DNA from: Massilia atriviolacea
Lineage (GTDB): Bacteria > Pseudomonadota > Gammaproteobacteria > Burkholderiales > Burkholderiaceae_D
Length of the DNA stretch: 64,000 nucleotides
Direction: 5' to 3'
Assembly: GCF_003953935.1 (NCBI RefSeq)
Contig: NZ_RXLQ01000003.1
Location: forward strand, 310,001-374,000
The translations under genes were made by a program, and so were the position numbers. Each line of letters opens with the position of its first letter. Positions within the stretch are counted from its first letter, which is position 1. Below are positions 1 through 64,000 of this stretch, in pieces. Below the pieces are notes generated by a model that was given only the letters and a program-made list of their open reading frames with translations, searched no databases and was not told the DNA's origin.

Positions 1-401
1 GTGCCAACCTTGCCGTCGGCAAGCGTCACTCGGCGCGTCAATGCGTCTCGATCTCCCGCACTGACTGTCTGCCCACTCGGCAAGATTTTGAACGTAAAGA
101 AATCCGTCGGTGAGGCATACGCACCGTGGTAAAAATAGTCGGTGGAGGCTGGGTCGTAGGGCGGGTTATCCAGACTCCCACGCTCCATCCTGGCGCTGCT
201 GTCGTAGGAAAAACGTCCGACAATGCGGTCGTTCATCGAAATCAGACTTCCAGCCTGCACACCCACGGTGCTTTGTTCGAACGACAGCTTGTTAACGTTC
301 CCGATCTGACTGACCGCGGCCGTGAACTCATAGGTGCGCATCTCCGCCTTTGCCGGGACGGTTAGCGCGAGTGCGGAGAGCGCCGTTACGATGTATTTCA
401 T
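1..401 (-). CDS. Exported protein, probably PEP-CTERM type (3' end cut by window)
   Basis: A reading frame on the minus strand starts with ATG at 401 and runs off the left edge. The first 20 residues (MKYIVTALSALALTVPAKAE) form a clear signal peptide, so the protein is exported. The visible mature part contains an NDRIVGRFSYDSSA-like stretch followed by polar, Gly/Ser/Asp-rich sequence, the style of Oxalobacteraceae PEP-CTERM proteins, but the diagnostic C-terminal VPEP anchor would lie outside the window, so the family is an inference. A GGAATT Shine-Dalgarno-like stretch precedes the ATG, and a good sigma-70 promoter lies 28 bases upstream of it. Confidence 0.7.
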   Translation of the reverse strand, partial: MKYIVTALSALALTVPAKAEMRTYEFTAAVSQIGNVNKLSFEQSTVGVQAGSLISMNDRIVGRFSYDSSARMERGSLDNPPYDPASTDYFYHGAYASPTDFFTFKILPSGQTVSAGDRDALTRRVTLADGKVG

Positions 402-428
402 GCAATTCCAATAGTCAATTAATATTGC

Positions 429-457
429 ATTATATTGCATTGCATTTATGCAATCAA
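429..457 (-). promoter_or_regulatory. Sigma-70-type promoter of the left-edge exported protein, with operator-like palindrome
   Basis: On the minus strand TTGATT (457-452) is followed after exactly 17 bases by TATAAT (434-429), a near-consensus -35/-10 pair pointing at the ATG at 401. The spacer and -35 are overlaid by the palindrome TTGCATTTATGCAA (440-453) and by three TTGCAT copies at about 425, 435 and 440. A repressor could bind here; this is inference. Confidence 0.65.
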
Positions 458-580
458 TACATGCCTGATCCGCATGTATCAAAAGCGCCATCTTTCGGCT
501 GCTCTTGCGATACGAACTTGGTATGATGCCGGGGCCTTTGTGTATCTATTGGCACTTTCATGACTCTTGGGGACATTGCA

Positions 581-2635
581 ATGATGGGACGTTTGTTCAT
601 ATTGGGAGCGGCCACCCTGGCCGCCGGTAGCGCGCTGGCCGCGCCGCGTGGTTTCACCATCGAAGACCTGGTGAAAATGGAGCGGGTCGGCGCGCCGGCA
701 CTCTCGCCCGACGCCTCGCGCGTGGTCTACACGGTGCGCAGCACCAATATGGAGAAGAACCGCGGCAACACCCAGCTGTGGATGATCGACCTGCGCAGCG
801 CCAGGCCGGCCCCGGTCAGGCTGACCAGCGGCGACGCCAACAGCACCGATCCCGAATGGTCGCCCAAGGGCGACGCCATCTATTTCCTGTCGGCCCGCTC
901 GGGTTCCTCGCAGGTATGGCGTATGCCGGCCGCCGGCGGCGACGCCGTCAAGGTCACCGACCTGCCGCTCGACGTCGACAACTTCCGCCTCTCGCCGGCC
1001 GGCGACCGCCTGGCCATGAGCCTGGCCGTGTTCCGCGATTGCAGCGACCTGGCCTGCACCAGGACCCGCCTCGACGAGAAGACCAAGAACAAGGCCAGCG
1101 GCAAGGTCTACGACCGCCTGTTCGTGCGCCACTGGGATACCTGGTCCGACGGCCGCAACAACGTGCTGTACTCGGCCCCGCTCGACGCCGCCGGCAAGGT
1201 CAGCGCCGCACCGGTCAGCCTGTCGGGCGGCATCGACGGCGACGTGCCGTCCAAACCGTTCGGCGACCGCGAGGAATACCGCTTCAGCCCGGACGGCAGG
1301 AGCGTCGTGTTCAATGTGCGCGTGGCAGGCAAGACCGAAGCCTGGTCGACCAACTTCGACATCTATCAGACCGCCGCCGCCGGCGGCGAGGCGCCGCGCA
1401 ACCTGACCGCCGACAATCCGGCCTGGGACAGCAAGCCGGCCTTTTCGCCCGACGGCAAGACGCTCGCCTACCTGGCCATGCGCCACCCCGGCTTCGAAGC
1501 CGACCGCTTCCGCCTGGTGCTGATGGATGTCGCCAGCGGCAAGAAGCGCGTCGTGGCCGAGAGCTGGGACCGCTCCATCGGCGACTACAAATGGCGCGAC
1601 GACGGCAAGTCGCTGCTGGCCACCGCCGACGACCTGGGCCAGCATCGCCTGTTCTCGATCGACGCCGCCAGCGGCAAGGTCGCGCCGCTCAGCGACAAGG
1701 GCTATGTCAGCGCCTTCGACGCGCGCGGCAAGACGGTGGTGATGGCGCAGGCCAACCTGCAATCGGGCGCGCAATTGTTCAAGCGTGTCGACGGCGGCGC
1801 GCCGGTCCAGCTGACCCAGTTGAACAGCGAACTGCTGGCCGAGGTGCGTTTCGGCGAATCCGAACAGTTTTCCTTCACCGGCGCCAAGGGCGAGACCGTC
1901 TACGGCCATGTGATGAAACCGTGGGATGCCAAACCCGGCGTCAAGTATCCGGTCGCCTTCCTGGTGCACGGCGGTCCGCAGGGCAGCTTCGGCAATTCGT
2001 GGAGCTACCGCTGGAATCCGCAGACCTACGCCGGCGCCGGTTACGCGACCGTGTTCATCGACTTCCACGGCTCCACCGGCTACGGCCAGGCGTTTACCGA
2101 TTCGATCAGCGGCGACTGGGGCGGCGCGCCGCTGGAAGACCTGAAAAAGGGCCTGGACGCGGCGGTGAAAAAATACCCGTGGCTCGACCGCGAGCGCAGC
2201 TGCGCGCTGGGCGCCTCCTACGGCGGCTACATGATGAACTGGATCGCCGGTAACTGGCCGGACGGCTTCCGCTGCCTGGTCAACCACGACGGCGTGTTCG
2301 ATACGCGCGGCATGGCCTACGCCACCGAGGAACTGTGGTTCACCGAGTGGGAAAACAAGGGCACCTACATGGACAACGCCGCGCTGTACGAAAAGTTCAA
2401 CCCGGTCCATTTCGTCAAGAACTGGAAGACGCCGATGCTGGTCATCCAGGGCGACCTGGATTTCCGCATTCCGACCTCGCAGGCGCTCGGCACCTTTACC
2501 GCGCTGCAGCGCCAGGGCGTCGAGAGCAAGCTGCTGGTATTCCCGGACGAGAACCACTGGGTGCTCAAGCCGGCCAACTCGGTGCTGTGGCATCACACGG
2601 TCAAGGATTGGCTCGACCGTCACCTGGCGCGCTGA
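581..2635 (+). CDS. S9 family peptidase (prolyl oligopeptidase / dipeptidyl aminopeptidase type)
   Basis: Exported serine peptidase that cleaves short peptides. The start is placed at ATG 581 because a GGGGAC ribosome site sits just upstream and the protein then begins directly with a signal peptide (MMGRLFILGAATLAAGSALA); an in-frame ATG at 560 would add seven residues. The first ~420 residues are WD40/PD40-like beta-propeller sequence with repeated SPDG/SPKGD motifs, and the last ~260 are an alpha/beta-hydrolase domain. The catalytic triad is readable: Ser546 in GASYGGY, Asp627 in QGDLDF and His659 in DENHW. Length (684 residues) is normal for S9C enzymes. The next gene starts one base after the stop, so the two are probably co-transcribed. 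Confidence 0.93.
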   Translation: MMGRLFILGAATLAAGSALAAPRGFTIEDLVKMERVGAPALSPDASRVVYTVRSTNMEKNRGNTQLWMIDLRSARPAPVRLTSGDANSTDPEWSPKGDAIYFLSARSGSSQVWRMPAAGGDAVKVTDLPLDVDNFRLSPAGDRLAMSLAVFRDCSDLACTRTRLDEKTKNKASGKVYDRLFVRHWDTWSDGRNNVLYSAPLDAAGKVSAAPVSLSGGIDGDVPSKPFGDREEYRFSPDGRSVVFNVRVAGKTEAWSTNFDIYQTAAAGGEAPRNLTADNPAWDSKPAFSPDGKTLAYLAMRHPGFEADRFRLVLMDVASGKKRVVAESWDRSIGDYKWRDDGKSLLATADDLGQHRLFSIDAASGKVAPLSDKGYVSAFDARGKTVVMAQANLQSGAQLFKRVDGGAPVQLTQLNSELLAEVRFGESEQFSFTGAKGETVYGHVMKPWDAKPGVKYPVAFLVHGGPQGSFGNSWSYRWNPQTYAGAGYATVFIDFHGSTGYGQAFTDSISGDWGGAPLEDLKKGLDAAVKKYPWLDRERSCALGASYGGYMMNWIAGNWPDGFRCLVNHDGVFDTRGMAYATEELWFTEWENKGTYMDNAALYEKFNPVHFVKNWKTPMLVIQGDLDFRIPTSQALGTFTALQRQGVESKLLVFPDENHWVLKPANSVLWHHTVKDWLDRHLAR

Positions 2636-2636
2636 G

Positions 2637-3542
2637 ATGGGCGCCCGGCAGAGTTGGATACTCGCGGCGCTGCTGGGCGCGGCATGCGCGCCGGGCGCGG
2701 CCGCCCCTGAAGCGCCGTCGCAGGCGGACACGCCGCTGGCCTTCATCGGCAATTTCTACCGCGACTATTTTGCCGATCCGGCAGCGGCCAGGAAGCGCCA
2801 TGTGGACAGCGGCGGGTTTTACTCGCCAGGACTGCTCAAGCTGATGGACGCCAACCGCGCGGCCTGCCTCAAGGTCGCGCGCCAGGGCAGCCAGTGCGGC
2901 TGGAATGCCGATGGCGACGAGTTCCTGCACGCGCAGGAGCGCGACCCGGCCCTGACCCTGGCCTCGTCCGGCTTTGTCGCCAAGGCCGCCGGCGCCAATA
3001 CGGTGGACGTGCGTTTCCTGCTGTTTCCGGGCCAGGCCGACACGCAGCGCGCCATCCGTTACCGGCTGCTGCGCCACCAGGGCCGGTGGCGCGTCGACGA
3101 TGCGACCGGCGCGGCCAAGGGCGGCTACCGGCGCGAGAACAGCCTGCGCTACGCGATCGCCGCCGAAACCCGCTACGTCAACGGCAGCGTGCTCGATGCG
3201 GCCGAGGCGGCGACTTGGGTCAATCTGTATGTCGAGGGCGAGATGGCGGACGCGTTCGCGCGCTTCGCCGCCTTTCCGCTGACCGTGTGCCAGGGCGGGG
3301 ACGGCTGCACGGCGTACCGGGAGAACGATGCGCGCCTGCCGGCCCTGGTCGGGACGCTCAAGCAGCGTTACTTCGACAAGGGGGTCGTGCGGCCCGTCCT
3401 GCCTGCGTCCACCCTGGTGGTGCCGAAGGTGCCTGGGGAAGGCAGCGTGGTGCGCAACGGTCCCTTCGATTTCACCTTCCGGCGCGGCTTGTGGCGCCTG
3501 ACGCAGGTCGACCTGCGGCGCGCGCCGGTGCGCCAGCAATAA
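2637..3542 (+). CDS. Exported protein of unknown function, DUF3828-like
   Basis: Translation starts one base after the stop of the S9 peptidase, so expression is probably coupled. The 301-residue protein begins with a hydrophobic signal peptide ending near residue 22 (GAACAPGAAA); the cysteine is not in a good lipobox. The body has an 'FYRDYF...GGFYSPGLLKLMDANRAA' opening and an 'RYRLLRHQGRWRVDDA' strand, which resemble DUF3828 periplasmic proteins, in what may be two related halves. No catalytic motif is visible. A role accessory to the peptidase is only suggested by position. Family assignment is tentative. Confidence 0.75.
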   Translation: MGARQSWILAALLGAACAPGAAAPEAPSQADTPLAFIGNFYRDYFADPAAARKRHVDSGGFYSPGLLKLMDANRAACLKVARQGSQCGWNADGDEFLHAQERDPALTLASSGFVAKAAGANTVDVRFLLFPGQADTQRAIRYRLLRHQGRWRVDDATGAAKGGYRRENSLRYAIAAETRYVNGSVLDAAEAATWVNLYVEGEMADAFARFAAFPLTVCQGGDGCTAYRENDARLPALVGTLKQRYFDKGVVRPVLPASTLVVPKVPGEGSVVRNGPFDFTFRRGLWRLTQVDLRRAPVRQQ

Positions 3543-3579
3543 GCCTGCCGGTCCGGCCGATGGCGGGAGCGGCAGGCTT
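3541..3579. terminator. Hairpin between convergent genes (probable bidirectional terminator)
   Basis: AAGCCTGCCG (3541-3550) and CGGCAGGCTT (3570-3579) form a perfect 10-bp stem with a 19-base loop between two converging genes, beginning inside the stop codon of the upstream one. No U-tract follows on either strand, so termination efficiency is unclear. Confidence 0.6.
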
Positions 3580-3584
3580 GCCTG

Positions 3585-4760
3585 TTACGGGTTGATCAGC
3601 GGCGCCACGCTGTTGGCGAACGGCCAGCCCTGTTCTTCATCGGTGTGGATCTGCCAGTTGAAGCCCCCGCGGATGTCCGGATGGTTGGCCCGGACCTGGT
3701 TCCACGCGCTGATCGCCTGCTCGCGGCTCATGTAATTGCTCGCGTTGCCGATCCCGAATCCCACCACCACGCGGTTCGCGCCCAGCAGGGCGACCCATTG
3801 CCGGACATTGTCCGCCACGTAGGCCGGATCGTTCAGCCCCGGTCCGTCGTAGTATTGCGGCGCGGCGTAATCCATGGCGCCGGCGGCCACCATCGCGCGG
3901 CAGAATTCCTTGTCGACCGCATTCCACGGCGCCGGCGGCGCGGAAATGATGAAGCCGGGGTAGCGCTTCTTCAGCTCCAGGCTGATCCAGATCATCTCCG
4001 CCGTATCGGGCCGCTGGTCCGCTTCGAAGGTATTCCAGTCCATGCCGTCGAAGCCGCCCAGCTGCGTGTAGATCGACGCGATGCTGTTGACGAAGGTCTG
4101 CGATTTGCTCCGGTTCGGAAAACTCATGCCGTTGCCGGCGCCGCCCACCGACAGGATGATCTTGCGCCCCTGCGTGCTGCGCGCGTACTGGATGTCGGCC
4201 TTGAGGTTGGTGGCCGCGCCGCGTCCGTTGCCCGGCGCGCTGAAGGTGACCGCGCCGGTGGTGCCGGGCGAGCCGCCCACCGGTACCGCGTGGAACAGGT
4301 AGATCAGGTTGTAGCGCGCATTGACGTCGCGGATGCGGATCGGCGACGGCGTCCAGTTCGGATAATAGCCGCCGACGATCTTCTGCGCGCCCGGCTGGGC
4401 GCAGGTGGTCTGCGCCCAGTACCAGGTGCTGATGGTCGGCGTGGTGCCGTCGCTGCCGTTGCCCGCCACCTGCACCACCTTGTAATACAGCCCGTTCGGC
4501 GTGTACAGCACGACGGTGCCGAGCGCGTAATTGACGCCGGCGCGCCAGGTCACGGCATTGCACGCCGCGAGCAGGGCCGACGAGCCGGCGTCGGCGCCGC
4601 TGCCCGCGATGGCGCCGGCCCGCGTGTCCGGCGCGGCCGAGACGCCCGGCGGCGCCAGCGAGGCGCCGGGTGCGTCGCCGGCCGACGATCCGCCGCCGCA
4701 GCCGCTCAGGATCGCGCCGCCGATGGCGGCCATGCCCAGGTATTTCAGTAGTGTCTTCAT
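3585..4760 (-). CDS. GH18 chitinase-like lipoprotein with chitin-binding module
   Basis: The 391-residue protein starts with a lipoprotein signal (AILSGC, Cys21) and a Gly/Ala/Ser linker. A CBM5/12-type chitin-binding module follows at about residues 66-114 (WRAGVNYALGTVV...YYKVV...WYW), then a GH18 TIM barrel beginning KIVGGYYPNW. The catalytic segment reads DGMDWNTFE (residues 238-246). Compared with canonical DxxDxDxE, the second Asp is Asn243 and the glutamate is one residue late (Glu246, Phe245 in its place). The fold assignment is good, but activity cannot be assumed. It lies 33 bases downstream of the GH64 gene and is probably in the same operon. Stop converges on a hairpin with the preceding gene. 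Confidence 0.88.
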   Translation of the reverse strand: MKTLLKYLGMAAIGGAILSGCGGGSSAGDAPGASLAPPGVSAAPDTRAGAIAGSGADAGSSALLAACNAVTWRAGVNYALGTVVLYTPNGLYYKVVQVAGNGSDGTTPTISTWYWAQTTCAQPGAQKIVGGYYPNWTPSPIRIRDVNARYNLIYLFHAVPVGGSPGTTGAVTFSAPGNGRGAATNLKADIQYARSTQGRKIILSVGGAGNGMSFPNRSKSQTFVNSIASIYTQLGGFDGMDWNTFEADQRPDTAEMIWISLELKKRYPGFIISAPPAPWNAVDKEFCRAMVAAGAMDYAAPQYYDGPGLNDPAYVADNVRQWVALLGANRVVVGFGIGNASNYMSREQAISAWNQVRANHPDIRGGFNWQIHTDEEQGWPFANSVAPLINP

Positions 4761-4793
4761 GTCGACTCCTGTGGAAAAGTAAGAAGGGCCGCC

Positions 4794-6740
<1,947 letters not shown>

Positions 6741-7400
6741 GGTGCGGTCACCTTGTCGAAAGTGGCCGTCGGGTGCGCTTGCTGGTGCATGATGGCGGCC
6801 TTTGTGGGTGGATGCGCGATGCGCCGCGCAGTTGGTCGGAAGCACGCCGCACGGCTCACGGCAGGCTATGGGAGCGCTTCCAAATCGGGCCGTGACCGTG
6901 GCCGGGAAATTGCGTCCGGGGGTACGAAGGCCCCCGGTTGCCTCATTCCGGTCAAGACACAGTGCAAGTGGTCGCAGTATCACCGCCCCTTAAAGCGAGG
7001 TCAACCGGTGCGAAACGTAATGTAAATTGGGTAAGAGAAAGGAGGAATGGTGCTGCGGTATCGCTTTGCCGCCTTGCCGCGCGGCCCGCGGCAGGCATGC
7101 GCAATTTTCTTTACGGAATGAGCGCGACAAGACCACTTGGCGTTGCGCTGTCGTTCGCGGCAAGAGGCACAGGTCCGGAAAAACGGGCCGATGCGCATAC
7201 CACTTCGCTTGTGCAGGGCAGCGCGCAGGATGCCCGCTGGCCCAATGAGCGCTGCGAATGTGCCGCTGCCGGGGGCGCCGCGGGCCGCGTTGCGAGCCCC
7301 TTGGGTCGATGAAAATTTTTCTTCACGGCGCCACAAACGTGGCATTCTGTCGGCGCGCCCGCAACGGGCAGGGCGCCAACTTGACGTCACGGGAGTTCGA
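6741..7400. other. Intergenic region between the divergent GH64 and DUF1963 genes
   Basis: 660 bases without a convincing gene. Short open frames here (for example a 129-residue minus-strand frame at 7001-7390) are Arg/Ala/Pro-rich, lack ribosome sites and look like chance. The region holds the CelR-like operator at 6869 and presumably promoters for both neighbours. Confidence 0.6.
6869..6882. promoter_or_regulatory. LacI/CelR-like operator upstream of the glucanase-chitinase operon
   Basis: TGGGAGCGCTTCCA is a 14-bp palindrome with one mismatched pair and a central CG, the form bound by LacI-family sugar regulators; it matches the published CelR-type site TGGGAGCGCTCCCA at 13 of 14 positions. 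It lies about 130 bp upstream of the GH64 start codon. The cognate regulator is not encoded in the window. Binding is inference. Confidence 0.6.
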
Positions 7401-8384
7401 TTGGCACTTTACACGCTGAACCGGGTACGGCCGCCGTACGCTGCCTGGCTGCTGGCCGCAGCCACGCTGCTGGGCGCCTGCTCGCCCGACCAGCCGGCGC
7501 CGGCGCCGGGGCCGGGGCCGGTACCGACGCCGGCCGTCGTGTACGGGCAGTTGCCACCGGAGCTGGCGCGCTTCGCGGCCGATATCGAGCGCTCGCGGCT
7601 GCCGTACATCGCGCTCGCGCTGCACAAGCCGGAGCGGCTGGCGCCCTGGAACAGCAGTCTCGGCGGGGCGGCTTACCTGCCCAGGGGGCAGGCGTATCCG
7701 ACCGGTCCCGACGGCGTCAAGCTGGCCCTGCTGGCGCAACTCAATTTTGCCGAGATGCCGGCGTTGGAGGGCTATCCCTCGCGCGGCCTGCTGCAGTTTT
7801 TCATTGCCGGCGGCGATTCGAAGGAGCATATCTACGGCGCGGCGGGCGACAGCGGCACGCCCTTCGACGCGGAACGGTATTTCCTGTCGCTGGCCCGGCA
7901 GCGCTGGTTCCGCGTGATCTACCACCCGGACGTCGTGCGGGACCGCAAGCAGCTGCAGCCGACGGCCGTGGTCGCGGGCGAGATGTTGCCGATGTCGGGC
8001 ACCTCGGCGCTCAGTTTCGACACGGGCAGCGAGCCGGTGAGCCTGCAGGACTATCGCTTCGCACGCTTCTTCGGCAAGCCTCCCGAGGAGTTCTTCGGGC
8101 AATTCGGCGCGCAGCGGGACAATGCTGTCGTCAACTACCAGGCATTTTCGGAGAAATACCGGGTTGCCAAAGTGGGCGGCTACAGCAACCCGACCCAGCA
8201 GGATGTCCGGGGCACCCGGGCGGACGAGGACTGGATCGTGCTGCTCGAGCTGCACGGCGGCGGCATCGAGGGCGGCTTCCACAACGAATGGGGCGATAGC
8301 GGCATGGGGGTGTTCTACATCCGCCGCCAGGACCTGGCGCGGCGCGATTTTTCGAATGTGGTGTACGCCTGGGATAATCACTGA
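7401..8384 (+). CDS. DUF1963 (YwqG-like) lipoprotein
   Basis: The start is put at TTG 7401, which has GGGAG six bases upstream and begins a lipoprotein signal ending LLGAC (Cys about residue 25); the frame is open back to 7137 but the added part is not signal-like. A Pro-rich linker is followed by a DUF1963/YwqG-type domain: PWNSSLGGAAYLPRGQAYP, LALLAQLNFAEMPALEGYPSRGLLQFFI, and a C-terminal GVFYIRRQDLARRDFSNVVYAWD. The function of this domain is unknown. 327 residues; an anchored, lipid-modified form of YwqG is somewhat unusual. It converges with the OmpA-domain gene. Confidence 0.85.
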   Translation: MALYTLNRVRPPYAAWLLAAATLLGACSPDQPAPAPGPGPVPTPAVVYGQLPPELARFAADIERSRLPYIALALHKPERLAPWNSSLGGAAYLPRGQAYPTGPDGVKLALLAQLNFAEMPALEGYPSRGLLQFFIAGGDSKEHIYGAAGDSGTPFDAERYFLSLARQRWFRVIYHPDVVRDRKQLQPTAVVAGEMLPMSGTSALSFDTGSEPVSLQDYRFARFFGKPPEEFFGQFGAQRDNAVVNYQAFSEKYRVAKVGGYSNPTQQDVRGTRADEDWIVLLELHGGGIEGGFHNEWGDSGMGVFYIRRQDLARRDFSNVVYAWDNH

Positions 8385-8440
8385 GGGCGCACGACGTGTA
8401 GCGGGGGGCTGGCCGAAGCCCGCCCTTTGCCGATTGCTGC

Positions 8441-10027
8441 CTATGCGGGCGGAGCGGCCGCAGCCGGGGCCTTCGTGGGTTCGGGCGGTGGCGGTGCCGG
8501 CTCAAGCCGGAAGCGCACTTCGACGCGGCGATTGATCTTGTTGCACTCGCGCTGATAAGCGAGCGGTTCCTTGGTGTCGCACTGTTTGATCGGATAGCGC
8601 GAGCCGGCCGATGTCGGTACCGGGGCCAGGGCGGCGTCGGTCAGCTTGAGTACCGTGCTGGTGGTCAGGATATGCTTGACACTCTCGGCGCGCGCCTTGG
8701 CCAGTTTTTCATTGTCGTCTCCGCTCAAGGGCATCGGGTCGGCATGGCCGATCACCTTGACCGACTTGACCTGCCATTTCTTATGAATCGCAGCCAGTTG
8801 CACAAGCAGTTCTTGTTCCACTGCGGTCCGGAGTTCCTTGCTGTGCAAGGTGGACGATGCGGAGTCGAACAGCAAGGCTTCCTTGATGTCGATGCAGCGC
8901 TCGACCGTGCCGCGAAGTATATTGAGTCCGGCTGAGTTGACATCGAGATCGACGCTGTCTTTCAGTCGCAGCAAGGTGCGGGCTCCGGTTGCATGCCACA
9001 GCACGTCGACCGGCGCGACGATCGCGGAGCCGTCCTCGCCACGGCAAGTGCTGAGAGTGATGCCTGCGGTGTCGGCGGCCGACTGTACCAGCGCGAGGTT
9101 GACTTTGTCGAGACTGACTGCCGTGTCCATGGTGCGTACGCCGAGCTGGGAGAACACGGCAATACGAAGCTCTGGTGCGGCCAGGGCCGGGATCAGCGCG
9201 ATCAGGAAGTAAATACGCGCTGTCAGCAGGCCTTGTGCCTGGCGTTCTTTTTCGTTTTCCGTGGTAGATGCGAAGGCTGGCGTGTCAAGCAATTCAATTC
9301 CAAACGCTGCCGAAATGCCCGCGAACAAAATCGCCAAAAACAGGTAACTGCCTGGCTCGCCGAGATTCAATAGCGTCGTGCAGACCACCGGCGCAATGAA
9401 CAGGTAGCCGGCCGCATATGGCAAGTGATCGGATTCCTGCATGCTGCCGCCATTCTGGCGGTTGCAATGGATCCATGCGTTGGCCAGGTTGAAAAAAACG
9501 ACGAACATCAATACCCACAGGGTAAGGACGATGACGAGTCGGGTATCCCCGTCCAGTGGAAAAAAACGCGAGGCGGCGAATGACACGGCCCCCACCGGGG
9601 GCAGGCAAACCAGGTAGTTCGCAATGGTCAGTTTTCCGGCCGTCGTTTTGGCTGCCGGCATAGCCCGCCTGGAAATATTGTACAGAGCTGCGGGGAGAAA
9701 CAGTGAGGTGCCGAGCCCGATGCAAAGCATGCTCATCAGGCCCAAACCCAGCGCGGCGAACAAAAAGAACAGCACATCGCCTGTGGACATCCCGGACGGG
9801 AAAAACTTCAGGTCGAAAAAACAGTAACAGAACACGATCAGCAAACCGTAGCCGAAACCGAAGGCGGCAGCCGTTTTGCGGATACTTTCAAGACGCGTCG
9901 CGCCCGCTTCCGCCTGGGCTTTGGCGGCGAGGGCGCGTTCTTTATCGACGATGGCCTTGTCGAGCTGCTTGCGGGAGCGAGGGACGCTGCGCAGCAATAC
10001 GGTGGCACTCAGGCGAAACCAGGTCAT
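8441..10027 (-). CDS. Membrane protein with C-terminal OmpA-like peptidoglycan-binding domain
   Basis: The 528-residue protein starts with a short amphipathic/coiled stretch (residues ~15-50), then several hydrophobic segments between about 50 and 290, a periplasmic region, and an OmpA/MotB-like C-terminal domain containing VIGHADPMPLSG...KLAKARAESVKHIL and INRRVEVRFRLEP. Such proteins sit in the inner membrane and grip peptidoglycan. The linker between the membrane part and the OmpA domain includes a Cys pair region (CRGED...C). It is followed by a Pro/Ala tail. The next upstream gene on the same strand lies 45 bases away, suggesting an operon. Confidence 0.82.
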   Translation of the reverse strand: MTWFRLSATVLLRSVPRSRKQLDKAIVDKERALAAKAQAEAGATRLESIRKTAAAFGFGYGLLIVFCYCFFDLKFFPSGMSTGDVLFFLFAALGLGLMSMLCIGLGTSLFLPAALYNISRRAMPAAKTTAGKLTIANYLVCLPPVGAVSFAASRFFPLDGDTRLVIVLTLWVLMFVVFFNLANAWIHCNRQNGGSMQESDHLPYAAGYLFIAPVVCTTLLNLGEPGSYLFLAILFAGISAAFGIELLDTPAFASTTENEKERQAQGLLTARIYFLIALIPALAAPELRIAVFSQLGVRTMDTAVSLDKVNLALVQSAADTAGITLSTCRGEDGSAIVAPVDVLWHATGARTLLRLKDSVDLDVNSAGLNILRGTVERCIDIKEALLFDSASSTLHSKELRTAVEQELLVQLAAIHKKWQVKSVKVIGHADPMPLSGDDNEKLAKARAESVKHILTTSTVLKLTDAALAPVPTSAGSRYPIKQCDTKEPLAYQRECNKINRRVEVRFRLEPAPPPPEPTKAPAAAAPPA

Positions 10028-10072
10028 ACGACATTCTCCGGTGTGGTTCGCCGCAGTCGAAGGATGGGATAC

Positions 10073-10951
10073 TTAATTAGAGAAGGGGAATCCGATCGAT
10101 AGCGCGAGCCACCATTTCCCCTGATCCTTGTATTGCGAGGATTTGCTGGCCCGATCCTGTCCAAGCACCAGGCCGATCTGGATATCGCGCTTGATTCGCC
10201 CGATCAAGGCGCCGCCATAGCTGAATGCCGCTATTTCTTCGGTGATTGGCTTGCCGTCTTTGATGCGCTCTCCCTTGACCATGCCCAATCCGGCAAAGCC
10301 GACCATCTCCAGTCCGGCAGCCCAATTCGCGCTTTCCAGTTTATAGCCGGCATAGGGTCCGACGCTGACCGCGCCTTTGAAGTCTTTCGAGCCGCCGAGC
10401 TGGTATTTGAATGGCACGAACAGGGCGCCGTAGGTCAGGCCGTTCGATGTCGCGGTGTACATGGCATTGGTGCGCTGTTCGATAATCAGAGGGGCGCCGA
10501 TCGCGTCTTTCAGCGGAGTCATCGTTTCGCCATCTTTCAACTCGTCGTCATCGCAAAGTTTGTATAGCGCAGCGTCTTTATCAAATCTCTCCTGGTTCAA
10601 TGCGCGCAGTTTTACAGGCGCGCCCTGGTCGGTGACCAGACCAAGTCCGCGCAGGGGAAATCCGGCCGGAATGCACACCGTCTTGTTCGTTTCATTAATT
10701 TTTGCATACACCCTTACCGGGTAAGACAGGCGCGTGCCAGCGAGGTTCTGGTCGCTCTGTACAACGGAATAGGTCTTGACCGGCGGACTGTTTTTAGCCG
10801 GTTCGGTCTTTTTTGTTTGCACGTCCGCAGGAGCGGGAGTCTCTTTCGGTTCTGCTTCAGCTTCTGCCGTTGCGGCGTGCGCGGTGCAAAAAACGGCATT
10901 GCTTACGATTAAAACGGCGGCCAATGAACGTAGAAAGAATTTAGTTTTCAT
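10073..10951 (-). CDS. Exported protein of unknown function with beta-barrel-like C-terminus
   Basis: 292 residues with a signal peptide (to about residue 27, ...FCTAHAA), a Glu/Pro/Ala-rich linker, a middle domain with KINETNKTVCIPAGFPLRGLG, and a C-terminal half rich in alternating Gly/aromatic strands (VSVGPYAGYKLESANWAAGLE...WWLALSIGFPF). This pattern fits an outer-membrane or beta-rich periplasmic protein. I do not recognise a family. It is transcribed toward the OmpA-domain gene and probably shares its operon. Confidence 0.75.
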   Translation of the reverse strand: MKTKFFLRSLAAVLIVSNAVFCTAHAATAEAEAEPKETPAPADVQTKKTEPAKNSPPVKTYSVVQSDQNLAGTRLSYPVRVYAKINETNKTVCIPAGFPLRGLGLVTDQGAPVKLRALNQERFDKDAALYKLCDDDELKDGETMTPLKDAIGAPLIIEQRTNAMYTATSNGLTYGALFVPFKYQLGGSKDFKGAVSVGPYAGYKLESANWAAGLEMVGFAGLGMVKGERIKDGKPITEEIAAFSYGGALIGRIKRDIQIGLVLGQDRASKSSQYKDQGKWWLALSIGFPFSN

Positions 10952-11249
10952 ATAATTTACTTTCGGTTATTAACATGGGATGACCAGATCACATCATTGA
11001 GTTTTATTATTGGCAACGCAATTATTTATTTCGCAAGAAATCTTGTCGTGTGTTTAAAGCGACGATCTTGCCGAGACAGCCTTGGGAATCAGGAGACCAC
11101 ATGCGGAGTTGTTGTTTTGTGGCCTCAGCCTGGACGGGTGGGAAACGTCAGCGCGGCCCAATGTCACGCTATAGTGCAGCCTTTTCAAGGATGCGAAGAG
11201 GCAGTATCCTTCCGCCCAACGACGACATTCCTGACAAAGAGGCACCGAC

Positions 11250-11624
11250 ATGACAATTGGCAAAAAACCCGACGCCGCCCGCCTCGATAAAATCGTGGCG
11301 GAGGCGCGCAAGGCCGCCGACGCGCGCGAAAGCGGCTACCGGGCGCGCTCCCTGAAAATGTATCCGTGGGTCTGCGGGCGTTGCATGCGCGAATTCACCA
11401 ACGCCAACGTGTCGCAGCTGACCGTGCACCACCGCGACCACAACCACGACAACAATCCGCCCGACGGCAGCAACTGGGAGCTGTTGTGCCTGTACTGCCA
11501 CGACAACGAGCACTCGCGCTACCTGGAAGCGGACCGTGGCGCCGGCCTGCTGTCGGCCGAGGTGGCCCCGGCCACGCACAACCCCTTCGCGGCCCTTGCC
11601 GGACTGATGAAGAAAAAGGACTGA
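11250..11624 (+). CDS. yajD: YajD family HNH nuclease
   Basis: The 124-residue protein has the complete YajD layout: an N-terminal helix (DKIVAEARKAADARESGYRARSLK), a zinc-binding CGRC pair, the HHRDHNHDNN active-site segment that carries the catalytic histidines, and a second CLYCHDNEH. HNH nucleases of this small family are thought to cut DNA, but the physiological role of YajD is not established. No partner gene is evident; the gene stands alone between two divergent blocks. Confidence 0.9.
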   Translation: MTIGKKPDAARLDKIVAEARKAADARESGYRARSLKMYPWVCGRCMREFTNANVSQLTVHHRDHNHDNNPPDGSNWELLCLYCHDNEHSRYLEADRGAGLLSAEVAPATHNPFAALAGLMKKKD

Positions 11625-11786
11625 GCCGCACGGCAAGGCCGTTTCGGCGGGGCGCCGACGGATTAATTGCTGCAAATCAATAATTCACTGCGATCCGACT
11701 GCGCTGTCTTCATAAAGTTTCTACTGGTAAATATATTCTGGATGGACGCCTCACAGGCGCCCATCGCAGTTTTTCCAGGAGACCTT

Positions 11787-12680
11787 ATGACGACCGACAC
11801 CGCAACGAGCTTGTCCGCCCCCCTGTCCGCAGCCGGGCAGGACGCGCTGCTGTACTGGCTGGACGAGGAGGCCATCGCCGCCCTGGCCGCCGCCATCGCC
11901 GGCTGGGCGCCGGCGCTTCCGTGGCGCGACATGGAAGCGATGATCCTGAGCGGCGACGACGGCCAGACCGCCTACTGGTTCGCGTCGCAGTACGACGCAC
12001 CCGACGACGGCGCGCGCGAAGCCGTGCTCACCGGCAGCGACGATGCCGACATCCTGCACGGCCGCGAGGGCGCCGACCTGCTGTTCGGCCTCGACGGCGA
12101 CGACGTGCTCCAGGATGTGCGCGGCAATAACCTGTTCGACGGCGGCGCCGGCGACGACCTCATCGAAGGCGCCGGCCAGAGCCTCTACATCGGCGGCGCC
12201 GGCAACGACACCATCACCGCCTGGGGCGCCGATGTCACGCTCGCCTTCAACGCCGGCGATGGCGACGACACCGTCATCCTGTGCGCCCGCGGCCCGGTGA
12301 CCGTCTCGCTGGGCCTGGGCATCGAGGCGGCAAACGTGACCCTCATGCGCGATGGCGCCAACCTGTTTCTCAGGACCGGCGCGGCCGAAGGCATGGCGCT
12401 GGCCGGCTGGTACGACAATCCCGGCCCCGACGCACTCTGGCTGCAACTGATCGGGGAGGGCGGAACCCGCTCCTGCGACCTGATGGCGCTGGTCGCCGGC
12501 CTGGGCGAGCAGCAGGCTGTCCCGCTCGGCCAGGACGGCTGGTACGATGCCGCTCCGGCCGGCGGCGAGCTGGCGGCGATGTATGCCACCAAGCCGGGCG
12601 GGATCGAGATCACCGGCGCGGCCGCCGCCATGTGGACCGATGCCTACGGCGCTATCGCGGGTCCGGGCCTGCTGCTGTAG
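11787..12680 (+). CDS. Small RTX (hemolysin-type calcium-binding) protein
   Basis: The start is ATG 11787 with AGGAGA six bases upstream; the frame is open to 11667 but the extension has no ribosome site. The 297-residue protein contains consecutive RTX nonapeptides of the GGxGxDxUx type at about residues 85-170 (DGDDVL, DGGAGDDLIEG, IGGAGNDTITA, AGDGDDTVI), which fold into a calcium-binding beta-roll. There is no N-terminal signal peptide, as expected for type I secretion, but no secretion ATPase or HlyD protein is nearby. No enzymatic domain is visible. It could be a short RTX adhesin or a passenger fragment. Confidence 0.85.
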   Translation: MTTDTATSLSAPLSAAGQDALLYWLDEEAIAALAAAIAGWAPALPWRDMEAMILSGDDGQTAYWFASQYDAPDDGAREAVLTGSDDADILHGREGADLLFGLDGDDVLQDVRGNNLFDGGAGDDLIEGAGQSLYIGGAGNDTITAWGADVTLAFNAGDGDDTVILCARGPVTVSLGLGIEAANVTLMRDGANLFLRTGAAEGMALAGWYDNPGPDALWLQLIGEGGTRSCDLMALVAGLGEQQAVPLGQDGWYDAAPAGGELAAMYATKPGGIEITGAAAAMWTDAYGAIAGPGLLL

Positions 12681-13092
12681 CGGCCGGCGCTCTCCATGGC
12701 GTGGCGGGCGCGCGCAGGTAGGCGTGCCCGATGTAACCCCACGGCAGCACCAGCGGCACCAGCACGATGCCGATCGCGCAGGCGAACAGGGTCTCGGCGG
12801 CATAGTCGTCGAGGCCCGCTCCCAGCCACATCGGCAGGGCGAAGGCGGCCACCCAGATGATCTTCCAGGCCAGCTCGAAGATCAGCAGCGGCAGCATGCG
12901 CAGCGGATAGCGCAAGCCCAGTACCGACAGCAGGCACAGGGCGCCCAGCAGCGAGCGCACCACGGTGCCGGGATTCGCCGACACGGCCGAGGGCGCAATA
13001 ATGGTCGGCCACATGGTCAGGCCCAGTCCCACCACCAGCAGCAGGTACATGGCGCGTAACAGGGTCAGTCGGAAGGTGCTGATCTGGTGCAT
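12652..13092 (-). CDS. Small integral membrane protein, unknown function
   Basis: Starts at ATG 13092 (MHQISTFRLTLLRAMYLL). The 146 residues contain about four hydrophobic segments (LLLVVGLGLTMW; VRSLLGALCLLSVLGL; LLIFELAWKIIWVAAFALPMW; FACAIGIVLVPLVLPWG). I do not recognise a named family. It is the last gene of a minus-strand group with a DUF4386-like membrane protein, a small anchored coiled coil and an ArsR regulator, and overlaps the 3' end of the RTX gene by 29 bases. A role in this regulated membrane module is inferred from position only. Confidence 0.75.
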   Translation of the reverse strand: MHQISTFRLTLLRAMYLLLVVGLGLTMWPTIIAPSAVSANPGTVVRSLLGALCLLSVLGLRYPLRMLPLLIFELAWKIIWVAAFALPMWLGAGLDDYAAETLFACAIGIVLVPLVLPWGYIGHAYLRAPATPWRAPAATAAGPDPR

Positions 13093-13112
13093 GGTGCGGC
13101 TCCTTTTGCAAG

Positions 13113-13856
13113 TCAATCGATGGCGGGCGACGGCGCGGCCCTGCGCTCCCATTGCGCGATGTCGACGCCCTTGAACAGCAGGCACAGGCAAAACGCGCTC
13201 TCGCCGAGCAGGCACGGCGCCAGGATGGCCGGGAACACCACGGCATGCAGGGCGGGGTAGAGCACCATGATGAAGGTGTTGGCCACGTAGCACAGGCCGG
13301 CGACCTGCATCAGCACCCCGACCGGGGCCGGAAAATACCCGGACCTGCGCACCAGGTGGCCGACGATGATGCACTCGGCCCCGAAGAACAGCAGCGCCAC
13401 CGCGAACGCATGGGCATGCCCGACGATGGCCAGGTAGGCCGTGGCCTGCACCTGGCGCGGGTCGATACCCAGGTGGCTGGCGGCCAGCAGCGGCGACAGG
13501 GCGCCTTGCAGTTGCAGCGCGCTGACGCTTTCGACCGCCAGCGACACCAGCGCAAAGAACATGGCCAGCAGGGTCAGGTTCTTGTTCACGGGCCGCAGCA
13601 GCACATACCAGGCCAGCGACAGGCCGACCGCGCACAGCAGCAAGACCAGCTGGCCGGCGATGCCGGCGCGCCACAGCCACTCCGAGGCCAGGATGCGCTG
13701 CGCGGTGTCGGCGGCGTTGCCGCCCACCACCAGGCTGTTGCGGACCAGCGTTTCGCCCAGCAGGCCGATCACGATGATGAGGAGGTACAGCGCGCCGGCG
13801 ATGCGCGCATAGCGCTGCGCATCCTTGCCCGGTTCGATTTGCTGGTGGTAGGGCAT
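13113..13856 (-). CDS. DUF4386-like membrane protein
   Basis: 247 residues with six or seven predicted transmembrane helices and the DUF4386 pattern: an N-terminal ARIAGALYLLIIVIGLLGE, a SEWLWRAGIAGQLVLLLCAV second helix, LLRPVNKNLTLLAMFFALV, and a C-terminal LLGESAFCLCLLFKGVD. The function of DUF4386 proteins is unknown; they are commonly linked to small regulators in stress-responsive operons. Here the gene lies between a small membrane protein and a tail-anchored coiled coil, downstream of an ArsR-type regulator on the same strand. Confidence 0.82.
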   Translation of the reverse strand: MPYHQQIEPGKDAQRYARIAGALYLLIIVIGLLGETLVRNSLVVGGNAADTAQRILASEWLWRAGIAGQLVLLLCAVGLSLAWYVLLRPVNKNLTLLAMFFALVSLAVESVSALQLQGALSPLLAASHLGIDPRQVQATAYLAIVGHAHAFAVALLFFGAECIIVGHLVRRSGYFPAPVGVLMQVAGLCYVANTFIMVLYPALHAVVFPAILAPCLLGESAFCLCLLFKGVDIAQWERRAAPSPAID

Positions 13857-13916
13857 GACGTTCTCCTGGTGAGCTACAGACTTGGAATCGAACGGTGCTG
13901 TGGGCGCGATGCCGGC

Positions 13917-14174
13917 TTATTCGACGTCGCGCAACATTTTTTCGACGGCGGCCACGCGCGTTTTCATCTCCGCCAGGTGGGCGTTGATGGCGCCCAGCGC
14001 GGCGGCCGCATCGGCCTGGGACGCCGCCGCCTGCGCCGCCAGCTGGCGGTAAGCCTCGTCGCTGGCCAGGCGCGCCTTGGCCTGGGCGATGGCGGCAAAG
14101 TACTTCATGCCGAAAATGAGCAGGAGGGTCGCGAGCGGCAGCCCGATGGTGATCAGAAAGATGTGTTCGGACAT
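13917..14174 (-). CDS. Small membrane-anchored coiled-coil protein
   Basis: 85 residues: one N-terminal transmembrane helix (IFLITIGLPLATLLLIFGMKYF) followed by a long Ala/Gln-rich coiled coil with heptad leucines and valines. It lies nine bases downstream of the ArsR-type gene and is probably co-expressed. The architecture resembles PspB-like or phage-shock-type anchors only in outline. No family is recognised. Confidence 0.7.
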   Translation of the reverse strand: MSEHIFLITIGLPLATLLLIFGMKYFAAIAQAKARLASDEAYRQLAAQAAASQADAAAALGAINAHLAEMKTRVAAVEKMLRDVE

Positions 14175-14183
14175 GGTGTGGGT

Positions 14184-14516
14184 CTACTTTTCAAGGTGGA
14201 TGGTAAGCGACTTCGCCGCCTCGGCAATCATCTCCGGCGTCAGCGCCACCGCGAAGCCGGCCGCTTCGAAGTAGTTGAGCGCTTTGCCGTCGTGCGACAG
14301 TTCGAGGCGGCTGGTCAGGAGGCCGGCTTGTTCGAGTTTTTGAAGATGCAGGTGCAGCAAGGGCCGGCTGATGCCAATGTCGCGCGCAAGCTGGCTGACG
14401 TAGTTGCGTCCGCCCGCTGCCAGGGCGGCGACGATGCGCAGCCGGTGCGGATTGGCGAGGGCCGACAGGATCGCCAGCAACTGGTCTCCGTCGATTGGTG
14501 GTTTATTTTCTTTCAC
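14184..14516 (-). CDS. ArsR-type winged-helix transcription regulator
   Basis: 110 residues with an ArsR-family winged helix: LAILSALANPHRLRIVAALAAGG, a recognition helix in QLARDIGISRPLLHLHLQKLEQAGLL, and a wing SRLELSHDGKALNYFEA. No metal-binding cysteine motif (ELCVCDL) is present, so it is not a classical metal sensor. The start is GTG 14516; there is no clear Shine-Dalgarno sequence and the start codon lies within an inverted repeat that may be its own operator. First gene of the group running to 12652. Confidence 0.85.
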   Translation of the reverse strand: MKENKPPIDGDQLLAILSALANPHRLRIVAALAAGGRNYVSQLARDIGISRPLLHLHLQKLEQAGLLTSRLELSHDGKALNYFEAAGFAVALTPEMIAEAAKSLTIHLEK

Positions 14517-14540
14517 ATGTAAACAATATCTGACACGTGA
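14513..14540. promoter_or_regulatory. Imperfect inverted repeat over the ArsR-type start codon (probable operator)
   Basis: TCACATGT at 14513-14520 is mirrored by ACACGTGA at 14533-14540 (seven of eight positions symmetric), with a further partly symmetric base on each side of an AT-rich centre. ArsR-family proteins commonly repress their own promoters through such dyads. The placement is inference. Confidence 0.5.
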
Positions 14541-14888
14541 CAGGCGGTCAAGCGGATTGTTCCGCCGCTGGGGAAAGCCCCTCCCGCCAGTAGGGCGAGT
14601 CTGCTACACTCCCGGCAACTGTTGTGTTCGTCCCGAACCAGCCCGCCGTAACGCCGCTGCCAGCTCCCATGGAACGCTGGCCGGGTCCGACGGCCCGCGT
14701 GTGGCTGGGGCGATGGCGAACGCGGCAAAAGTACCGTTTCCAAGCGCTGCCGCCGGGCAGGTCGAGCAGAACTTGTCGAGGTGCGCCCCTGTCGGCCGAT
14801 TCCCGTGCGGAATTGCCCGCACTTGCCCGTACATTGCCTGTGTCCGCAGCCTGCCGGTGGCATCCATCGTCATATTTACAGAGATGCC
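14517..14888. other. Intergenic region between the ArsR group and the flavoprotein trio
   Basis: About 370 bases. Apart from the dyad at the left end I see no gene; overlapping open frames are compositional shadows. Promoters for both divergent groups must lie here. Confidence 0.5.
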
Positions 14889-16007
14889 ATGACCTACCTT
14901 CACACACTCGACACCATCGTCACCACCATCGTCCTGCCGGCCGCCCCCGACACCGACCGCGACGCCCGCTTTCCGCGCGCCGCCATCGACGCGCTGGGCA
15001 AAGCCGGCCTGCTGGGCCTTGTCAGCAGCAAGGACGTGGGTGGCATGGGCCTGGGCTTGCCCGAAGCGGCCCAGCTGATCGAGCGCCTGGCCAGGGCATG
15101 CCCGTCGACGGCGATGATCGTCTGCATGCACCTGTGCGCCGCCACCGTGCTGGAAAAGACCGCCACCGAGAACGTGCGGCGCGACGTCGCCGCCGGCCGC
15201 CACCTGAGCACCCTGGCCTGGTCCGACAGCGGTTCGCGCAGCCACTTCTGGGCGCCGGTCGGCACCGCGCGCCAGGATGGCGAGGGCATCGTCATCGACG
15301 GCAGCAAATCGATGGTCACCGCCGCCGGCGAAGCCGATTCGTATGTCTGGTCGACCGCGCCGGTCGCCAGGGAAGGCGCCAGCACCCTGTGGCTGGTCGA
15401 CAGCAAGAGCGCGGGCCTCTCCGAACCGAAAGCCTTCGACGGCATGGGCTTGCGCGGCAATAAATCGTCGCCCATCAGCGCCACCGGCGTGCGCGTCGCT
15501 CCGGCGGCCATGCTGGGCGCCGACGGCGGCGGCTTCGACATCATGATCGGCGCGGTGCTGCCGGTCTTCTCGACCCTGATCGCCTCGTCCTCGCTGGGCC
15601 AGATGGACGCCGTGCTGGAAGCGGCATGCGCGCACGCCGGCGGCAGCAAGCTCGAACACCTGGGCAGCGCGCTGTCGGAACTGCCGACCATCCGCGCCTA
15701 CCTGGCGCGCGCCCGCATCCAGGCCGACATGGTGCGCACCCTGCGCGACGACACGCTCGCCGCGCTGGCAGCCAACCGTCCGGACGCCATGCTGCGCGTG
15801 ATGCAGGTCAAGGCGGCAGCGGCCGAAGCGGCGCTGGAAGTGACCGACAGCGCCATGCGCGTATGCGGCGGCGCGGCCTTCCGCAAGGATGTCGGCATCG
15901 AGCGCTACTTCCGCGATGCGCGCGCCGCCTCGATCATGGCGCCGACCTCCGACGTGCTGTTCGACTTTATCGGCAAGGCCGTCTGCGGCATGCCGGTATT
16001 CGGTTAA
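14889..16007 (+). CDS. Acyl-CoA dehydrogenase-fold flavoprotein (possibly a monooxygenase)
   Basis: 372 residues with the acyl-CoA dehydrogenase fold: an N-terminal helical domain (LGKAGLLGLVSSKDVGGMGL), a beta domain (HFWAPVGTARQDGEGIVIDGSKSMVTAAGEADSYVW) and a C-terminal helical domain ending VCGGAAFRKDVGIERYFRDAR. The segment that normally carries the catalytic glutamate (YEGT) reads IMAPTSDVL, so dehydrogenation of acyl-CoA is unlikely; this is more like flavin monooxygenases of the DszC/SfnB/HsaA type. It is co-transcribed with a PhnD-like protein (10 bases) and a ferritin-like fusion. Start at ATG 14889; longer frames lack support. Substrate unknown. Confidence 0.88.
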   Translation: MTYLHTLDTIVTTIVLPAAPDTDRDARFPRAAIDALGKAGLLGLVSSKDVGGMGLGLPEAAQLIERLARACPSTAMIVCMHLCAATVLEKTATENVRRDVAAGRHLSTLAWSDSGSRSHFWAPVGTARQDGEGIVIDGSKSMVTAAGEADSYVWSTAPVAREGASTLWLVDSKSAGLSEPKAFDGMGLRGNKSSPISATGVRVAPAAMLGADGGGFDIMIGAVLPVFSTLIASSSLGQMDAVLEAACAHAGGSKLEHLGSALSELPTIRAYLARARIQADMVRTLRDDTLAALAANRPDAMLRVMQVKAAAAEAALEVTDSAMRVCGGAAFRKDVGIERYFRDARAASIMAPTSDVLFDFIGKAVCGMPVFG

Positions 16008-16017
16008 GGAGCGCGCC

Positions 16018-16872
16018 ATGAGCACACCATTGATGATGGGCGCGGTCGCCTACGCACCGAAAGTCGTGACGATCTGGGAAGGCTTCAAGGAGTACTTCCG
16101 CCGCCACGATGTTGAGTTCGACTATATTTTGTACTCCAACTACGAGCGCCAGGTCGAAGCGCAGTTCGACGGCAGCATTGCGCTGGCCTGGAACTCGCCG
16201 CTGGCCTGGGTGCGCGCCGAGCGCATGGCGCGCGCACGCGGCCTGGGCGTGACCGCGCTGGCCATGCGCGACAGCGATTGCGACCTGACCTCGGTGCTGG
16301 TCGCGCGCACCGGTCCGGTCGTCACGCTGGAGCAGCTCAAGGGCAAGACGATCGGCTTCGGCGCGATCGACTCGCCGCAGGCGCACCTGATTCCGCTCGA
16401 CCTGCTGCGCCAGCACGGCATGCTGGCCGGGCGCGATTACAGCGCGCGCCGCTTCGACGTCCTGGGCGGCAAGCACGGCGACCATATCGGCGGCGAACGC
16501 GATGCCGCGCTGGCGCTGATGGCCGGCGAGATCGATGCCGCCTGGATGATCGACAGTAACCACATGGCTTTCTCGCGCGAGGGCGTGCTGCCGGCCGGCG
16601 CCACGGCGATCCTGGCGCGCACGGCGCCCTTCGACCACTGTAACTTCACGGTCAGCCCGGGCGCGCCGGCGGCGCAGATTGCGCGCTTCGGCGAACTGCT
16701 GCTGGCGATGAGCTGGGACGATCCCGAGGTGCGTCCGCTGCTCGAACTGGAAGGCCTGAAAACCTGGCTGCCGGGGCGCGTGAGCGGCTACGACGCGCTG
16801 GTGCGGGCGGTCGACGACGAGCGTTTCTACGATGCCGAAGGGAAGATCCTTGCAGCCGACTATCGATATTGA
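16018..16872 (+). CDS. PhnD/SsuA-like ligand-binding protein without signal peptide
   Basis: 284 residues with the periplasmic-binding-protein type II fold of the PhnD/NMT1 group: FDGSIALAWNSPLAWVRAERMARARG, LKGKTIGFGAIDSPQAHLIPLDLLR, LALMAGEIDAAWMIDSNHMAF, FDHCNFTVSPGA. Start at ATG 16018 with AAGGAG upstream. The N-terminus (MSTPLMMGAVAYAPK) has no signal peptide and no transporter genes are adjacent, so it is probably cytoplasmic and may work as a ligand-binding or catalytic partner rather than a transporter component. It overlaps the next gene by 41 bases. Function in the trio is unknown. Confidence 0.85.
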   Translation: MSTPLMMGAVAYAPKVVTIWEGFKEYFRRHDVEFDYILYSNYERQVEAQFDGSIALAWNSPLAWVRAERMARARGLGVTALAMRDSDCDLTSVLVARTGPVVTLEQLKGKTIGFGAIDSPQAHLIPLDLLRQHGMLAGRDYSARRFDVLGGKHGDHIGGERDAALALMAGEIDAAWMIDSNHMAFSREGVLPAGATAILARTAPFDHCNFTVSPGAPAAQIARFGELLLAMSWDDPEVRPLLELEGLKTWLPGRVSGYDALVRAVDDERFYDAEGKILAADYRY

Positions 16873-18052
16873 GGCCTTGGGCTTCGATGCAGGCGCCCAC
16901 CTGCTGGTCAAGCACGGCCTGCAGCAGATCGCGCCGGGCGAGTCGCTCGATGTGACGGGGACCGGCGCGGGCTGGGACGGGCAGCTCGGCGCCTGGTGCC
17001 GCAGCCAGGGCCACCCGTGCGCGGCGCTGGACGTGGACGGGTGCAAGGTGGTGCGGGTGACGCGCGGTGGCGCCTCGGCCGGCCGCTGGCGCGCCGCGCT
17101 GCACAGCGGCCACGCCGACCCGCGCATCGACGGCGCGGTCGCCACGCAGGCCAAGGCCCAATGGGGCCTGGCGGCGCGCGGCGCGACCGTGGAAGCCGGA
17201 TCGCCCGCCATGCAGTTCCGCCTCGACCAGAAGGAAGAGGTCTGGGCCGAACGCGCGGCCGACCTGTACGCGCAGGCGGCGGCGGCGCAGTGGGATCCGG
17301 AGACCGCGATCGACTGGAAGGCCGACTTCAGCTTGCCCGACATGGTCGAAGACGCGGTGGTGCAGGTGCTGACCTACATGATCGAGAACGAAGTGGCGGC
17401 GCTGGTGGTGCCGGCGCGCTTTTTGGGACAGGTGCATCCGCACTACCGCGAAGTGCAGGCGGTGCTGGCGATCCAGGTGGCCGACGAAGCGCGCCACATC
17501 GAGGTGTTCACGCGGCGCGTGCGGCTCAAGGGCCGGGAACCCGGCCTGTCGACGGCGGGCGGACAAAGCTCGCTCAAGACGCTGCTCGACGAGCAGGATT
17601 TTTCGGTGGCCGAGTTCCTGCTGTCGGTGCTGGGGGAGGGTACGTTCGTCAGCCTGCTGCACTTTTTGCATGCGTACGCGCCGGACCCGGTCACGCGCCA
17701 GATCGCGCGCCTGGCCGCGCGCGACGAAGCGCGCCACGTCGCTTTCGGCATGACGCACCTGGCGGCGCGGCTCGAACGCGAGCCGGCCTTTCGCACGCGC
17801 CTGGCCAATGCGGTCCAGTCGCGCAACGATGCGCTGGCGGCCAGCTCGGGGCTGAACGAGGAGGTATTCGATGCGCTGATCCTGCTGGCGGCCGGCGAAC
17901 TGACCCCCGGCGCGATCGCGGCCGGCTACCTGCGCGTGCAGCAGCTGATGGTCGACATGGCCGAAGGACGCCAGTCGCGCCTCGAGCGGCTCGGGTTTTC
18001 CAAGGCGCAGGCGCGCCAGTTGTCGGCGCTGCATACCCGCAATTTCATGTAA
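16832..18052 (+). CDS. TusA-like domain fused to a ferritin-like diiron domain
   Basis: 406 residues. Residues ~10-80 (GFDAGAHLLVKHGLQQIAPGESLDV...WCRSQGHPC) resemble TusA/SirA but lack the CPxP sulfur-carrier cysteine. The rest is a ferritin-like four-helix domain with a full diiron ligand set: Glu185/Glu187, Glu219xxHis222 (DEARHIE), Glu269 and Glu299xxHis302 (DEARHVA). This fits an O2-activating oxygenase or desaturase-type enzyme. ATG 16832 overlaps the PhnD-like gene; TTG 16850, preceded by GGGAAG, is an alternative start. Tight overlap with the two upstream genes argues that all three act together. Confidence 0.85.
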   Translation: MPKGRSLQPTIDIEALGFDAGAHLLVKHGLQQIAPGESLDVTGTGAGWDGQLGAWCRSQGHPCAALDVDGCKVVRVTRGGASAGRWRAALHSGHADPRIDGAVATQAKAQWGLAARGATVEAGSPAMQFRLDQKEEVWAERAADLYAQAAAAQWDPETAIDWKADFSLPDMVEDAVVQVLTYMIENEVAALVVPARFLGQVHPHYREVQAVLAIQVADEARHIEVFTRRVRLKGREPGLSTAGGQSSLKTLLDEQDFSVAEFLLSVLGEGTFVSLLHFLHAYAPDPVTRQIARLAARDEARHVAFGMTHLAARLEREPAFRTRLANAVQSRNDALAASSGLNEEVFDALILLAAGELTPGAIAAGYLRVQQLMVDMAEGRQSRLERLGFSKAQARQLSALHTRNFM

Positions 18053-18077
18053 GGCCAGGATGAGAAAGGAATGTTCA

Positions 18078-19001
18078 ATGCGAATCGCCACACTGCTTGC
18101 CGGCCTGATGGCGCTGGCATGCGCGTCGCCGGCATCGGCTCTCGCGCAGGACAAGGCGGCGCCGAAAGCCGGTGCCAAGGCGGACGGCCTCGGCACCGTG
18201 CTACCCGCCGGCCTGACTGCCAGCGCGCTGGTCGCCCTGATCGCGCCGGGCCGCGACGCCTCGCTCGCCACGCTGGTCGGCGCCAAGGCCTGGCCGCATC
18301 GCGCCAACACCTTCGTCGCGATCGCGTGTTTTGCGCGCAGCAAAAAGGAACTCGAATCGGAACAGAAATACAGCAAGGGGCCGAGCTGCGAAAAATTCTA
18401 CCAGCCCGGCCAGGTGCCCGAATTCGTCGATCCGCCGGTGTATCTCGGTGTCGTGCAACACCAGGCCGGCGGCGCCGCGCCGACCCTGCTTGCCAGTTAC
18501 GGCAAGCCCTTGGATATCAAGACCAACTGGGATGCCACCAGCCTCGACGGTCCCGACCGCGATGTCCTCACTCCCGGCGGCGCGGCGAGCGGCATGATGC
18601 CCGCAAGCTATCGCCGTTTCGACTTCGCTCCCTACAGGATCGCGCCGGCCGACACGGCCATCGGCCTGCGCCTCGGCTGGCATGAGGGGTATGCCGGCGG
18701 CGGGGCGTTTTATGAAGCCCTGGCGCTGTTCCGCATCGATGGCGGCAAGCTGGTCAATATTTTGTCGGAGCCGGTCTCTTTCCACAGCGACCTGGCCGGC
18801 GAATGGCGCAAGGACGGCACCAGGGAGCGGGAAGTGTCGGAGGGCACGAACGTGCTGTCCGTCCTTCCGAGCAGCACCAGCGGGTTTGCCGACCTGCAGA
18901 TGCGCACGCTCAAGGGCAAGTGGAAACAGGTCTTCACCTGGGACGGCAGGGCGGGCAGGTATCTGCCGGTCAAAGCGGCCCCGGCAGCGAAAAGCCGCTG
19001 A
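18078..19001 (+). CDS. Exported protein of unknown function
   Basis: ATG 18078 is preferred over ATG 18060 because AAAGGA lies just upstream and the protein then begins with a clean signal peptide (MRIATLLAGLMALACASPASALA). The 307-residue mature protein has four or so cysteines, a region FAPYRIAPADTAIGLRLGWHEGYAGGGAFYEALALFRIDGGKLV and a C-terminal WKQVFTWDGRAGRY, suggesting a beta-rich periplasmic fold. I do not recognise the family. It starts 25 bases after the ferritin-like gene, so it may belong to that operon. Confidence 0.75.
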   Translation: MRIATLLAGLMALACASPASALAQDKAAPKAGAKADGLGTVLPAGLTASALVALIAPGRDASLATLVGAKAWPHRANTFVAIACFARSKKELESEQKYSKGPSCEKFYQPGQVPEFVDPPVYLGVVQHQAGGAAPTLLASYGKPLDIKTNWDATSLDGPDRDVLTPGGAASGMMPASYRRFDFAPYRIAPADTAIGLRLGWHEGYAGGGAFYEALALFRIDGGKLVNILSEPVSFHSDLAGEWRKDGTREREVSEGTNVLSVLPSSTSGFADLQMRTLKGKWKQVFTWDGRAGRYLPVKAAPAAKSR

Positions 19002-19023
19002 GCTTCGAGCGCGGCGGCGGGCG

Positions 19024-20286
19024 TCAGGCGGCCCTAGCCGCCTTCTTGAACGGACTGCGTTCGGGTGCCTCATCGTGCTCGATGCCCAGCAGCAGGTGCT
19101 TGATCATCTTGTTGAGCACCGGCTGGCGATGGCGCACCAGGATGCCGAACGGTTGCGGCTTCGCGCCCAGCGCCGCCTTCGGTTCGAGCGCGGTGCGGCC
19201 GAACGAGACTTGTTTGCAACCCATCGACAAGGCGTCGGCGATGCCGGCGTGCAGCAGGCGCAGGTAGATCGGCAGGTCGGCCGCCGCCGTGCGGTTAAAG
19301 CCGATATGGTAGGCGATCGACGTCTCGCCATCGGCCACCGAGATCAGGAATCCCAGCATCGCCCCGTCACGCTTGAGCACGCTGCAGCGGAAGCGCTCGC
19401 CGGCCGCCTGTTGCAGCGCCGGAAAATACTCGGGCCGCAGTTCGAACGGCCGAAACCCGGCATTGACCTGCACTTCCTTGTACAGGCCGTGGATCTGTTC
19501 GCGCACCGCGTCCAGGTCGCTTAACTGTTCCAGCGTGCAGGCGGCATCGTCCAGCGTCTTGAAGACCGCGTTGCGCACGCCGCTGCGGTACTTGGAGGCC
19601 AGGCTGGCGAGGTAGTCGTCGTAATGCTTCCAGTCGTCTTGCAGGGCCAGCACCATGTTCGGCTCGGTTTCCACGTAGCGGTAGCTCAGGTGTTCGAGGT
19701 GGGTGGCGTCCTCAAGATGGGGCGCGTGCAGGTCCTTGATCATGATGAAGTGGGTCTTGCCGACCAGCTTGTCGGCCTGGCGCACGCGGTACAACACCTC
19801 GGCCACGCCGTGCCACGCCAGCTTGGGATCGGCGCCGGGCGCCATGGCGATGCCGTGCTGGCCGAAGGTCAGCAGGTTGCCGCAGGTAAGGATGCGCTGG
19901 CTGGTCTTTTTGGCCAGCGCGTCGAGCGGGGCGGGGCGTTTGGTGTTGCTGCGGGAGGGGTCGGGCCGCGCCTGGGCCAGGCTGATGTCGGCGATCTGCA
20001 TGTACACGGCCGCGACCGGCATGCGCTCGGGGCCGGCGCCGCTGTAGATCAGGGCGTAGCGCGGCGACAGGTTGTGCGGCAGCACCCGTTCGAGCGACTT
20101 GAGGTAAGCGTAGGACAGGAAGAAACCGGCGTGCTGCGCCAGTTCTTGCCAGGCGGTGGCGTCGAGCAGTTCGATGGAATCGGCGATGGCGTAGTTCAGG
20201 TCGGCAGGACCGCGCAGGCGTTTGCGCTCGCGGCTGCGTTCCGAAAGCGATGCGGTGATCGAGCGGAGTTTTTCTGGGATGTTCAT
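19024..20286 (-). CDS. GNAT/FemAB-like acetyltransferase-fold protein
   Basis: 420 residues. The second half has a GNAT/FemAB-like pattern: FRPFELRPEYFPALQQAAGERFRCSVLKRDGAMLGFLISVADGETSIAYHIGFNRTAAADLPIYLRLLHAGIADALSMGCKQVSFGRTALEPKAALG, the layout of the peptidogalycan-biosynthesis (BioF2-like) acyltransferases. The first half holds a helical region and the 'Y-AYLKSLE' substrate-recognition area. The substrate is unknown. It is the last gene of a five-gene minus-strand run, 49 bases after the KefC-like antiporter. Confidence 0.78.
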   Translation of the reverse strand: MNIPEKLRSITASLSERSRERKRLRGPADLNYAIADSIELLDATAWQELAQHAGFFLSYAYLKSLERVLPHNLSPRYALIYSGAGPERMPVAAVYMQIADISLAQARPDPSRSNTKRPAPLDALAKKTSQRILTCGNLLTFGQHGIAMAPGADPKLAWHGVAEVLYRVRQADKLVGKTHFIMIKDLHAPHLEDATHLEHLSYRYVETEPNMVLALQDDWKHYDDYLASLASKYRSGVRNAVFKTLDDAACTLEQLSDLDAVREQIHGLYKEVQVNAGFRPFELRPEYFPALQQAAGERFRCSVLKRDGAMLGFLISVADGETSIAYHIGFNRTAAADLPIYLRLLHAGIADALSMGCKQVSFGRTALEPKAALGAKPQPFGILVRHRQPVLNKMIKHLLLGIEHDEAPERSPFKKAARAA

Positions 20287-20335
20287 GGACGCATTTCTTG
20301 TCGTTATTTAAATCTTCCGAGGGACATTCCCCGTA

Positions 20336-22144
20336 TCAGGTCCCATCCCAGCGATTCTGCCTGTCGTCCTCGGCCAGTTCCGCATCCATCGCGAACATGG
20401 CTTCGAGCTCCTCGCGCGCCTGCTTGGCCACCGACAGGAATTGTTCCTTGTCCTTGTAATACGGATAGATCTTGTCGAGGCTGCGCAGGTTGAACAGGCG
20501 GAACTTGCTGGCCGCCTGGCGCGCCCGGTACGCGCCGAAGCCGAGCTCGTGCAGCACGTCGCGCCCCAGCATCAGCGCCGCCTCGAACGTTTCGCGCTGG
20601 ATGATGGTCACGCCGCGGTCGCGCAGGTCGAAGTAGTGGGTCACATTGCGCGCGCGCGCCATGATTTTCAGGTCCGGGAAGGTGCGCCGCACCGCGTCCA
20701 CCAGCTTCAGGCTGTCGTCGATATCGTCCACCGCCACCACCAGCGCGCGCGCCCGCGCCGCCCCGGCCGCGTGCAGCAGGTCGATGCGGGTCGCGTCGCC
20801 GTAAAACACTTCGGTGCCGAAGCGGCGCACCAGGTCGATCTGGTCCGGATCGTGGTCGAGCACGGTCAGCTTGACGCCGTTGGCGGTCAGCAGGCGCCCG
20901 ACGATCTGGCCGAAGCGCCCGAAACCGGCGATGATCACATGCTCGTCGTTGGGCGCGATCCTGTCGGCCTGGCGCGTCTTGTCGGCGCGGTAGCGCGGCG
21001 CGATCAGGCGGTCGTGGGCGATCAGCAGCAGCGGCGTGACCACCATCGACAGCGCCACCACCACCACCAGCATCGATGCCACCTCGGCGCTGAACACCTT
21101 GGCCGCCTCGGCCGCGCCGAACACGACGAAGGCGAATTCGCCGCCCTGCGACAGAATAAAGGCGAACAGCGCCTGCTGGCTGCGCGCAATCTCGGCGATC
21201 TTGCTGATCCCGTACAGGACTGCGATCTTGATGCACAGGAAGGCCGCCACCAGCCCCAGGATCAGCCACGGCTGCGCCATGAACACGCCGAAGTCGACCG
21301 ACATGCCGACCGCGATGAAAAACAGTCCCAGCAGCAAACCCTTGAACGGCTCCAGGTCGGTCTCCAGCGCGTGCCGGTATTCGGAATCGGCCAGCAGCAT
21401 GCCGGCCATGAAGGCGCCCAGCGCCATCGACATGCCGACCCACTGCATCAGCAGCGAAATGGCGATCACCAGCAGCAGCGCGAAGGCGGTGAAAATCTCG
21501 CGCATGCCGGTCTTGACGATGATGCGCAGCAGCGGACGCACCAGGTGGCGTCCGGCGAAGATCAGGCCGCCGATCACGGCGGCCACTTTCAGCACGCCCA
21601 GCCAGCCCTGTTCGCTGCCTTCGGCCGCCGCCACGCCCAGCAGCGGCACGATGGCGATCATGGGGATCGCGGCCATGTCCTGGAACAGCAGGATGGCAAA
21701 ACTGGCCGAGCCGGTCGGGGTGGTCATCAGGTTGCGTTCATCCAGTGTGGCCAGGGCGATCGCAGTCGACGACAGCGACAGCCCGAGCGCGGCGATCAGC
21801 GCCACTTTCCAGTCGATCCCGGCCAGCATGGCGGCCGCGCACAGGGCGCCTGTCACGCCCAGCACCTGGGCCGCGCCGCGCCCGAAAATCGCGCGCCGCA
21901 TGGCCCACAGGCGCTTCGGTTCGAGTTCGAGCCCGATCACGAACAGCAGCAGCACCACCCCGAATTCGGAAATGTGCAGGATGTCTTCGACCTCGCCGAT
22001 CAGGCCCAGCCCCCACGGGCCGATGGCGATCCCGGCCAGCAGGTAGCCGAGCACGGCGCCGAGCCCGAGTTTCTTGGCGATCGGCACGGCGATCACCGCC
22101 GCCGCAAGGTAGATCAGCGCGTTAAGCAGCAAACCGTGTTCCAT
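20336..22144 (-). CDS. kefC: KefC-like CPA2 cation:proton antiporter with RCK domain
   Basis: 602 residues: about 12-13 transmembrane helices (residues 1-390), including the CPA2 signature FALLL...GMSMALGAFMAGMLLADSEYRH, then a cytoplasmic RCK/TrkA-N domain starting VIIAGFGRFGQIVGRLL that binds nucleotide or glutathione adducts. It moves K+ (or another cation) out against H+. ATG 22144 is chosen; longer frames overlap the upstream gene. The upstream gene encodes a KefF/KefG-like flavoprotein, the usual ancillary subunit, 26 bases away, which supports the Kef assignment over a plain Na+/H+ exchanger. Confidence 0.9.
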   Translation of the reverse strand: MEHGLLLNALIYLAAAVIAVPIAKKLGLGAVLGYLLAGIAIGPWGLGLIGEVEDILHISEFGVVLLLFVIGLELEPKRLWAMRRAIFGRGAAQVLGVTGALCAAAMLAGIDWKVALIAALGLSLSSTAIALATLDERNLMTTPTGSASFAILLFQDMAAIPMIAIVPLLGVAAAEGSEQGWLGVLKVAAVIGGLIFAGRHLVRPLLRIIVKTGMREIFTAFALLLVIAISLLMQWVGMSMALGAFMAGMLLADSEYRHALETDLEPFKGLLLGLFFIAVGMSVDFGVFMAQPWLILGLVAAFLCIKIAVLYGISKIAEIARSQQALFAFILSQGGEFAFVVFGAAEAAKVFSAEVASMLVVVVALSMVVTPLLLIAHDRLIAPRYRADKTRQADRIAPNDEHVIIAGFGRFGQIVGRLLTANGVKLTVLDHDPDQIDLVRRFGTEVFYGDATRIDLLHAAGAARARALVVAVDDIDDSLKLVDAVRRTFPDLKIMARARNVTHYFDLRDRGVTIIQRETFEAALMLGRDVLHELGFGAYRARQAASKFRLFNLRSLDKIYPYYKDKEQFLSVAKQAREELEAMFAMDAELAEDDRQNRWDGT

Positions 22145-22170
22145 CGTTACAGAGCTTTCAAAAGGGGAGG

Positions 22171-22728
22171 TCAGGCGGCCGTCAGCGCGCTCAGGCGGGC
22201 GGCAAAGGCGTCGACGTGGGCGCCGAGCGTTTCTTCGCTGGACTGGTGGGCGCCATGCAGGATGTGCGGGGCGATCCACTCCATGCCGCACAGGGCGGCG
22301 ATCTGGCGGTAGGGCGGCAGAAAGGCGTCGAAGTGGTGGCCGTGCGCCGCGTCCGGGGCGTAGGCCTCGGCCGGGCTGCCGGTCGAGGCCACCAGCCAGA
22401 AGTGCTTGCCGCGCAGCGCCTCGGCGCCGGCGCCGTAGGCCCAGCCGGGCACCAGCACCGTGTCGACCCATTCCTTGAGCAGGGACGGCATGCCGTACCA
22501 CTGTATCGGATGGAGAAACACCAGGGCGGCGGCGTCGGCCAGGTTGTCCTGTTCGGCCGCCACGTCGATGTAAAAGTCGGGGTAGGTTTCGTACAGGTCG
22601 ACCAGCTCGACCCCGGGCACGCTGCGCGCCGCCTGCGCCAGGCGGCGGTTGACGCGCGAACGCTGCGGCGCCGCGTGCGCGAAGATGACCAGTACCTTGC
22701 GCAGCGGCGCGCCGGCGCCGGCCGTCAC
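22171..22728 (-). CDS. KefF/KefG-like NAD(P)H quinone reductase (antiporter ancillary protein)
   Basis: A 185-residue flavodoxin-like protein: KVLVIFAHAAPQRSRVNRRLA, LVDLYETYPDFYIDV, FLHPIQWYGMPSLLKEWVDTVLVPGWAYG, the hallmark segments of the MdaB/KefF family that binds FMN/FAD and activates Kef antiporters. It starts with GTG 22728, whose last bases form the TGA stop of the chitinase upstream (GTGA overlap), so its translation is coupled to the chitinase. It is followed by the KefC-like antiporter. Longer frames to 22788 lie inside the chitinase and are rejected. Confidence 0.88.
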   Translation of the reverse strand: MTAGAGAPLRKVLVIFAHAAPQRSRVNRRLAQAARSVPGVELVDLYETYPDFYIDVAAEQDNLADAAALVFLHPIQWYGMPSLLKEWVDTVLVPGWAYGAGAEALRGKHFWLVASTGSPAEAYAPDAAHGHHFDAFLPPYRQIAALCGMEWIAPHILHGAHQSSEETLGAHVDAFAARLSALTAA

Positions 22729-24041
22729 CGCGCCTCGAGCATGGCTTTGGACAGCGCGAAGCCGGCGTCGTCCTGGTCCAGCGCCCACGACATCATGCCG
22801 CCCAGGCGGTGGTCGCGCACGTAGGCGGCTTTTTCCTTGATCACCAGCGGGTCGTCGTAGGTCCAGAAGTTGCCGTTATCGTAGGTCCACAACTGCTTGC
22901 TGACCGGATGGTAGAACTTGGGCGCCTTGCGCGCCGAGATGGTCGAGTATTTCTCGGTGCCTTCCTCGAAGCCCTTGGCCGGCCCGGTGGCGCTCTGGTA
23001 CAGGCCGTAACGCACCGCCGGCACGCCGCTCCAGCCGCGCGCGTAGAACGGCACGCCGATCACCAGTTTTTTGGCCGGCACGCCGGCTTTCAGGAAGCGC
23101 TCGACCCCGGTGTGCACGCTCTGCTTGTCGGTGTCGGGGCTGCCCGGATCGGGGTACAGGTTCGAATGGAAGCCGGTCGGCCCCTGCCTGGTCCAGCCGC
23201 CGTGGAAGTCGTAGGTCATCAGGTTGATCCAGTCGAGCGACTTGACGTACTTGGCCGGTTCGGTGGCGTCGGTGGTCTTGGCGCCGCTGTTGACGGCCGC
23301 CGTCAGGTAGTACTTCTTGCGCTGCTTCTTGCCGAGGGCGTTGAGCTGGCTGCGGAACTCGGCCAGCAGCAGCGTGAAATTCTGCTTGTCCGCCGGGCTG
23401 ATGGTGTTGTACGCCATCAGCGGCACGCCCGGATACTCCCAGTCGATGTCGAAGCCGTCGAACAGGCCGGCCGCGGCGCCCTTGCCGCCATGGCCGTTGA
23501 GCACCGGCAGGTCGCCCTTGATGTACAGGTCGATGCAGGACGACACCAGCGCGCGCCGCAGCGGCGCGGTGGCGGCGCCGGCCGAGAACCAGCGCGACCA
23601 TTCGGCCCCGCCGATGGCCAGCAGCACCTTCAGCTTGGGATGCTTGGCCTTGAGCTGGCGCAGCTGGTTGAAGTTGCCCGCCAGCGGCTGGGTCGCCGTG
23701 TCGGCCGTGCCGTCGACCGATTCGGCCGCCGTGAACGGACGCGCGTAGTCGAGCGTGGCGCGCATGCCGCCGCCGTCGGCGGCATCCTTGATGTCGCGCC
23801 CGCTGTCGCAGCGGTAGGTGTTGTCCGGCATCTTGTACAGATTGGCGAAGGCGTAGTTCAGGAAGGTGAAGCGTCCCGCCACGCCGGCCTGGTCGAGCTG
23901 TTTCAGGCGAAAGCCGCTTTCGGTACTCCAGGCGGTGTAGTACGAGCCCACTTCCACCGGCGCGGCCGGGGCGGCGGCGGATGCGGCGGCGGCCAGGGCC
24001 AGGGCGCAGGTGAGCGTGGTCATGCAGGTCTTGTTCAACAT
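22725..24041 (-). CDS. Secreted GH18 chitinase
   Basis: 438 residues with a signal peptide (to about residue 23) and a full GH18 barrel: FLNYAFANLY, KVLLAIGGAEWSRWFS, the catalytic DGFDIDWE that matches DxxDxDxE exactly, NLMTYDFHGGW, and GVPFYARGWSG. It hydrolyses chitin to oligosaccharides outside the cell. No binding module is attached. It lies 13 bases downstream of the NagX-like gene and overlaps the next flavoprotein gene by four bases. Unlike the GH18-like lipoprotein at 3585-4760, all catalytic residues are in place. Confidence 0.93.
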   Translation of the reverse strand: MLNKTCMTTLTCALALAAAASAAAPAAPVEVGSYYTAWSTESGFRLKQLDQAGVAGRFTFLNYAFANLYKMPDNTYRCDSGRDIKDAADGGGMRATLDYARPFTAAESVDGTADTATQPLAGNFNQLRQLKAKHPKLKVLLAIGGAEWSRWFSAGAATAPLRRALVSSCIDLYIKGDLPVLNGHGGKGAAAGLFDGFDIDWEYPGVPLMAYNTISPADKQNFTLLLAEFRSQLNALGKKQRKKYYLTAAVNSGAKTTDATEPAKYVKSLDWINLMTYDFHGGWTRQGPTGFHSNLYPDPGSPDTDKQSVHTGVERFLKAGVPAKKLVIGVPFYARGWSGVPAVRYGLYQSATGPAKGFEEGTEKYSTISARKAPKFYHPVSKQLWTYDNGNFWTYDDPLVIKEKAAYVRDHRLGGMMSWALDQDDAGFALSKAMLEAR

Positions 24042-24054
24042 CGGGTCTCCTTGC

Positions 24055-25221
24055 TTAAATCTTGAGCTTGCAATTATGTATGTTCAGGCGTGCAACCACC
24101 AGCACGATTGTTGCTGTAAACACGGCCCCGGCCAGCAGGGCGTTGCCGCCTTCCATCAATGCTGGGCGGAAATGCGCACCGGCCAGGCTGATCGCGGCGC
24201 CGATGGCGAAGGGCAGCAGGTAAGTGATGAGCGGGCTGGTCGCGGCCGGTTCCACCAGCGCGGTCCAGCTGCGCGCGGCCAGCACCTCGACCAGCCAGTA
24301 CAGCAGCGCGAAGACGGCCACGCACAGGGCGCCGCAGTACAGGGCCCAGGGCGGGGTGGCGCCGATCTTGGACACCGGATACCACTGGTGCAGCACCCAG
24401 CCGGCCAGCGCCAGCGCGGCCGCGAACACGGCGGCCCGCCCGAAGCGCCGCCCCGCAGCCTGTTTGCCGTCGAAAAACAGCAGCGCGCACACCAGCCCGG
24501 CCAGCACGATCACGCTGTGGGTGGCGTGCCCGGCCAGTCCGGCGCCGATCCCGGTCCTGGTGCTCAGCATGGTGACCGCGACCGCGGCCGGGATGGCCGC
24601 CAGCAGCGCCGCCAGCCGTCCGCGCGTGAGCTGGTACAGCACGGCCCCGGCCAGGTAGGCCCAGCCGATCAGGCCGAGGATGCCCCACCACTGCGGCGTC
24701 ATCATGGCGCCATCCGCGCCGCGCCAGGCCAGCGCCAGCCCGGCCAGCAGGGCCACGCCGGCCCCGCGCAGGCAGCGGTTCAGGAGCGCGCTGTCGAAGC
24801 GGTACACGCCCCACACCAGCGCCGCCCCGGCGTAGAAGGCGAGCGACCAGGCCGCGATCGGCATGCCCATGGCGGCTTCGTCATAGCCGGACTCGGCGTT
24901 GACCATGAACACGCCCATCAGCACCAGCGCCAGCGCGCGATAGGCCGTGTGGCCGAACACCCGGCCCTGGCTGTCGCCGCGCGCGATGCGGCTGTTCACG
25001 CCGAAGGGAATCGACATGCCGACCGCAAACAGGAAGCCGGGAAACACGATATCGGCCAGGCCCATGCCGTCGGCGCCGCCGTCGACATGCAGCAGCCAGC
25101 CGGGCACCCCGCGGGCTCCGGCCAGGAAATTGACGAACAACATGAGAATGAAGGTGATGCCGCGAAAGGCGTCGACCGACAGGATGCGCTGCCGGGGCAG
25201 GTCGTTGAACAGGACGGGCAT
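24055..25221 (-). CDS. DUF5009/NagX-like polytopic membrane protein
   Basis: 388 residues with about ten transmembrane helices and the N-terminal signature RILSVDAFRGITFILMLFVNFLAG found in DUF5009 and heparan-alpha-glucosaminide acetyltransferase-like proteins. Family members in chitin-utilising bacteria are annotated NagX, a predicted N-acetylglucosamine-related transporter or acetyltransferase. The gene directly precedes a chitinase, which supports a role in handling GlcNAc or chito-oligosaccharides. ATG 25221 begins MPVLFNDLPRQRILSVD; the frame continues upstream without a better start. First gene of the five-gene run. Confidence 0.85.
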   Translation of the reverse strand: MPVLFNDLPRQRILSVDAFRGITFILMLFVNFLAGARGVPGWLLHVDGGADGMGLADIVFPGFLFAVGMSIPFGVNSRIARGDSQGRVFGHTAYRALALVLMGVFMVNAESGYDEAAMGMPIAAWSLAFYAGAALVWGVYRFDSALLNRCLRGAGVALLAGLALAWRGADGAMMTPQWWGILGLIGWAYLAGAVLYQLTRGRLAALLAAIPAAVAVTMLSTRTGIGAGLAGHATHSVIVLAGLVCALLFFDGKQAAGRRFGRAAVFAAALALAGWVLHQWYPVSKIGATPPWALYCGALCVAVFALLYWLVEVLAARSWTALVEPAATSPLITYLLPFAIGAAISLAGAHFRPALMEGGNALLAGAVFTATIVLVVARLNIHNCKLKI

Positions 25222-25400
25222 GGGCGGTGCTCTGGTGGATGAACGAGTCGGGCAGACAGTAGCATTTCCGGCGGACGCCGCCAAGGCGCCATGCAAGAAG
25301 TTAATATTATACCATGCCTGTTGTCGGATTTCTTTACAGTCAGGAAGGCGCAAAGCGTTTCCCTTGCGCTAAGTCACTGAATACTCGAACAACTTTTTTC

Positions 25401-25416
25401 GGGTACGCAAATTGCT
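25401..25416 (+). promoter_or_regulatory. Sigma-54 (RpoN)-type promoter of the PEP-CTERM gene
   Basis: GGGTACGCAAATTGCT fits the -24/-12 consensus TGGCACG-N4-TTGCW: GG and GC are separated by exactly ten bases and only two of the conserved positions differ. It lies 43 bp upstream of ATG 25459. PEP-CTERM genes are known in other bacteria to be controlled by PrsK/PrsR with RpoN, which makes this site plausible. Confidence 0.6.
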
Positions 25417-25458
25417 TATATGTGGAAGGGGTATGTCCACAATAACAACGGAGAAAAT

Positions 25459-26067
25459 ATGATTGGCAAAATTGCACTTTCAGCGTGCCTGGCCCTGGCC
25501 CTGGCCGGCAGTGCGCAGGCAGGCATCATCGGCGCCGGCGGGTTTACCGCGCCCACGGTGATCGATTTCGAGGATGCGGAAGTCGGACCGATCGGCAACC
25601 GCTACGCCGCGCTGGGTGCGAGCTTCGTCAATTTCGACATGAATGTGTACGCCACCTCGCCCGCGCCGGAAAGCAAGGTCGCCCTCAAGTTCTTCGACAA
25701 TGCGCCGGAGACCGACGCCGAAATCCGCTTTTCCTCGGTGATGACGCGGCTCGGCGCGGACGCCAGCACCAATCCGGAAGACGACACCACGCTCCTCGCC
25801 TACCTCGGCAACACCCTGGTCGGCAGCGCCTTTTTCGACACCGGCGGCGACGGTGTCGACGGTTCCTTCATCGGGATCGAGTTCCTGTCCGGCTTCGACC
25901 GCGTGGTGTTTCGCACCGGCACCGTGGTCAACGGCGCGCTGGCGATCGACAACCTGCGTTTCGAAAACGTGGTGCCGACCAATCCGGTGCCGGAACCGGG
26001 CAGCCTGGCCCTGATGGGCACGGCGATGCTGGGCCTGGCCCTGGCGCGCCGCCGCCGCAGCCTGTAA
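25459..26067 (+). CDS. PEP-CTERM sorting-domain protein
   Basis: 202 residues: a signal peptide (MIGKIALSACLALALAGSAQA), a beta-rich middle beginning VIDFEDAEVGPIGNRYAALG, and a canonical C-terminal VPEPGSLALMGTAMLGLALARRRRSL, which is the PEP-CTERM recognition motif, transmembrane helix and Arg cluster processed by exosortase. ATG 25459 is preceded by GGAG. Such proteins are sorted to the cell surface or extracellular matrix of exopolysaccharide-producing bacteria. Exosortase and the EPS locus are not in the window. A sigma-54-like promoter lies just upstream. Confidence 0.92.
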   Translation: MIGKIALSACLALALAGSAQAGIIGAGGFTAPTVIDFEDAEVGPIGNRYAALGASFVNFDMNVYATSPAPESKVALKFFDNAPETDAEIRFSSVMTRLGADASTNPEDDTTLLAYLGNTLVGSAFFDTGGDGVDGSFIGIEFLSGFDRVVFRTGTVVNGALAIDNLRFENVVPTNPVPEPGSLALMGTAMLGLALARRRRSL

Positions 26068-26073
26068 GCACCG

Positions 26074-26508
26074 CTACAAGGTACGGTTGGCGTTGATGGC
26101 CGCTTCCAGGTAGCGCAGCACGATGGCCGCGGCGTCGCTGTCCATGCGCGGGAAGTGGCCTTCGGCGTCGGGATCGAGGTCGGTCATGCCGTCCGGGCCG
26201 AAGGTAAAAGCGCCGAGCGCCGCCTGCACCGGCTTGCCGAAGGTGCAGTGGCAATGGATGCAGACCACGCGCGCGCGCGGCCGGCGGTCGGCCCCGAATA
26301 CCAGCAGCATCTGGAACTTGATGCGCACCCCGTTGAACGTCGCTTCGATGCTGTCGTCGTCGAGCAGGTCGGACACCGACACCGAACGCAGCCCGATCGC
26401 GCCCTGGAAGGCGGCGTGCGCCCCGGTCAGGGCCCGGAACGCCTGGCGCAGGCGCGGCGCCGCTTGTTCCATCGCCTGGAATTTGATGGTCTGTTCGCGA
26501 TCGATCAT
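26074..26508 (-). CDS. Conserved hypothetical protein
   Basis: 144 residues, no signal peptide, no membrane segment. It contains a Cys/His cluster (CIHCHCTFGKP) that could bind metal, and an aspartate-rich stretch (DGMTDLDPDAEGHFPRMDSD). No family recognised. It converges with the PEP-CTERM gene, six bases apart. Confidence 0.6.
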   Translation of the reverse strand: MIDREQTIKFQAMEQAAPRLRQAFRALTGAHAAFQGAIGLRSVSVSDLLDDDSIEATFNGVRIKFQMLLVFGADRRPRARVVCIHCHCTFGKPVQAALGAFTFGPDGMTDLDPDAEGHFPRMDSDAAAIVLRYLEAAINANRTL

Positions 26509-26589
26509 GGTGTACTCCGCTGCCTCGTCAGACCGAAAAGAAGATCGGTAACGAGCCCATCATACGCCCATCGCGGGCGCGGGCGGCAT

Positions 26590-27468
26590 TTACGCCGCCG
26601 GCAGGGCGGCGGCCACCACCGTGTCTTCCAGCGGCAGGGCGAAGCGGGTGGCGAGGAAGGTGGCGATGCGCTCCTGGGTCGCTTCCAGGTAAGGAATATT
26701 CATGTGGTCGGAATCGGGCACGGTTTCGTCCAGGTGCAGCTTGCCCAGCTGGGCCACCAGCAGGTCGGTGTGCGAATGGGGGACGATATCGTCGAAGGCG
26801 GCGCGCAGCACATAGGTGGGCGCGGTCAGCGCCGAGGCGTACTTGACCGACTCGAAACGGTGGCGCAGCACGTATTCGACCGGCACCGCGCGGAACTTGC
26901 GCTTGGCGATGGCCAGGATCGAATCGTAGGGCGTGATCAGGACCAGCGAATGCACGGGGCGCTCCAGCGCCACCTGCACCGCCACCCCGGAACCGAGGCT
27001 GCGCCCGACCACCGCCACCCGCTGCGGATCGACGTGGCCGCGCTCGGCCAGCCAGTCGAACAGCAGGCGGCCGTCTTCGACCATGTGTTCCTCGGCCGGT
27101 TCGCCGTGCGAATTGCCGTAGCCGCGATAATTGACGGCCAGCACGGCCATGCCCGGAAACAGCTTGCCGGCGTCGCGCACCACCCACGAGACTTCTTCCG
27201 AACGCCCGCCGAAATACACCACCGCCGGGTGCGGCCCCGGCACCTGGGGCGTCATCAGCCAGCCCGACAGCTTGGTGCCGTCGCGCGCGCGCAGCACGAT
27301 GGCGCGGGTGCGGTGGCCGCTCGAGCGCGGATTGTCGACTTCGCGCTTGATGGTGGGGTTGAAGACCAGGCGGCGCTGGTTGGCGGCGATGGCCGCCGTG
27401 ACGCCGACCCACAGCATGCTGACCAGGCCGGCCACGCCGGCGACTTTTCGGGAATTGTTCATAAGCAT
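26590..27468 (-). CDS. Alpha/beta hydrolase with N-terminal membrane anchor
   Basis: 292 residues: a hydrophobic N-terminus (VAGVAGLVSMLWVGVTAAIA) that is an anchor or uncleaved signal, then an alpha/beta-hydrolase core. Visible features are the oxyanion region VVYFGGRSEE, NYRGYGNSHGEP, the nucleophile elbow VGRSLGSGVA (Ser about residue 157), the acid in AAFDDIVPHSH and His in DSDHMNI. The arrangement matches the BEM46/YfhR-like serine hydrolases; substrate unknown. No operon partner. Confidence 0.88.
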   Translation of the reverse strand: MLMNNSRKVAGVAGLVSMLWVGVTAAIAANQRRLVFNPTIKREVDNPRSSGHRTRAIVLRARDGTKLSGWLMTPQVPGPHPAVVYFGGRSEEVSWVVRDAGKLFPGMAVLAVNYRGYGNSHGEPAEEHMVEDGRLLFDWLAERGHVDPQRVAVVGRSLGSGVAVQVALERPVHSLVLITPYDSILAIAKRKFRAVPVEYVLRHRFESVKYASALTAPTYVLRAAFDDIVPHSHTDLLVAQLGKLHLDETVPDSDHMNIPYLEATQERIATFLATRFALPLEDTVVAAALPAA

Positions 27469-27629
27469 CAGTTTAACCGGTTCGCGCGCCGCCGTCAGGC
27501 AGCGGCGGGGCGCTTGAGCTCATCGGTACGATCTCATCAATAGTCGTGGCTGGAATACAACGATCTCGTCGGATCCCTGCGCGCATTTTCGTGTGGTAAT
27601 CTTTATCCGGTCCGAATCCTGGCTATTCC

Positions 27630-30600
27630 ATGAAAAAATTCGCCTTCTCGGCCGAACAAAGCGCCGGCCTGTTCATCGGCCTGCTCGGCACGCTGGTCGC
27701 GGTGCGCTGGATCTTCAACAGCAAGACGATCGCCACCCTGATCCCCGGTTCGGCCCAGATGGGGATCAACAGTCCGGTGCTGTTCATCGCCGCCGGGGTG
27801 TGCTGCTGCCTGGTGCTGCCGCGCGCGCGCCGCAGGCGCTGGCATGCGCCGCTGTGGCAAGTCTGCTCGCTGCTGTTGCTGGTGCTGCCGGCGCTGGTGC
27901 TGTTCCAGCACATCAGCGGCCTGAACCTGGGGATCGACTTCGTGCGCGTGCCCACCGCGCCCACCCCCAGCACCCCGCATCCGGGGCGCATGGCGCCCAA
28001 CACCTGCCTCGGCTTCCTGCTGGCCGGGATCGCCCTGCGCCTGATCCGCCTGCCGCGCCGCAACGCGCTCCTGAGCGGCCTGCTGACCTTTTGCGTGGCC
28101 GGCGTGACCGGGATCGGCCTGGCCGCCCTGGTCGGCTATTTCCTCAAGCTCGAAGTGCTGTACCGGCTGGCCGCCTACAACGTCATGGTCACCCCGACCG
28201 CCGTGGGGATGAGCGTGCTGGGCCTCGGCTTGTGGTCCTTGCGCAAGAGCGTGGCCGCGCGCGGCACCGTTCCCGACAACGAAAAACGCATCACCGCGCG
28301 CGCCATCGCGGTGGTGGCGCTGGTGGCGGTGAGCGCCGGCGCGGCCGGCTTTGCCGCCATGCGCGACAGCTACGAAGACTCGATCTCCGACAATATGCGC
28401 CTGTCCGCCATCAGCAGCGCGGCCACCGTCGGCAACACCCTGGAAACGAGCTTGTGGTTCCCGCGCACCATCGCCAACCGCCCTTCGGTCAGGGGACCGG
28501 TGGCGCGCCTGGCGGCCGGCCAGGGCGACGCCGCCACCCGCGCCGCCCTGCTGGAGGCGGCCGAAAGCTTCATGAACGCCGGCATCAGCGCGCTGCGCTT
28601 CGAACGCCTGGACGGCAGCGTGCTGGCCGCCAGCGGCACCTTCGCCGAGACTGCGGCCGGCACCGCCCAGCCCTTGAACACCCACGGCCAGCGCGCGCGC
28701 CTGCTGTGGCGCGGCCGCTACATCCTGGCCACCGAGAACGAGGTGCGCGACGGCACGCGCGTGATCGGACGCATGCTGGCGGAGCAGCGCCTGCCGATCA
28801 TCGACGACCTGCTGTCCGACATCCGCGCCAACAGCCCTTCGTCGGACGTGCTGCTGTGCAGCCTGGACGGCAGCGACGCCCTGTGCGCGCCGACCCGCTT
28901 CTATCCCTCCACCTTCCGCATTCCGATGTTCAAGCCCGACGGCAAGGTCAACCTGCCGATCAACGAGGCGCTGCTGGGGCATACCGGGGTGGCCGTCACG
29001 CGCGACCTGCGCGGGGTGGCCGTGTTCGCCGCCTATACGCCGATCCGCGGCTTCGGCCTGGGGGTGGTGGTCAAGAACAATCTCGATACCGTCTACCTGC
29101 CGCTGCGCGACAAGGCCAACACCCTCCTGATCATGCTGGTGGCGCTGGTGGGGCTGGGCGCGTCGATGCTGCTGCTGCAGGTGCGCCCGCTGCTGGCCCA
29201 GCTGGTGCGCGAGCAGCGCCGCATCCAGGTCATCCTGGAGAACTCGAACGACGCCTTTATCGCGCTCGGAGTGGACGGCTGCATCACCGACTGGAACACC
29301 GAGGCCGAACGCACCTTCGGCTGGAGCGCGGCCGAGGCGATCGGACGGCGCCTGTCGGAGCTGATCATCCCGCACGCCCAGCGCGCCGCCCACGAAGAAG
29401 GCTTTGCGCGCTTTACCGCCAGCGGCACCGGCCCGGTCATCAACAACCGGCTCGAAGTGAGCGCGCTGCACCGCGACGGACGCGAGATCCCGATCGAAAT
29501 GTCGGTGGCCGCCTTCCACAACGGCCAGGGCTTCGTGGCGAATGCCTTCGTGCGCGACATCAGCGAGCGGCGCCGCCTGGCCGGCGAAATCGCCGCCCGC
29601 GCCACCGAACTGGAACTGGAACGCGACCGCGCCCAGGCGGCCAACCGCGCCAAGGGCGAATTCGTGGCCAACATGAGCCACGAACTGCGCACCCCGATGA
29701 ACGCGGTGCTCGGCATGACCTACCTGCTGGCGCACACCGACCTGAAAGCCGAGCAGCGCAAATACCTCGACATGATCAGGAGTTCGGGCCAGTCGCTGAT
29801 GGGGATCATGAACGACATCCTCGATTTTTCCAAGATCGAGGGCGGGCGCATGGAACTGGCCGAGGCGCGCTTCGACCTGGGCGAGGTGCTGGCGGCGGTG
29901 GCCGACATCATGAGCGTGTCGGCCGGCGACAAGGACCTCGACCTGGCCATCGGGGTCGAGCCGGACGTGCCGCGCGAGCTGATCGGCGACGCCCTGCGCC
30001 TGCAGCAGGTGCTGGTCAACCTGGCCGGCAACGCCATCAAGTTCACCGAGCAGGGCGAGGTGAGCGTGCTGGTCGACGTGGCCGCGCGCGAGGGCGAGCG
30101 CCTGACCCTGCGCATCCGCGTGCGCGACACCGGCATCGGCATGGACGAAGCGCAGCAGGCGCGCCTGTTCTCGCCGTTTACCCAGGGCGACTCCTCGACC
30201 ACGCGCCGTTTCGGCGGCACCGGCCTGGGACTGACGATTTCCAAGCACCTGGCCGAGATGATGAAAGGGACCATCGAACTCGATAGCGCGCCCGGGCGCG
30301 GCAGCGAATTCGTGGTCAGCCTGCCGCTGCTGGCGGCGCCCGAGGCCGATGGCGCCGCCGCCGATCCCGCGCTCGGCACCCTGCGCCTGCTGGTGGTGGA
30401 CGACAACGCCACCAGCCGCGACTACCTGTCCAAGACCGTGGCCGGCTGGCGCTGGGAAGCCGAGACGGCCGCCTCGGGCGCCGAAGCGATCGCGATGGTG
30501 GCGCGCGCCGCCGGGGCCGGGCGCCACTACGACGTGGTGCTGCTGGACTGGCAGATGCCCGGCATGGACGGCGCCGCCACCATGCGCGCACTGCGCGAAC

Positions 30601-31649
30601 GCATGCCCGGCGCGCGCCTGCCGATCGCCCTGATGGTCAACGCCTACGGGCGCGGCAAGCTGATGGAAAGCAGCGCCGCCAGCCAGGCCGACGCCATCCT
30701 CAGCAAGCCGGTGACCGGATCGAGCCTGTTCGACACCGTGCACGAAGTGCTGGTGCAGCACGCCCAGGCGGCCTTGCGGCCCGCGCCCGCGCTGCCGTCC
30801 GTGCACGGCGGCGCGGACGGCGTGCGGCTGGACGGCGCGCGCCTGCTGCTGGCCGAAGACAACGACCTGAACCAGGTGGTCGCGCGCGGGATCCTGGAAA
30901 GCGTCGGCGCGCGCCTCGACATCGTCGGCAACGGCCAGCTGGCGCTGGCGCGGCTGGCGGCCAATCCGGGCGCCTACGACCTGGTGCTGATGGATATCCA
31001 GATGCCTGTGATGGACGGCTACGCGGCGGCGCGCCGCATCCGCGCCGGCCTGCGCCTGACGCTGCCGGTGCTGGCGCTGACCGCCGGCGTGACCGAGTCC
31101 GAACGGCGCGCCTGCGCCGACGCCGGCATGAACGACGTCATCGCCAAGCCGATCGAGGTCGACCAGATGCTCTCGACCATCGCGCGCCACCTGCCGGCCC
31201 TGGGCCGGCTGCGCGCGCCGGCCGCGCCGGCCCCGGCTTCGGCAGCGCCGGCGGCGTTGCCGGTACTGCGGCTCGGGCCCCTGATCGACATCGCCAAGGG
31301 CAATCCGGAGCACCTGGCGGCCGTGGCCAACCTGGTGCGGCGGGTGGTGGGGGAGGGCCACCAGCAGTTCGACGCCGCGCGCGTGCACTGGGACGCGGGG
31401 CGCGACGCGGAGGCGGCGGCCATGCTGCACACGCTACGCGGAGGAATCGGCAGCGTAGGCGCCAAGCGCTTCGCCGCCGCCTCGCTGGAACTGGAGCAGT
31501 CGCTCAAGGGCGAACCGGCCGGCGACACGGCGGCCCTGTTCCTGCAGGCCGCGCGCGAACTCGATGCGGCCGTGGAAGCGGGGCGCGCCTGGCTGGCGCA
31601 GCAGGATGGATCTAGTGCGACATCAGTACCGGCGCCGTCATCGACCTGA
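27630..31649 (+). CDS. Hybrid sensor histidine kinase (PAS, two receivers, Hpt)
   Basis: 1339 residues. The N-terminus has about six transmembrane helices (residues 10-230), then a periplasmic sensor region, a further helix near 505, a PAS domain (~530-645), a phosphoacceptor His684 in SHELRTPMN, an HATPase domain (NAIKFTE, GIGMDEAQ, GGTGLGLTIS), two receiver domains (Asp973 in LLDWQMPGMDG; Asp1122 in LMDIQMPVMDG) and a C-terminal Hpt with His1267 in HTLRGG. The chain supports an internal phosphorelay to an unlinked output regulator, since no response regulator gene is adjacent. The stop overlaps the 3' end of the convergent universal stress gene by 38 bases. Confidence 0.93.
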   Translation: MKKFAFSAEQSAGLFIGLLGTLVAVRWIFNSKTIATLIPGSAQMGINSPVLFIAAGVCCCLVLPRARRRRWHAPLWQVCSLLLLVLPALVLFQHISGLNLGIDFVRVPTAPTPSTPHPGRMAPNTCLGFLLAGIALRLIRLPRRNALLSGLLTFCVAGVTGIGLAALVGYFLKLEVLYRLAAYNVMVTPTAVGMSVLGLGLWSLRKSVAARGTVPDNEKRITARAIAVVALVAVSAGAAGFAAMRDSYEDSISDNMRLSAISSAATVGNTLETSLWFPRTIANRPSVRGPVARLAAGQGDAATRAALLEAAESFMNAGISALRFERLDGSVLAASGTFAETAAGTAQPLNTHGQRARLLWRGRYILATENEVRDGTRVIGRMLAEQRLPIIDDLLSDIRANSPSSDVLLCSLDGSDALCAPTRFYPSTFRIPMFKPDGKVNLPINEALLGHTGVAVTRDLRGVAVFAAYTPIRGFGLGVVVKNNLDTVYLPLRDKANTLLIMLVALVGLGASMLLLQVRPLLAQLVREQRRIQVILENSNDAFIALGVDGCITDWNTEAERTFGWSAAEAIGRRLSELIIPHAQRAAHEEGFARFTASGTGPVINNRLEVSALHRDGREIPIEMSVAAFHNGQGFVANAFVRDISERRRLAGEIAARATELELERDRAQAANRAKGEFVANMSHELRTPMNAVLGMTYLLAHTDLKAEQRKYLDMIRSSGQSLMGIMNDILDFSKIEGGRMELAEARFDLGEVLAAVADIMSVSAGDKDLDLAIGVEPDVPRELIGDALRLQQVLVNLAGNAIKFTEQGEVSVLVDVAAREGERLTLRIRVRDTGIGMDEAQQARLFSPFTQGDSSTTRRFGGTGLGLTISKHLAEMMKGTIELDSAPGRGSEFVVSLPLLAAPEADGAAADPALGTLRLLVVDDNATSRDYLSKTVAGWRWEAETAASGAEAIAMVARAAGAGRHYDVVLLDWQMPGMDGAATMRALRERMPGARLPIALMVNAYGRGKLMESSAASQADAILSKPVTGSSLFDTVHEVLVQHAQAALRPAPALPSVHGGADGVRLDGARLLLAEDNDLNQVVARGILESVGARLDIVGNGQLALARLAANPGAYDLVLMDIQMPVMDGYAAARRIRAGLRLTLPVLALTAGVTESERRACADAGMNDVIAKPIEVDQMLSTIARHLPALGRLRAPAAPAPASAAPAALPVLRLGPLIDIAKGNPEHLAAVANLVRRVVGEGHQQFDAARVHWDAGRDAEAAAMLHTLRGGIGSVGAKRFAAASLELEQSLKGEPAGDTAALFLQAARELDAAVEAGRAWLAQQDGSSATSVPAPSST

Positions 31650-32442
31650 GGATGGTGGCTGTGACGCCGCCCAGCAGCAGTTCGCGCAGGCGCGCGTGGC
31701 CGTAGCAGCCCATCACGATCAGGTTGGCGTCGACGTCGGCCGCCAGCGACAGCAGCGCCTCGCCGACGTCGATGCTGGTGCGCTGCGCCATGACGTCGGC
31801 GTTGACGCCGTGGCGCGCCAGGTACAGGGCGATGTCGGCGCCCGGCTGCTGGCCGTGGGCCTCGTCGGGATTGAACACGGCCACCGTCACGCGGCGCGCG
31901 CGCTTGAGCAGCGGCAGGGCGTTGGCCAGTGCGCGCGTGGCGGCGGTGCTGGCATCCCAGGCCACCAGCACCTCGCTGCCGATCACGGGAAAATGGCCGG
32001 AATGGGGCAGCACCAGTACCGGGCGGGCGCTGGCCAGCATGACGTATTCGGGCAGGCCGGGCGTCATGCGCGCGACCGGATCGTCCGGGTCGGACTGGCT
32101 CAGCACCACCAGGTCGGCATAGCGCGCCTGCAGCGCCAGCGCGGCGCCCGGTTCGTCGTCCACCAGGCGCCGTTCGAACGAGCGCACGGCGGCGCCGGCG
32201 GCGATGCGGTCGAAGTCGTCGAGCGAGGCATTGGCGCGCCGGTACAGTTCTTCCATGTGGGTCGCCAGCACCGTCTGCAGCAGGTCGCTGGCGCCGTCCT
32301 GGTAGACATAGCGCGACACGCCGCTCATGGCGGCGCCCACCAGGTGGGCGTTGCAGTCGGCCGCCACGGCGGCGGCGGACAGCATGCGCGCTTCGGCGTG
32401 GCGCGAATGATCGACGTGGACGAGAACGGTCTTGTAGGGCAT
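31612..32442 (-). CDS. Tandem universal stress protein (UspA domain)
   Basis: 276 residues with two UspA folds. The first begins YKTVLVHVDHSRHAEARM; the second ends with the ATP-binding motif GCYGHARLRELLLGGVTATILRS, matching GxxG-x9-G(S/T). Proteins of this type bind ATP and are induced by hypoxia, stress or stasis. ATG 32442 starts MPYKTVL. It lies head-to-head with the acyl-CoA synthetase/GNAT gene, with an FNR box between them; that box points toward the other gene. The 3' end runs 38 bases into the hybrid kinase. Confidence 0.9.
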   Translation of the reverse strand: MPYKTVLVHVDHSRHAEARMLSAAAVAADCNAHLVGAAMSGVSRYVYQDGASDLLQTVLATHMEELYRRANASLDDFDRIAAGAAVRSFERRLVDDEPGAALALQARYADLVVLSQSDPDDPVARMTPGLPEYVMLASARPVLVLPHSGHFPVIGSEVLVAWDASTAATRALANALPLLKRARRVTVAVFNPDEAHGQQPGADIALYLARHGVNADVMAQRTSIDVGEALLSLAADVDANLIVMGCYGHARLRELLLGGVTATILRSMTAPVLMSH

Positions 32443-32536
32443 GGCGGCTCCTGAGGATGGGGATAGCCAAGCGTAGGCCCAAGCACGGCGCGCGTCCAGC
32501 AGTGTTCTGCGGGCGCAAACCTTTGTTATATAAAAT

Positions 32537-32578
32537 TTGATGCACATCAAGCCAGGGGGCGCGAGCGCCATCTACGCT
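32537..32578 (+). promoter_or_regulatory. FNR/ANR box and -10 element of the acyl-CoA synthetase/GNAT gene
   Basis: TTGATGCACATCAA (32537-32550) is a perfect FNR site (TTGAT-N4-ATCAA). A -10-like TACGCT lies at 32573, 36 bases from the box start, which puts the box at about -41.5, the class-II activator position, for transcription toward 32617. The geometry matches the three other FNR boxes in the window. An effect on the divergent universal stress gene is possible but no mirror-image -10 was seen. Confidence 0.85.
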
Positions 32579-32616
32579 TTGCGCCCATCGCCAAGCCGAA
32601 TCGAAAAGGGATCATC

Positions 32617-35295
32617 ATGAGCGTCAGGAACCTGCACCAGTTGTTCGCGCCGGCGTCGGTCGCCATCATCGGGGCGTCGGCGCGACCGCACAGCGTCGGC
32701 GCGACGGTGCTGCGCAACGTCATCGAGGGCGGCTTCGGCGGCGCGATCTGGCCGGTCAATCCCAAGTACGACAGCCTGGCCGGACTGCGCGTCTACGCGC
32801 GCGTGTCGCAGCTGCCGGCGGCGCCCGACCTGGCCATCATCTGCACGCCGCCGGCCACGGTGCCGCAGCTGGTGCGCCAGCTGGGCGAGGCGGGCACGCG
32901 CGCGGCCATCATCCTGACCGCCGGCCTGGGCGCCATGCACGATGCGCATGGGCGCAGCCTGCGCCAGGCCGCGCTCGACGCCGCCAGACCGTACGTGCTG
33001 CGCCTGCTGGGGCCGAACTGCGTCGGCCTGCTGGTGCCCGGCATCGGCCTGAACGCCAGCTTCGCGCATACCGCCGCGCTGCCGGGCAAGATCGCCTTCG
33101 TGTCGCAATCGGGCGCGCTGGTGACGGGCGTGCTCGATTGGGCCAGGTCGCGCGGGATCGGCTTTTCCAAGTTCATTTCGCTGGGCGACAGCGCCGACAT
33201 CGACTTCGGCGACCTGCTCGACTACCTGGCCAGCGATCCCGGCACCAGCGCCATCCTGCTGTACATGGAAGACGTGCGCCACGCGCGCAAGTTCATGTCG
33301 GCCGCGCGCGCCGCCGCGCGCAGCAAGCCGACGCTGGTGCTCAAGGCGGGCAGGGTGGCCGAAGGCGCCAGGGCGGCCGCCTCGCACACCGGCGCGCTGG
33401 CCGGTTCGGACGACGTCTACGACGCCGCGATCCGGCGCGCCGGCATGCTGCGCGTGCTCGGCACCGAAGACCTGTTCGCCGCCGTCGCCACCCTGGCGCA
33501 TGCGCGCCCGCTGTTCGGCGAGCGCCTGGCCATCCTGACCAACGGCGGCGGCCCGGGCGTGATGGCGACCGACGCCGTGGTCAGCGCCAAGGGCAGCATG
33601 GCGCAGCTGGGCCCCGACACCCTGAGCCGCCTGGATGCCGTGCTGCCGTCCACCTGGTCGCACGCCAACCCGGTCGACATCATCGGCGACGCCCCGGCGC
33701 AGCGCTATGTCGACGCGCTCGAGATCCTGCTCAGGGATCCGCAGGCCGACGCCATCCTGTTCATCCACGCGCCGACCGCCATCGTGCCCAGCGCCGAGAT
33801 TGCGCGCGCGATCGCCCCGATCGCCAGGGCATCCTCGCGCAACATCCTGGCCTGCTGGCTGGGCGGCGATGCGGTGGCCGAGGCGCGCGCGATCTTCACC
33901 GACGCCGGCATCCCCAGCTTCGGCACGCCCGAGGAAGCGGTCGGCGCCTGGCTGCAGATCGTGCAGTACCGGCGCAACCAGAACCTGCTGATGCAGGTGC
34001 CGCCGGCCGCGTGCGACGACGGCGCGAGCGACCCGCAGGCGGCGCGCGTGCTGGTGCGCCGGGCGTTGGCGGAAGGGCGCACGCTGCTGAGCGAGCCGGA
34101 AACCAAGTCGGTGCTGGCCGCCTACGGCGTGGCGGTGGTGCGCACGCGCAGCACGGCATCGGTGGACGAGGCGGTGGCGGCGGCCGAGGCGATCGGCTTT
34201 CCGGTGGCGCTCAAGATCGTCTCGCCCGACATCACCCACAAGAGCGACATGGGCGGCGTGGCGCTCGACCTGGAAGACGCCGAGGCGGTGCGCGCGGTGG
34301 CGCTGCGCATGAACAAGCGCCTGGCCGAACTGCGGCCGGACGCGCGCCTCGAAGGCTTTTCGGTGCAGGAGATGGCGCGCCGTCCCGAGGCGCACGAACT
34401 GATCATCGGCGTGGCGACCGACCCGGTGTTCGGGCCGGTGATCCTGTTCGGCCAGGGCGGGATCGCGGTCGAAGTCACGGCCGACCATGCGGTGGCGCTG
34501 CCGCCGCTGAACGTGGTGCTGGCGCGCGACCTGATCTCGCGCACGCGCGTGGCCAAGCTGCTGGCCGGCTACCGCAACCGGCCGCCCGCCAATATGGACG
34601 CCATCATCGCCACCCTGATGCGCATCTCGCACATGGTGGCCGACCTGCCGGAACTGGTGGAACTCGACATCAATCCGCTGCTGGTCGACAGCGAGGGCGC
34701 GCTGGCGCTCGATGCGCGCATGCGGGTGGCCATCGCCGACCACTCGGCCAGCACCCTGGACCGGCTGGCGATCCGTCCCTATCCGCGCGAGCTGGAAGAG
34801 CGCATCGACTGGAACGGCGAAGCGCTCCTGCTGCGCCCGATCCAGCCCGAGGACGGCCCGGCCCATGTGGCGTTTTTCAATGCGCTCTCCGACGACGATG
34901 TGCGCTACCGCATGTTCGTGCGCGTGCGCGAGCTCAATGCCTCGCAGCTGGCGCGCTTCACCCAGATCGATTACGACCGCGAGATGGCCTTCATCGCCAC
35001 CCGCCCGGGCGCCGATGGCGTGAACGAAACGCTGGGCGTGGCGCGGGTGGTGTGCGACCCCGATAACATCGCCGCCGAATTCGCGGTCACGGTGCGCTCC
35101 GACCTGAAAGGGCATGGCCTCGGGCAGGTGCTGATGGAAAAACTGATCGCCTACTGCCGCAGCCGCGGCACGCGCGAAATCGTCGGCGAGGCGCTGCCGC
35201 AGAACACCCGCATCACCAAGCTGGCGAAGAAGCTCGGATTCGAGATCAGCAAGGCGGCCGAAGATGGTTCGGTGCATATGCGGCTGCCCTTGTAG
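32617..35295 (+). CDS. ADP-forming acyl-CoA synthetase-like protein fused to a GNAT acetyltransferase (Pat-like)
   Basis: 892 residues. Domains in order: CoA-binding (LFAPASVAIIGASARPHSVG), succinyl-CoA-ligase-like with the phospho-histidine loop SHTGALAGSDD (His257), an ATP-grasp beta subunit (VALKIVSPDITHKSDMGGV) and a C-terminal GNAT (LLRPIQPEDGP...HGLGQVLMEKLIAYCRSRG). This is the protein lysine acetyltransferase YfiQ/Pat architecture; the presence of His257 leaves possible residual acyl-CoA ligase activity. It probably modifies and controls central metabolic enzymes. A perfect FNR box upstream suggests induction under low oxygen. Confidence 0.9.
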   Translation: MSVRNLHQLFAPASVAIIGASARPHSVGATVLRNVIEGGFGGAIWPVNPKYDSLAGLRVYARVSQLPAAPDLAIICTPPATVPQLVRQLGEAGTRAAIILTAGLGAMHDAHGRSLRQAALDAARPYVLRLLGPNCVGLLVPGIGLNASFAHTAALPGKIAFVSQSGALVTGVLDWARSRGIGFSKFISLGDSADIDFGDLLDYLASDPGTSAILLYMEDVRHARKFMSAARAAARSKPTLVLKAGRVAEGARAAASHTGALAGSDDVYDAAIRRAGMLRVLGTEDLFAAVATLAHARPLFGERLAILTNGGGPGVMATDAVVSAKGSMAQLGPDTLSRLDAVLPSTWSHANPVDIIGDAPAQRYVDALEILLRDPQADAILFIHAPTAIVPSAEIARAIAPIARASSRNILACWLGGDAVAEARAIFTDAGIPSFGTPEEAVGAWLQIVQYRRNQNLLMQVPPAACDDGASDPQAARVLVRRALAEGRTLLSEPETKSVLAAYGVAVVRTRSTASVDEAVAAAEAIGFPVALKIVSPDITHKSDMGGVALDLEDAEAVRAVALRMNKRLAELRPDARLEGFSVQEMARRPEAHELIIGVATDPVFGPVILFGQGGIAVEVTADHAVALPPLNVVLARDLISRTRVAKLLAGYRNRPPANMDAIIATLMRISHMVADLPELVELDINPLLVDSEGALALDARMRVAIADHSASTLDRLAIRPYPRELEERIDWNGEALLLRPIQPEDGPAHVAFFNALSDDDVRYRMFVRVRELNASQLARFTQIDYDREMAFIATRPGADGVNETLGVARVVCDPDNIAAEFAVTVRSDLKGHGLGQVLMEKLIAYCRSRGTREIVGEALPQNTRITKLAKKLGFEISKAAEDGSVHMRLPL

Positions 35296-35349
35296 CGGCG
35301 GCGTTACAATCGCCGCTTTGCTTGTCGCACAAGCGTTACCGGAACCTTT

Positions 35350-35994
35350 ATGACCTCGATAGAATCGACCAGCGCCGTGCTGAACGAAGGCATGCACCGC
35401 TTCGACCAGCTGCCCGGCGCGAGCGCCAGCATCATTGCCGACGCGGCCCTGAGCGATATCCGCCTGCGCCCGACCAGCGCTAATTTCCTGTTTTTCGGCT
35501 GGATCGGCATGGCGGGTGCGGTGGCCCTGGTGGTGGGCGCAGTAACGATGGCCCAGGTCTTGCCGGCGTGGCTGGCGCGCTCGGGTATCGTTGTCAGCCG
35601 CGATGCACTCCTGGTGCCGGTGCTGATCGGCGTGATTGCCGGGGCCTGGATCGCGACCATTCGGTACGCCAGGTGGCAGACCGAGAGGCGGCTTGCCGCC
35701 TTGAGCGCGCCGCAGCAGCGCGCGCGCGAAGCCGTGGCGGCGCTGCGCGCCAGCCTGCCGCCTGAACTGTCGTTACTGGGCCAGAACCTGCAATCGGCGT
35801 CCGAGCGCATGCTCAAGGTGTATGCGACCGGGAATGCCGGACTGGGGCACCGACTTTCGTCGACGCTGCACGACGTCTTTTCCTCGGCTGCTTTCGTGGC
35901 GCTGGGCGCGGCGTCGCCGGTGCTGGACCGGCGCCTTGAGGAACTGCGCGAGGCGCTGGCCGTGCTGGTGCACGCCAGGGAGCGCGCGGCATGA
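35350..35994 (+). CDS. Two-helix membrane protein, unknown function
   Basis: 214 residues with two transmembrane helices (FLFFGWIGMAGAVALVVGAVTM and LVPVLIGVIAGAWIATI) and a long C-terminal cytoplasmic region of helices (RQQRAREAVAALRAS...LEELREALAVLVHARE). No family recognised. The next ATG (35991) overlaps its stop as ATGA, the sign of a former operon with the gene interrupted by the island. Confidence 0.7.
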   Translation: MTSIESTSAVLNEGMHRFDQLPGASASIIADAALSDIRLRPTSANFLFFGWIGMAGAVALVVGAVTMAQVLPAWLARSGIVVSRDALLVPVLIGVIAGAWIATIRYARWQTERRLAALSAPQQRAREAVAALRASLPPELSLLGQNLQSASERMLKVYATGNAGLGHRLSSTLHDVFSSAAFVALGAASPVLDRRLEELREALAVLVHARERAA

Positions 35995-36116
35995 CGAGCG
36001 CTCGTGCCTTGCTGCCTGCGTCGATGCTGGCCGCCACCGGCAGCGTGCGCGCCGACGTGCTGCTCACGCCCTCGTTCCATCGTGCGCATCGACGACGATT
36101 GCGCCACGATTTGTGA
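35991..36116 (+). pseudogene. 5' remnant of a signal-peptide gene truncated by the island
   Basis: ATG 35991 overlaps the preceding stop (ATGA). The 41-codon frame begins with a plausible signal peptide (MTSARALLPASMLAATGSVRA) in GC-rich native composition and then meets a stop just as composition becomes AT-richer. It looks like the beginning of an exported-protein gene cut by the insertion of the island; a matching 3' fragment may lie at 40213-40311. Confidence 0.5.
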
Positions 36117-36693
36117 CTACACTAATTGCCGGAAGATGAAAGTCGCTGCGACCGATCGCAAGACCGACGCGGTCTGCTCCTGCTGCCAATTTCATGGAAA
36201 AGCGCGACTGCATGATAAAAAGCACGACTGACCCAGACGGAAAGATTTCGGTATGCAATTCTGTTGAGGTACACTGGTCTTGTCGAACTTCCGATTTCGG
36301 CCAGAACCGAACATTTGTCCAATGTCACCTTCGGCCAGCTACAGATTTTACTGTCGAAATAGGTCTCAGTACGAAGGTTAAGGTCATCTCGTTATACACA
36401 TCTTTTCCCGCTTAGCGCCATTTCAGCCCGGAGCGGAGATTTTCATGATGTTTCGCCTAAAAATTAGGCAAAATACGGATATTTTGGTATCAAACGCACC
36501 GATTTTCCGCACATTCCATATCGGTGGAGCCCCAGGGTTGTCGGCTGCAAGCCATTGATTTTATTAGTAAAAAAAGATGTGTATAACGACATGGGTTAAG
36601 GTTTGAAGTTGCAGCAGCTTCAGAGCAAGTCGCTGAGGTAAAGCGCTTTCAAATTGGCCACAATTAGTTCATACTCAGAAAAAATTTTTAGAT
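36117..36693. other. AT-rich left flank of the island with long inverted repeat
   Basis: 577 bases without a supported gene. It contains a near-perfect inverted repeat (36385-36406 and 36572-36593) and a short perfect hairpin GCCTAA-AAA-TTAGGC near 36468. Open frames here are short and lack ribosome sites. Confidence 0.6.
36385..36593. repeat. 22-bp inverted repeat pair with DnaA-box-like cores
   Basis: TCGTTATACACATCTTTT (36389-36406) and its exact reverse complement AAAAGATGTGTATAACGA (36572-36589) are 165 bases apart; the match extends four more bases outward with one mismatch. Each arm contains TTATACACA, one base from the DnaA box TTATCCACA. It could be the ends of a small mobile element or a replication or partition site. 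Function is unknown. Confidence 0.7.
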
Positions 36694-38040
36694 TTGACGC
36701 GATTGTTGAATAAAAAAATTTTGGAAATGATTTCCTCCTTCCTATCTTGCGCTATTCCAACCACGACCATGACTATAACTAAGACTGCAACTAAGACTGC
36801 AACTAAGGCTACAGCTAAGGCTGCAACTAAGAATAAAGTTGATATTGATGCCAAGAAAAATTCTCTATTACTTAAGAGTGCCGTGGATAAAAAGAGGCGC
36901 GAGATTTCATCTGACAATATATCAATGTCGATTGGTGAAATTCTTAATCTATACCGCGATGACGAGTTGGATATTCATCCAGAGTTCCAAAGGGTTTTCC
37001 GCTGGTTACCTGAGCAGAAATCTCGACTTATTGAGTCTCTTTTATTAGGGATTCCATTGCCGCCAATTTATGTCGCGACTAACGATGGAGGACAATGGGA
37101 AGTAATCGACGGTGTTCAGCGGCTATCAACAATATTTGAGTTTATGGGTGAGTTGTTTGGCCCAAAAGAAAAGTCGGATGAATTGGAAAAAAAGGCATCA
37201 TTTAAACTTTCGGCCACGAAGCATCTGCCAGAGCTAGACAAAATGTTGTTTTCCTCATTGGATCAAGCCTTGCGGTTAGAATTCAAGCGGACACGACTAG
37301 ATGTAAAAGTGCTTTCAAGGGATTCGCTTGGCAACAACAAAGGAAAATTTGATCTTTTTGAAAGGTTAAATACCTATGGGCAACCACTTTCACCACAAGA
37401 ACTTCGAAACTGTGTATTAGTCAGCCTCAATCCAGAGAGATTTAGGTGGCTTAAAAAATTGTCTGAGGATCAAAATTTTCGTAATTGCACATTACTTAGT
37501 GATTCTCAAATGCAAGAGCGCTATGACATGGATTTAGCCTTACGTTTTTTAACTTTACGTGAGCCAAAAGCAATTAATGTTGTAGTGGATGTTCATGATT
37601 TTTTACGTGAGCGCATGGAGGAAATCGCCCTCGATGAATCTTACGACCAAGAAGCCGCTGCGACGACTTTTCATGAGGTCTTTGAATTTTTGGAGAAGTC
37701 TGTCGGGTCAGATGCATTCCGGTCTTGGAGTGCTGATAAAGGCTTCCGTGGTGGATTTTCCTTAGGTGGCTACGAGGGAATTGCAATCATCATTGGACGT
37801 CATTGGACGAAAGTTAGACGAAAAAAATCATCATTTGATGTGAAGAAATTCATTGAGACAGTGTGGAGTCAGCCCGAGTATAACAAGAGCTTTTCGGGAC
37901 TGCGTGCACGTGAACGAATGCTGAGAGTGATGCCGGTAGCGGAACGAGTTATTAATGAGTTTTTAAAAGTTGGGTCTTCTTCTGCGCCTGCTAATTCACT
38001 AGCCGTTAAAAAGGCTCCCTCAGTAGTTAAGAAAAAATAG
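36694..38040 (+). CDS. DUF262 protein (ParB/sulfiredoxin-like), probable defence component
   Basis: 448 residues from TTG 36694; ATG 36727 or ATG 36769 are alternatives and none has a strong ribosome site. A Lys/Thr/Ala repeat tail (TKTATKTATKATAKAATK) opens the protein. The DUF262 domain follows with DIHPEFQRVFRWLPEQKSRLIESLLLGIPLPPIY and the nucleotide-site motif DGVQRLSTI (Asp139), as in GmrS-like proteins. The C-terminus is also Lys-rich (KKAPSVVKKK). No HNH (DUF1524/GmrD) nuclease domain is present. Its partner is the HEPN gene eight bases downstream. AT-rich codon use shows horizontal origin. Confidence 0.88.
   Translation: MTRLLNKKILEMISSFLSCAIPTTTMTITKTATKTATKATAKAATKNKVDIDAKKNSLLLKSAVDKKRREISSDNISMSIGEILNLYRDDELDIHPEFQRVFRWLPEQKSRLIESLLLGIPLPPIYVATNDGGQWEVIDGVQRLSTIFEFMGELFGPKEKSDELEKKASFKLSATKHLPELDKMLFSSLDQALRLEFKRTRLDVKVLSRDSLGNNKGKFDLFERLNTYGQPLSPQELRNCVLVSLNPERFRWLKKLSEDQNFRNCTLLSDSQMQERYDMDLALRFLTLREPKAINVVVDVHDFLRERMEEIALDESYDQEAAATTFHEVFEFLEKSVGSDAFRSWSADKGFRGGFSLGGYEGIAIIIGRHWTKVRRKKSSFDVKKFIETVWSQPEYNKSFSGLRARERMLRVMPVAERVINEFLKVGSSSAPANSLAVKKAPSVVKKK
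36776..36835 (+). repeat. 12-base tandem repeat encoding a Lys/Thr/Ala tail
   Basis: Five degenerate copies of ACTAAGRCTGCA lie in the 5' part of the DUF262 gene and encode (T/A)-K-(T/A)-A units. The unit length keeps the reading frame if copy number changes. Confidence 0.8.
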
Positions 38041-38048
38041 GTTTAAGT

Positions 38049-38714
38049 ATGGAAAGTCTAGCGGATTTTCAAAATAAACTGCACAGGGAGCTAGCGTGGC
38101 GAAAGCGCGAAGTTAGTGATTATCGTGCTCTGGTGAGAAATGCAGATGATTCAGCAAACCATATATTTAGATCCACACAGGTAATGCTTTGTGCTCATTG
38201 GGAAGGTTTTTTAAAAAAGGCAGTTAGCCTCTATTTGAAACATGTGTTTTCTCAGGATTTGTCGTTGCGGAAATTAAGGCCGGAGCTAATTGCTGTTGCG
38301 TTTTATGGAGACGTAATAAAAGCAGCCGAGGCAAAATACCCTGGAAGTGAGTTGAACCATGTATCGTTGGCCAAAATAATTGTGGCAGCGATTGATAAAA
38401 AGGTCTTTAGTTCTAATACTGCGTGGAATGTTAATACTGAGGGAAATCCAGGCACTGATGTGGTTGATAAGATTTTAAGATCTGCTGGACTTAATAACCA
38501 GATAGGATTTGACGAAGCAGCATGGAGTACCACTAAGGTATTCATAAATGAACAGTTGGTCGCAGACCGTCATGCTATAGCTCATGGTCAGATGAGGGTC
38601 TTGAGTAAGGATGCAATGTTGGAACGTAGCGAGCGGTTGCTTCGCTTGTTGGATCATCTGAATGATCATCTCTATGAAGCAGCCACTGAGCGAAAATACG
38701 TATTAACTTCCTAG
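38049..38714 (+). CDS. HEPN family (MAE_28990-like) putative RNase
   Basis: 221 residues, all-helical. The N-terminal segment ELAWRKREVSDYRALVRNA...MLCAHWEGFLKKAVSLYLKHVF is typical of MAE_28990/MAE_18760 HEPN-like nucleases. The RNase motif is present: Arg174-HAIA-His179 (Rx4H). HEPN proteins of this type are ribonuclease toxins in abortive-infection or toxin systems. It starts eight bases after the DUF262 gene, so the two form an operon in which DUF262 may sense phage or regulate the HEPN nuclease; that division of labour is inference. Confidence 0.88.
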   Translation: MESLADFQNKLHRELAWRKREVSDYRALVRNADDSANHIFRSTQVMLCAHWEGFLKKAVSLYLKHVFSQDLSLRKLRPELIAVAFYGDVIKAAEAKYPGSELNHVSLAKIIVAAIDKKVFSSNTAWNVNTEGNPGTDVVDKILRSAGLNNQIGFDEAAWSTTKVFINEQLVADRHAIAHGQMRVLSKDAMLERSERLLRLLDHLNDHLYEAATERKYVLTS

Positions 38715-38912
38715 TCAATTTTTTTTTACGGAAATTTACTAATTTGTGTTTTGCAAGTTTTTAATTTTGCGATGGTCTGCTTTGGGGCGAAGCGGCCAGT
38801 CAAACGGCAGCCCTTAGCAGCTGCCATGTGTACGACTCTCCAATTTTGTTACTCGATTTCATGTGTGTGCGAATCCAGTCACGCTATTTCATGCGGCCGG
38901 TCGCATTATTTG
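38715..38912. other. Island spacer between HEPN gene and IS element
   Basis: About 200 bases. A run of T residues (38718-38726) just after the HEPN stop may help termination, but no stable stem precedes it. No gene seen. Confidence 0.4.
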
Positions 38913-40150
38913 GGGCACCTCGAAAAACCAACCCAGCCGTGGCATCATGGCGGCTCCACGTTGCTGACCTAATTTCATGATCAAGACGAGTCTGTTTGCC
39001 GACCAAGAACGAGAAGCCAAGCTGAACGAGCTCGGTGATGCGCTCAAGGTGATGGAGCAGCATGTCGACTTCGTCGCGCTTGCCGATGCGGTTTACGAAG
39101 CAGCTCCGCGCCTCAGCCGCGAACGCGGCGGGCGTCCCCCGTTCCCGACCGAACTGATGGTTCGCGGGTTCGCGTTCTGCTTATCCAGCAGCTGTTCAAC
39201 CTGAGCGACGAGCAAGTGGAATTCCAGTTGCTCGACCGCCTGAGCTTCCAGCGCTTTGTTGGATTGCGTTCCAGTAGTCAGATACCGGACCGGACAACGA
39301 TCTGGAAGTTCAGGGAGCGCCTGCTCAAGGCCGGTGCCAGCGAGAGTATCTTTGACGCCGTCAACCGCCAGCTTTCCAGGCATGGCTACATTGCGCGTAG
39401 CGGTCAGATGGTCGACGCGAGCATCGTGCAGACGCCGAAGCAGTCGATGAGCAAAGAGGAAAAGGTGCTTGTTGGAGAAGGCGCCATGCCAATTGACTGG
39501 AAACCCGCAAAGCGCCGGCAGAAAGACATGGACGCGCGCTGGACCAAGAAGCATGGCAAGTCCTACTTTGGTTACAAGGTATCGGCCAATGCAGACAAGC
39601 GCTACAAGCTGGTACGCACAATCAAGATTAGCGCGGCCAGCGAGCATGATACCCTTCATTTCGAGGCGGTGCTTGACCCGTCGAATACCAACCGCGACGT
39701 CCTGCAGACAAGGGCTACGTAGATGGCGAGCGCGAGGATAGGCTGACCCGGCAGGGCTGGCGCCTGCAGATCCAGCGCAAAGGCAGCAAGGAAAAGCCAA
39801 TATCGGAGACCCAGAAGCGGCGCAATACGCGCATTGCCAAGACCCGCGCGCGGATCGAGCATGTGTTTGCCGGCCTAGCCGAGATGGGGGTAAGGGCCTG
39901 CGCACGATCGGCCTAGCGCGCGACGTTGCAGCTTAATCGGAAGGTCGCCGCTTACAATGTACGGCGTCTGGTCTACTTAAAGAAGGCCAGGGTCGAGGCG
40001 TTCTGACGCCCGCAGTCCGTCCGGACTGCACAAAACGAGGTTCAGCGCCTATAAAAAAGGCCCAGAAGCGGCTCTGTCTGACATCAAAAAGCGCTACTGC
40101 GGCATCGCCGCTGGCGATTACGCGGAATTTACCGGTAATTCGAGGTGCCC
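38913..40150 (+). mobile_element. Decayed IS5-family insertion sequence
   Basis: The ends GGGCACCTCGAA (38913-38924) and TTCGAGGTGCCC (40139-40150) are perfect 12-bp inverted repeats enclosing a frameshifted IS5-family transposase gene; about 1.24 kb, a normal size for the family. No clear target duplication: left flank TTG, right flank TTT. It is inactive. Confidence 0.85.
38977..40006 (+). pseudogene. IS5-family transposase, multiply frameshifted
   Basis: Reading across frames gives a typical IS5 transposase: MIKTSLFADQEREAKLNELG, FPTELMVR..LLIQQLFNLSDEQ, DRTTIWKFRERLLKAGA, MVDASIVQTPKQSMSKEEK, DARWTKKHGKSYFGYKVSAN, GYVDGEREDRLTRQGW, RARIEHVFAGLAEMG, AAYNVRRLVYLKKARVEAF. The first frameshift is caused by an exact 8-base tandem duplication of GGTTCGCG (39159-39174). 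Further single-base losses lie near 39700, 39889 and 39925. The first acidic residue of the DDE set (MVDAS) is preserved but no complete protein can be made. Confidence 0.9.
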
Positions 40151-40212
40151 TTTGGTGTAGCGCCTCTATTACCTACTGAACATCAGCCGCGTCTCCGCAA
40201 GGGCGCAACGCG

Positions 40213-40311
40213 CTACCACATCACCTGAGGGCCGGGCTGATCCTCACACGCGGCGGCACGACGCTGCTGCGCGAATTCGGCGAGTGGCGCTACGCGTCCG
40301 ACCTGCCGTAA
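40213..40311 (+). pseudogene. 3' remnant of an interrupted gene
   Basis: A GC-rich frame ends at TAA 40311 and reads ...RAGLILTRGGTTLL-REFGEWRYASDLP, which has the look of a real protein C-terminus but no start. It may be the 3' end of the gene whose 5' end is at 35991-36116. Not recognised as a family. Confidence 0.4.
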
Positions 40312-40414
40312 AGACATCCGCGCCAATCCGCCATCGCGCCATGTCAATATGTCGCAAAAAGCCACACTGCGCCCATTTTCCGCAGCCTTGCACGCCCCGT
40401 ACGCCCTGCCGTTT

Positions 40415-40456
40415 TTGATGCAAATCAAGGATTTCAGCCCCCAAGCTCCCTAGACT
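40415..40456 (+). promoter_or_regulatory. FNR/ANR box and -10 element of the aerotaxis receptor
   Basis: TTGATGCAAATCAA (40415-40428) is a perfect FNR site. A -10-like TAGACT lies at 40451-40456, 36 bases from the box start, placing the box at -41.5 relative to a start near 40463. The gene starts at 40499. Confidence 0.88.
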
Positions 40457-40498
40457 CGACCTGTCAAATTAATGCTCTAGGGCAAAAGGAGTATCTCC

Positions 40499-42106
40499 GT
40501 GCGTAACAATCTGCCGGTAACAGGTATCGAATACGAGCTTCGCGAAGGCCAATCCATCGTCTCCAAAACGGACACGAAGGGGAGAATCACCTATGTGAAT
40601 GCCTCGTTCATCGAGGTGAGCGGCTTCAGCGAGGACGAACTGATCGGCAAGCCGCACAACCTGGTGCGCCATCCCGACATGCCGCCCGAAGCCTTCGCCG
40701 ACCTGTGGCGCAGCATGAAGGAAGGCCGCCCCTGGACCGGGCTGGTGAAGAACCGGCGCAAGAACGGCGACTTTTACTGGGTAGTCGCGAACGTCACCCC
40801 GGTCAAGGAGAACGGCCAGGCGGTCGGCTACATGTCGGTGCGCACGCGCCCGACGCGCGAACAGATCAAGGCCGCCGGCGAGCTGTATCAGCGTTTCAAA
40901 CAAGGCAAGGCCGACGGCCTGGCGATTGTCGACGGCGGCGCCGTGCGCACCGGTCTCGCAACACGCCTGCGCGCCGCTGTCAATATGCCGATCGGTGTAA
41001 GGCTCGGCATTCTGATGGCCAGCTTGGCAACGCTGATGGCGGTGCTGGGCGTCGCGTCGGGCGGCGCCGTGACGGCTGGCCTGGGTGCGTTCGGCGCGCT
41101 GCTCGCGCTAGGCGGCTGGGTCGCGCTGCATCAGGCCATCGTGGTGCCGATGCGCCAGGCCGCCGAAGCGGTGCAGGCGCTGGCCGGCGGCGATCTGTCG
41201 ATCACCGGCACCTCCGCGCGCAGCGACGACATGGGACAACTGCTGCGCGGCCTGCGCCAGGTGACGATCAACCTGCGCGCCATCATCGGCGACGTGCGCA
41301 GCAACGTCGCTTCGATCGAGACGGCCACGCGCGAAATCGCGATCGGCAATGCCGACCTGGCCGTGCGCACCGAGTCGCAGGCGTCCAGCCTCGAAGAAAC
41401 CGCCTCCAGCATGGAGCAGTTCGCCGTCACCGTGGGCGACAATGCCGACCGCGCCGTGCAGGCCGACCAGCTGGTGCTGTCGGCGTCCGCCATCGCCGGC
41501 AAGGGCGGCCAGGCGGTGGCCCAGGTGGGCACCACGATGGGGCAGATCAGCGATTCGGCGGCCAAGATTGTCGATATCATCAGCCTGATTAACGGGATCG
41601 CCTTCCAGACCAACATCCTGGCGCTGAACGCCGCCGTGGAAGCGGCGCGCGCCGGCGAGCAGGGACGCGGCTTTGCCGTGGTGGCGGGCGAAGTGCGCGC
41701 GCTGGCCCAGCGCTCGGCGGCCGCCGCCAGCGACATCAAGCACCTGATCGAAGACTCGGTCGCCAAGGTCAGGAACGGCGACCGCCTGGTCGAGGAAGCC
41801 GGCGGCACCATGGCCGGCGTGGTCGAATCGGTGCAGCGCGCCACCACCATCATGGCCGACATCAAGCGCGCCAGCATGGAGCAGAGGAGCGGCATCGCCC
41901 AGGTCAACGACGCGGTGGCGCACCTGGACCAGATCACCCAGCAGAACGCGGCCCTGGTCGAGGAATCGGCCACCGCGGCGGCCAGCGTGGCCGAACAGGC
42001 GGTGCACCTGGCGCAGGCGATCTCGGTGTTCAAGTTCGGCGGCGAGAGCCGGGTGGGGCGTCCGCGTCCGCAGCAGGGCGGCGCGGGCCGACTCGGCCGT
42101 TTTTGA
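40499..42106 (+). CDS. Aer-like PAS-containing methyl-accepting chemotaxis protein
   Basis: 535 residues, starting with GTG 40499 after AAAAGGAG. The N-terminal PAS domain ([39 protein letters not shown]...[14 protein letters not shown]) is of the Aer type that binds FAD and senses redox state. Two hydrophobic stretches ([24 protein letters not shown] and [23 protein letters not shown]), a HAMP region and the MCP signalling hairpin with [44 protein letters not shown] follow. It lacks a periplasmic sensor domain. An FNR box and its position next to the cbb3 locus support a role in moving cells to suitable oxygen levels. Confidence 0.92.
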
Positions 42107-42145
42107 TGCAGGTCAAGGATTTCGCACGCCCTGATCCCCTACACT
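42103..42145 (+). promoter_or_regulatory. FNR/ANR box and -10 element of hemN
   Basis: TTGATGCAGGTCAA (42103-42116) has one deviation from the consensus (G for A in the right half-site). A TACACT -10 hexamer lies at 42140-42145, 37 bases from the box start, again class-II spacing. The left end of the box is inside the stop of the chemoreceptor gene (TGA 42104-42106). Confidence 0.85.
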
Positions 42146-42169
42146 CGGTCCATCGCCCAGGAGCCCACC

Positions 42170-43600
42170 ATGCTGCATAACGTTATTCCCATCGCTAACC
42201 AGCGTTCCATCGAATTCGATGCGGACCTGATCCGCAAGTTGAGCCAGAACGGTCCGCGCTATACCTCGTATCCCACCGCCGACCGTTTCAGCGAAGCCTT
42301 CGGTTACCGCGACTACCTGCAAGCGGTGGCGGGCCTGCGCACGCGCGGCACGGTCAAGCCGCTCTCGCTGTACCTGCACATCCCGTTCTGCGAATCGGTG
42401 TGCTACTACTGCGCCTGCAACAAGATCGTTACCAAGAACCGCGACAAGGCGGTCACCTACCTGGGCTACCTGAAACGCGAAATCGAGATGCAGGGCAGGC
42501 TGTTCGCCGGCATGAACCAGATCGAGCAGCTGCACCTGGGCGGCGGCACGCCGACCTACTTCACCGACGCGCAGATGGAAGAACTGATGGAGCACCTGCG
42601 CCGCTGGTTCCAGTTCGCCCCGGACGGCACGGGCGAGTATTCGATCGAAATCGACCCGCGCACGGTCTCGCGCGAGCGCGTCCTGAGCCTGCGCCGCCAG
42701 GGCTTCAACCGGGTCAGCCTGGGCGTGCAGGATTACGATCCGGCGGTGCAGGCGGCGGTCAACCGCATCCAGCCCGAAGCCGAAACCCAGGCCATCATCG
42801 ACGCCGCGCGCGAAGCGGGCTTCCGCTCGGTGAGCATCGACCTCATTTACGGCCTGCCCAAGCAGAGCGTGTTTACGATGGCGCAGACGATCGAGAAGGT
42901 GATCAAGGCCAATCCGGACCGGGTCGCCATCTATAACTATGCGCACATGCCGCACCTGTTCAAGCCGCAGCGCCGCATCAACGAAGCGGACATGCCGAGC
43001 GCCGACGAGCGGCTCGACATGCTGGGGATCGCGATCCGCAAGCTGGAGCAGGCCGGCTATGTGTACATCGGCATGGACCATTTCGCCAAGCCCGAAGACG
43101 ACCTGGCCGTGGCCCAGCGCCAGGGCCGCCTGCACCGCAACTTCCAGGGCTATTCCACGCACGCCGAGATGGACCTGGTCTCGTGCGGGGTGTCGGCCAT
43201 CAGCGCGGTGGCGGCCACCTACAGCCAGAACGTCAAGACGCTCGACGCATATTACGATTTGATCGACAAGAACGAGCTGCCGGTGGCGCGCGGCATCCGC
43301 CTGTCGATGGACGACGCCCTGCGCCGCACCATCATCCAGATGCTGATGTGCCATTTCGAACTGTCGATGCCGGCCATCGAGCAGGCTTACCCGATCGCGT
43401 TCGCCACGTATTTTGCGCCCGAGCTGGAACGCCTCAAGGCGCTCGAAGCCGACGGCCTGGTGACGGTCGGTCCCGAGTGGCTGTGCGTGACGCCGAAAGG
43501 GCGCCTCCTGATCCGCAACGTGTGCATGGTGTTCGACCGTTACCTGAGCCAGGCCGCGCCGGCGCCGCGCGGGGTGACCTCGTATTCGCGCACCATCTGA
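42170..43600 (+). CDS. hemN: Oxygen-independent coproporphyrinogen III oxidase
   Basis: 476 residues. A radical-SAM enzyme that converts coproporphyrinogen III to protoporphyrinogen IX without oxygen, giving heme for the cbb3 oxidase. The [4Fe-4S] ligands are Cys74, Cys78 and Cys81 in CESVCYYC, with the additional nearby Cys83 typical of HemN. LHLGGGTPTYF and FNRVSLGVQDYDPAVQ are the SAM-binding segments. Length is as expected for HemN and the C-terminal HemN domain is complete. An FNR box lies upstream. The TauE/SafE gene follows after ten bases. Confidence 0.95.
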   Translation: MLHNVIPIANQRSIEFDADLIRKLSQNGPRYTSYPTADRFSEAFGYRDYLQAVAGLRTRGTVKPLSLYLHIPFCESVCYYCACNKIVTKNRDKAVTYLGYLKREIEMQGRLFAGMNQIEQLHLGGGTPTYFTDAQMEELMEHLRRWFQFAPDGTGEYSIEIDPRTVSRERVLSLRRQGFNRVSLGVQDYDPAVQAAVNRIQPEAETQAIIDAAREAGFRSVSIDLIYGLPKQSVFTMAQTIEKVIKANPDRVAIYNYAHMPHLFKPQRRINEADMPSADERLDMLGIAIRKLEQAGYVYIGMDHFAKPEDDLAVAQRQGRLHRNFQGYSTHAEMDLVSCGVSAISAVAATYSQNVKTLDAYYDLIDKNELPVARGIRLSMDDALRRTIIQMLMCHFELSMPAIEQAYPIAFATYFAPELERLKALEADGLVTVGPEWLCVTPKGRLLIRNVCMVFDRYLSQAAPAPRGVTSYSRTI

Positions 43601-43610
43601 CGGAGCGGCG

Positions 43611-44374
43611 GTGAGCGCACTGAATCTGATCCCGGCATTTACGGTGGGCCTGCTCGGCAGCGTCCACTGCGTCGGCATGTGCGGCGGGATCGTCAGCGCG
43701 TTTTCCGCGGCGCCCGCGGCGGCGCCCCTCGCCGCGCGTCCTTTCCCGGTGGCCGTCGTGACCGAGCGCGCCGCGCTCGATGGCGCCGCCCGTGTCCTCG
43801 CCTATAACACCGGCCGCATCGCCAGCTACATGACAGCCGGCGCGCTGGCCGGCGGACTGGCCGGCGGCGCGCGCACCCTGGCCGGACTGACCACGCTGCA
43901 GGCGGGCGGCTACTGGCTGGCCAACCTGATGCTGGTCATCCTCGGCCTGTACCTGATGGATGCCTGGCGCGGCCTGGCCAGGCTCGAGTCGCTCGGACAG
44001 GTCGTGTGGCAGCGCGCGCGTCCCCTGATGCGCTTCATCGTGCCGCTCGACAGCCCACTCAAGATGCTGGCGCTGGGCGCCCTGTGGGGCTGGCTGCCGT
44101 GCGGGATGGTCTACAGCGTCCTGATGACCGCCATGTTCACCGGCTCCGGCGCCGACGGCGCGCTGGTGATGCTGGCCTTCGGCCTCGGCACGCTGCCGAT
44201 GCTGCTGGCGCTGGGCATGGCGGGCGACCGCCTGCGCGCCACCCTGCAAACGCGCGCGGTGCGCGTCGGCGCCGGCGTGCTGGTGCTGGGATTCGGCGTG
44301 CTGGGCCTGGTGCGCGCGGCCGGCGGCGGGCAGGCCGGCTGGCTCGACGCCCTGTGCATCACGGCGGGTGCCCA

Positions 44375-44378
<4 letters not shown>
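43611..44378 (+). CDS. TauE/SafE (cytochrome-biogenesis-like) membrane protein of the cbb3 locus
   Basis: 255 residues with about six transmembrane helices; starts GTG 43611 after GGAG. The opening FTVGLLGSVHCVGMCGGIVSAFS and the central MLALGALWGWLPCGMVYSVLMTAMFTGSG are the two half-repeats seen in TauE/SafE-like proteins that sit in cbb3 gene clusters. It probably helps copper delivery or oxidase assembly. It overlaps the next gene: its TGA stop shares bases with that gene's TTG start. Confidence 0.85.
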
Positions 44379-46779
<2,401 letters not shown>

Positions 46780-46780
<1 letters not shown>

Positions 46781-46992
46781 TGGAATCGCTGTATCTGCTG
46801 GTCCCCTTGAGCGTCTTCATCGTCGTGCTGGCGGCGTGGATTTTCTTCGGCGCGGCCGACAGCGGCCAGTTCGACGACCTCGATGGCCCCGGCATGCGCA
46901 TCCTCCTCGACGACGACGACAGCGTCGCCACGCCTCCCGCTTGCGCCAATCACGCCGCGCCAGAAAAGTCATTGCGCAACGACAAGGTGTGA
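46780..46992 (+). CDS. ccoS: cbb3-type oxidase assembly protein CcoS
   Basis: 70 residues: an N-terminal transmembrane helix ([33 protein letters not shown]) which is the CcoS signature, followed by an acidic tail. The ATG at 46780 overlaps the ccoI stop. CcoS is needed to insert heme and copper into the oxidase. Confidence 0.92.
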
Positions 46993-47003
46993 TTCCGGCG
47001 TTT

Positions 47004-47045
47004 TTGATTCACATCAAGGATTTTTGAAGCTCAGAAATTTACTCT
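47004..47045 (+). promoter_or_regulatory. FNR/ANR box and -10 element of ccoNOQP
   Basis: TTGATTCACATCAA (47004-47017) is a perfect FNR site. TACTCT at 47040-47045 is 36 bases from the box start, giving class-II spacing. The ccoN GTG lies at 47081. Confidence 0.9.
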
Positions 47046-47080
47046 TCTGCTGTCATCGTTGCATTCTCAGGAGAGCCTTT

Positions 47081-48508
47081 GTGGACAGAGCTTTAAACTA
47101 CAACAACAAGATCGTCAGGTACTTCACGATCGCCACCGTCTTTTGGGGCGTCATCGGCATGCTGGTCGGCGTCTTCATCGCCGCGCAGCTGGCCTGGCCG
47201 GCCCTCAATTTCGACATCGCCTGGTTGAGCTACGGGCGCTTGCGTCCACTGCATACCAATGCTGTCATTTTTGCATTCGGCATCAACGGCCTGTTTGCGA
47301 CTTCCTACTGGGTGGTGCAGCGCACCTGCCAGGTACGCCTGTTTTCGGACACCCTGTCCATGATGACCTTCTGGGGCTGGCAGGCGATCCTGATCCTGGC
47401 CACCATCACCTTGCCGATGGGTTTCACGCGCGGTAAGGAATACGCCGAGCTGGAATGGCCCATCGCGCTGCTGATCACCGTGGTCTGGGTGCTGTACGCG
47501 ATCGTCTTCTTCGGCACCATCGTCAAGCGCAAGGTCAAGCACATCTACGTCGCCAACTGGTTCTTCGGCGGCTACATCCTGGCCGTCGCCATCCTCCACA
47601 TCGTCAACGGCGCGGTCATGCCGGCCTCGATGTGGAAGTCCTACTCGGTCTACGCCGGGGTGCAGGACGCGATGATCCAATGGTGGTACGGCCACAATGC
47701 GGTCGGCTTCATCCTCACCGCCGGCTACCTCGGCATGGTCTACTACTTCATCCCGAAACAGGCCGAGCGTCCGGTGTACTCGTACCGCCTCTCGATCGTC
47801 CACTTCTGGGCCCTGATCTTCACCTACATGTGGGCGGGACCGCACCACCTGCACTACACCGCGCTGCCCGACTGGACCCAGTCGATCGGCATGGTGTTCT
47901 CGCTGATCCTGCTGGCGCCGTCGTGGGGCGGGATGATCAACGGGATCATGACCCTGTCGGGCGCCTGGTACAAGCTGCGTTCGGACCCGATCCTCAAGTT
48001 CCTGATCGTCTCGCTCTCGTTCTACGGCATCGCCACCTTCGAAGGCCCGATGATGTCGATCAAGACCATCAACGCGCTGTCGCACTACACCGACTGGACC
48101 GTCGCCCACGTGCACGCCGGCGCCCTCGGCTGGGTCGGATTCATTACCATGGGCTCGATCTACTACCTGATCCCGCGCCTGGCGGGCAAGAAGGAAATGT
48201 GGAGCGTGCGCCTGATCGACACCCACTTCTGGGTGGCGACCATCGGCATCGTGCTGTACATCGCCTCGATGTGGATCGCCGGCGTGATGCAGGGCCTGAT
48301 GTGGCGCGCGGTCAACAGCGACGGCACCCTGACCTACACCTTCGTCGAAGGCGTCAAGGCCACCTATCCGTACTACGTGATCCGCGTCGGCGGCGGCCTG
48401 CTGTACCTGACCGGCATGCTGCTGATGGCCTTTAACACCTTCATGACGATGCGCGGCACCGTGACCGACGACTCGCGCATCCCGACCCTTTTACCTGCAC
48501 ACGCCTGA
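47081..48508 (+). CDS. ccoN: cbb3-type cytochrome c oxidase subunit I
   Basis: 475 residues, 12 transmembrane helices, starting at GTG 47081 after CAGGAGAG. Conserved regions include [29 protein letters not shown] (heme b ligand His in LHTNA), the CuB ligand region [41 protein letters not shown] and [17 protein letters not shown]. It reduces O2 to water with high affinity and pumps protons. First of the four structural genes; an FNR box lies upstream. Confidence 0.97.
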
Positions 48509-48522
48509 TTCCGGAGCTTGCA

Positions 48523-49137
48523 ATGAAATTTTCACATGAGTCTATCGAGAAGAATCCGTGGCTGCTGATCGGACTGGTTTTGCTGGTCGTATCGTTCGGC
48601 GGCCTGGTGGAAATCGTTCCCCTGTTCTTCCAGAAATCGACCACCGAACCGGTGGCCGGCCTGAAACCCTACTCGCCCCTGCGCCTGGTGGGACGCGACA
48701 TCTACGTGCGTGAAGGCTGCTACAACTGCCACTCGCAGATGATCCGTCCGTTCCGCGCCGAGACCGAGCGTTACGGCCACTATTCGGTGGCCGGCGAATT
48801 CGTCTACGACCATCCGTTCCAGTGGGGCTCCAAGCGCACCGGCCCGGACCTGGCGCGTGTGGGCGGGCGCTATAGCGACGAATGGCACCGCACCCACCTG
48901 GACAATCCGCGCGACGTGGTGCCGGAGTCGAACATGCCGGGCTACCCGTGGCTGGCCAAGACCAAGTTGAACCCGGACGAGGTGATCCCGAAAATGCGCG
49001 CCCTGCAGCGCCTGGCGACGCCGTACACGGAAGAAGACATCGCCCAGGCACCGGCCGCGTTGGCCGACAAGACCGAACAGGATGCCCTGATCGCCTATTT
49101 GCAGGGCCTCGGCATCCAGATCAAAACCAGGAACTGA
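48523..49137 (+). CDS. ccoO: cbb3-type cytochrome c oxidase subunit II (monoheme cytochrome c)
   Basis: 204 residues with one N-terminal membrane anchor ([24 protein letters not shown]) and a single heme-c motif CYNCH. Conserved [39 protein letters not shown] and [28 protein letters not shown] are diagnostic of CcoO. It passes electrons to the CcoN active site. Starts 14 bases after ccoN. Confidence 0.97.
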
Positions 49138-49138
49138 C

Positions 49139-49348
49139 ATGGCAATCGAACATATTTTTGACAGTGCGAGCAGCGTGATGACCGTCATCAGCTTCACCAC
49201 CTTCTGCGGCATTCTGCTGTGGACCTTCGTCCTGAAGGGGCGCAAGGATTTCGAGACGCAAGCGGCGCTGCCGTTTGCCGACGACACGCGCAACGACACG
49301 CGCAACGACAGTAACCGCGACAGCGACGGGGAGAACGGTCATGGCTGA
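49139..49348 (+). CDS. ccoQ: cbb3-type oxidase subunit CcoQ
   Basis: 69 residues: one transmembrane helix (SVMTVISFTTFCGILLWTFVLKGRKDFE) followed by a polar tail with a short RNDTRND duplication. Its stop overlaps the ccoP start by eight bases. CcoQ stabilises the CcoNOP complex. The polar tail is somewhat longer than usual. Confidence 0.92.
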   Translation: MAIEHIFDSASSVMTVISFTTFCGILLWTFVLKGRKDFETQAALPFADDTRNDTRNDSNRDSDGENGHG

Positions 49349-50279
49349 TTTCACCAGCGGTTTCTGGGACCTGTACATCGTCGTCATCACCATCCTGGCG
49401 ATCGTCGGCTGCGGCGTGCTGCTGTGGTCGCAGTCGACCCACACGGTCGAACCGGGCAGCGACGGCACCACCGGCCACGTCTGGGATGAAAACCTGACCG
49501 AGCTCAACACCCCGCTGCCGCGCTGGTGGATGTGGCTGTTCTACATCACCATCGTGTTCGCGCTGGCCTACCTGGTGCTGTACCCGGGCCTGGGCAGCTA
49601 CGCCGGCAAGTTGGGCTGGAAGTCGAGCGGCGAGTACCAGCAGGAGCTGGCCAAGGCCGATGCCGATTACGGCCCGCTGTTCGCCAAGTATGCCAGCGAG
49701 GACCTGAAGGTGGTGGCCGCCGATCCGCAGGCGCACGCCATCGGCGAGCGCATGTTCCTGACCTACTGCGCGCAGTGCCACGGTTCCGATGCGCGCGGCA
49801 ACAAGGGCTATCCCGACCTGACCGACAAGGACTGGCTGCATGGCGGCGAGCCCTCGGTGATCAAGGAAACCATCATGAAGGGCCGCACCGGCATGATGCC
49901 GCCGATGGGCGCGGCGGTCGGCTCGGAAGCGGACATCGAGAACGTGGCGCACTACGTCAAGAGCCTGTCGGGCCTGACCGCCGATCCGATCAAGGTTTCC
50001 TTCGGCAAGCCCAAGTTCGCGGCCTGCATCGCCTGCCACGGCGCCGGCGGGGTCGGCAACCAGGCCCTGGGCGCGCCCAACCTGGCCGACAAGGTCTGGC
50101 TGTACGGCGGCAGCGCCGAGACGATCATGGAGACGATCCGCAAGGGCCGCACCAACAGCATGCCGGCCTTCCACGAGTTCCTGGGCGAGTCCAAGGTGCA
50201 CGTGCTGGCGGCGTATGTATGGAGCCTGTCGAACGATCCGGCCCAGCAGCCCAAGGTAGCGGAGGTAGCACCGAAATGA
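49341..50279 (+). CDS. ccoP: cbb3-type cytochrome c oxidase subunit III (diheme)
   Basis: 312 residues from ATG 49341 (GGGGAG upstream), with two N-terminal transmembrane segments and two heme-c motifs, CAQCH and CIACH, in a periplasmic domain. NTPLPRWWMWLFYITIVFALAYLVLYPGLG is the conserved CcoP entry region. It accepts electrons from cytochrome c and passes them to CcoO. Confidence 0.97.
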   Translation: MADFTSGFWDLYIVVITILAIVGCGVLLWSQSTHTVEPGSDGTTGHVWDENLTELNTPLPRWWMWLFYITIVFALAYLVLYPGLGSYAGKLGWKSSGEYQQELAKADADYGPLFAKYASEDLKVVAADPQAHAIGERMFLTYCAQCHGSDARGNKGYPDLTDKDWLHGGEPSVIKETIMKGRTGMMPPMGAAVGSEADIENVAHYVKSLSGLTADPIKVSFGKPKFAACIACHGAGGVGNQALGAPNLADKVWLYGGSAETIMETIRKGRTNSMPAFHEFLGESKVHVLAAYVWSLSNDPAQQPKVAEVAPK

Positions 50280-51679
50280 ACGAGGCCCCCACCAAGCCGG
50301 CGGTGATCCGGATGTACGCGGCGCGCGAAGAGATTTATCCGCGCGAAGCGAAAGGACGATACGCAAGCTTGCGCTGGGCCTGCGTGTGGATCACGCAGCT
50401 GGTCTTTTACGGCCTGCCGTGGATGAACTGGAACGGCCGCCAGGCCGTCCTGTTCGACCTCGGCGCCCGCAAGTTCTACATCTTCGGCATGGTGTTGTGG
50501 CCGCAGGACTTCATCTACCTGGCGGCGCTGCTGATCGTGGCCGCCTACCTGCTGTTCCTGGTGACCGCGATCGCGGGACGGGTGTGGTGCGGCTTTGCCT
50601 GCCCGCAGACGGTGTACACCGAAATTTTCATGTGGATCGAGCGCAAGATCGAAGGCGCGCGCAGCGCCCGCATCCGCCTCGACCGCCAGCCCTGGACCGC
50701 CGACAAGCTGGCGCGCAAGACGGCCAAGCACGTGGCCTGGGGCGCGGTGGCGCTGTTTACGGGCTTCAGTTTCGTGGCTTACTTCGCGCCGGTGCGTTCG
50801 CTGCTGTCGAACATCGGCGCGTTCGCCCTGGGGCCGTGGGAATGGTTCTGGATCTTCTTCTACGCCTTCGCCACCTACGGCAATGCCGGCTGGCTGCGCG
50901 AGCAGGTGTGCAAATATATGTGCCCGTATGCGCGCTTCCAGAGCGCCATGTTCGACAAGGACACCCTGATCGTCACCTACGACCAGGAACGGGGCGAACC
51001 GCGCGGCGCGCTCAGTCCCAAGAATGCCGCCCAGGCCGCGAAAGAGAAGGGCGACTGCATCGACTGCAATATGTGCGTGCAGGTGTGCCCGACCGGGATC
51101 GACATCCGCAAGGGCCTGCAGTACGAATGCATCGGCTGCGCCGCCTGCGTCGACGCCTGCAACGGCGTGATGGACAAGATCGACCTGCCGCGCGGGCTGA
51201 TCCGCTACTCGACCGACAACGCGATGGACAACAAATGGTCGGCCAGGCGCATCGGCCAGCGCATCCTGCGCACGCGGGTGATGATCTACACCGCGCTGCT
51301 GGTGCTGATCGTGGCCGGCTTCGGCACGGCGCTGGCGCTGCGCACCCCGCTCAAGCTCGACGTGATCCGCGACCGCGGATCGATGGGGCGCGAAGTGGGC
51401 GACGGCCTGATCGAAAACGTGTACCGCCTGCAGATCATGAATACGGCCGAAGCCGGGCATACCTTCCGCATCAAGGTCTCGGGCATCGATTCGGTGCGCC
51501 TGGCCACGCCGGAGGAAGCGGTGCTCGACGGCGCCAGCACCCGCGCGGTGCCGGTTCGGGTGCAGGTCGAGCGCGGCGCGGCGGCCAAGGGCTCGAACCA
51601 GATCGAATTCGAACTGACGGCGACCGACGACCCCTCGCTGACGGTGCGTGAAAAAGCCGTGTTTATCGTACCCAAGTAA
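50276..51679 (+). CDS. ccoG: Cytochrome c oxidase accessory protein CcoG (FixG)
   Basis: 467 residues starting at ATG 50276, which overlaps the ccoP stop as ATGA. It has five transmembrane helices, the CGFACPQTVYTEIFMWIER segment, and two [4Fe-4S] ferredoxin motifs (CIDCNMCVQVCP and CIGCAACVDAC). The C-terminal FixG-type domain (RLQIMNTAEAGHTFRIKVSG) follows. CcoG is thought to reduce copper during assembly of the CcoN centre. Confidence 0.95.
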   Translation: MNEAPTKPAVIRMYAAREEIYPREAKGRYASLRWACVWITQLVFYGLPWMNWNGRQAVLFDLGARKFYIFGMVLWPQDFIYLAALLIVAAYLLFLVTAIAGRVWCGFACPQTVYTEIFMWIERKIEGARSARIRLDRQPWTADKLARKTAKHVAWGAVALFTGFSFVAYFAPVRSLLSNIGAFALGPWEWFWIFFYAFATYGNAGWLREQVCKYMCPYARFQSAMFDKDTLIVTYDQERGEPRGALSPKNAAQAAKEKGDCIDCNMCVQVCPTGIDIRKGLQYECIGCAACVDACNGVMDKIDLPRGLIRYSTDNAMDNKWSARRIGQRILRTRVMIYTALLVLIVAGFGTALALRTPLKLDVIRDRGSMGREVGDGLIENVYRLQIMNTAEAGHTFRIKVSGIDSVRLATPEEAVLDGASTRAVPVRVQVERGAAAKGSNQIEFELTATDDPSLTVREKAVFIVPK

Positions 51680-51741
51680 GCGTACCCAAATAAGCGTGTC
51701 CGAATAATCGTGCCAAAATAGCGCAAAAAAAGGAGACTTGC

Positions 51742-52275
51742 ATGCAAACCGCCTTACCCGTCACTCCCCCGGCCGGCCCGTGGTACAAGCACCGCTGGCC
51801 ATGGCTCCTGATGCTCGGTCCCGCCATCGTGGTGGTGGCCGGCGTCAACCTCGGCTTCGTGGCCTATCGCGGCCAGGACGCCATGGTTGTCGACGACTAC
51901 TACAAGAAGGGCAAGGCGATCAACCAGGACTTGCGGCGCGACCGCGCGGCCAGCGCCATGCGCCTGGCGTTCGACGCGCGCTACGACCCCGCCGGCGAAA
52001 AGCTGGCGGGGGCCCTGAGCAGCGGCGGGCAGCCCTTGAACGCGCCGTTCAGCATCCACCTGGCGCACGCCACCCAGCCCGAAAAGGACCGCAAGCTGGA
52101 CGTGATTCCGGATGCGCAGGGGCGTTTTTCGGTGGCGCTGCCGATGCTCGAGCGGGCCCGCTGGCAGGTGGTGATCGAAGGCGGCAAGCGCGACTGGCGC
52201 CTGGCCGCGGCCTGGCACTGGCCGCGCGAGCAGGCGCTGGCGATCAAGGCCGATGTGCAGGAAACAGCCAACTAA
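51742..52275 (+). CDS. ccoH: CcoH/FixH-family cbb3 assembly protein
   Basis: 177 residues with one transmembrane helix near the N-terminus (WPWLLMLGPAIVVVAGVNLGFVAYR) and the FixH motif DAMVVDDYYKKGKAINQDLRRDRAA, followed by a periplasmic beta domain. It stays bound to the oxidase during assembly. A Shine-Dalgarno AAGGAGA lies seven bases upstream. Confidence 0.92.
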   Translation: MQTALPVTPPAGPWYKHRWPWLLMLGPAIVVVAGVNLGFVAYRGQDAMVVDDYYKKGKAINQDLRRDRAASAMRLAFDARYDPAGEKLAGALSSGGQPLNAPFSIHLAHATQPEKDRKLDVIPDAQGRFSVALPMLERARWQVVIEGGKRDWRLAAAWHWPREQALAIKADVQETAN

Positions 52276-52289
52276 ACGGGGGAGTGTCG

Positions 52290-52523
52290 ATGCGTCTTGC
52301 GATGAAAGTGTTGTGGCCCGCCTTCCTGGCGGCGATGCTGGCCGAAGGCTGTTTTTTCGCGCTGTTCGATCCGCGCGAATCGCTGCACCTGGGCGAGCTG
52401 GCCTTGTCGCCGATGGCGGTGTACACCATCGGTTTTTTCTTTTTCTGGACCTGGTGCGCGATCGCCAGCATGCTGACCTACTACCTGCTGGTGATCCCGG
52501 ACGATCCGCACCCGCCGTTCTAG
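52290..52523 (+). CDS. Small two-helix membrane protein at the end of the cco cluster
   Basis: 77 residues, ATG 52290 preceded by GGGGGAG. Two transmembrane helices (VLWPAFLAAMLAEGCFFALF; VYTIGFFFFWTWCAIASMLTYYLLVI) separated by a short hairpin with DPRESLHLG. It starts 14 bases after ccoH and converges with fnr. No named family is known to me; similar small ORFs occur in betaproteobacterial cbb3 clusters. It could be a subunit or assembly factor. Confidence 0.8.
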   Translation: MRLAMKVLWPAFLAAMLAEGCFFALFDPRESLHLGELALSPMAVYTIGFFFFWTWCAIASMLTYYLLVIPDDPHPPF

Positions 52524-52551
52524 GGGCCGGACGCGGCTGCGGGCGCCGCCG

Positions 52552-53319
52552 TCACGCCATCGGGCTGCACTGCTCGGTGCCGGCGGCCAGCGCCTTGAGC
52601 ATGGCCGGGTTGAGCAGGGTCAGCTCGCGCTTGTCGACGCTGATCCAGCCCTGCTTCTTGAAGCGCGACAGCAGGCGGCTGATGCTCTCGATGGTCAGGC
52701 CCAGGTAGTTGCCGATATCTTCGCGCGACATGCGCAGCTGGAAGCTGCTGGCCGAGTAGCCGCGCGCCGCATAGCGCGCCGACAGGTTGACCAGGAACAC
52801 GGCGAAGCGCTGCTCCGCCCGCATGTTTCCCAGCAATAACATGACATTCTGCTCGCGCGTGATTTCCTGGCTCATGATGCGGTGGAAATGGCGCAACAGG
52901 GTGGGCACTTCGCCGAACAATTCTTCCAGGCGCGCGAACGGGATTTCGCACACTTCGCTGTCTTCCAGCGCGACCGCGTCGCAATGGTGGCGGTCGCCGC
53001 TGATGGCGTCCATGCCCAGCAGTTCGCCGGCCATCTGGAAGCCGGTGATCTGCTGCTCGCCGCCCGCGTTCACCTGGTAGGTCTTGAAGTGGCCGAAGCG
53101 GATCGCGTACAGGTTGCGGAACGGCTCGTCCATCTGGTACAGGCGCTCGTCGCGCGCGAGGCGGCGGCGCTTGCCGATGATGCTGTCCAGGCGCGAGATA
53201 TCGTCGCTGTCGAGTCCCATCGGCAGGCACAGCTGGTGCATGCTGCAACCCGCACAGCTTGCCTTGAGGGCTGCGACGTTCAGCAGGGCTGCGGGAACGA
53301 ATGGAAGTGGCTGTGGCAT
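52552..53319 (-). CDS. fnr: FNR/ANR-type oxygen-responsive regulator
   Basis: 255 residues from ATG 53319. The [4Fe-4S] ligands are Cys22, Cys25, Cys31 (CAGCSMHQLC) and Cys113 (RHHCD), matching FNR spacing. The DNA-recognition helix contains ESISR, the E--SR arrangement that reads TTGAT half-sites. It activates genes under low oxygen. The four FNR boxes in this window are its likely targets, including the cco operon next to it. No clear FNR box precedes its own start. An in-frame ATG at 53376 is possible but gives no better context. Confidence 0.95.
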   Translation of the reverse strand: MPQPLPFVPAALLNVAALKASCAGCSMHQLCLPMGLDSDDISRLDSIIGKRRRLARDERLYQMDEPFRNLYAIRFGHFKTYQVNAGGEQQITGFQMAGELLGMDAISGDRHHCDAVALEDSEVCEIPFARLEELFGEVPTLLRHFHRIMSQEITREQNVMLLLGNMRAEQRFAVFLVNLSARYAARGYSASSFQLRMSREDIGNYLGLTIESISRLLSRFKKQGWISVDKRELTLLNPAMLKALAAGTEQCSPMA

Positions 53320-53505
53320 GGCATCTGACAATTTGTGGCTTGAGCCGTATGATACCCCAGTGGAACCATGGCGCACAGGCCATAAGCGGTGCAGTTGCCG
53401 TCTTTTACCCAGTACAGATGCCAGTTTTTTCGCGGCGAATTGTCATAATCGCCAGCGCCGTTGTGCAACTCCCAACAAGGCCGCGCTGGCGCTTACCCGC
53501 ATCGG

Positions 53506-54753
53506 CTAGCGCGGGCGGAAACGCACGTCGACGTTCGACACCTCGCCGGCGACCTTGGCTTTCTTCGGCTTCTTCGGTTTTTTCAGCACTTCGCCGGCCG
53601 TATTCGTGACCGGCACCCGGTGTTCCGGCGCAAAGCCCGGTTCCTCGATCCGTTCCAGCGTCTGCCTGGTCAGGATTTCTATGGCGGCGAGCAACTGCAC
53701 CTCGTCCGCACACACCAGCGAGACCGCCTCGCCCGAGGCGCCTGCGCGGCCGGTGCGGCCGGTGCGGTGGATGTAGTCCTCGGCCACGATCGGCAGGTCG
53801 AAATTGACCACCTGCGGCAAGTCGTCGATGTCCAGTCCGCGCGCGGCCACATCGGTCGCCACCAGGATCTTCGCTTCGCCCGCCTTGAAACGCTCGAGCG
53901 CGCGCAGGCGGGCCGGCTGCGGCTTGTCGCCGTGGATCGAATCGGCCGCGATGCCCTGGGCCTGCAAGGTATCGACCAGCTGGTCCACGCCCTTGCGCGT
54001 CTTGACGAATACCAGCACCTGGCCCCAGCGCTGCTTTTTCAGCAGGTGCAGGAACAGTTCCGGCTTGCGTTTCTTGTCGACCGGAACTACCCACTGGCGG
54101 ATGCGCTTGACCGTGCTGTTGCGTGGACTGACCTCGATGCTGAGCGGATCGTTCAGCAGCTTGCCGGCCAGCGCCCGGATCGCGTCCGAAAAGGTGGCCG
54201 AAAACAGCAGGGTCTGGCGTTTTTTCGGCAGGGCGGCGAACACGGCGTCGAGCTCGCGCGAAAAGCCCAGGTCGAGCATGCGGTCGGCTTCGTCGAGCAC
54301 CAGCGTTTCCAGCTGCTCGAACCGGACCGCGTTCTGGCGGTACAGGTCGAGCAGGCGGCCTGGCGTGGCCACCAGCACGTCGAGCCCCTTGCGCAGCTTC
54401 ATCATCTGCGGATTGATGCTGACGCCGCCGTAGGCCACATGGGTGCGCAGCGGCAGGCCGGCGCCGTAGGCCCGGAAACTCTCGTGCACCTGCTCGGCCA
54501 GTTCGCGGGTCGGCACCAGCACCAGCACGCGCACCGCGTTGGCGCCGACCTGGCCCTGCAGGGTCAGGCGCTGCAGCAGGGGCAGGGCGAAGCCGGCGGT
54601 CTTGCCGGTGCCGGTCTGGGCGGCGGCCATCATGTCGCGGCCGGCCAGCACGGCGGGAATGGCTTGCGCCTGCACCGGGGTGGGCGTGCGGTAGCCGAGC
54701 GCGTCGAGCGTGCGCACGAGGGGATCGATCAGACCGAGGGTATCGAAAGACAT
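53506..54753 (-). CDS. rhlE: DEAD-box ATP-dependent RNA helicase
   Basis: 415 residues from ATG 54753. All core motifs are present: [11 protein letters not shown] (Q motif), [12 protein letters not shown] (I), PTRELAEQ (Ia), DEADRML (II), FSATF (III), [35 protein letters not shown] (IV-V) and [10 protein letters not shown] (VI). The C-terminus is Lys-rich ([11 protein letters not shown]), as in RhlE. It remodels RNA during ribosome assembly or mRNA decay, often in the cold. Confidence 0.93.
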
Positions 54754-54825
54754 GGGGAAGCGACCTTGCAGCAAAAGAACAAGGGCGTAGTTTACTCTGT
54801 CCGGCGCTTGCCGGGGCGCAAAAGC

Positions 54826-54951
54826 CTAGCGCGAGGCCGGCGCCGAGACGGTCGGCTTGGTCGGTTCGTGCTTGTCGCCGCAGCCGGCCACGGCCAGCAG
54901 CAGCATGCAGCAGGCGGCCAGCGCCGCGAGCGGGTGAGAGCGTGGTGTCAT
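54826..54951 (-). CDS. 41-residue lipoprotein
   Basis: ATG 54951 is preceded by AAGGGAA. The 41 residues have a signal with lipobox AVAGC (Cys23) and a short mature part CGDKHEPTKPTVSAPASR. Size resembles LptM-type lipoproteins but the LptM motif is absent. It lies 72 bases upstream of rhlE on the same strand. Confidence 0.65.
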   Translation of the reverse strand: MTPRSHPLAALAACCMLLLAVAGCGDKHEPTKPTVSAPASR

Positions 54952-54993
54952 GGCGCATTCCCTTGCAAAAAGGACATGCTACCCGCAAGCACG

Positions 54994-55023
54994 CCCGCGC
55001 GGCGCGCTGTTGCCGCGCGCGGG
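54994..55023 (-). terminator. GC-rich hairpin downstream of the beta-barrel protein gene
   Basis: CCCGCGC and GCGCGGG flank GGC/GCC and a short loop just past the stop of the gene ending at 55037, which gives a very stable stem. No U-tract follows, so it may act as an mRNA 3' protecting structure or terminator. Confidence 0.45.
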
Positions 55024-55036
55024 TCTTAGTGGCTGC

Positions 55037-55708
55037 TTAGAAACGGTAGCTGATACCGGCGCGCAATACCGGGTACACCTTGTAGGCTTCGACGTCGGCT
55101 TCCATCTTCACGCGCTCGGTGGCGATGTCGCGCGCCAGCAGGGTGCAGAAGGCGGCGGTGCCGGCGCAGTTCGAATTCGTCAGGCGGCCCTTCGGATGAC
55201 CCTGCCACAACGCGCCCAGGTCGGCGCTGATCTGCCACTTCTTGTCGGTGCTCAGGGCATTGCCCCAGCCGATGCCGAGGTAGGGCGCGCCCTTGTTGTA
55301 CTCGATGCCGCCGTTCAGGATGCCGACCTGGTTCGCGGCATAGGTCTTGCCGTTGATGTTGAAGTTGCCGTTCGAATCCTGGCGCGCCACCATGCTGATT
55401 TTGTTGCCGTTGTACACCACGCCGCCGGTCAGGCGGAACGGGCTGTTATCGATCAGGTGCCAGTCGAACAGCACGTCGATATTCTGCAGCTTGGCCTTCA
55501 TGGTGTAGCTCAGGGTGCTGGCGGTATCGTTGTATTCGCGCTGGAAATAGCTGGCGCCGAAACGGGCGTTCAGGCTTTTTTCCATTGGGAAAATCACGTG
55601 CGCGCCGACGCCGGTGGTGCCGACTTCGGCGGTGACGGCGAACTGGGCCTGGGCGCTGGTGGCGAGCAACAGGGCGGCGGCCGCCAGGACGGTATTCTTG
55701 ATATACAT
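55037..55708 (-). CDS. Outer-membrane beta-barrel protein
   Basis: 223 residues from ATG 55708 with a signal peptide (MYIKNTVLAAAALLLATSAQA) and a beta-barrel that ends in a terminal Phe (RAGISYRF), the outer-membrane assembly signal. Strands such as NARFGASYFQREYND, LFDWHLIDNSPFRLTGGVVYNGN and PYLGIGWGNAL alternate aromatic and small residues as in OmpW/porin-like barrels. No specific family is certain. Confidence 0.85.
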   Translation of the reverse strand: MYIKNTVLAAAALLLATSAQAQFAVTAEVGTTGVGAHVIFPMEKSLNARFGASYFQREYNDTASTLSYTMKAKLQNIDVLFDWHLIDNSPFRLTGGVVYNGNKISMVARQDSNGNFNINGKTYAANQVGILNGGIEYNKGAPYLGIGWGNALSTDKKWQISADLGALWQGHPKGRLTNSNCAGTAAFCTLLARDIATERVKMEADVEAYKVYPVLRAGISYRF

Positions 55709-56018
55709 GCAATGACCTTTGACGAATGACTGGGGGATGGCGCGATTGTACCGGCTCGGGCCGGCGACTCTGGCATCGTGGCCCGCCATGCTACCCCAGT
55801 CGGGGCCGTCATTCCAGTCCCTTACGGTAAGCAATTGTCGCATTTTGTCGCGCCGGCGCCGTGCGGCGGACCGTGCGGATCGGGTGTTTCGCCTGTATTG
55901 ACGGGCGCCGTTGCGTGCCGGGGTGGTGGTTTCCGGGGGCAATCCATGATAAATTCTGTCGCGCTCGGGTTCAGGCCGTCTGAACCGGGCCCATGACAAT
56001 GACACAGGAGATTCCCGC

Positions 56019-57857
56019 ATGCCTACACCGTTCCGCCGCGCGCTCGCGCCCCGCTTGACCGCCGCGCTGGTGGCCCTGTCGCTCGGCGCCGCCGCCGTGC
56101 CGGTGCTGGCGGCCGCCACGGGCGCTGTCGCGGTGGCCGGCGTCGACCAGCGCGACAGCGCCTTCGACAAATGGGCCGACGGCTTTGCCGCCGACTGGGT
56201 GCGCCTGTCGCCCCAGCGCGCCACCGGCGACCAGTACTTTGCCGGCGCCGAACAGCAGGCGCTGGACCGCCAGCTGGCGCCGATCACGCCGGCGCAGCGC
56301 GCCAAGTACGCGGCACTGGCCAAGGCTGGCGTGGCGCGGCTCGACCGCTTCCTGGCCGGTTCGCTCGACGCCACCGACCGCGTCTCGGCCGAGACCATGC
56401 GCTGGTCGCTGCTCAACCACCTGGCCGGCGCACCGTTCGAGGACCACGCCTTCGTGTTCTCGCAATTCGGCGGGACCCATATTGCGCTGGTCAACTTCAT
56501 GACCAGCACCCACCCGATGCGGCGCGCGGCCGATGTCGACAGCTACCTGGCGCGCCTGGCGCAGATCGGCGAGCGCATGGACCAGGCCAGCGCGCGCGCC
56601 CGCGCCGCCGCTGCGCGCGGCATGCTGCCGCCGCGCTTCATCCTCGAGCGCGCGCAGGGCCAGGTCGACGCCTTCCTCAAGCCGGCGGCCGAGAAAAACG
56701 TGCTGGTGCTGTCGCTGGCCGAACGCACTGCCGCGCTGTCCGACCTGACGCCCGCCGCGCGCGCCGCCGCCATCGAGAAGGCCACGGCCATCGTCGGCAA
56801 GACCATCCTGCCGGCCTATGCCCGGACCCAGGCGCTGCTGGCCGGACTGCACCCGAAGACCGGCGACGAGGCCGGCATCGCGCGCCTGCCCGACGGCGCC
56901 GCCGCCTACAGCCACGCGCTGGCCAGCTACACCGGCACCAGCCTGACGGCGGCGCAGATCCACGCCATCGGGCTGCGCGAAGTGGCGCGCATCGAAGGCG
57001 AGATGGACCGCCACCTGCGCCAGCTCGGCTTCACCGAAGGCAGCATCGACGCGCGCATGAAGGCGCTCGACAAGACCTTCCAGCCGGCCGCCGATCCCGA
57101 TCCGCGCGCGGCGATTCTGGCCAGCTATGTCGCCATGGTCAAGGATGCGGAAAAGCGCAGCGCCAGCCTGTTCAACCTGATGCCGCGCGCGCCGGTGGAA
57201 GTGCGGCGCGAACCGCCGCTGACCGAAGGCAGCGCCTCGGCGCACTACAGCCTGCCGGCGCCGGACGGCAGCCTGCCCGGGATTTTCTGGGTACCGCTGC
57301 GCGGGCCGGCGTTCGACATGATCCGCATGCGCAGCCTGGCGTATCACGAAGCGGTGCCGGGTCACCACTTCCAGCTCGCGATCCAGCAGGAGCTGGCCGG
57401 CCTGCCCAAGTTCCGCACGCAGCGCATTTTTGGCGGCGGCAGTGCGCACTCCGAGGGCTGGGCGCTGTACACCGAGCGGCTGGCGGTGGAAAAGGGCTGG
57501 TACGAAGGCGACGTGCCGGGGCTGCTGGGTGCGCTCGGCTCCGAATTGTTCCGCGCGCGCCGGCTGGTGGTCGATACCGGCCTGCACAGCAAAGGCTGGA
57601 CGCGCCAGCAAGCGATCGACTACGGCATCGGTGCGGCCGAGGTCGAGCGTTACGTGGTGTGGCCTGGGCAAGCGTGTGCCTACATGCTCGGCATGCTGCG
57701 GATTCTGGAGTTGCGCGAAAAAGCGCGGCTGGCGCTGGGCGAGCGCTTCACCTTGCCGGCCTTCCACGACGTGATCCTGAAAAACGGCTCGGTGCCGATG
57801 GATGTGCTTGCGAAAATCATCGACCAATGGATCGCCGACCAGGCCAAGCCCGCTTGA
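56019..57857 (+). CDS. DUF885 family metallopeptidase-like protein
   Basis: 612 residues with a signal peptide (to about residue 32) and the DUF885 signature YHEAVPGHHFQ (HExxxxHH, the predicted zinc site), followed by FGGGSAHSEGWALYTERLAVEKGWYEGD, the paired glutamate region. Proteins of this family are predicted zinc carboxypeptidases acting on periplasmic peptides. No operon partner; a repeat cluster follows. Confidence 0.93.
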   Translation: MPTPFRRALAPRLTAALVALSLGAAAVPVLAAATGAVAVAGVDQRDSAFDKWADGFAADWVRLSPQRATGDQYFAGAEQQALDRQLAPITPAQRAKYAALAKAGVARLDRFLAGSLDATDRVSAETMRWSLLNHLAGAPFEDHAFVFSQFGGTHIALVNFMTSTHPMRRAADVDSYLARLAQIGERMDQASARARAAAARGMLPPRFILERAQGQVDAFLKPAAEKNVLVLSLAERTAALSDLTPAARAAAIEKATAIVGKTILPAYARTQALLAGLHPKTGDEAGIARLPDGAAAYSHALASYTGTSLTAAQIHAIGLREVARIEGEMDRHLRQLGFTEGSIDARMKALDKTFQPAADPDPRAAILASYVAMVKDAEKRSASLFNLMPRAPVEVRREPPLTEGSASAHYSLPAPDGSLPGIFWVPLRGPAFDMIRMRSLAYHEAVPGHHFQLAIQQELAGLPKFRTQRIFGGGSAHSEGWALYTERLAVEKGWYEGDVPGLLGALGSELFRARRLVVDTGLHSKGWTRQQAIDYGIGAAEVERYVVWPGQACAYMLGMLRILELREKARLALGERFTLPAFHDVILKNGSVPMDVLAKIIDQWIADQAKPA

Positions 57858-57865
57858 CCTCTCCC

Positions 57866-58148
57866 AACCGGGGTCAGAGCTTTAACTAGAAATTTTGTTA
57901 AATCCTAGGGTGGCCTCGGCAATATTTCTCAACCGGGGTCAGAGCTTTGACTAGCATTTTTGTTAAATTACGCGCGGCAAATACTGCCGCTTCGTGGCGT
58001 TTCCACAGCGTTGATGCGCTTGTCGATGAGCTTATGCAGACGAGTTGACGTGGATTTGGCGGCCAATGTTAAATGTTGCAGGTCAAAGCTCTGACCCCGG
58101 TTCGGCCTAGGTCATGAAATATTGCTAATTAAAGCTCTGACCCTGGTT
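57866..58148. repeat. REP-like cluster of four GTCAGAGC palindromic-unit repeats
   Basis: AACCGGGGTCAGAGCTTT occurs at 57866 and 57931 (plus orientation), and its reverse complement at 58085; a fourth, AAAGCTCTGACCCTGGTT with one change, is at 58131. Two forward and two inverted copies flank about 130 bases of unrelated sequence, forming a large imperfect palindrome. This matches the REP elements of this bacterial group. No RAYT transposase gene is in the window. The stretch fills the gap between the DUF885 gene and the usher gene. Confidence 0.85.
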
Positions 58149-58185
58149 GTAAGAGCATTCTGAAGCGGCTGTATGTCGTTGCGCA

Positions 58186-60816
58186 TTATTTGCTGATGTG
58201 GAAGTCTTTGCCGTTGACGATGGTGCCGGCGGAGTCGATGGTGATCAGGTGCGTGCCGCTGTCTTGCAGGCCGAGCCTGGCGAGCTGCGCCGGGGCAATG
58301 CGCAGAAGATAATCTCCCGGCGCAATACCGCCCAGCACGTAGTAGCCATCCGCACCGGTGCTGGTCCTGCCGGCCACGTTGCCGCCCTCGTCGAGCAGCT
58401 CGATCTCGACCTCGCCCATGCCGCGCTTGCCGCCGGCGCCATCCAGCCAGACGCTGCCGTCGATCTCGCCCGTGATCCCGACCGCCACTTCCAGCCGGCC
58501 GACCTTGCCCGGCCGCGGGACCAGCCGCCGTCCCGCTTCGCGCGCCTGCCATTGCGGATCCTCCAGCGTAGCGGGGTCGATCGCAATGTCGGCGTGCTGG
58601 TGCGCCGGCAAGCGGTTGAGGTAGGCCACGCCGTCGCTCCCGGTGCGCGCCGGATGGGCGCCGCCGTTGACGGCAAATCCCGCTCCCTCGATCGGGGCGT
58701 CGTCGCCATCCATCACGCCGTTGCCGTTCTTGTCGAGGAAGACACGCACCGAGGCCGCGCCGCCGCCGGCCATCGGCACGGCGTCGTGCAGCCAGCGTCC
58801 GCTCCTCGGTTCCTGGCCGAGCGCCATGAAGAGCTGGATGCCGCCGCCGTAGTCGCCGCGGCTGGTGTAGAAGGTGCTCACGCCAAGGCCGATGCCGCCC
58901 ACGCCCTTGTTGAGCGAGGCGCTCCAGCGCAGCTGCGGGTCGGCGAAGCTGCGCGTGACGGCAGCGTTCACGAGGTAGCCGTTGCCGATGAATTTGTCGG
59001 CGGCCAGCGCCAGCGTCGACAGGCCGGCGTCGGGCAGGATGGCGTAGTGCAGCTGGCCGCTGATGCCGATGCCGGCCACGCGCCGCGTCGCCTGCACGCT
59101 GCCGTCGGCCTGGCGCGTCCCGCCGGCGGCGCGCCAGTGCACGCTGCCGCTCATGGCCGTGCCCTTGCGGTAGGCCGACAGGCGCGCGCCGGCCTCGTGA
59201 CGCGTAGCGCCGGACGCCAGCCGTTCGCGCCGCAGTTGCAGCGCCAGCGGCAGCGGGACCGCTACGGCGCCGGGCAGCATGCCGTCCAGGCGCAGTTCGT
59301 CGCGGCTGCGCAGCGGGTCGGGACCGGGCACGAACAGTTCGCTGGCAAAGCGGTCCAGCCGCGCGTGACTGGCGCCGAGCGCGATCGCGCCAAGCCGCGT
59401 CTTGAGGCCGACCCGGGCCAGCCTGCCGCCGTCATCGGCGCGCGCGATCGCGGCGTCGGCCAGCAGCGCGCGCCAGTAGCCGTGCAGGCCGAGGTTGGCG
59501 TAGCGCCGTTCGCCGCCCTCCAGCGCCAGGCGCACCAGGCCGCCGCTGGCGCTCAGCTGGGGCAGCAGGCCGACCTCGGCCTGGGCCAGCGCGCGTCCGC
59601 CGCCCTGGGCGCTGGCGCTCCAGGCCACGGCGCCGGGCGCCAGCACCGCCTGGTCGATCAGGAAGCGCTGGCGTTCGACGCGCAGTTGGCCGAGCGGGCC
59701 GTGGAACACCAGGCGGAATTCGTTGCTGCCGTAGATCAGGGGCTGGTCGTCGAAGCGGTAGCGGCCATCGGGGCGCGCTTGCTGGAAGCCGATCAGGGCG
59801 TCGTTGAAGTACAGCTCGACGTCCCAGCCGGGCGCCAGGTCGCCTTGCAGCGTGTGGCGGTCGGCGCGCGCCGGCTGGCCGAGCGCGCGGTTGGACAGGG
59901 CCACGCCGGCGCCGTCGTTGCTGGCCAGGGCGATGTCGGCGACGCCGCCGGCGAGCACGCTGCCGACCTGGATCGTGCGCGCTCGCAGTGGTCCGAGCAG
60001 GCCGGCGTCGGGGTCGTTGCGGGACAGCGTCAGGCGCGCGCCGGCCCTGGCGCGGCTGGCGGCGCCGAGGTAGAGCGCCGCTTCCATGCCGGCCAGGTCG
60101 GCGGTGAGGTAGGCGGTGTAGCCGAGCGTGCCGCCGCCGCGCCCCAGGTCGGCGCTCACGGTCTGGTCGATGAAGGGCATGCCGGCCAGCGCGTAGGGGG
60201 TGTCGAGGCGGGCGTAGGCCGGGGCAGGGGCGCCGTCGCGGCGCCGCGCCGGGCCGCCGCGCGACTGGCGTTCCAGGCGCGCCTGCAGCGGCAAGGTCTC
60301 GCGCGCGCGCACGCGCAGCACCAGGCTGGCCATGTCGATCTCGAGGTCGAGCGGCAGCCATTGCGCCAGCAGGCCGCTGGCGACATAGAGATCGTCCGGC
60401 TGGCGCAGCACCCGCGCCGCATCGAAGCCGGTACGGCGCTCGCCGCTGACGACCGTACCCTGCGCCAGGTCGAGCCGGAAGCCGCGCTGTTCGTCGAGGA
60501 TGTAGCCGCTGGCGATGCCGGCGGCCGGATCGGTGCGGATGGCGATGGTCAGCAGGCGCGCCAGTTCGCCCAGCGGCAGCTGGATGTCGTCGCCGTGCTG
60601 GTAGGCGCCGACGGCGTCGGCGACGAGGTGCTCTCCGAGCCGCACTTCGAGCACCAGGTCGGGACCGCCGGCGGCGCGCGCGGGCGCCGGCAGCGCCAGC
60701 AGCGCCAGCAGCACCATTAGCACCGGCAGCACCGGCAGCACCAGCAGCACCGGCAGCACCGGCAGCACCGGCAGCACCGGTCGCAGCGGGACGCAATGCA
60801 GGGGCACGCGCACCAT
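58186..60816 (-). CDS. Alternative chaperone-usher pathway outer-membrane usher-like protein
   Basis: 876 residues. A very hydrophobic, repetitive signal (VLPVLPVLPVL) precedes an N-terminal domain (EVRLGEHLVADAVGAYQHGDDIQLPLGELARLL) and a central barrel-like region of Gly-rich strands (QVGSVLAGGVADIALASN, GWDVELYFNDALIGFQQARPDGRYRFDDQPLIYGSNEFRLVFHG). The C-terminal part has carboxypeptidase-regulatory-like repeats (VRVFLDKNGNGVMDGDDAPIEGA; GRTSTGADGYYVLGGIAPGDYLL). This fits TcfC/alternative ushers rather than FimD. It is the last gene of a four-gene operon, 15 bases after the chaperone. Confidence 0.85.
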   Translation of the reverse strand: MVRVPLHCVPLRPVLPVLPVLPVLLVLPVLPVLMVLLALLALPAPARAAGGPDLVLEVRLGEHLVADAVGAYQHGDDIQLPLGELARLLTIAIRTDPAAGIASGYILDEQRGFRLDLAQGTVVSGERRTGFDAARVLRQPDDLYVASGLLAQWLPLDLEIDMASLVLRVRARETLPLQARLERQSRGGPARRRDGAPAPAYARLDTPYALAGMPFIDQTVSADLGRGGGTLGYTAYLTADLAGMEAALYLGAASRARAGARLTLSRNDPDAGLLGPLRARTIQVGSVLAGGVADIALASNDGAGVALSNRALGQPARADRHTLQGDLAPGWDVELYFNDALIGFQQARPDGRYRFDDQPLIYGSNEFRLVFHGPLGQLRVERQRFLIDQAVLAPGAVAWSASAQGGGRALAQAEVGLLPQLSASGGLVRLALEGGERRYANLGLHGYWRALLADAAIARADDGGRLARVGLKTRLGAIALGASHARLDRFASELFVPGPDPLRSRDELRLDGMLPGAVAVPLPLALQLRRERLASGATRHEAGARLSAYRKGTAMSGSVHWRAAGGTRQADGSVQATRRVAGIGISGQLHYAILPDAGLSTLALAADKFIGNGYLVNAAVTRSFADPQLRWSASLNKGVGGIGLGVSTFYTSRGDYGGGIQLFMALGQEPRSGRWLHDAVPMAGGGAASVRVFLDKNGNGVMDGDDAPIEGAGFAVNGGAHPARTGSDGVAYLNRLPAHQHADIAIDPATLEDPQWQAREAGRRLVPRPGKVGRLEVAVGITGEIDGSVWLDGAGGKRGMGEVEIELLDEGGNVAGRTSTGADGYYVLGGIAPGDYLLRIAPAQLARLGLQDSGTHLITIDSAGTIVNGKDFHISK
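60711..60780. repeat. 9-base tandem repeat inside the usher signal peptide
   Basis: Six or seven near-identical copies of GGCAGCACC (plus-strand reading) encode the repeated Val-Leu-Pro units of the signal peptide on the minus strand. Changes in copy number would keep the frame. Confidence 0.85.
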
Positions 60817-60831
60817 CGCGCGGCGCGCCGT

Positions 60832-61668
60832 TCAGGGCAGGGCGAGCGTCGCTTCGGCCAGCACGGCGCCGCCGGCTTCGGGCCGTTCGCGATAGCGCAG
60901 GTGCACGCTGCCGCGCGCCAGGCTCACGCCGGCGGGCATGGCGAGGCTGGCCTTGCGCAGCGGATTGGGCGTGTAGATGGCCACGCCGGCCGCCTTGGCC
61001 AGCACCTGTTCGGCCCCGCCCTGCGCTACGAAGACGGCGCTGATGTCGCCGTACACCGAGCTGTCGCCGCTGCGCGCGATCTGGAAGTCGAGGTGCGTGC
61101 CCTGGCCCGCCTGGCGCAGCGCCAGCGCGCCCAGGGTCACGCTGGCGCCGGCGGTCTGGTGCCGCACGATGACCGGGATCGAGGCGCCGATCAGGGAGTT
61201 GAGCACGACCCCGATCTGCTGCGGCGCGGCGCCCTGCTGTTCGACGCTGGTGGCGCCGCTGTCGGCCAGTTTTTCGAAGTGCAGGTGCGAGCGGTATTCG
61301 CCCGCCGCCAGTTCGGCCGGTTTGCGCAGCATGACGCGCACCACTTGCGCGCTGCCCGGCTGCAGGGTGACCTGGCGCGGCGAGAACGTCAGCATCGCGT
61401 CGGCGAAGCGGTCGTCGGGACCGGCGCTGTCGACGCCGGTGAATTCGCCGCTCTCGCTCATGCGCCGGTTGACCAGGCGGATGCGGTAGGTGGCGGGCGT
61501 GCTGTCGCTGTTGATCAGTTCGACCTGGGCGGCGCGCTGGTTCTTGACGAAGACGATGCGGGTCGGGTTGAGCATCAGGCCGGCCAGCGCCTGCAGCGGC
61601 AGCGCGGCCAGCAGGGCAACGGCGGCGAGCAGGCGCGCGGCGCGCGGGAGAGAGTAGGTGGAATGCAT
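60832..61668 (-). CDS. Periplasmic pilus-assembly chaperone
   Basis: 278 residues: a signal peptide (to about residue 29, LPLQALA) and two Ig-like domains. LMLNPTRIVFVKNQRAAQVELINSDSTPATYRIRLVNRRMSESGEF is the conserved N-terminal domain with the strand that donates to subunits, and SAQVVRVMLRKP is the chaperone G1-like strand. It would hold the DUF4402 subunits until they reach the usher encoded 15 bases downstream. Confidence 0.9.
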   Translation of the reverse strand: MHSTYSLPRAARLLAAVALLAALPLQALAGLMLNPTRIVFVKNQRAAQVELINSDSTPATYRIRLVNRRMSESGEFTGVDSAGPDDRFADAMLTFSPRQVTLQPGSAQVVRVMLRKPAELAAGEYRSHLHFEKLADSGATSVEQQGAAPQQIGVVLNSLIGASIPVIVRHQTAGASVTLGALALRQAGQGTHLDFQIARSGDSSVYGDISAVFVAQGGAEQVLAKAAGVAIYTPNPLRKASLAMPAGVSLARGSVHLRYRERPEAGGAVLAEATLALP

Positions 61669-61693
61669 GGTGGGCCTCGCAGGACGGGATCGG

Positions 61694-62182
61694 CTATTGA
61701 TATTCGATGGTGATGTGGAAGCTGCCGCTGTAGTTGCCGGCGGCCTGGCCGGCGCCGACCTGCAGGGTGGCGCCGATCGACAGCAGCTGGCTGCCGCCGC
61801 TCAGGACGCCGCCGCCCGCAGGGGCGCTGGTAAAACCGGTGAGCGCCATGCTGGCCGCGCCGGCGCTGATGGTGGCGCCGGCCGGCAGGCTGACGATGTA
61901 GACCAGGTTGGCGTTTTCCGGCTTGCTGTCGCTGATGGTGAAGCGGGCCGGGGCCGCCGCCGACGGCAGCAGCAGGACGGCGCCGCCGGCGCTGCGCCTG
62001 CCGTGTGCATCGACGCTGACGCTGCCGGGACCGGCGGCGGCGAAGCGCCCGAACGCCAGGCCGCCGGCCGGCGCGGCACTGAGCTGGGCGCGCGCCGGCA
62101 GGGCCGCCAGCAGGAGCGCCAGCAGCGCCGCCAGGAGGCGCGCCTCAGTTGTATTCGACGGTGGCGACCACATCGCCGGCAT
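61694..62182 (-). CDS. DUF4402 protein (putative pilus or fimbrial subunit), second copy
   Basis: 162 residues from ATG 62182, overlapping the end of the first DUF4402 gene by 38 bases; ATG 62173 is an alternative start. Signal peptide ends near ...LLAALPARA. The mature part has the DUF4402 pattern: LAFGRFAAAGPGSVSVDAHGRRSAGGAVLL, ARFTISD, GGVLSGGSQLLSIGATLQVGAGQAAGNYSGSFHITIEYQ. DUF4402 proteins are beta-sandwich surface proteins associated with chaperone-usher loci. Confidence 0.85.
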   Translation of the reverse strand: MPAMWSPPSNTTEARLLAALLALLLAALPARAQLSAAPAGGLAFGRFAAAGPGSVSVDAHGRRSAGGAVLLLPSAAAPARFTISDSKPENANLVYIVSLPAGATISAGAASMALTGFTSAPAGGGVLSGGSQLLSIGATLQVGAGQAAGNYSGSFHITIEYQ

Positions 62183-62687
62183 ACACGCCAGGAGCCTGGT
62201 TGGCGCCCACGGTCAGGGTGCCGCCCACATACAGCGACTGGGTGCCGCCGGCGGAGAGGACGCCGGCCGTGGCCTCGCCCGAGGTGGCGTTGGCGCCGGT
62301 CAGGTCGCTGAATTTGGCCAGCGCCATGGTTTCGCCGCCGCCGCCGGTGTTGGTCAACACCGCCGTGCCCGAGTGGGTGATGGTGAAGGTGCTGCCCGGC
62401 TCCCCGGTAATGTCGAACCTGGCGGCACTGGCGCTCGAGGCGCCCATCGCCACCACGCCGCTGACGGCGCGCACGCCGCTGGTGCTGACGGTGATGGTCC
62501 CGCCGGCGGCGGCGGCAAAGCTGCCGAAGGCCAGCGGCACGCTCGACACGATGGCGATCGGGGTCACCACGGTGCCGCCGGCCACCGCCGTCGCCTGCGC
62601 GGCGTGGGCCGGCATGCCCAGGCCCAGGCCGATGGCGATGACGGCCAATGCGGCCAGGGTGCGTTGCTGTTGGATCGTTGTCTTCAT
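62145..62687 (-). CDS. DUF4402 protein (putative major pilus or fimbrial subunit), first copy
   Basis: 180 residues: a signal peptide (to about residue 29, GLGMPAHA) and a DUF4402 domain ending GGTQSLYVGGTLTVGANQAPGVYAGDVVATVEYN. The N-terminal LAFGSFAAAAGGTITVSTSGVRAVSGVV is characteristic. It is the first gene of the chaperone-usher operon; by analogy it is probably the main structural subunit. Confidence 0.9.
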   Translation of the reverse strand: MKTTIQQQRTLAALAVIAIGLGLGMPAHAAQATAVAGGTVVTPIAIVSSVPLAFGSFAAAAGGTITVSTSGVRAVSGVVAMGASSASAARFDITGEPGSTFTITHSGTAVLTNTGGGGETMALAKFSDLTGANATSGEATAGVLSAGGTQSLYVGGTLTVGANQAPGVYAGDVVATVEYN

Positions 62688-63055
62688 TCCAGCTCCTTGT
62701 TGGTCGGTGATTTTTCTTTGCAGAAGCTCTTTCTGCCAAGGAATAGTACCTGCGATCCTTCATCGAAAATCCTCGTGCCCAGGACCTTGCGCCAAAGCTT
62801 GATATGCATCTAAGGCAGGCTGCCCGGGCGGGCCGCCGTGTTGCGCAATTGCCGCGCAAGCGTGGCGCGCCGGCGACGGCTGGGAGGCCGTTGCCGGATG
62901 TGTTATCTTTCAGAAGGGAAATACTGGCGCGGCGGCGGCCGGGAGGGCAAAGCGGGGTTTCGTCGGCGCCGGCGCGGTTTCGTCGGAATCGGTTTTATCC
63001 GCCCGCGGCCGCTTGCTATAGTCGTTTCCACTTCTCCCTGACTGGAATGCCGACC
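62688..63055. other. Divergent promoter region of the pilus operon and LytS-type kinase
   Basis: About 370 bases with no gene. An 11-base direct repeat, GGTTTCGTCGG, occurs at 62956 and 62976 (20-base period) upstream of the kinase, with a partial third copy CGGTTTTATC at about 62990. Confidence 0.6.
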
Positions 63056-64000
63056 ATGACGAGTTTTTCTTTTATCTTCCGTATCACCTTTGCCTGGACC
63101 CTGGCCAGCATGGCCGTGGCCGTGTTCATGGCGCAGACCCTCCTCAGCCACCGCGACAGTGGCGGCATGCTGGTCCTGCTGGTGCTGGGGGCGATGGCGT
63201 TTGCCGCGATCAGCGCGTTCTCGCACGTGCGCCGGGTGCGCCTGCTGACCGGCCAGGTCGACCGCGGCACCCTGGCCAGCCGCCAGCGGCGCCAGATCGA
63301 GGTGCCGTTCGAAGCGGGCGAGACCTTCGACATCATCGACGCCGCCATCCGCGACCTGCCCGGCGCGGAACAGGTCGACAGTGCGCGCGACAGCCTGCAG
63401 GTGCGCGCCAAGATCCGCTACCTGCATCCCTACGGCGGCGGTGTAATGTGGCAGATGACCGGCCACACCGGCCCCAGCGCCAACCAGGTGATCGTCACGG
63501 TCACGCCCAACGGCGATGCCGGCAGCGTCACCCTGATCTGCGAACCGGAGCGCGGCGCCTGGACCGACTGGTTCCTGGTCGACGGCGGCGCCAACCTGGA
63601 AAACGCCGACGCCATCGGCCGCGCGGTGGCGCGCCGGGTGGCCGAGCGGCGCCGCAGCGAGCAGGCGGCGGCCGTGCAGTCGGCCACCGAGAAGGAGCTG
63701 ACGGTGGCCAAACTGAGCCTGCTGCACGCGCAGGTCGAGCCGCATTTTCTGTACAACACCCTGGCCAGCGCGCAACTGCTCACGCGCAGCGATCCGGCCC
63801 GCGCCGACGAGATGCTGGGCAACCTGATCGCCTACCTGCGCAACTCGCTGCCGCGCACCGACGACGCGCTTTCGACCCTGGGCAAGGAACTGGAACGGGC
63901 GCGTGCCTATCTCGACATCCTGGTGATCCGCATGGGGCCGCGCCTGCGCCTGCAGGTCGAGGTGGCGCCCGAGCTGCACGGGGCGCCGTTGCCCTCGATG
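63056..64000 (+). CDS. LytS-type sensor histidine kinase (3' end cut by window)
   Basis: ATG 63056; open through 64000 with 315 codons visible. Two N-terminal transmembrane segments (FRITFAWTLASMAVAVFMA and MLVLLVLGAMAFAAISAF), a middle domain of about 110 residues with no recognised family, and then the PF06580 phosphoacceptor region LLHAQVEPHFLYNTLASAQLL (the His of PHFLYN). The ATPase domain lies beyond the edge. Such kinases normally pair with a LytTR response regulator encoded next door. Confidence 0.9.
   Translation, partial: MTSFSFIFRITFAWTLASMAVAVFMAQTLLSHRDSGGMLVLLVLGAMAFAAISAFSHVRRVRLLTGQVDRGTLASRQRRQIEVPFEAGETFDIIDAAIRDLPGAEQVDSARDSLQVRAKIRYLHPYGGGVMWQMTGHTGPSANQVIVTVTPNGDAGSVTLICEPERGAWTDWFLVDGGANLENADAIGRAVARRVAERRRSEQAAAVQSATEKELTVAKLSLLHAQVEPHFLYNTLASAQLLTRSDPARADEMLGNLIAYLRNSLPRTDDALSTLGKELERARAYLDILVIRMGPRLRLQVEVAPELHGAPLPSM

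What the first reader, a model, noticed from the sequence alone, without database searches (positions are those of the whole stretch)
14889..18052. Co-translated trio: flavoprotein, leaderless PhnD-like protein and TusA-ferritin fusion
Three genes with gaps of 10 bases and a 41-base overlap encode an acyl-CoA-dehydrogenase-fold protein without its catalytic base, a cytoplasmic PhnD-type binding protein and a diiron protein with a TusA-like domain. I know no described pathway with this set. An O2-using oxidation of an S- or P-containing or carrier-bound substrate is a reasonable hypothesis. The TusA-like part hints at a sulfur link.
Basis: partly seen in the sequence, partly recalled or inferred. 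Interest (0 to 1): 0.72.

Follow-up and report, generated by a model that had tools for sequence, protein, structure and literature searches.

The report
Metabolic cassette with interchangeable third enzyme
Two adjacent genes for unusual proteins travel as a unit through distant bacteria, including relatives of the tuberculosis bacterium, and are joined by one of three unrelated enzymes (in this Massilia-like genome an oxygen-using iron enzyme), which points to an undescribed, probably sulfur-related pathway.

Summary
The trio is real. g1 (14889-16007) is an acyl-CoA-dehydrogenase-fold flavoprotein without a glutamate at either known base position. g2 (16018-16872) is a leaderless PhnD-fold protein; 12 of 16 examined residues are invariant in 52 of 52 rows. 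g3 is a TusA-like domain fused to a diiron ferritin-like domain; its likely start is TTG 16850, so it overlaps g2 by 23 bases, not 41. In 215 genomes of the family, g2 and g3 occur in the same 15. The trio also occurs in a gammaproteobacterium and in Planctomycetota.

The main result: only the g1-g2 pair is near-constant. The TusA-like domain lacks the sulfur-carrying cysteine in 35 of 35 full-length diiron proteins.

Best explanation: a cytosolic, probably organosulfur (possibly selenium) pathway whose last step has been re-invented with three chemistries. Substrate unknown. Ten literature searches gave no function. Interest is high; the chemistry is inferred.

The parts
14889..16007 (+). g1: acyl-CoA-dehydrogenase-fold flavoprotein without catalytic base (Rv1679/FadE16-like)
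   Evidence: NCBIfam NF049984 381 bits, below cut-off 600; MAPT in place of YEGT, residue A 49 and G 1 of 50; F at the second known base position 50 of 50
16018..16872 (+). g2: leaderless PhnD/PtxB-fold protein (Rv1680-like), probably an enzyme or cytosolic binder
   Evidence: Pfam Phosphonate-bd 3.5e-27; NF049985 237 bits, cut-off 400; model matches PhnD 7s6g E 5.9e-17; Y12 W20 Y42 R84 D87 D118 S119 H153 D155 E160 H207 C208 in 52 of 52 rows (16 positions examined; N59 and K152 50, T211 44, H156 40 of 52)
16838..16845 (+). Shine-Dalgarno-like AAGGGAAG before the g3 start
   Evidence: similar sites before the TTG in close loci; sequence
16850..17074 (+). TusA-like domain of g3 (aa 1-75), CPxP cysteine absent, GxDxG in its place
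   Evidence: model beta-alpha-beta-alpha-beta-beta, block means 80-90 pLDDT for aa 1-70; Pfam TusA 16.0 bits, below cut-off; no C in the Cys column in 35 of 35 rows
17255..18049 (+). diiron ferritin-like domain of g3 (aa 136-400); ligands E181 E213 H216 E263 E293 H296
   Evidence: 35 of 35 full-length rows; model matches aldehyde-deformylating oxygenase 4rc6 (TMt 0.82) and azoxy synthase VlmB 8wvr

Best explanation
A conserved cytosolic metabolic module whose core is g1-g2. g2, a phosphonate/sulfonate-binding-protein fold kept in the cytosol, binds and probably chemically activates a small oxyanion-bearing metabolite, most likely an organosulfur (or organoselenium) compound (inferred). g1, a flavoprotein with the dehydrogenase fold but no dehydrogenase base, acts on it without the usual alpha-proton abstraction, by C-S cleavage or by flavin-oxygen chemistry (inferred; precedent sulfinopropionyl-CoA desulfinase). 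The third protein completes the path. In this genome a TusA-like domain, without its cysteine and acting as a docking or substrate-holding module, places the substrate at a diiron centre that oxidises it with O2 (ligands shown, reaction inferred). In other lineages the same slot is filled by a TusA-like/radical-SAM protein or a core-MetE-type zinc protein, so the same outcome is probably reached without the diiron/O2 step. Shown: conservation, co-occurrence, the slot swap, the shared TusA-like domain, intact metal ligands, absent cysteine and absent base. Inferred: substrate, reaction, and that the three versions have the same outcome.
For: Trio in 17 of 20 loci and in the same 15 of 215 family genomes. 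Only the trio is shared between lineages in the loci compared; flanks differ. In M. vanbaalenii and Miltoncostaea the pair stands with Rv1681-type radical-SAM genes; in unnamed G200/G217 such a gene (497 and 498 bits, cut-off 380) lies convergent to it. Radical-SAM N-termini are TusA-like: Pfam E 0.012, 1.3e-3, 6e-4. The g3 N-terminal profile scores three of them 11.4, 8.2 and 7.7 bits against at most 6.1 among 3000 shuffles of one of them. The radical-SAM profile hits 4 of 12 planctomycete g3 N-termini, best 29.3 bits, 1.1e-7. TusA-radical-SAM (1e-30) is in 0 of 20 diiron genomes and 2 of 2 others tested. Nine of 23 planctomycete loci hold a MetE-like gene in the slot, all nine with an OsmC-like gene in the operon; zinc and homocysteine motifs kept. 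TusA-MetE and TusA-OsmC fusions. Slot type needs at least 2 changes on the g2 tree, 3 on the g1 tree.
Against: No direct evidence for any substrate or reaction. Profile-profile comparison of whole g3 with the radical-SAM proteins is weak (12% probability, E 0.0024); 8 of 12 planctomycete g3 N-termini are not hit by the radical-SAM profile; nearly all single TusA matches are below Pfam's cut-off. Exceptions: Miltoncostaea has a g2 of the diiron-linked type but, on the 21 kb shown, radical-SAM proteins, the Rv1681-like one without the TusA-like part; two Caulobacteraceae MAGs have g2-g3 but no g1 at 1e-60 in their assemblies; L133 has no recognised third gene. In several planctomycete loci g3 is not directly next to g2 (gaps up to about 1 kb). 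The three slot proteins could do different things with a shared g1-g2 product. MetH matches (1e-100) in 38 of 40 genomes tested, including 9 of 9 MetE-type ones (6 of 9 over the curated cut-off), argue against the MetE-like protein being a stand-in methionine synthase.
Confidence: 0.45

Rival explanations
1. Oxidation of a non-sulfur substrate (e.g. an amine, or a phosphonate- or arsenic-containing metabolite) by an AurF/VlmB-like N-oxygenase or ADO-like diiron oxygenase; the TusA-like domain is only a structural adaptor and the MetE association is secondary.
For: Nearest folds are ADO, VlmB and R2lox; g2 is nearest to phosphite/phosphonate binders and also resembles the arsenite/arsenate binders AioX/ArrX; G200/G217 and Miltoncostaea carry TIGR04282-type (named arsenosugar) transferases near the pair (L051 by similarity).
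Against: Core-MetE and OsmC in the same operons, and fusions of both to a TusA-like domain, point to thiol chemistry; a tblastn with the TIGR04282-type protein at 1e-8 found it in no other locus held than L051, L052 and L055.
Confidence: 0.25
2. A folate-independent methionine (or methyl-group) pathway like MesD/MesX: g1-g2 generate a methyl donor that the MetE-like protein passes to a thiol; the diiron and radical-SAM versions handle the same methyl group differently.
For: The MetE-like proteins match only the catalytic half and keep the zinc and homocysteine motifs; MesD needs O2 and a partner thought to be an oxidase (PMC7857596). Three of nine MetE-type genomes (G977, G895, G970) have only short or low-scoring MetH matches.
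Against: 6 of 9 MetE-type genomes have MetH over the curated cut-off, so no missing enzyme is filled there; no obvious way for a diiron or radical-SAM protein to act as methionine synthase.
Confidence: 0.12
3. Selenium-specific metabolism: the module handles selenide or a seleno-organic compound.
For: In Peristeroidobacter (L016) g1 starts 31 bases after the selenocysteine tRNA gene (Rfam end; 27 by ARAGORN), with selA-selD on the other side; in Miltoncostaea selB-selA-selD lie about 6 kb from g1; a planctomycete g2 matches the 'selenate' binder TIGR04553 at 81 bits, cut-off 250; one MetE-like gene (L137) has an in-frame TGA at a cysteine that is TGC in five others checked.
Against: selC is a common island insertion site (recalled); selD is over cut-off in 185 of 215 family genomes, so its presence in all 15 trio genomes is uninformative; the stem after the L137 TGA is no better than shuffles; among the 24 loci compared only L016 and L055 share selA/selD-like ORFs.
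Confidence: 0.1
4. Chance gene order of three unrelated enzymes inherited together.
For: Most trio genomes seen are close relatives.
Against: Co-occurrence across phyla, lineage-specific flanks, a 23-base overlap.
Confidence: 0.02

Closest known systems
Mycobacterial Rv1678-Rv1681 families (NCBIfam NF049986, NF049984, NF049985, NF049973)
   Same: window g1 and g2 match the Rv1679 and Rv1680 models best and are adjacent in the same order; the M. vanbaalenii plasmid record has relatives of g1 (47%) and g2 (40%) between Rv1678-family and Rv1681-family genes over cut-off
   Different: third gene is TusA-like/radical SAM instead of TusA-like/diiron; window proteins are below the curated cut-offs; no function for the cluster in the papers found; adjacency in M. 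tuberculosis itself is recalled
MesD/MesX folate-independent methionine synthase (PMC7857596; passages and two sections seen)
   Same: core-MetE partner with O2-dependent chemistry; the planctomycete version has a core-MetE-type protein with intact motifs
   Different: no DUF1852 protein was seen among the neighbours scanned (not searched for); the passages seen name no g1-g2-like or TusA-like partner; the window's version has no MetE-like gene in the slot
3-sulfinopropionyl-CoA desulfinase
   Same: acyl-CoA-dehydrogenase fold that lost the glutamate (AGG in place of YEG, PMC8360864, passages); NCBIfam NF042439 91 bits to g1
   Different: far below the equivalog cut-off 600; CoA substrate not shown for g1
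AurF / VlmB / aldehyde-deformylating oxygenase diiron proteins
   Same: diiron ligand set and fold
   Different: fused TusA-like domain; sequence below the AurF cut-off; different operon partners
TusA sulfur carriers
   Same: fold and helix-2 motif (AWCRSQGH in g3 and in the TusA of L060, AWCQVNGH in L061)
   Different: CPxP cysteine absent
O2-dependent / O2-independent enzyme swaps such as AcsF/BchE and HemF/HemN (recalled)
   Same: an O2 enzyme and a radical-SAM enzyme in the same role
   Different: here both carry the same accessory domain, and a third, MetE-type enzyme also occurs; isofunctionality not shown

Membership tests
TusA sulfurtransferase | beta-alpha-beta-alpha-beta-beta fold | tested here: met
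   secondary structure of the AlphaFold model, aa 1-75; no separate fold search of the domain; Pfam 16.0 bits for the window, below cut-off 28.6; 28.8 for L123
TusA sulfurtransferase | catalytic cysteine in CPxP | tested here: not met
   0 of 35 full-length diiron rows have C in that column or the one before; L019 has a C three columns before
Acyl-CoA dehydrogenase | fold and sequence profile | tested here: met
   Pfam Acyl-CoA_dh_1 3.1e-19, dh_N 7.6e-15
Acyl-CoA dehydrogenase | catalytic glutamate at the YEG position or at the isovaleryl-CoA dehydrogenase position | tested here: not met
   A/G in 50 of 50 and F in 50 of 50; first position from the alignment, second placed by me from that alignment and recall; PMC12369846 for its existence
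PhnD-type ABC transporter binding protein | fold | tested here: met
PhnD-type ABC transporter binding protein | signal peptide | tested here: not met
   ORF begins almost on the first strand, read by eye, no predictor
PhnD-type ABC transporter binding protein | adjacent ABC permease and ATPase genes | tested here: not met
   no ABC family among 10 neighbouring window ORFs between 8.4 and 22.8 kb or the next gene; no neighbour shared between lineages
Rv1679 / Rv1680 equivalog families | curated NCBIfam score cut-off | tested here: not met
   381 of 600 and 237 of 400 bits
Rv1679 / Rv1680 equivalog families | adjacency of the two genes in this order | tested here: met
   window and L055, L056, L057
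AurF-type diiron oxygenase | diiron ligand set | tested here: met
   35 of 35 full-length rows
AurF-type diiron oxygenase | Pfam AurF gathering score | tested here: not met
   27.3 against 29.6 bits
Core methionine synthase (planctomycete slot protein) | HCEC zinc site and S/E/D homocysteine residues | tested here: met
   motifs in 10 of 10 long rows (L140 is a fragment; L137 and L145 are not in the slot); assigned by motif, no E. coli MetE was aligned; residues from PMC7857596 section 11
Core methionine synthase (planctomycete slot protein) | methyl transfer to homocysteine | not testable with these tools
   needs complementation or enzyme assay

The most novel reading that the evidence does not exclude
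A previously undescribed, widely distributed pathway in which a diiron O2 enzyme, a radical-SAM enzyme and a methionine-synthase-type zinc enzyme are interchangeable last components of one g1-g2 core. The first two, and in one case the third, carry the same TusA-like domain; it lacks the sulfur-carrying cysteine in the diiron and radical-SAM versions and serves as a shared docking module. The mycobacterial Rv1679-Rv1681 genes are one version of it.
Probability: 0.5. Interest if true: 0.85.

Novelty: new variant of a known kind. Interest (0 to 1): 0.74.

Why it matters
It turns three unrelated hypothetical genes into a testable module and links them to the mycobacterial Rv1679-Rv1681 families, for which the searches gave no tested function (Rv1681 is listed as a possible molybdopterin protein, PMC4202705, passages). 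A slot filled by three unrelated metal enzymes constrains the chemistry: the same intermediate should be reachable by diiron/O2, radical-SAM and zinc-thiolate chemistry. It also gives a case of a TusA-like domain used without its cysteine.

Tried and rejected
Transporter role for g2: rejected, no leader, no ABC genes among the neighbours scanned. Sulfur-carrier role for the TusA-like domain: rejected, cysteine missing in 35 of 35. Selenium by co-occurrence: SelD over cut-off in 185 of 215 family genomes, uninformative. Selenocysteine in L137 MetE: in-frame TGA at a conserved cysteine, but no special stem; left open. Missing-methionine-synthase idea: MetH matches in 38 of 40 tested genomes, 30 of 40 over cut-off; weakened, not closed, because G977, G895 and G970 have only short or low matches. 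RNA link: no Rfam match in the window; one in seven other loci, the selenocysteine tRNA of L016. Radical-SAM family search in 120 genomes of the phylum: 110 match at 1e-3, none over cut-off, and it rings in all 14 controls, so uninformative. PDB profile search with g3: nothing at 0.01. Promoter and terminator scan: nothing convincing for the operon. A first g3 alignment (A1) held one row on the wrong strand (L022) and was replaced by A4. A 1.1 kb gap in planctomycete loci first looked like loss of the third gene; it holds the MetE-like gene. A radical-SAM-like match in L145 turned out to be a TusA-MetE fusion.
Full report
WHAT IS THERE. The three genes are intact. g1 14889-16007 is an acyl-CoA-dehydrogenase-fold protein; g2 16018-16872 a PhnD-fold protein; g3 a TusA-like plus ferritin-like protein ending at 18052. 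Relatives show that g3 most likely starts at TTG 16850 behind AAGGGAAG, giving a 23-base overlap: the TTG is present in 15 of 15 close loci whose start is held. A PA3715-like gene (50.7 bits, cut-off 70) begins 7 bases downstream; it and the ArsR-like regulator upstream (HTH_5 3.9e-10) are shared only with L001-L004 and, for the former, the genome's own copy.

CONSERVATION. A search with g3 gave 20 named loci: 17 have g1-g2-g3 in order, L015 is cut by its contig end, and two Caulobacteraceae (L017, L018) have g2-g3 only, with no g1 at 1e-60 in their assemblies. In the comparison no gene outside the trio was shared between lineages. In 215 genomes of the family, 19 match the g3 profile at 1e-3; 15 are real g3 (one, G509, split by contig ends) and 4 are partial or short matches. 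g2 at 1e-30 is in exactly the same 15. g1 at 1e-40 is in 15 of 15 and in 0 of 12 g3-less genomes that I picked from the remaining 200. Within the genus 9 of 15 genomes carry it, so it is patchy. Peristeroidobacter soli (L016) is a gammaproteobacterium; L019 is a planctomycete.

THE PROTEINS. g1: the short-chain dehydrogenase motif IYEGT aligns to IMAPT; in 50 rows the residue is A (49) or G (1). The other known base position, that of isovaleryl-CoA dehydrogenase (PMC12369846, passages; its placement on g1 is mine, from the alignment and recall), is F in 50 of 50. A dehydrogenase relative that lost the glutamate and eliminates sulfite instead is sulfinopropionyl-CoA desulfinase (PMC8360864, passages). 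g2: model pLDDT 76, best PDB match PhnD 7s6g, with PtxB, ArrX, AioX and Thi5 further down. Of 16 positions examined, 12, including H153, D155, E160, H207 and C208, are invariant in 52 of 52 rows (51 different, window included), more than a bare binder would seem to need (inference). g3: model pLDDT 75 with an unreliable stretch (aa 76-134) and N-terminal TusA topology; diiron part nearest ADO, VlmB and R2lox; six ligands conserved in 35 of 35 full-length rows (L106, 307 aa, was dropped before this count).

THE TusA-LIKE DOMAIN. Pfam TusA is the top match of each of 14 isolated N-termini scanned (5 g3 and 1 radical SAM; 6 g3 and 2 radical SAM), at E 3e-6 to 0.25, all below the Pfam cut-off; of four whole planctomycete g3 one, L123, passes it (28.8 against 28.6). 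True TusA proteins with LCPMPIL were hit by g3 in two other genomes. The cysteine column is D in 28 and G in 7 of 35 diiron rows and C in none; L019 has a C three columns before.

THE INTERCHANGEABLE SLOT. NCBIfam's best models for g1 and g2 are Rv1679 and Rv1680, below cut-off. On actinobacterial plasmid records the pair stands with radical-SAM genes: in M. vanbaalenii beside members of the Rv1678 and Rv1681 families over cut-off; in R. opacus beside a fragmentary, apparently frameshifted Rv1681-like stretch; in Miltoncostaea near an Rv1681-like protein (225 bits, cut-off 380) that lacks the N-terminus. That Rv1679-Rv1681 are adjacent in M. tuberculosis is recalled. Its N-terminus and that of M. 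vanbaalenii are TusA-like without the cysteine (the M. vanbaalenii one begins after that position). The g3 N-terminal profile scores them above the best of 3000 shuffles of the G200 segment (2664 reported), and the radical-SAM profile hits 4 of 12 planctomycete g3 N-termini (20 to 29 bits, best 1.1e-7); the whole-protein profile-profile comparison is weak. TusA-radical-SAM at 1e-30 is in 2 of 22 genomes tested and in 0 of the 20 that have g3. G200 and G217 did not appear among the g3 matches; that they were in that sample is my inference from the handle numbers.

In Planctomycetota 23 of 255 genomes have g2 at 1e-40. Thirteen have g1 and g2 with g3 within about 1 kb (L106 and L126 cut by contig ends; L019), nine have a MetE-like gene in the slot with an OsmC-like gene in the operon (one, L140, cut), and one (L133) has neither recognised. 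The MetE-like protein of L128 (387 aa) matches the catalytic domain PF01717 (7e-33), and 10 of 10 long rows keep H-x-C, E, C and the S, E, D motifs corresponding to the residues listed in PMC7857596 (section 11 read; alignment, by motif). One locus (L145) has TusA fused to MetE beside a tandem-g2 protein with a lipoprotein-like leader; another (L137) has a TusA-OsmC fusion and a MetE-like gene 4-5 kb from its g1; both of these TusA parts keep a cysteine. In the class of G217 only G217 of 250 genomes had g2 at 1e-40. On trees of g2 (52 rows) and g1 (50 rows) the slot type needs at least 2 and 3 changes (midpoint root, quick method; L126 counted as diiron and L057 as radical SAM, L055 and L133 unlabelled, L144 and L145 not included).

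WHAT IT MOST LIKELY DOES. A zinc-thiolate enzyme, OsmC, a TusA-derived domain and a base-less dehydrogenase-fold protein together point to thiol or organosulfur chemistry, with selenium as an alternative. Selenium hints: the trio follows the selenocysteine tRNA and stands by selA-selD in Peristeroidobacter; selBAD lie near in Miltoncostaea; one UGA falls at a conserved cysteine. Against: selD is over cut-off in 185 of 215 family genomes and selC is a common island site (recalled). MetH matched at 1e-100 in 38 of the 40 genomes I gave, and over the curated cut-off in 30; of the nine MetE-type genomes six are over it, G977 has a fragment, and G895 and G970 have low-scoring partial matches. I therefore commit to an organosulfur path with an interchangeable last step, with moderate confidence.

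NOVELTY. The literature searches (listings; passages or sections of five papers) gave no tested function for these families: in the passages seen Rv1680 is a putative phosphonate transporter component by structure comparison (PMC8562490) and Rv1681 a possible MoeX and urine antigen (PMC4202705). The other papers listed for these gene names were not opened. The NCBIfam families exist, so the parts are catalogued; the three-way slot and the shared TusA-like domain were not found described in these searches. The library holds open-licence PMC papers only.

Noticed in passing
L137 16048 (unnamed planctomycete genome G791): MetE-like gene with an in-frame TGA at the position of a cysteine that is TGC in five relatives checked: selenocysteine or nonsense codon.
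   Followed up: partly
L016 5932-6021: Selenocysteine tRNA gene ends 31 bases before g1 in Peristeroidobacter soli, with selA-selD on the other side.
   Followed up: partly
L144 7989-9911 and L145 7963-9939: Tandem double g2-like proteins; the L145 one has a lipoprotein-like leader (by eye).
   Followed up: no
L052 2921-7743, L051 2530-7367, L055 5601-8764: TIGR04282-type transferase, GT2 and GT87 genes stand beside the g1-g2 pair in G200/G217 (there with a nucleoside-phosphorylase-like gene) and in Miltoncostaea.
   Followed up: partly
L078 7843-9000 and L079: Second, more distant Rv1679-like paralog (L078: MSPT motif, 248 bits, beside a hybrid sensor kinase) in some Massilia-like genomes (G488, G434).
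   Followed up: no
window 14184-14516: Divergent ArsR-like small regulator upstream of the trio, shared only with the closest Massilia loci.
   Followed up: no
window 11667-12680: ORF with an RTX calcium-binding repeat match (HemolysinCabind 1.2e-8).
   Followed up: no
window 20336-22788: Potassium-efflux-like pair: Na/H exchanger plus TrkA_N protein and a flavodoxin-like protein, outside the trio.
   Followed up: no
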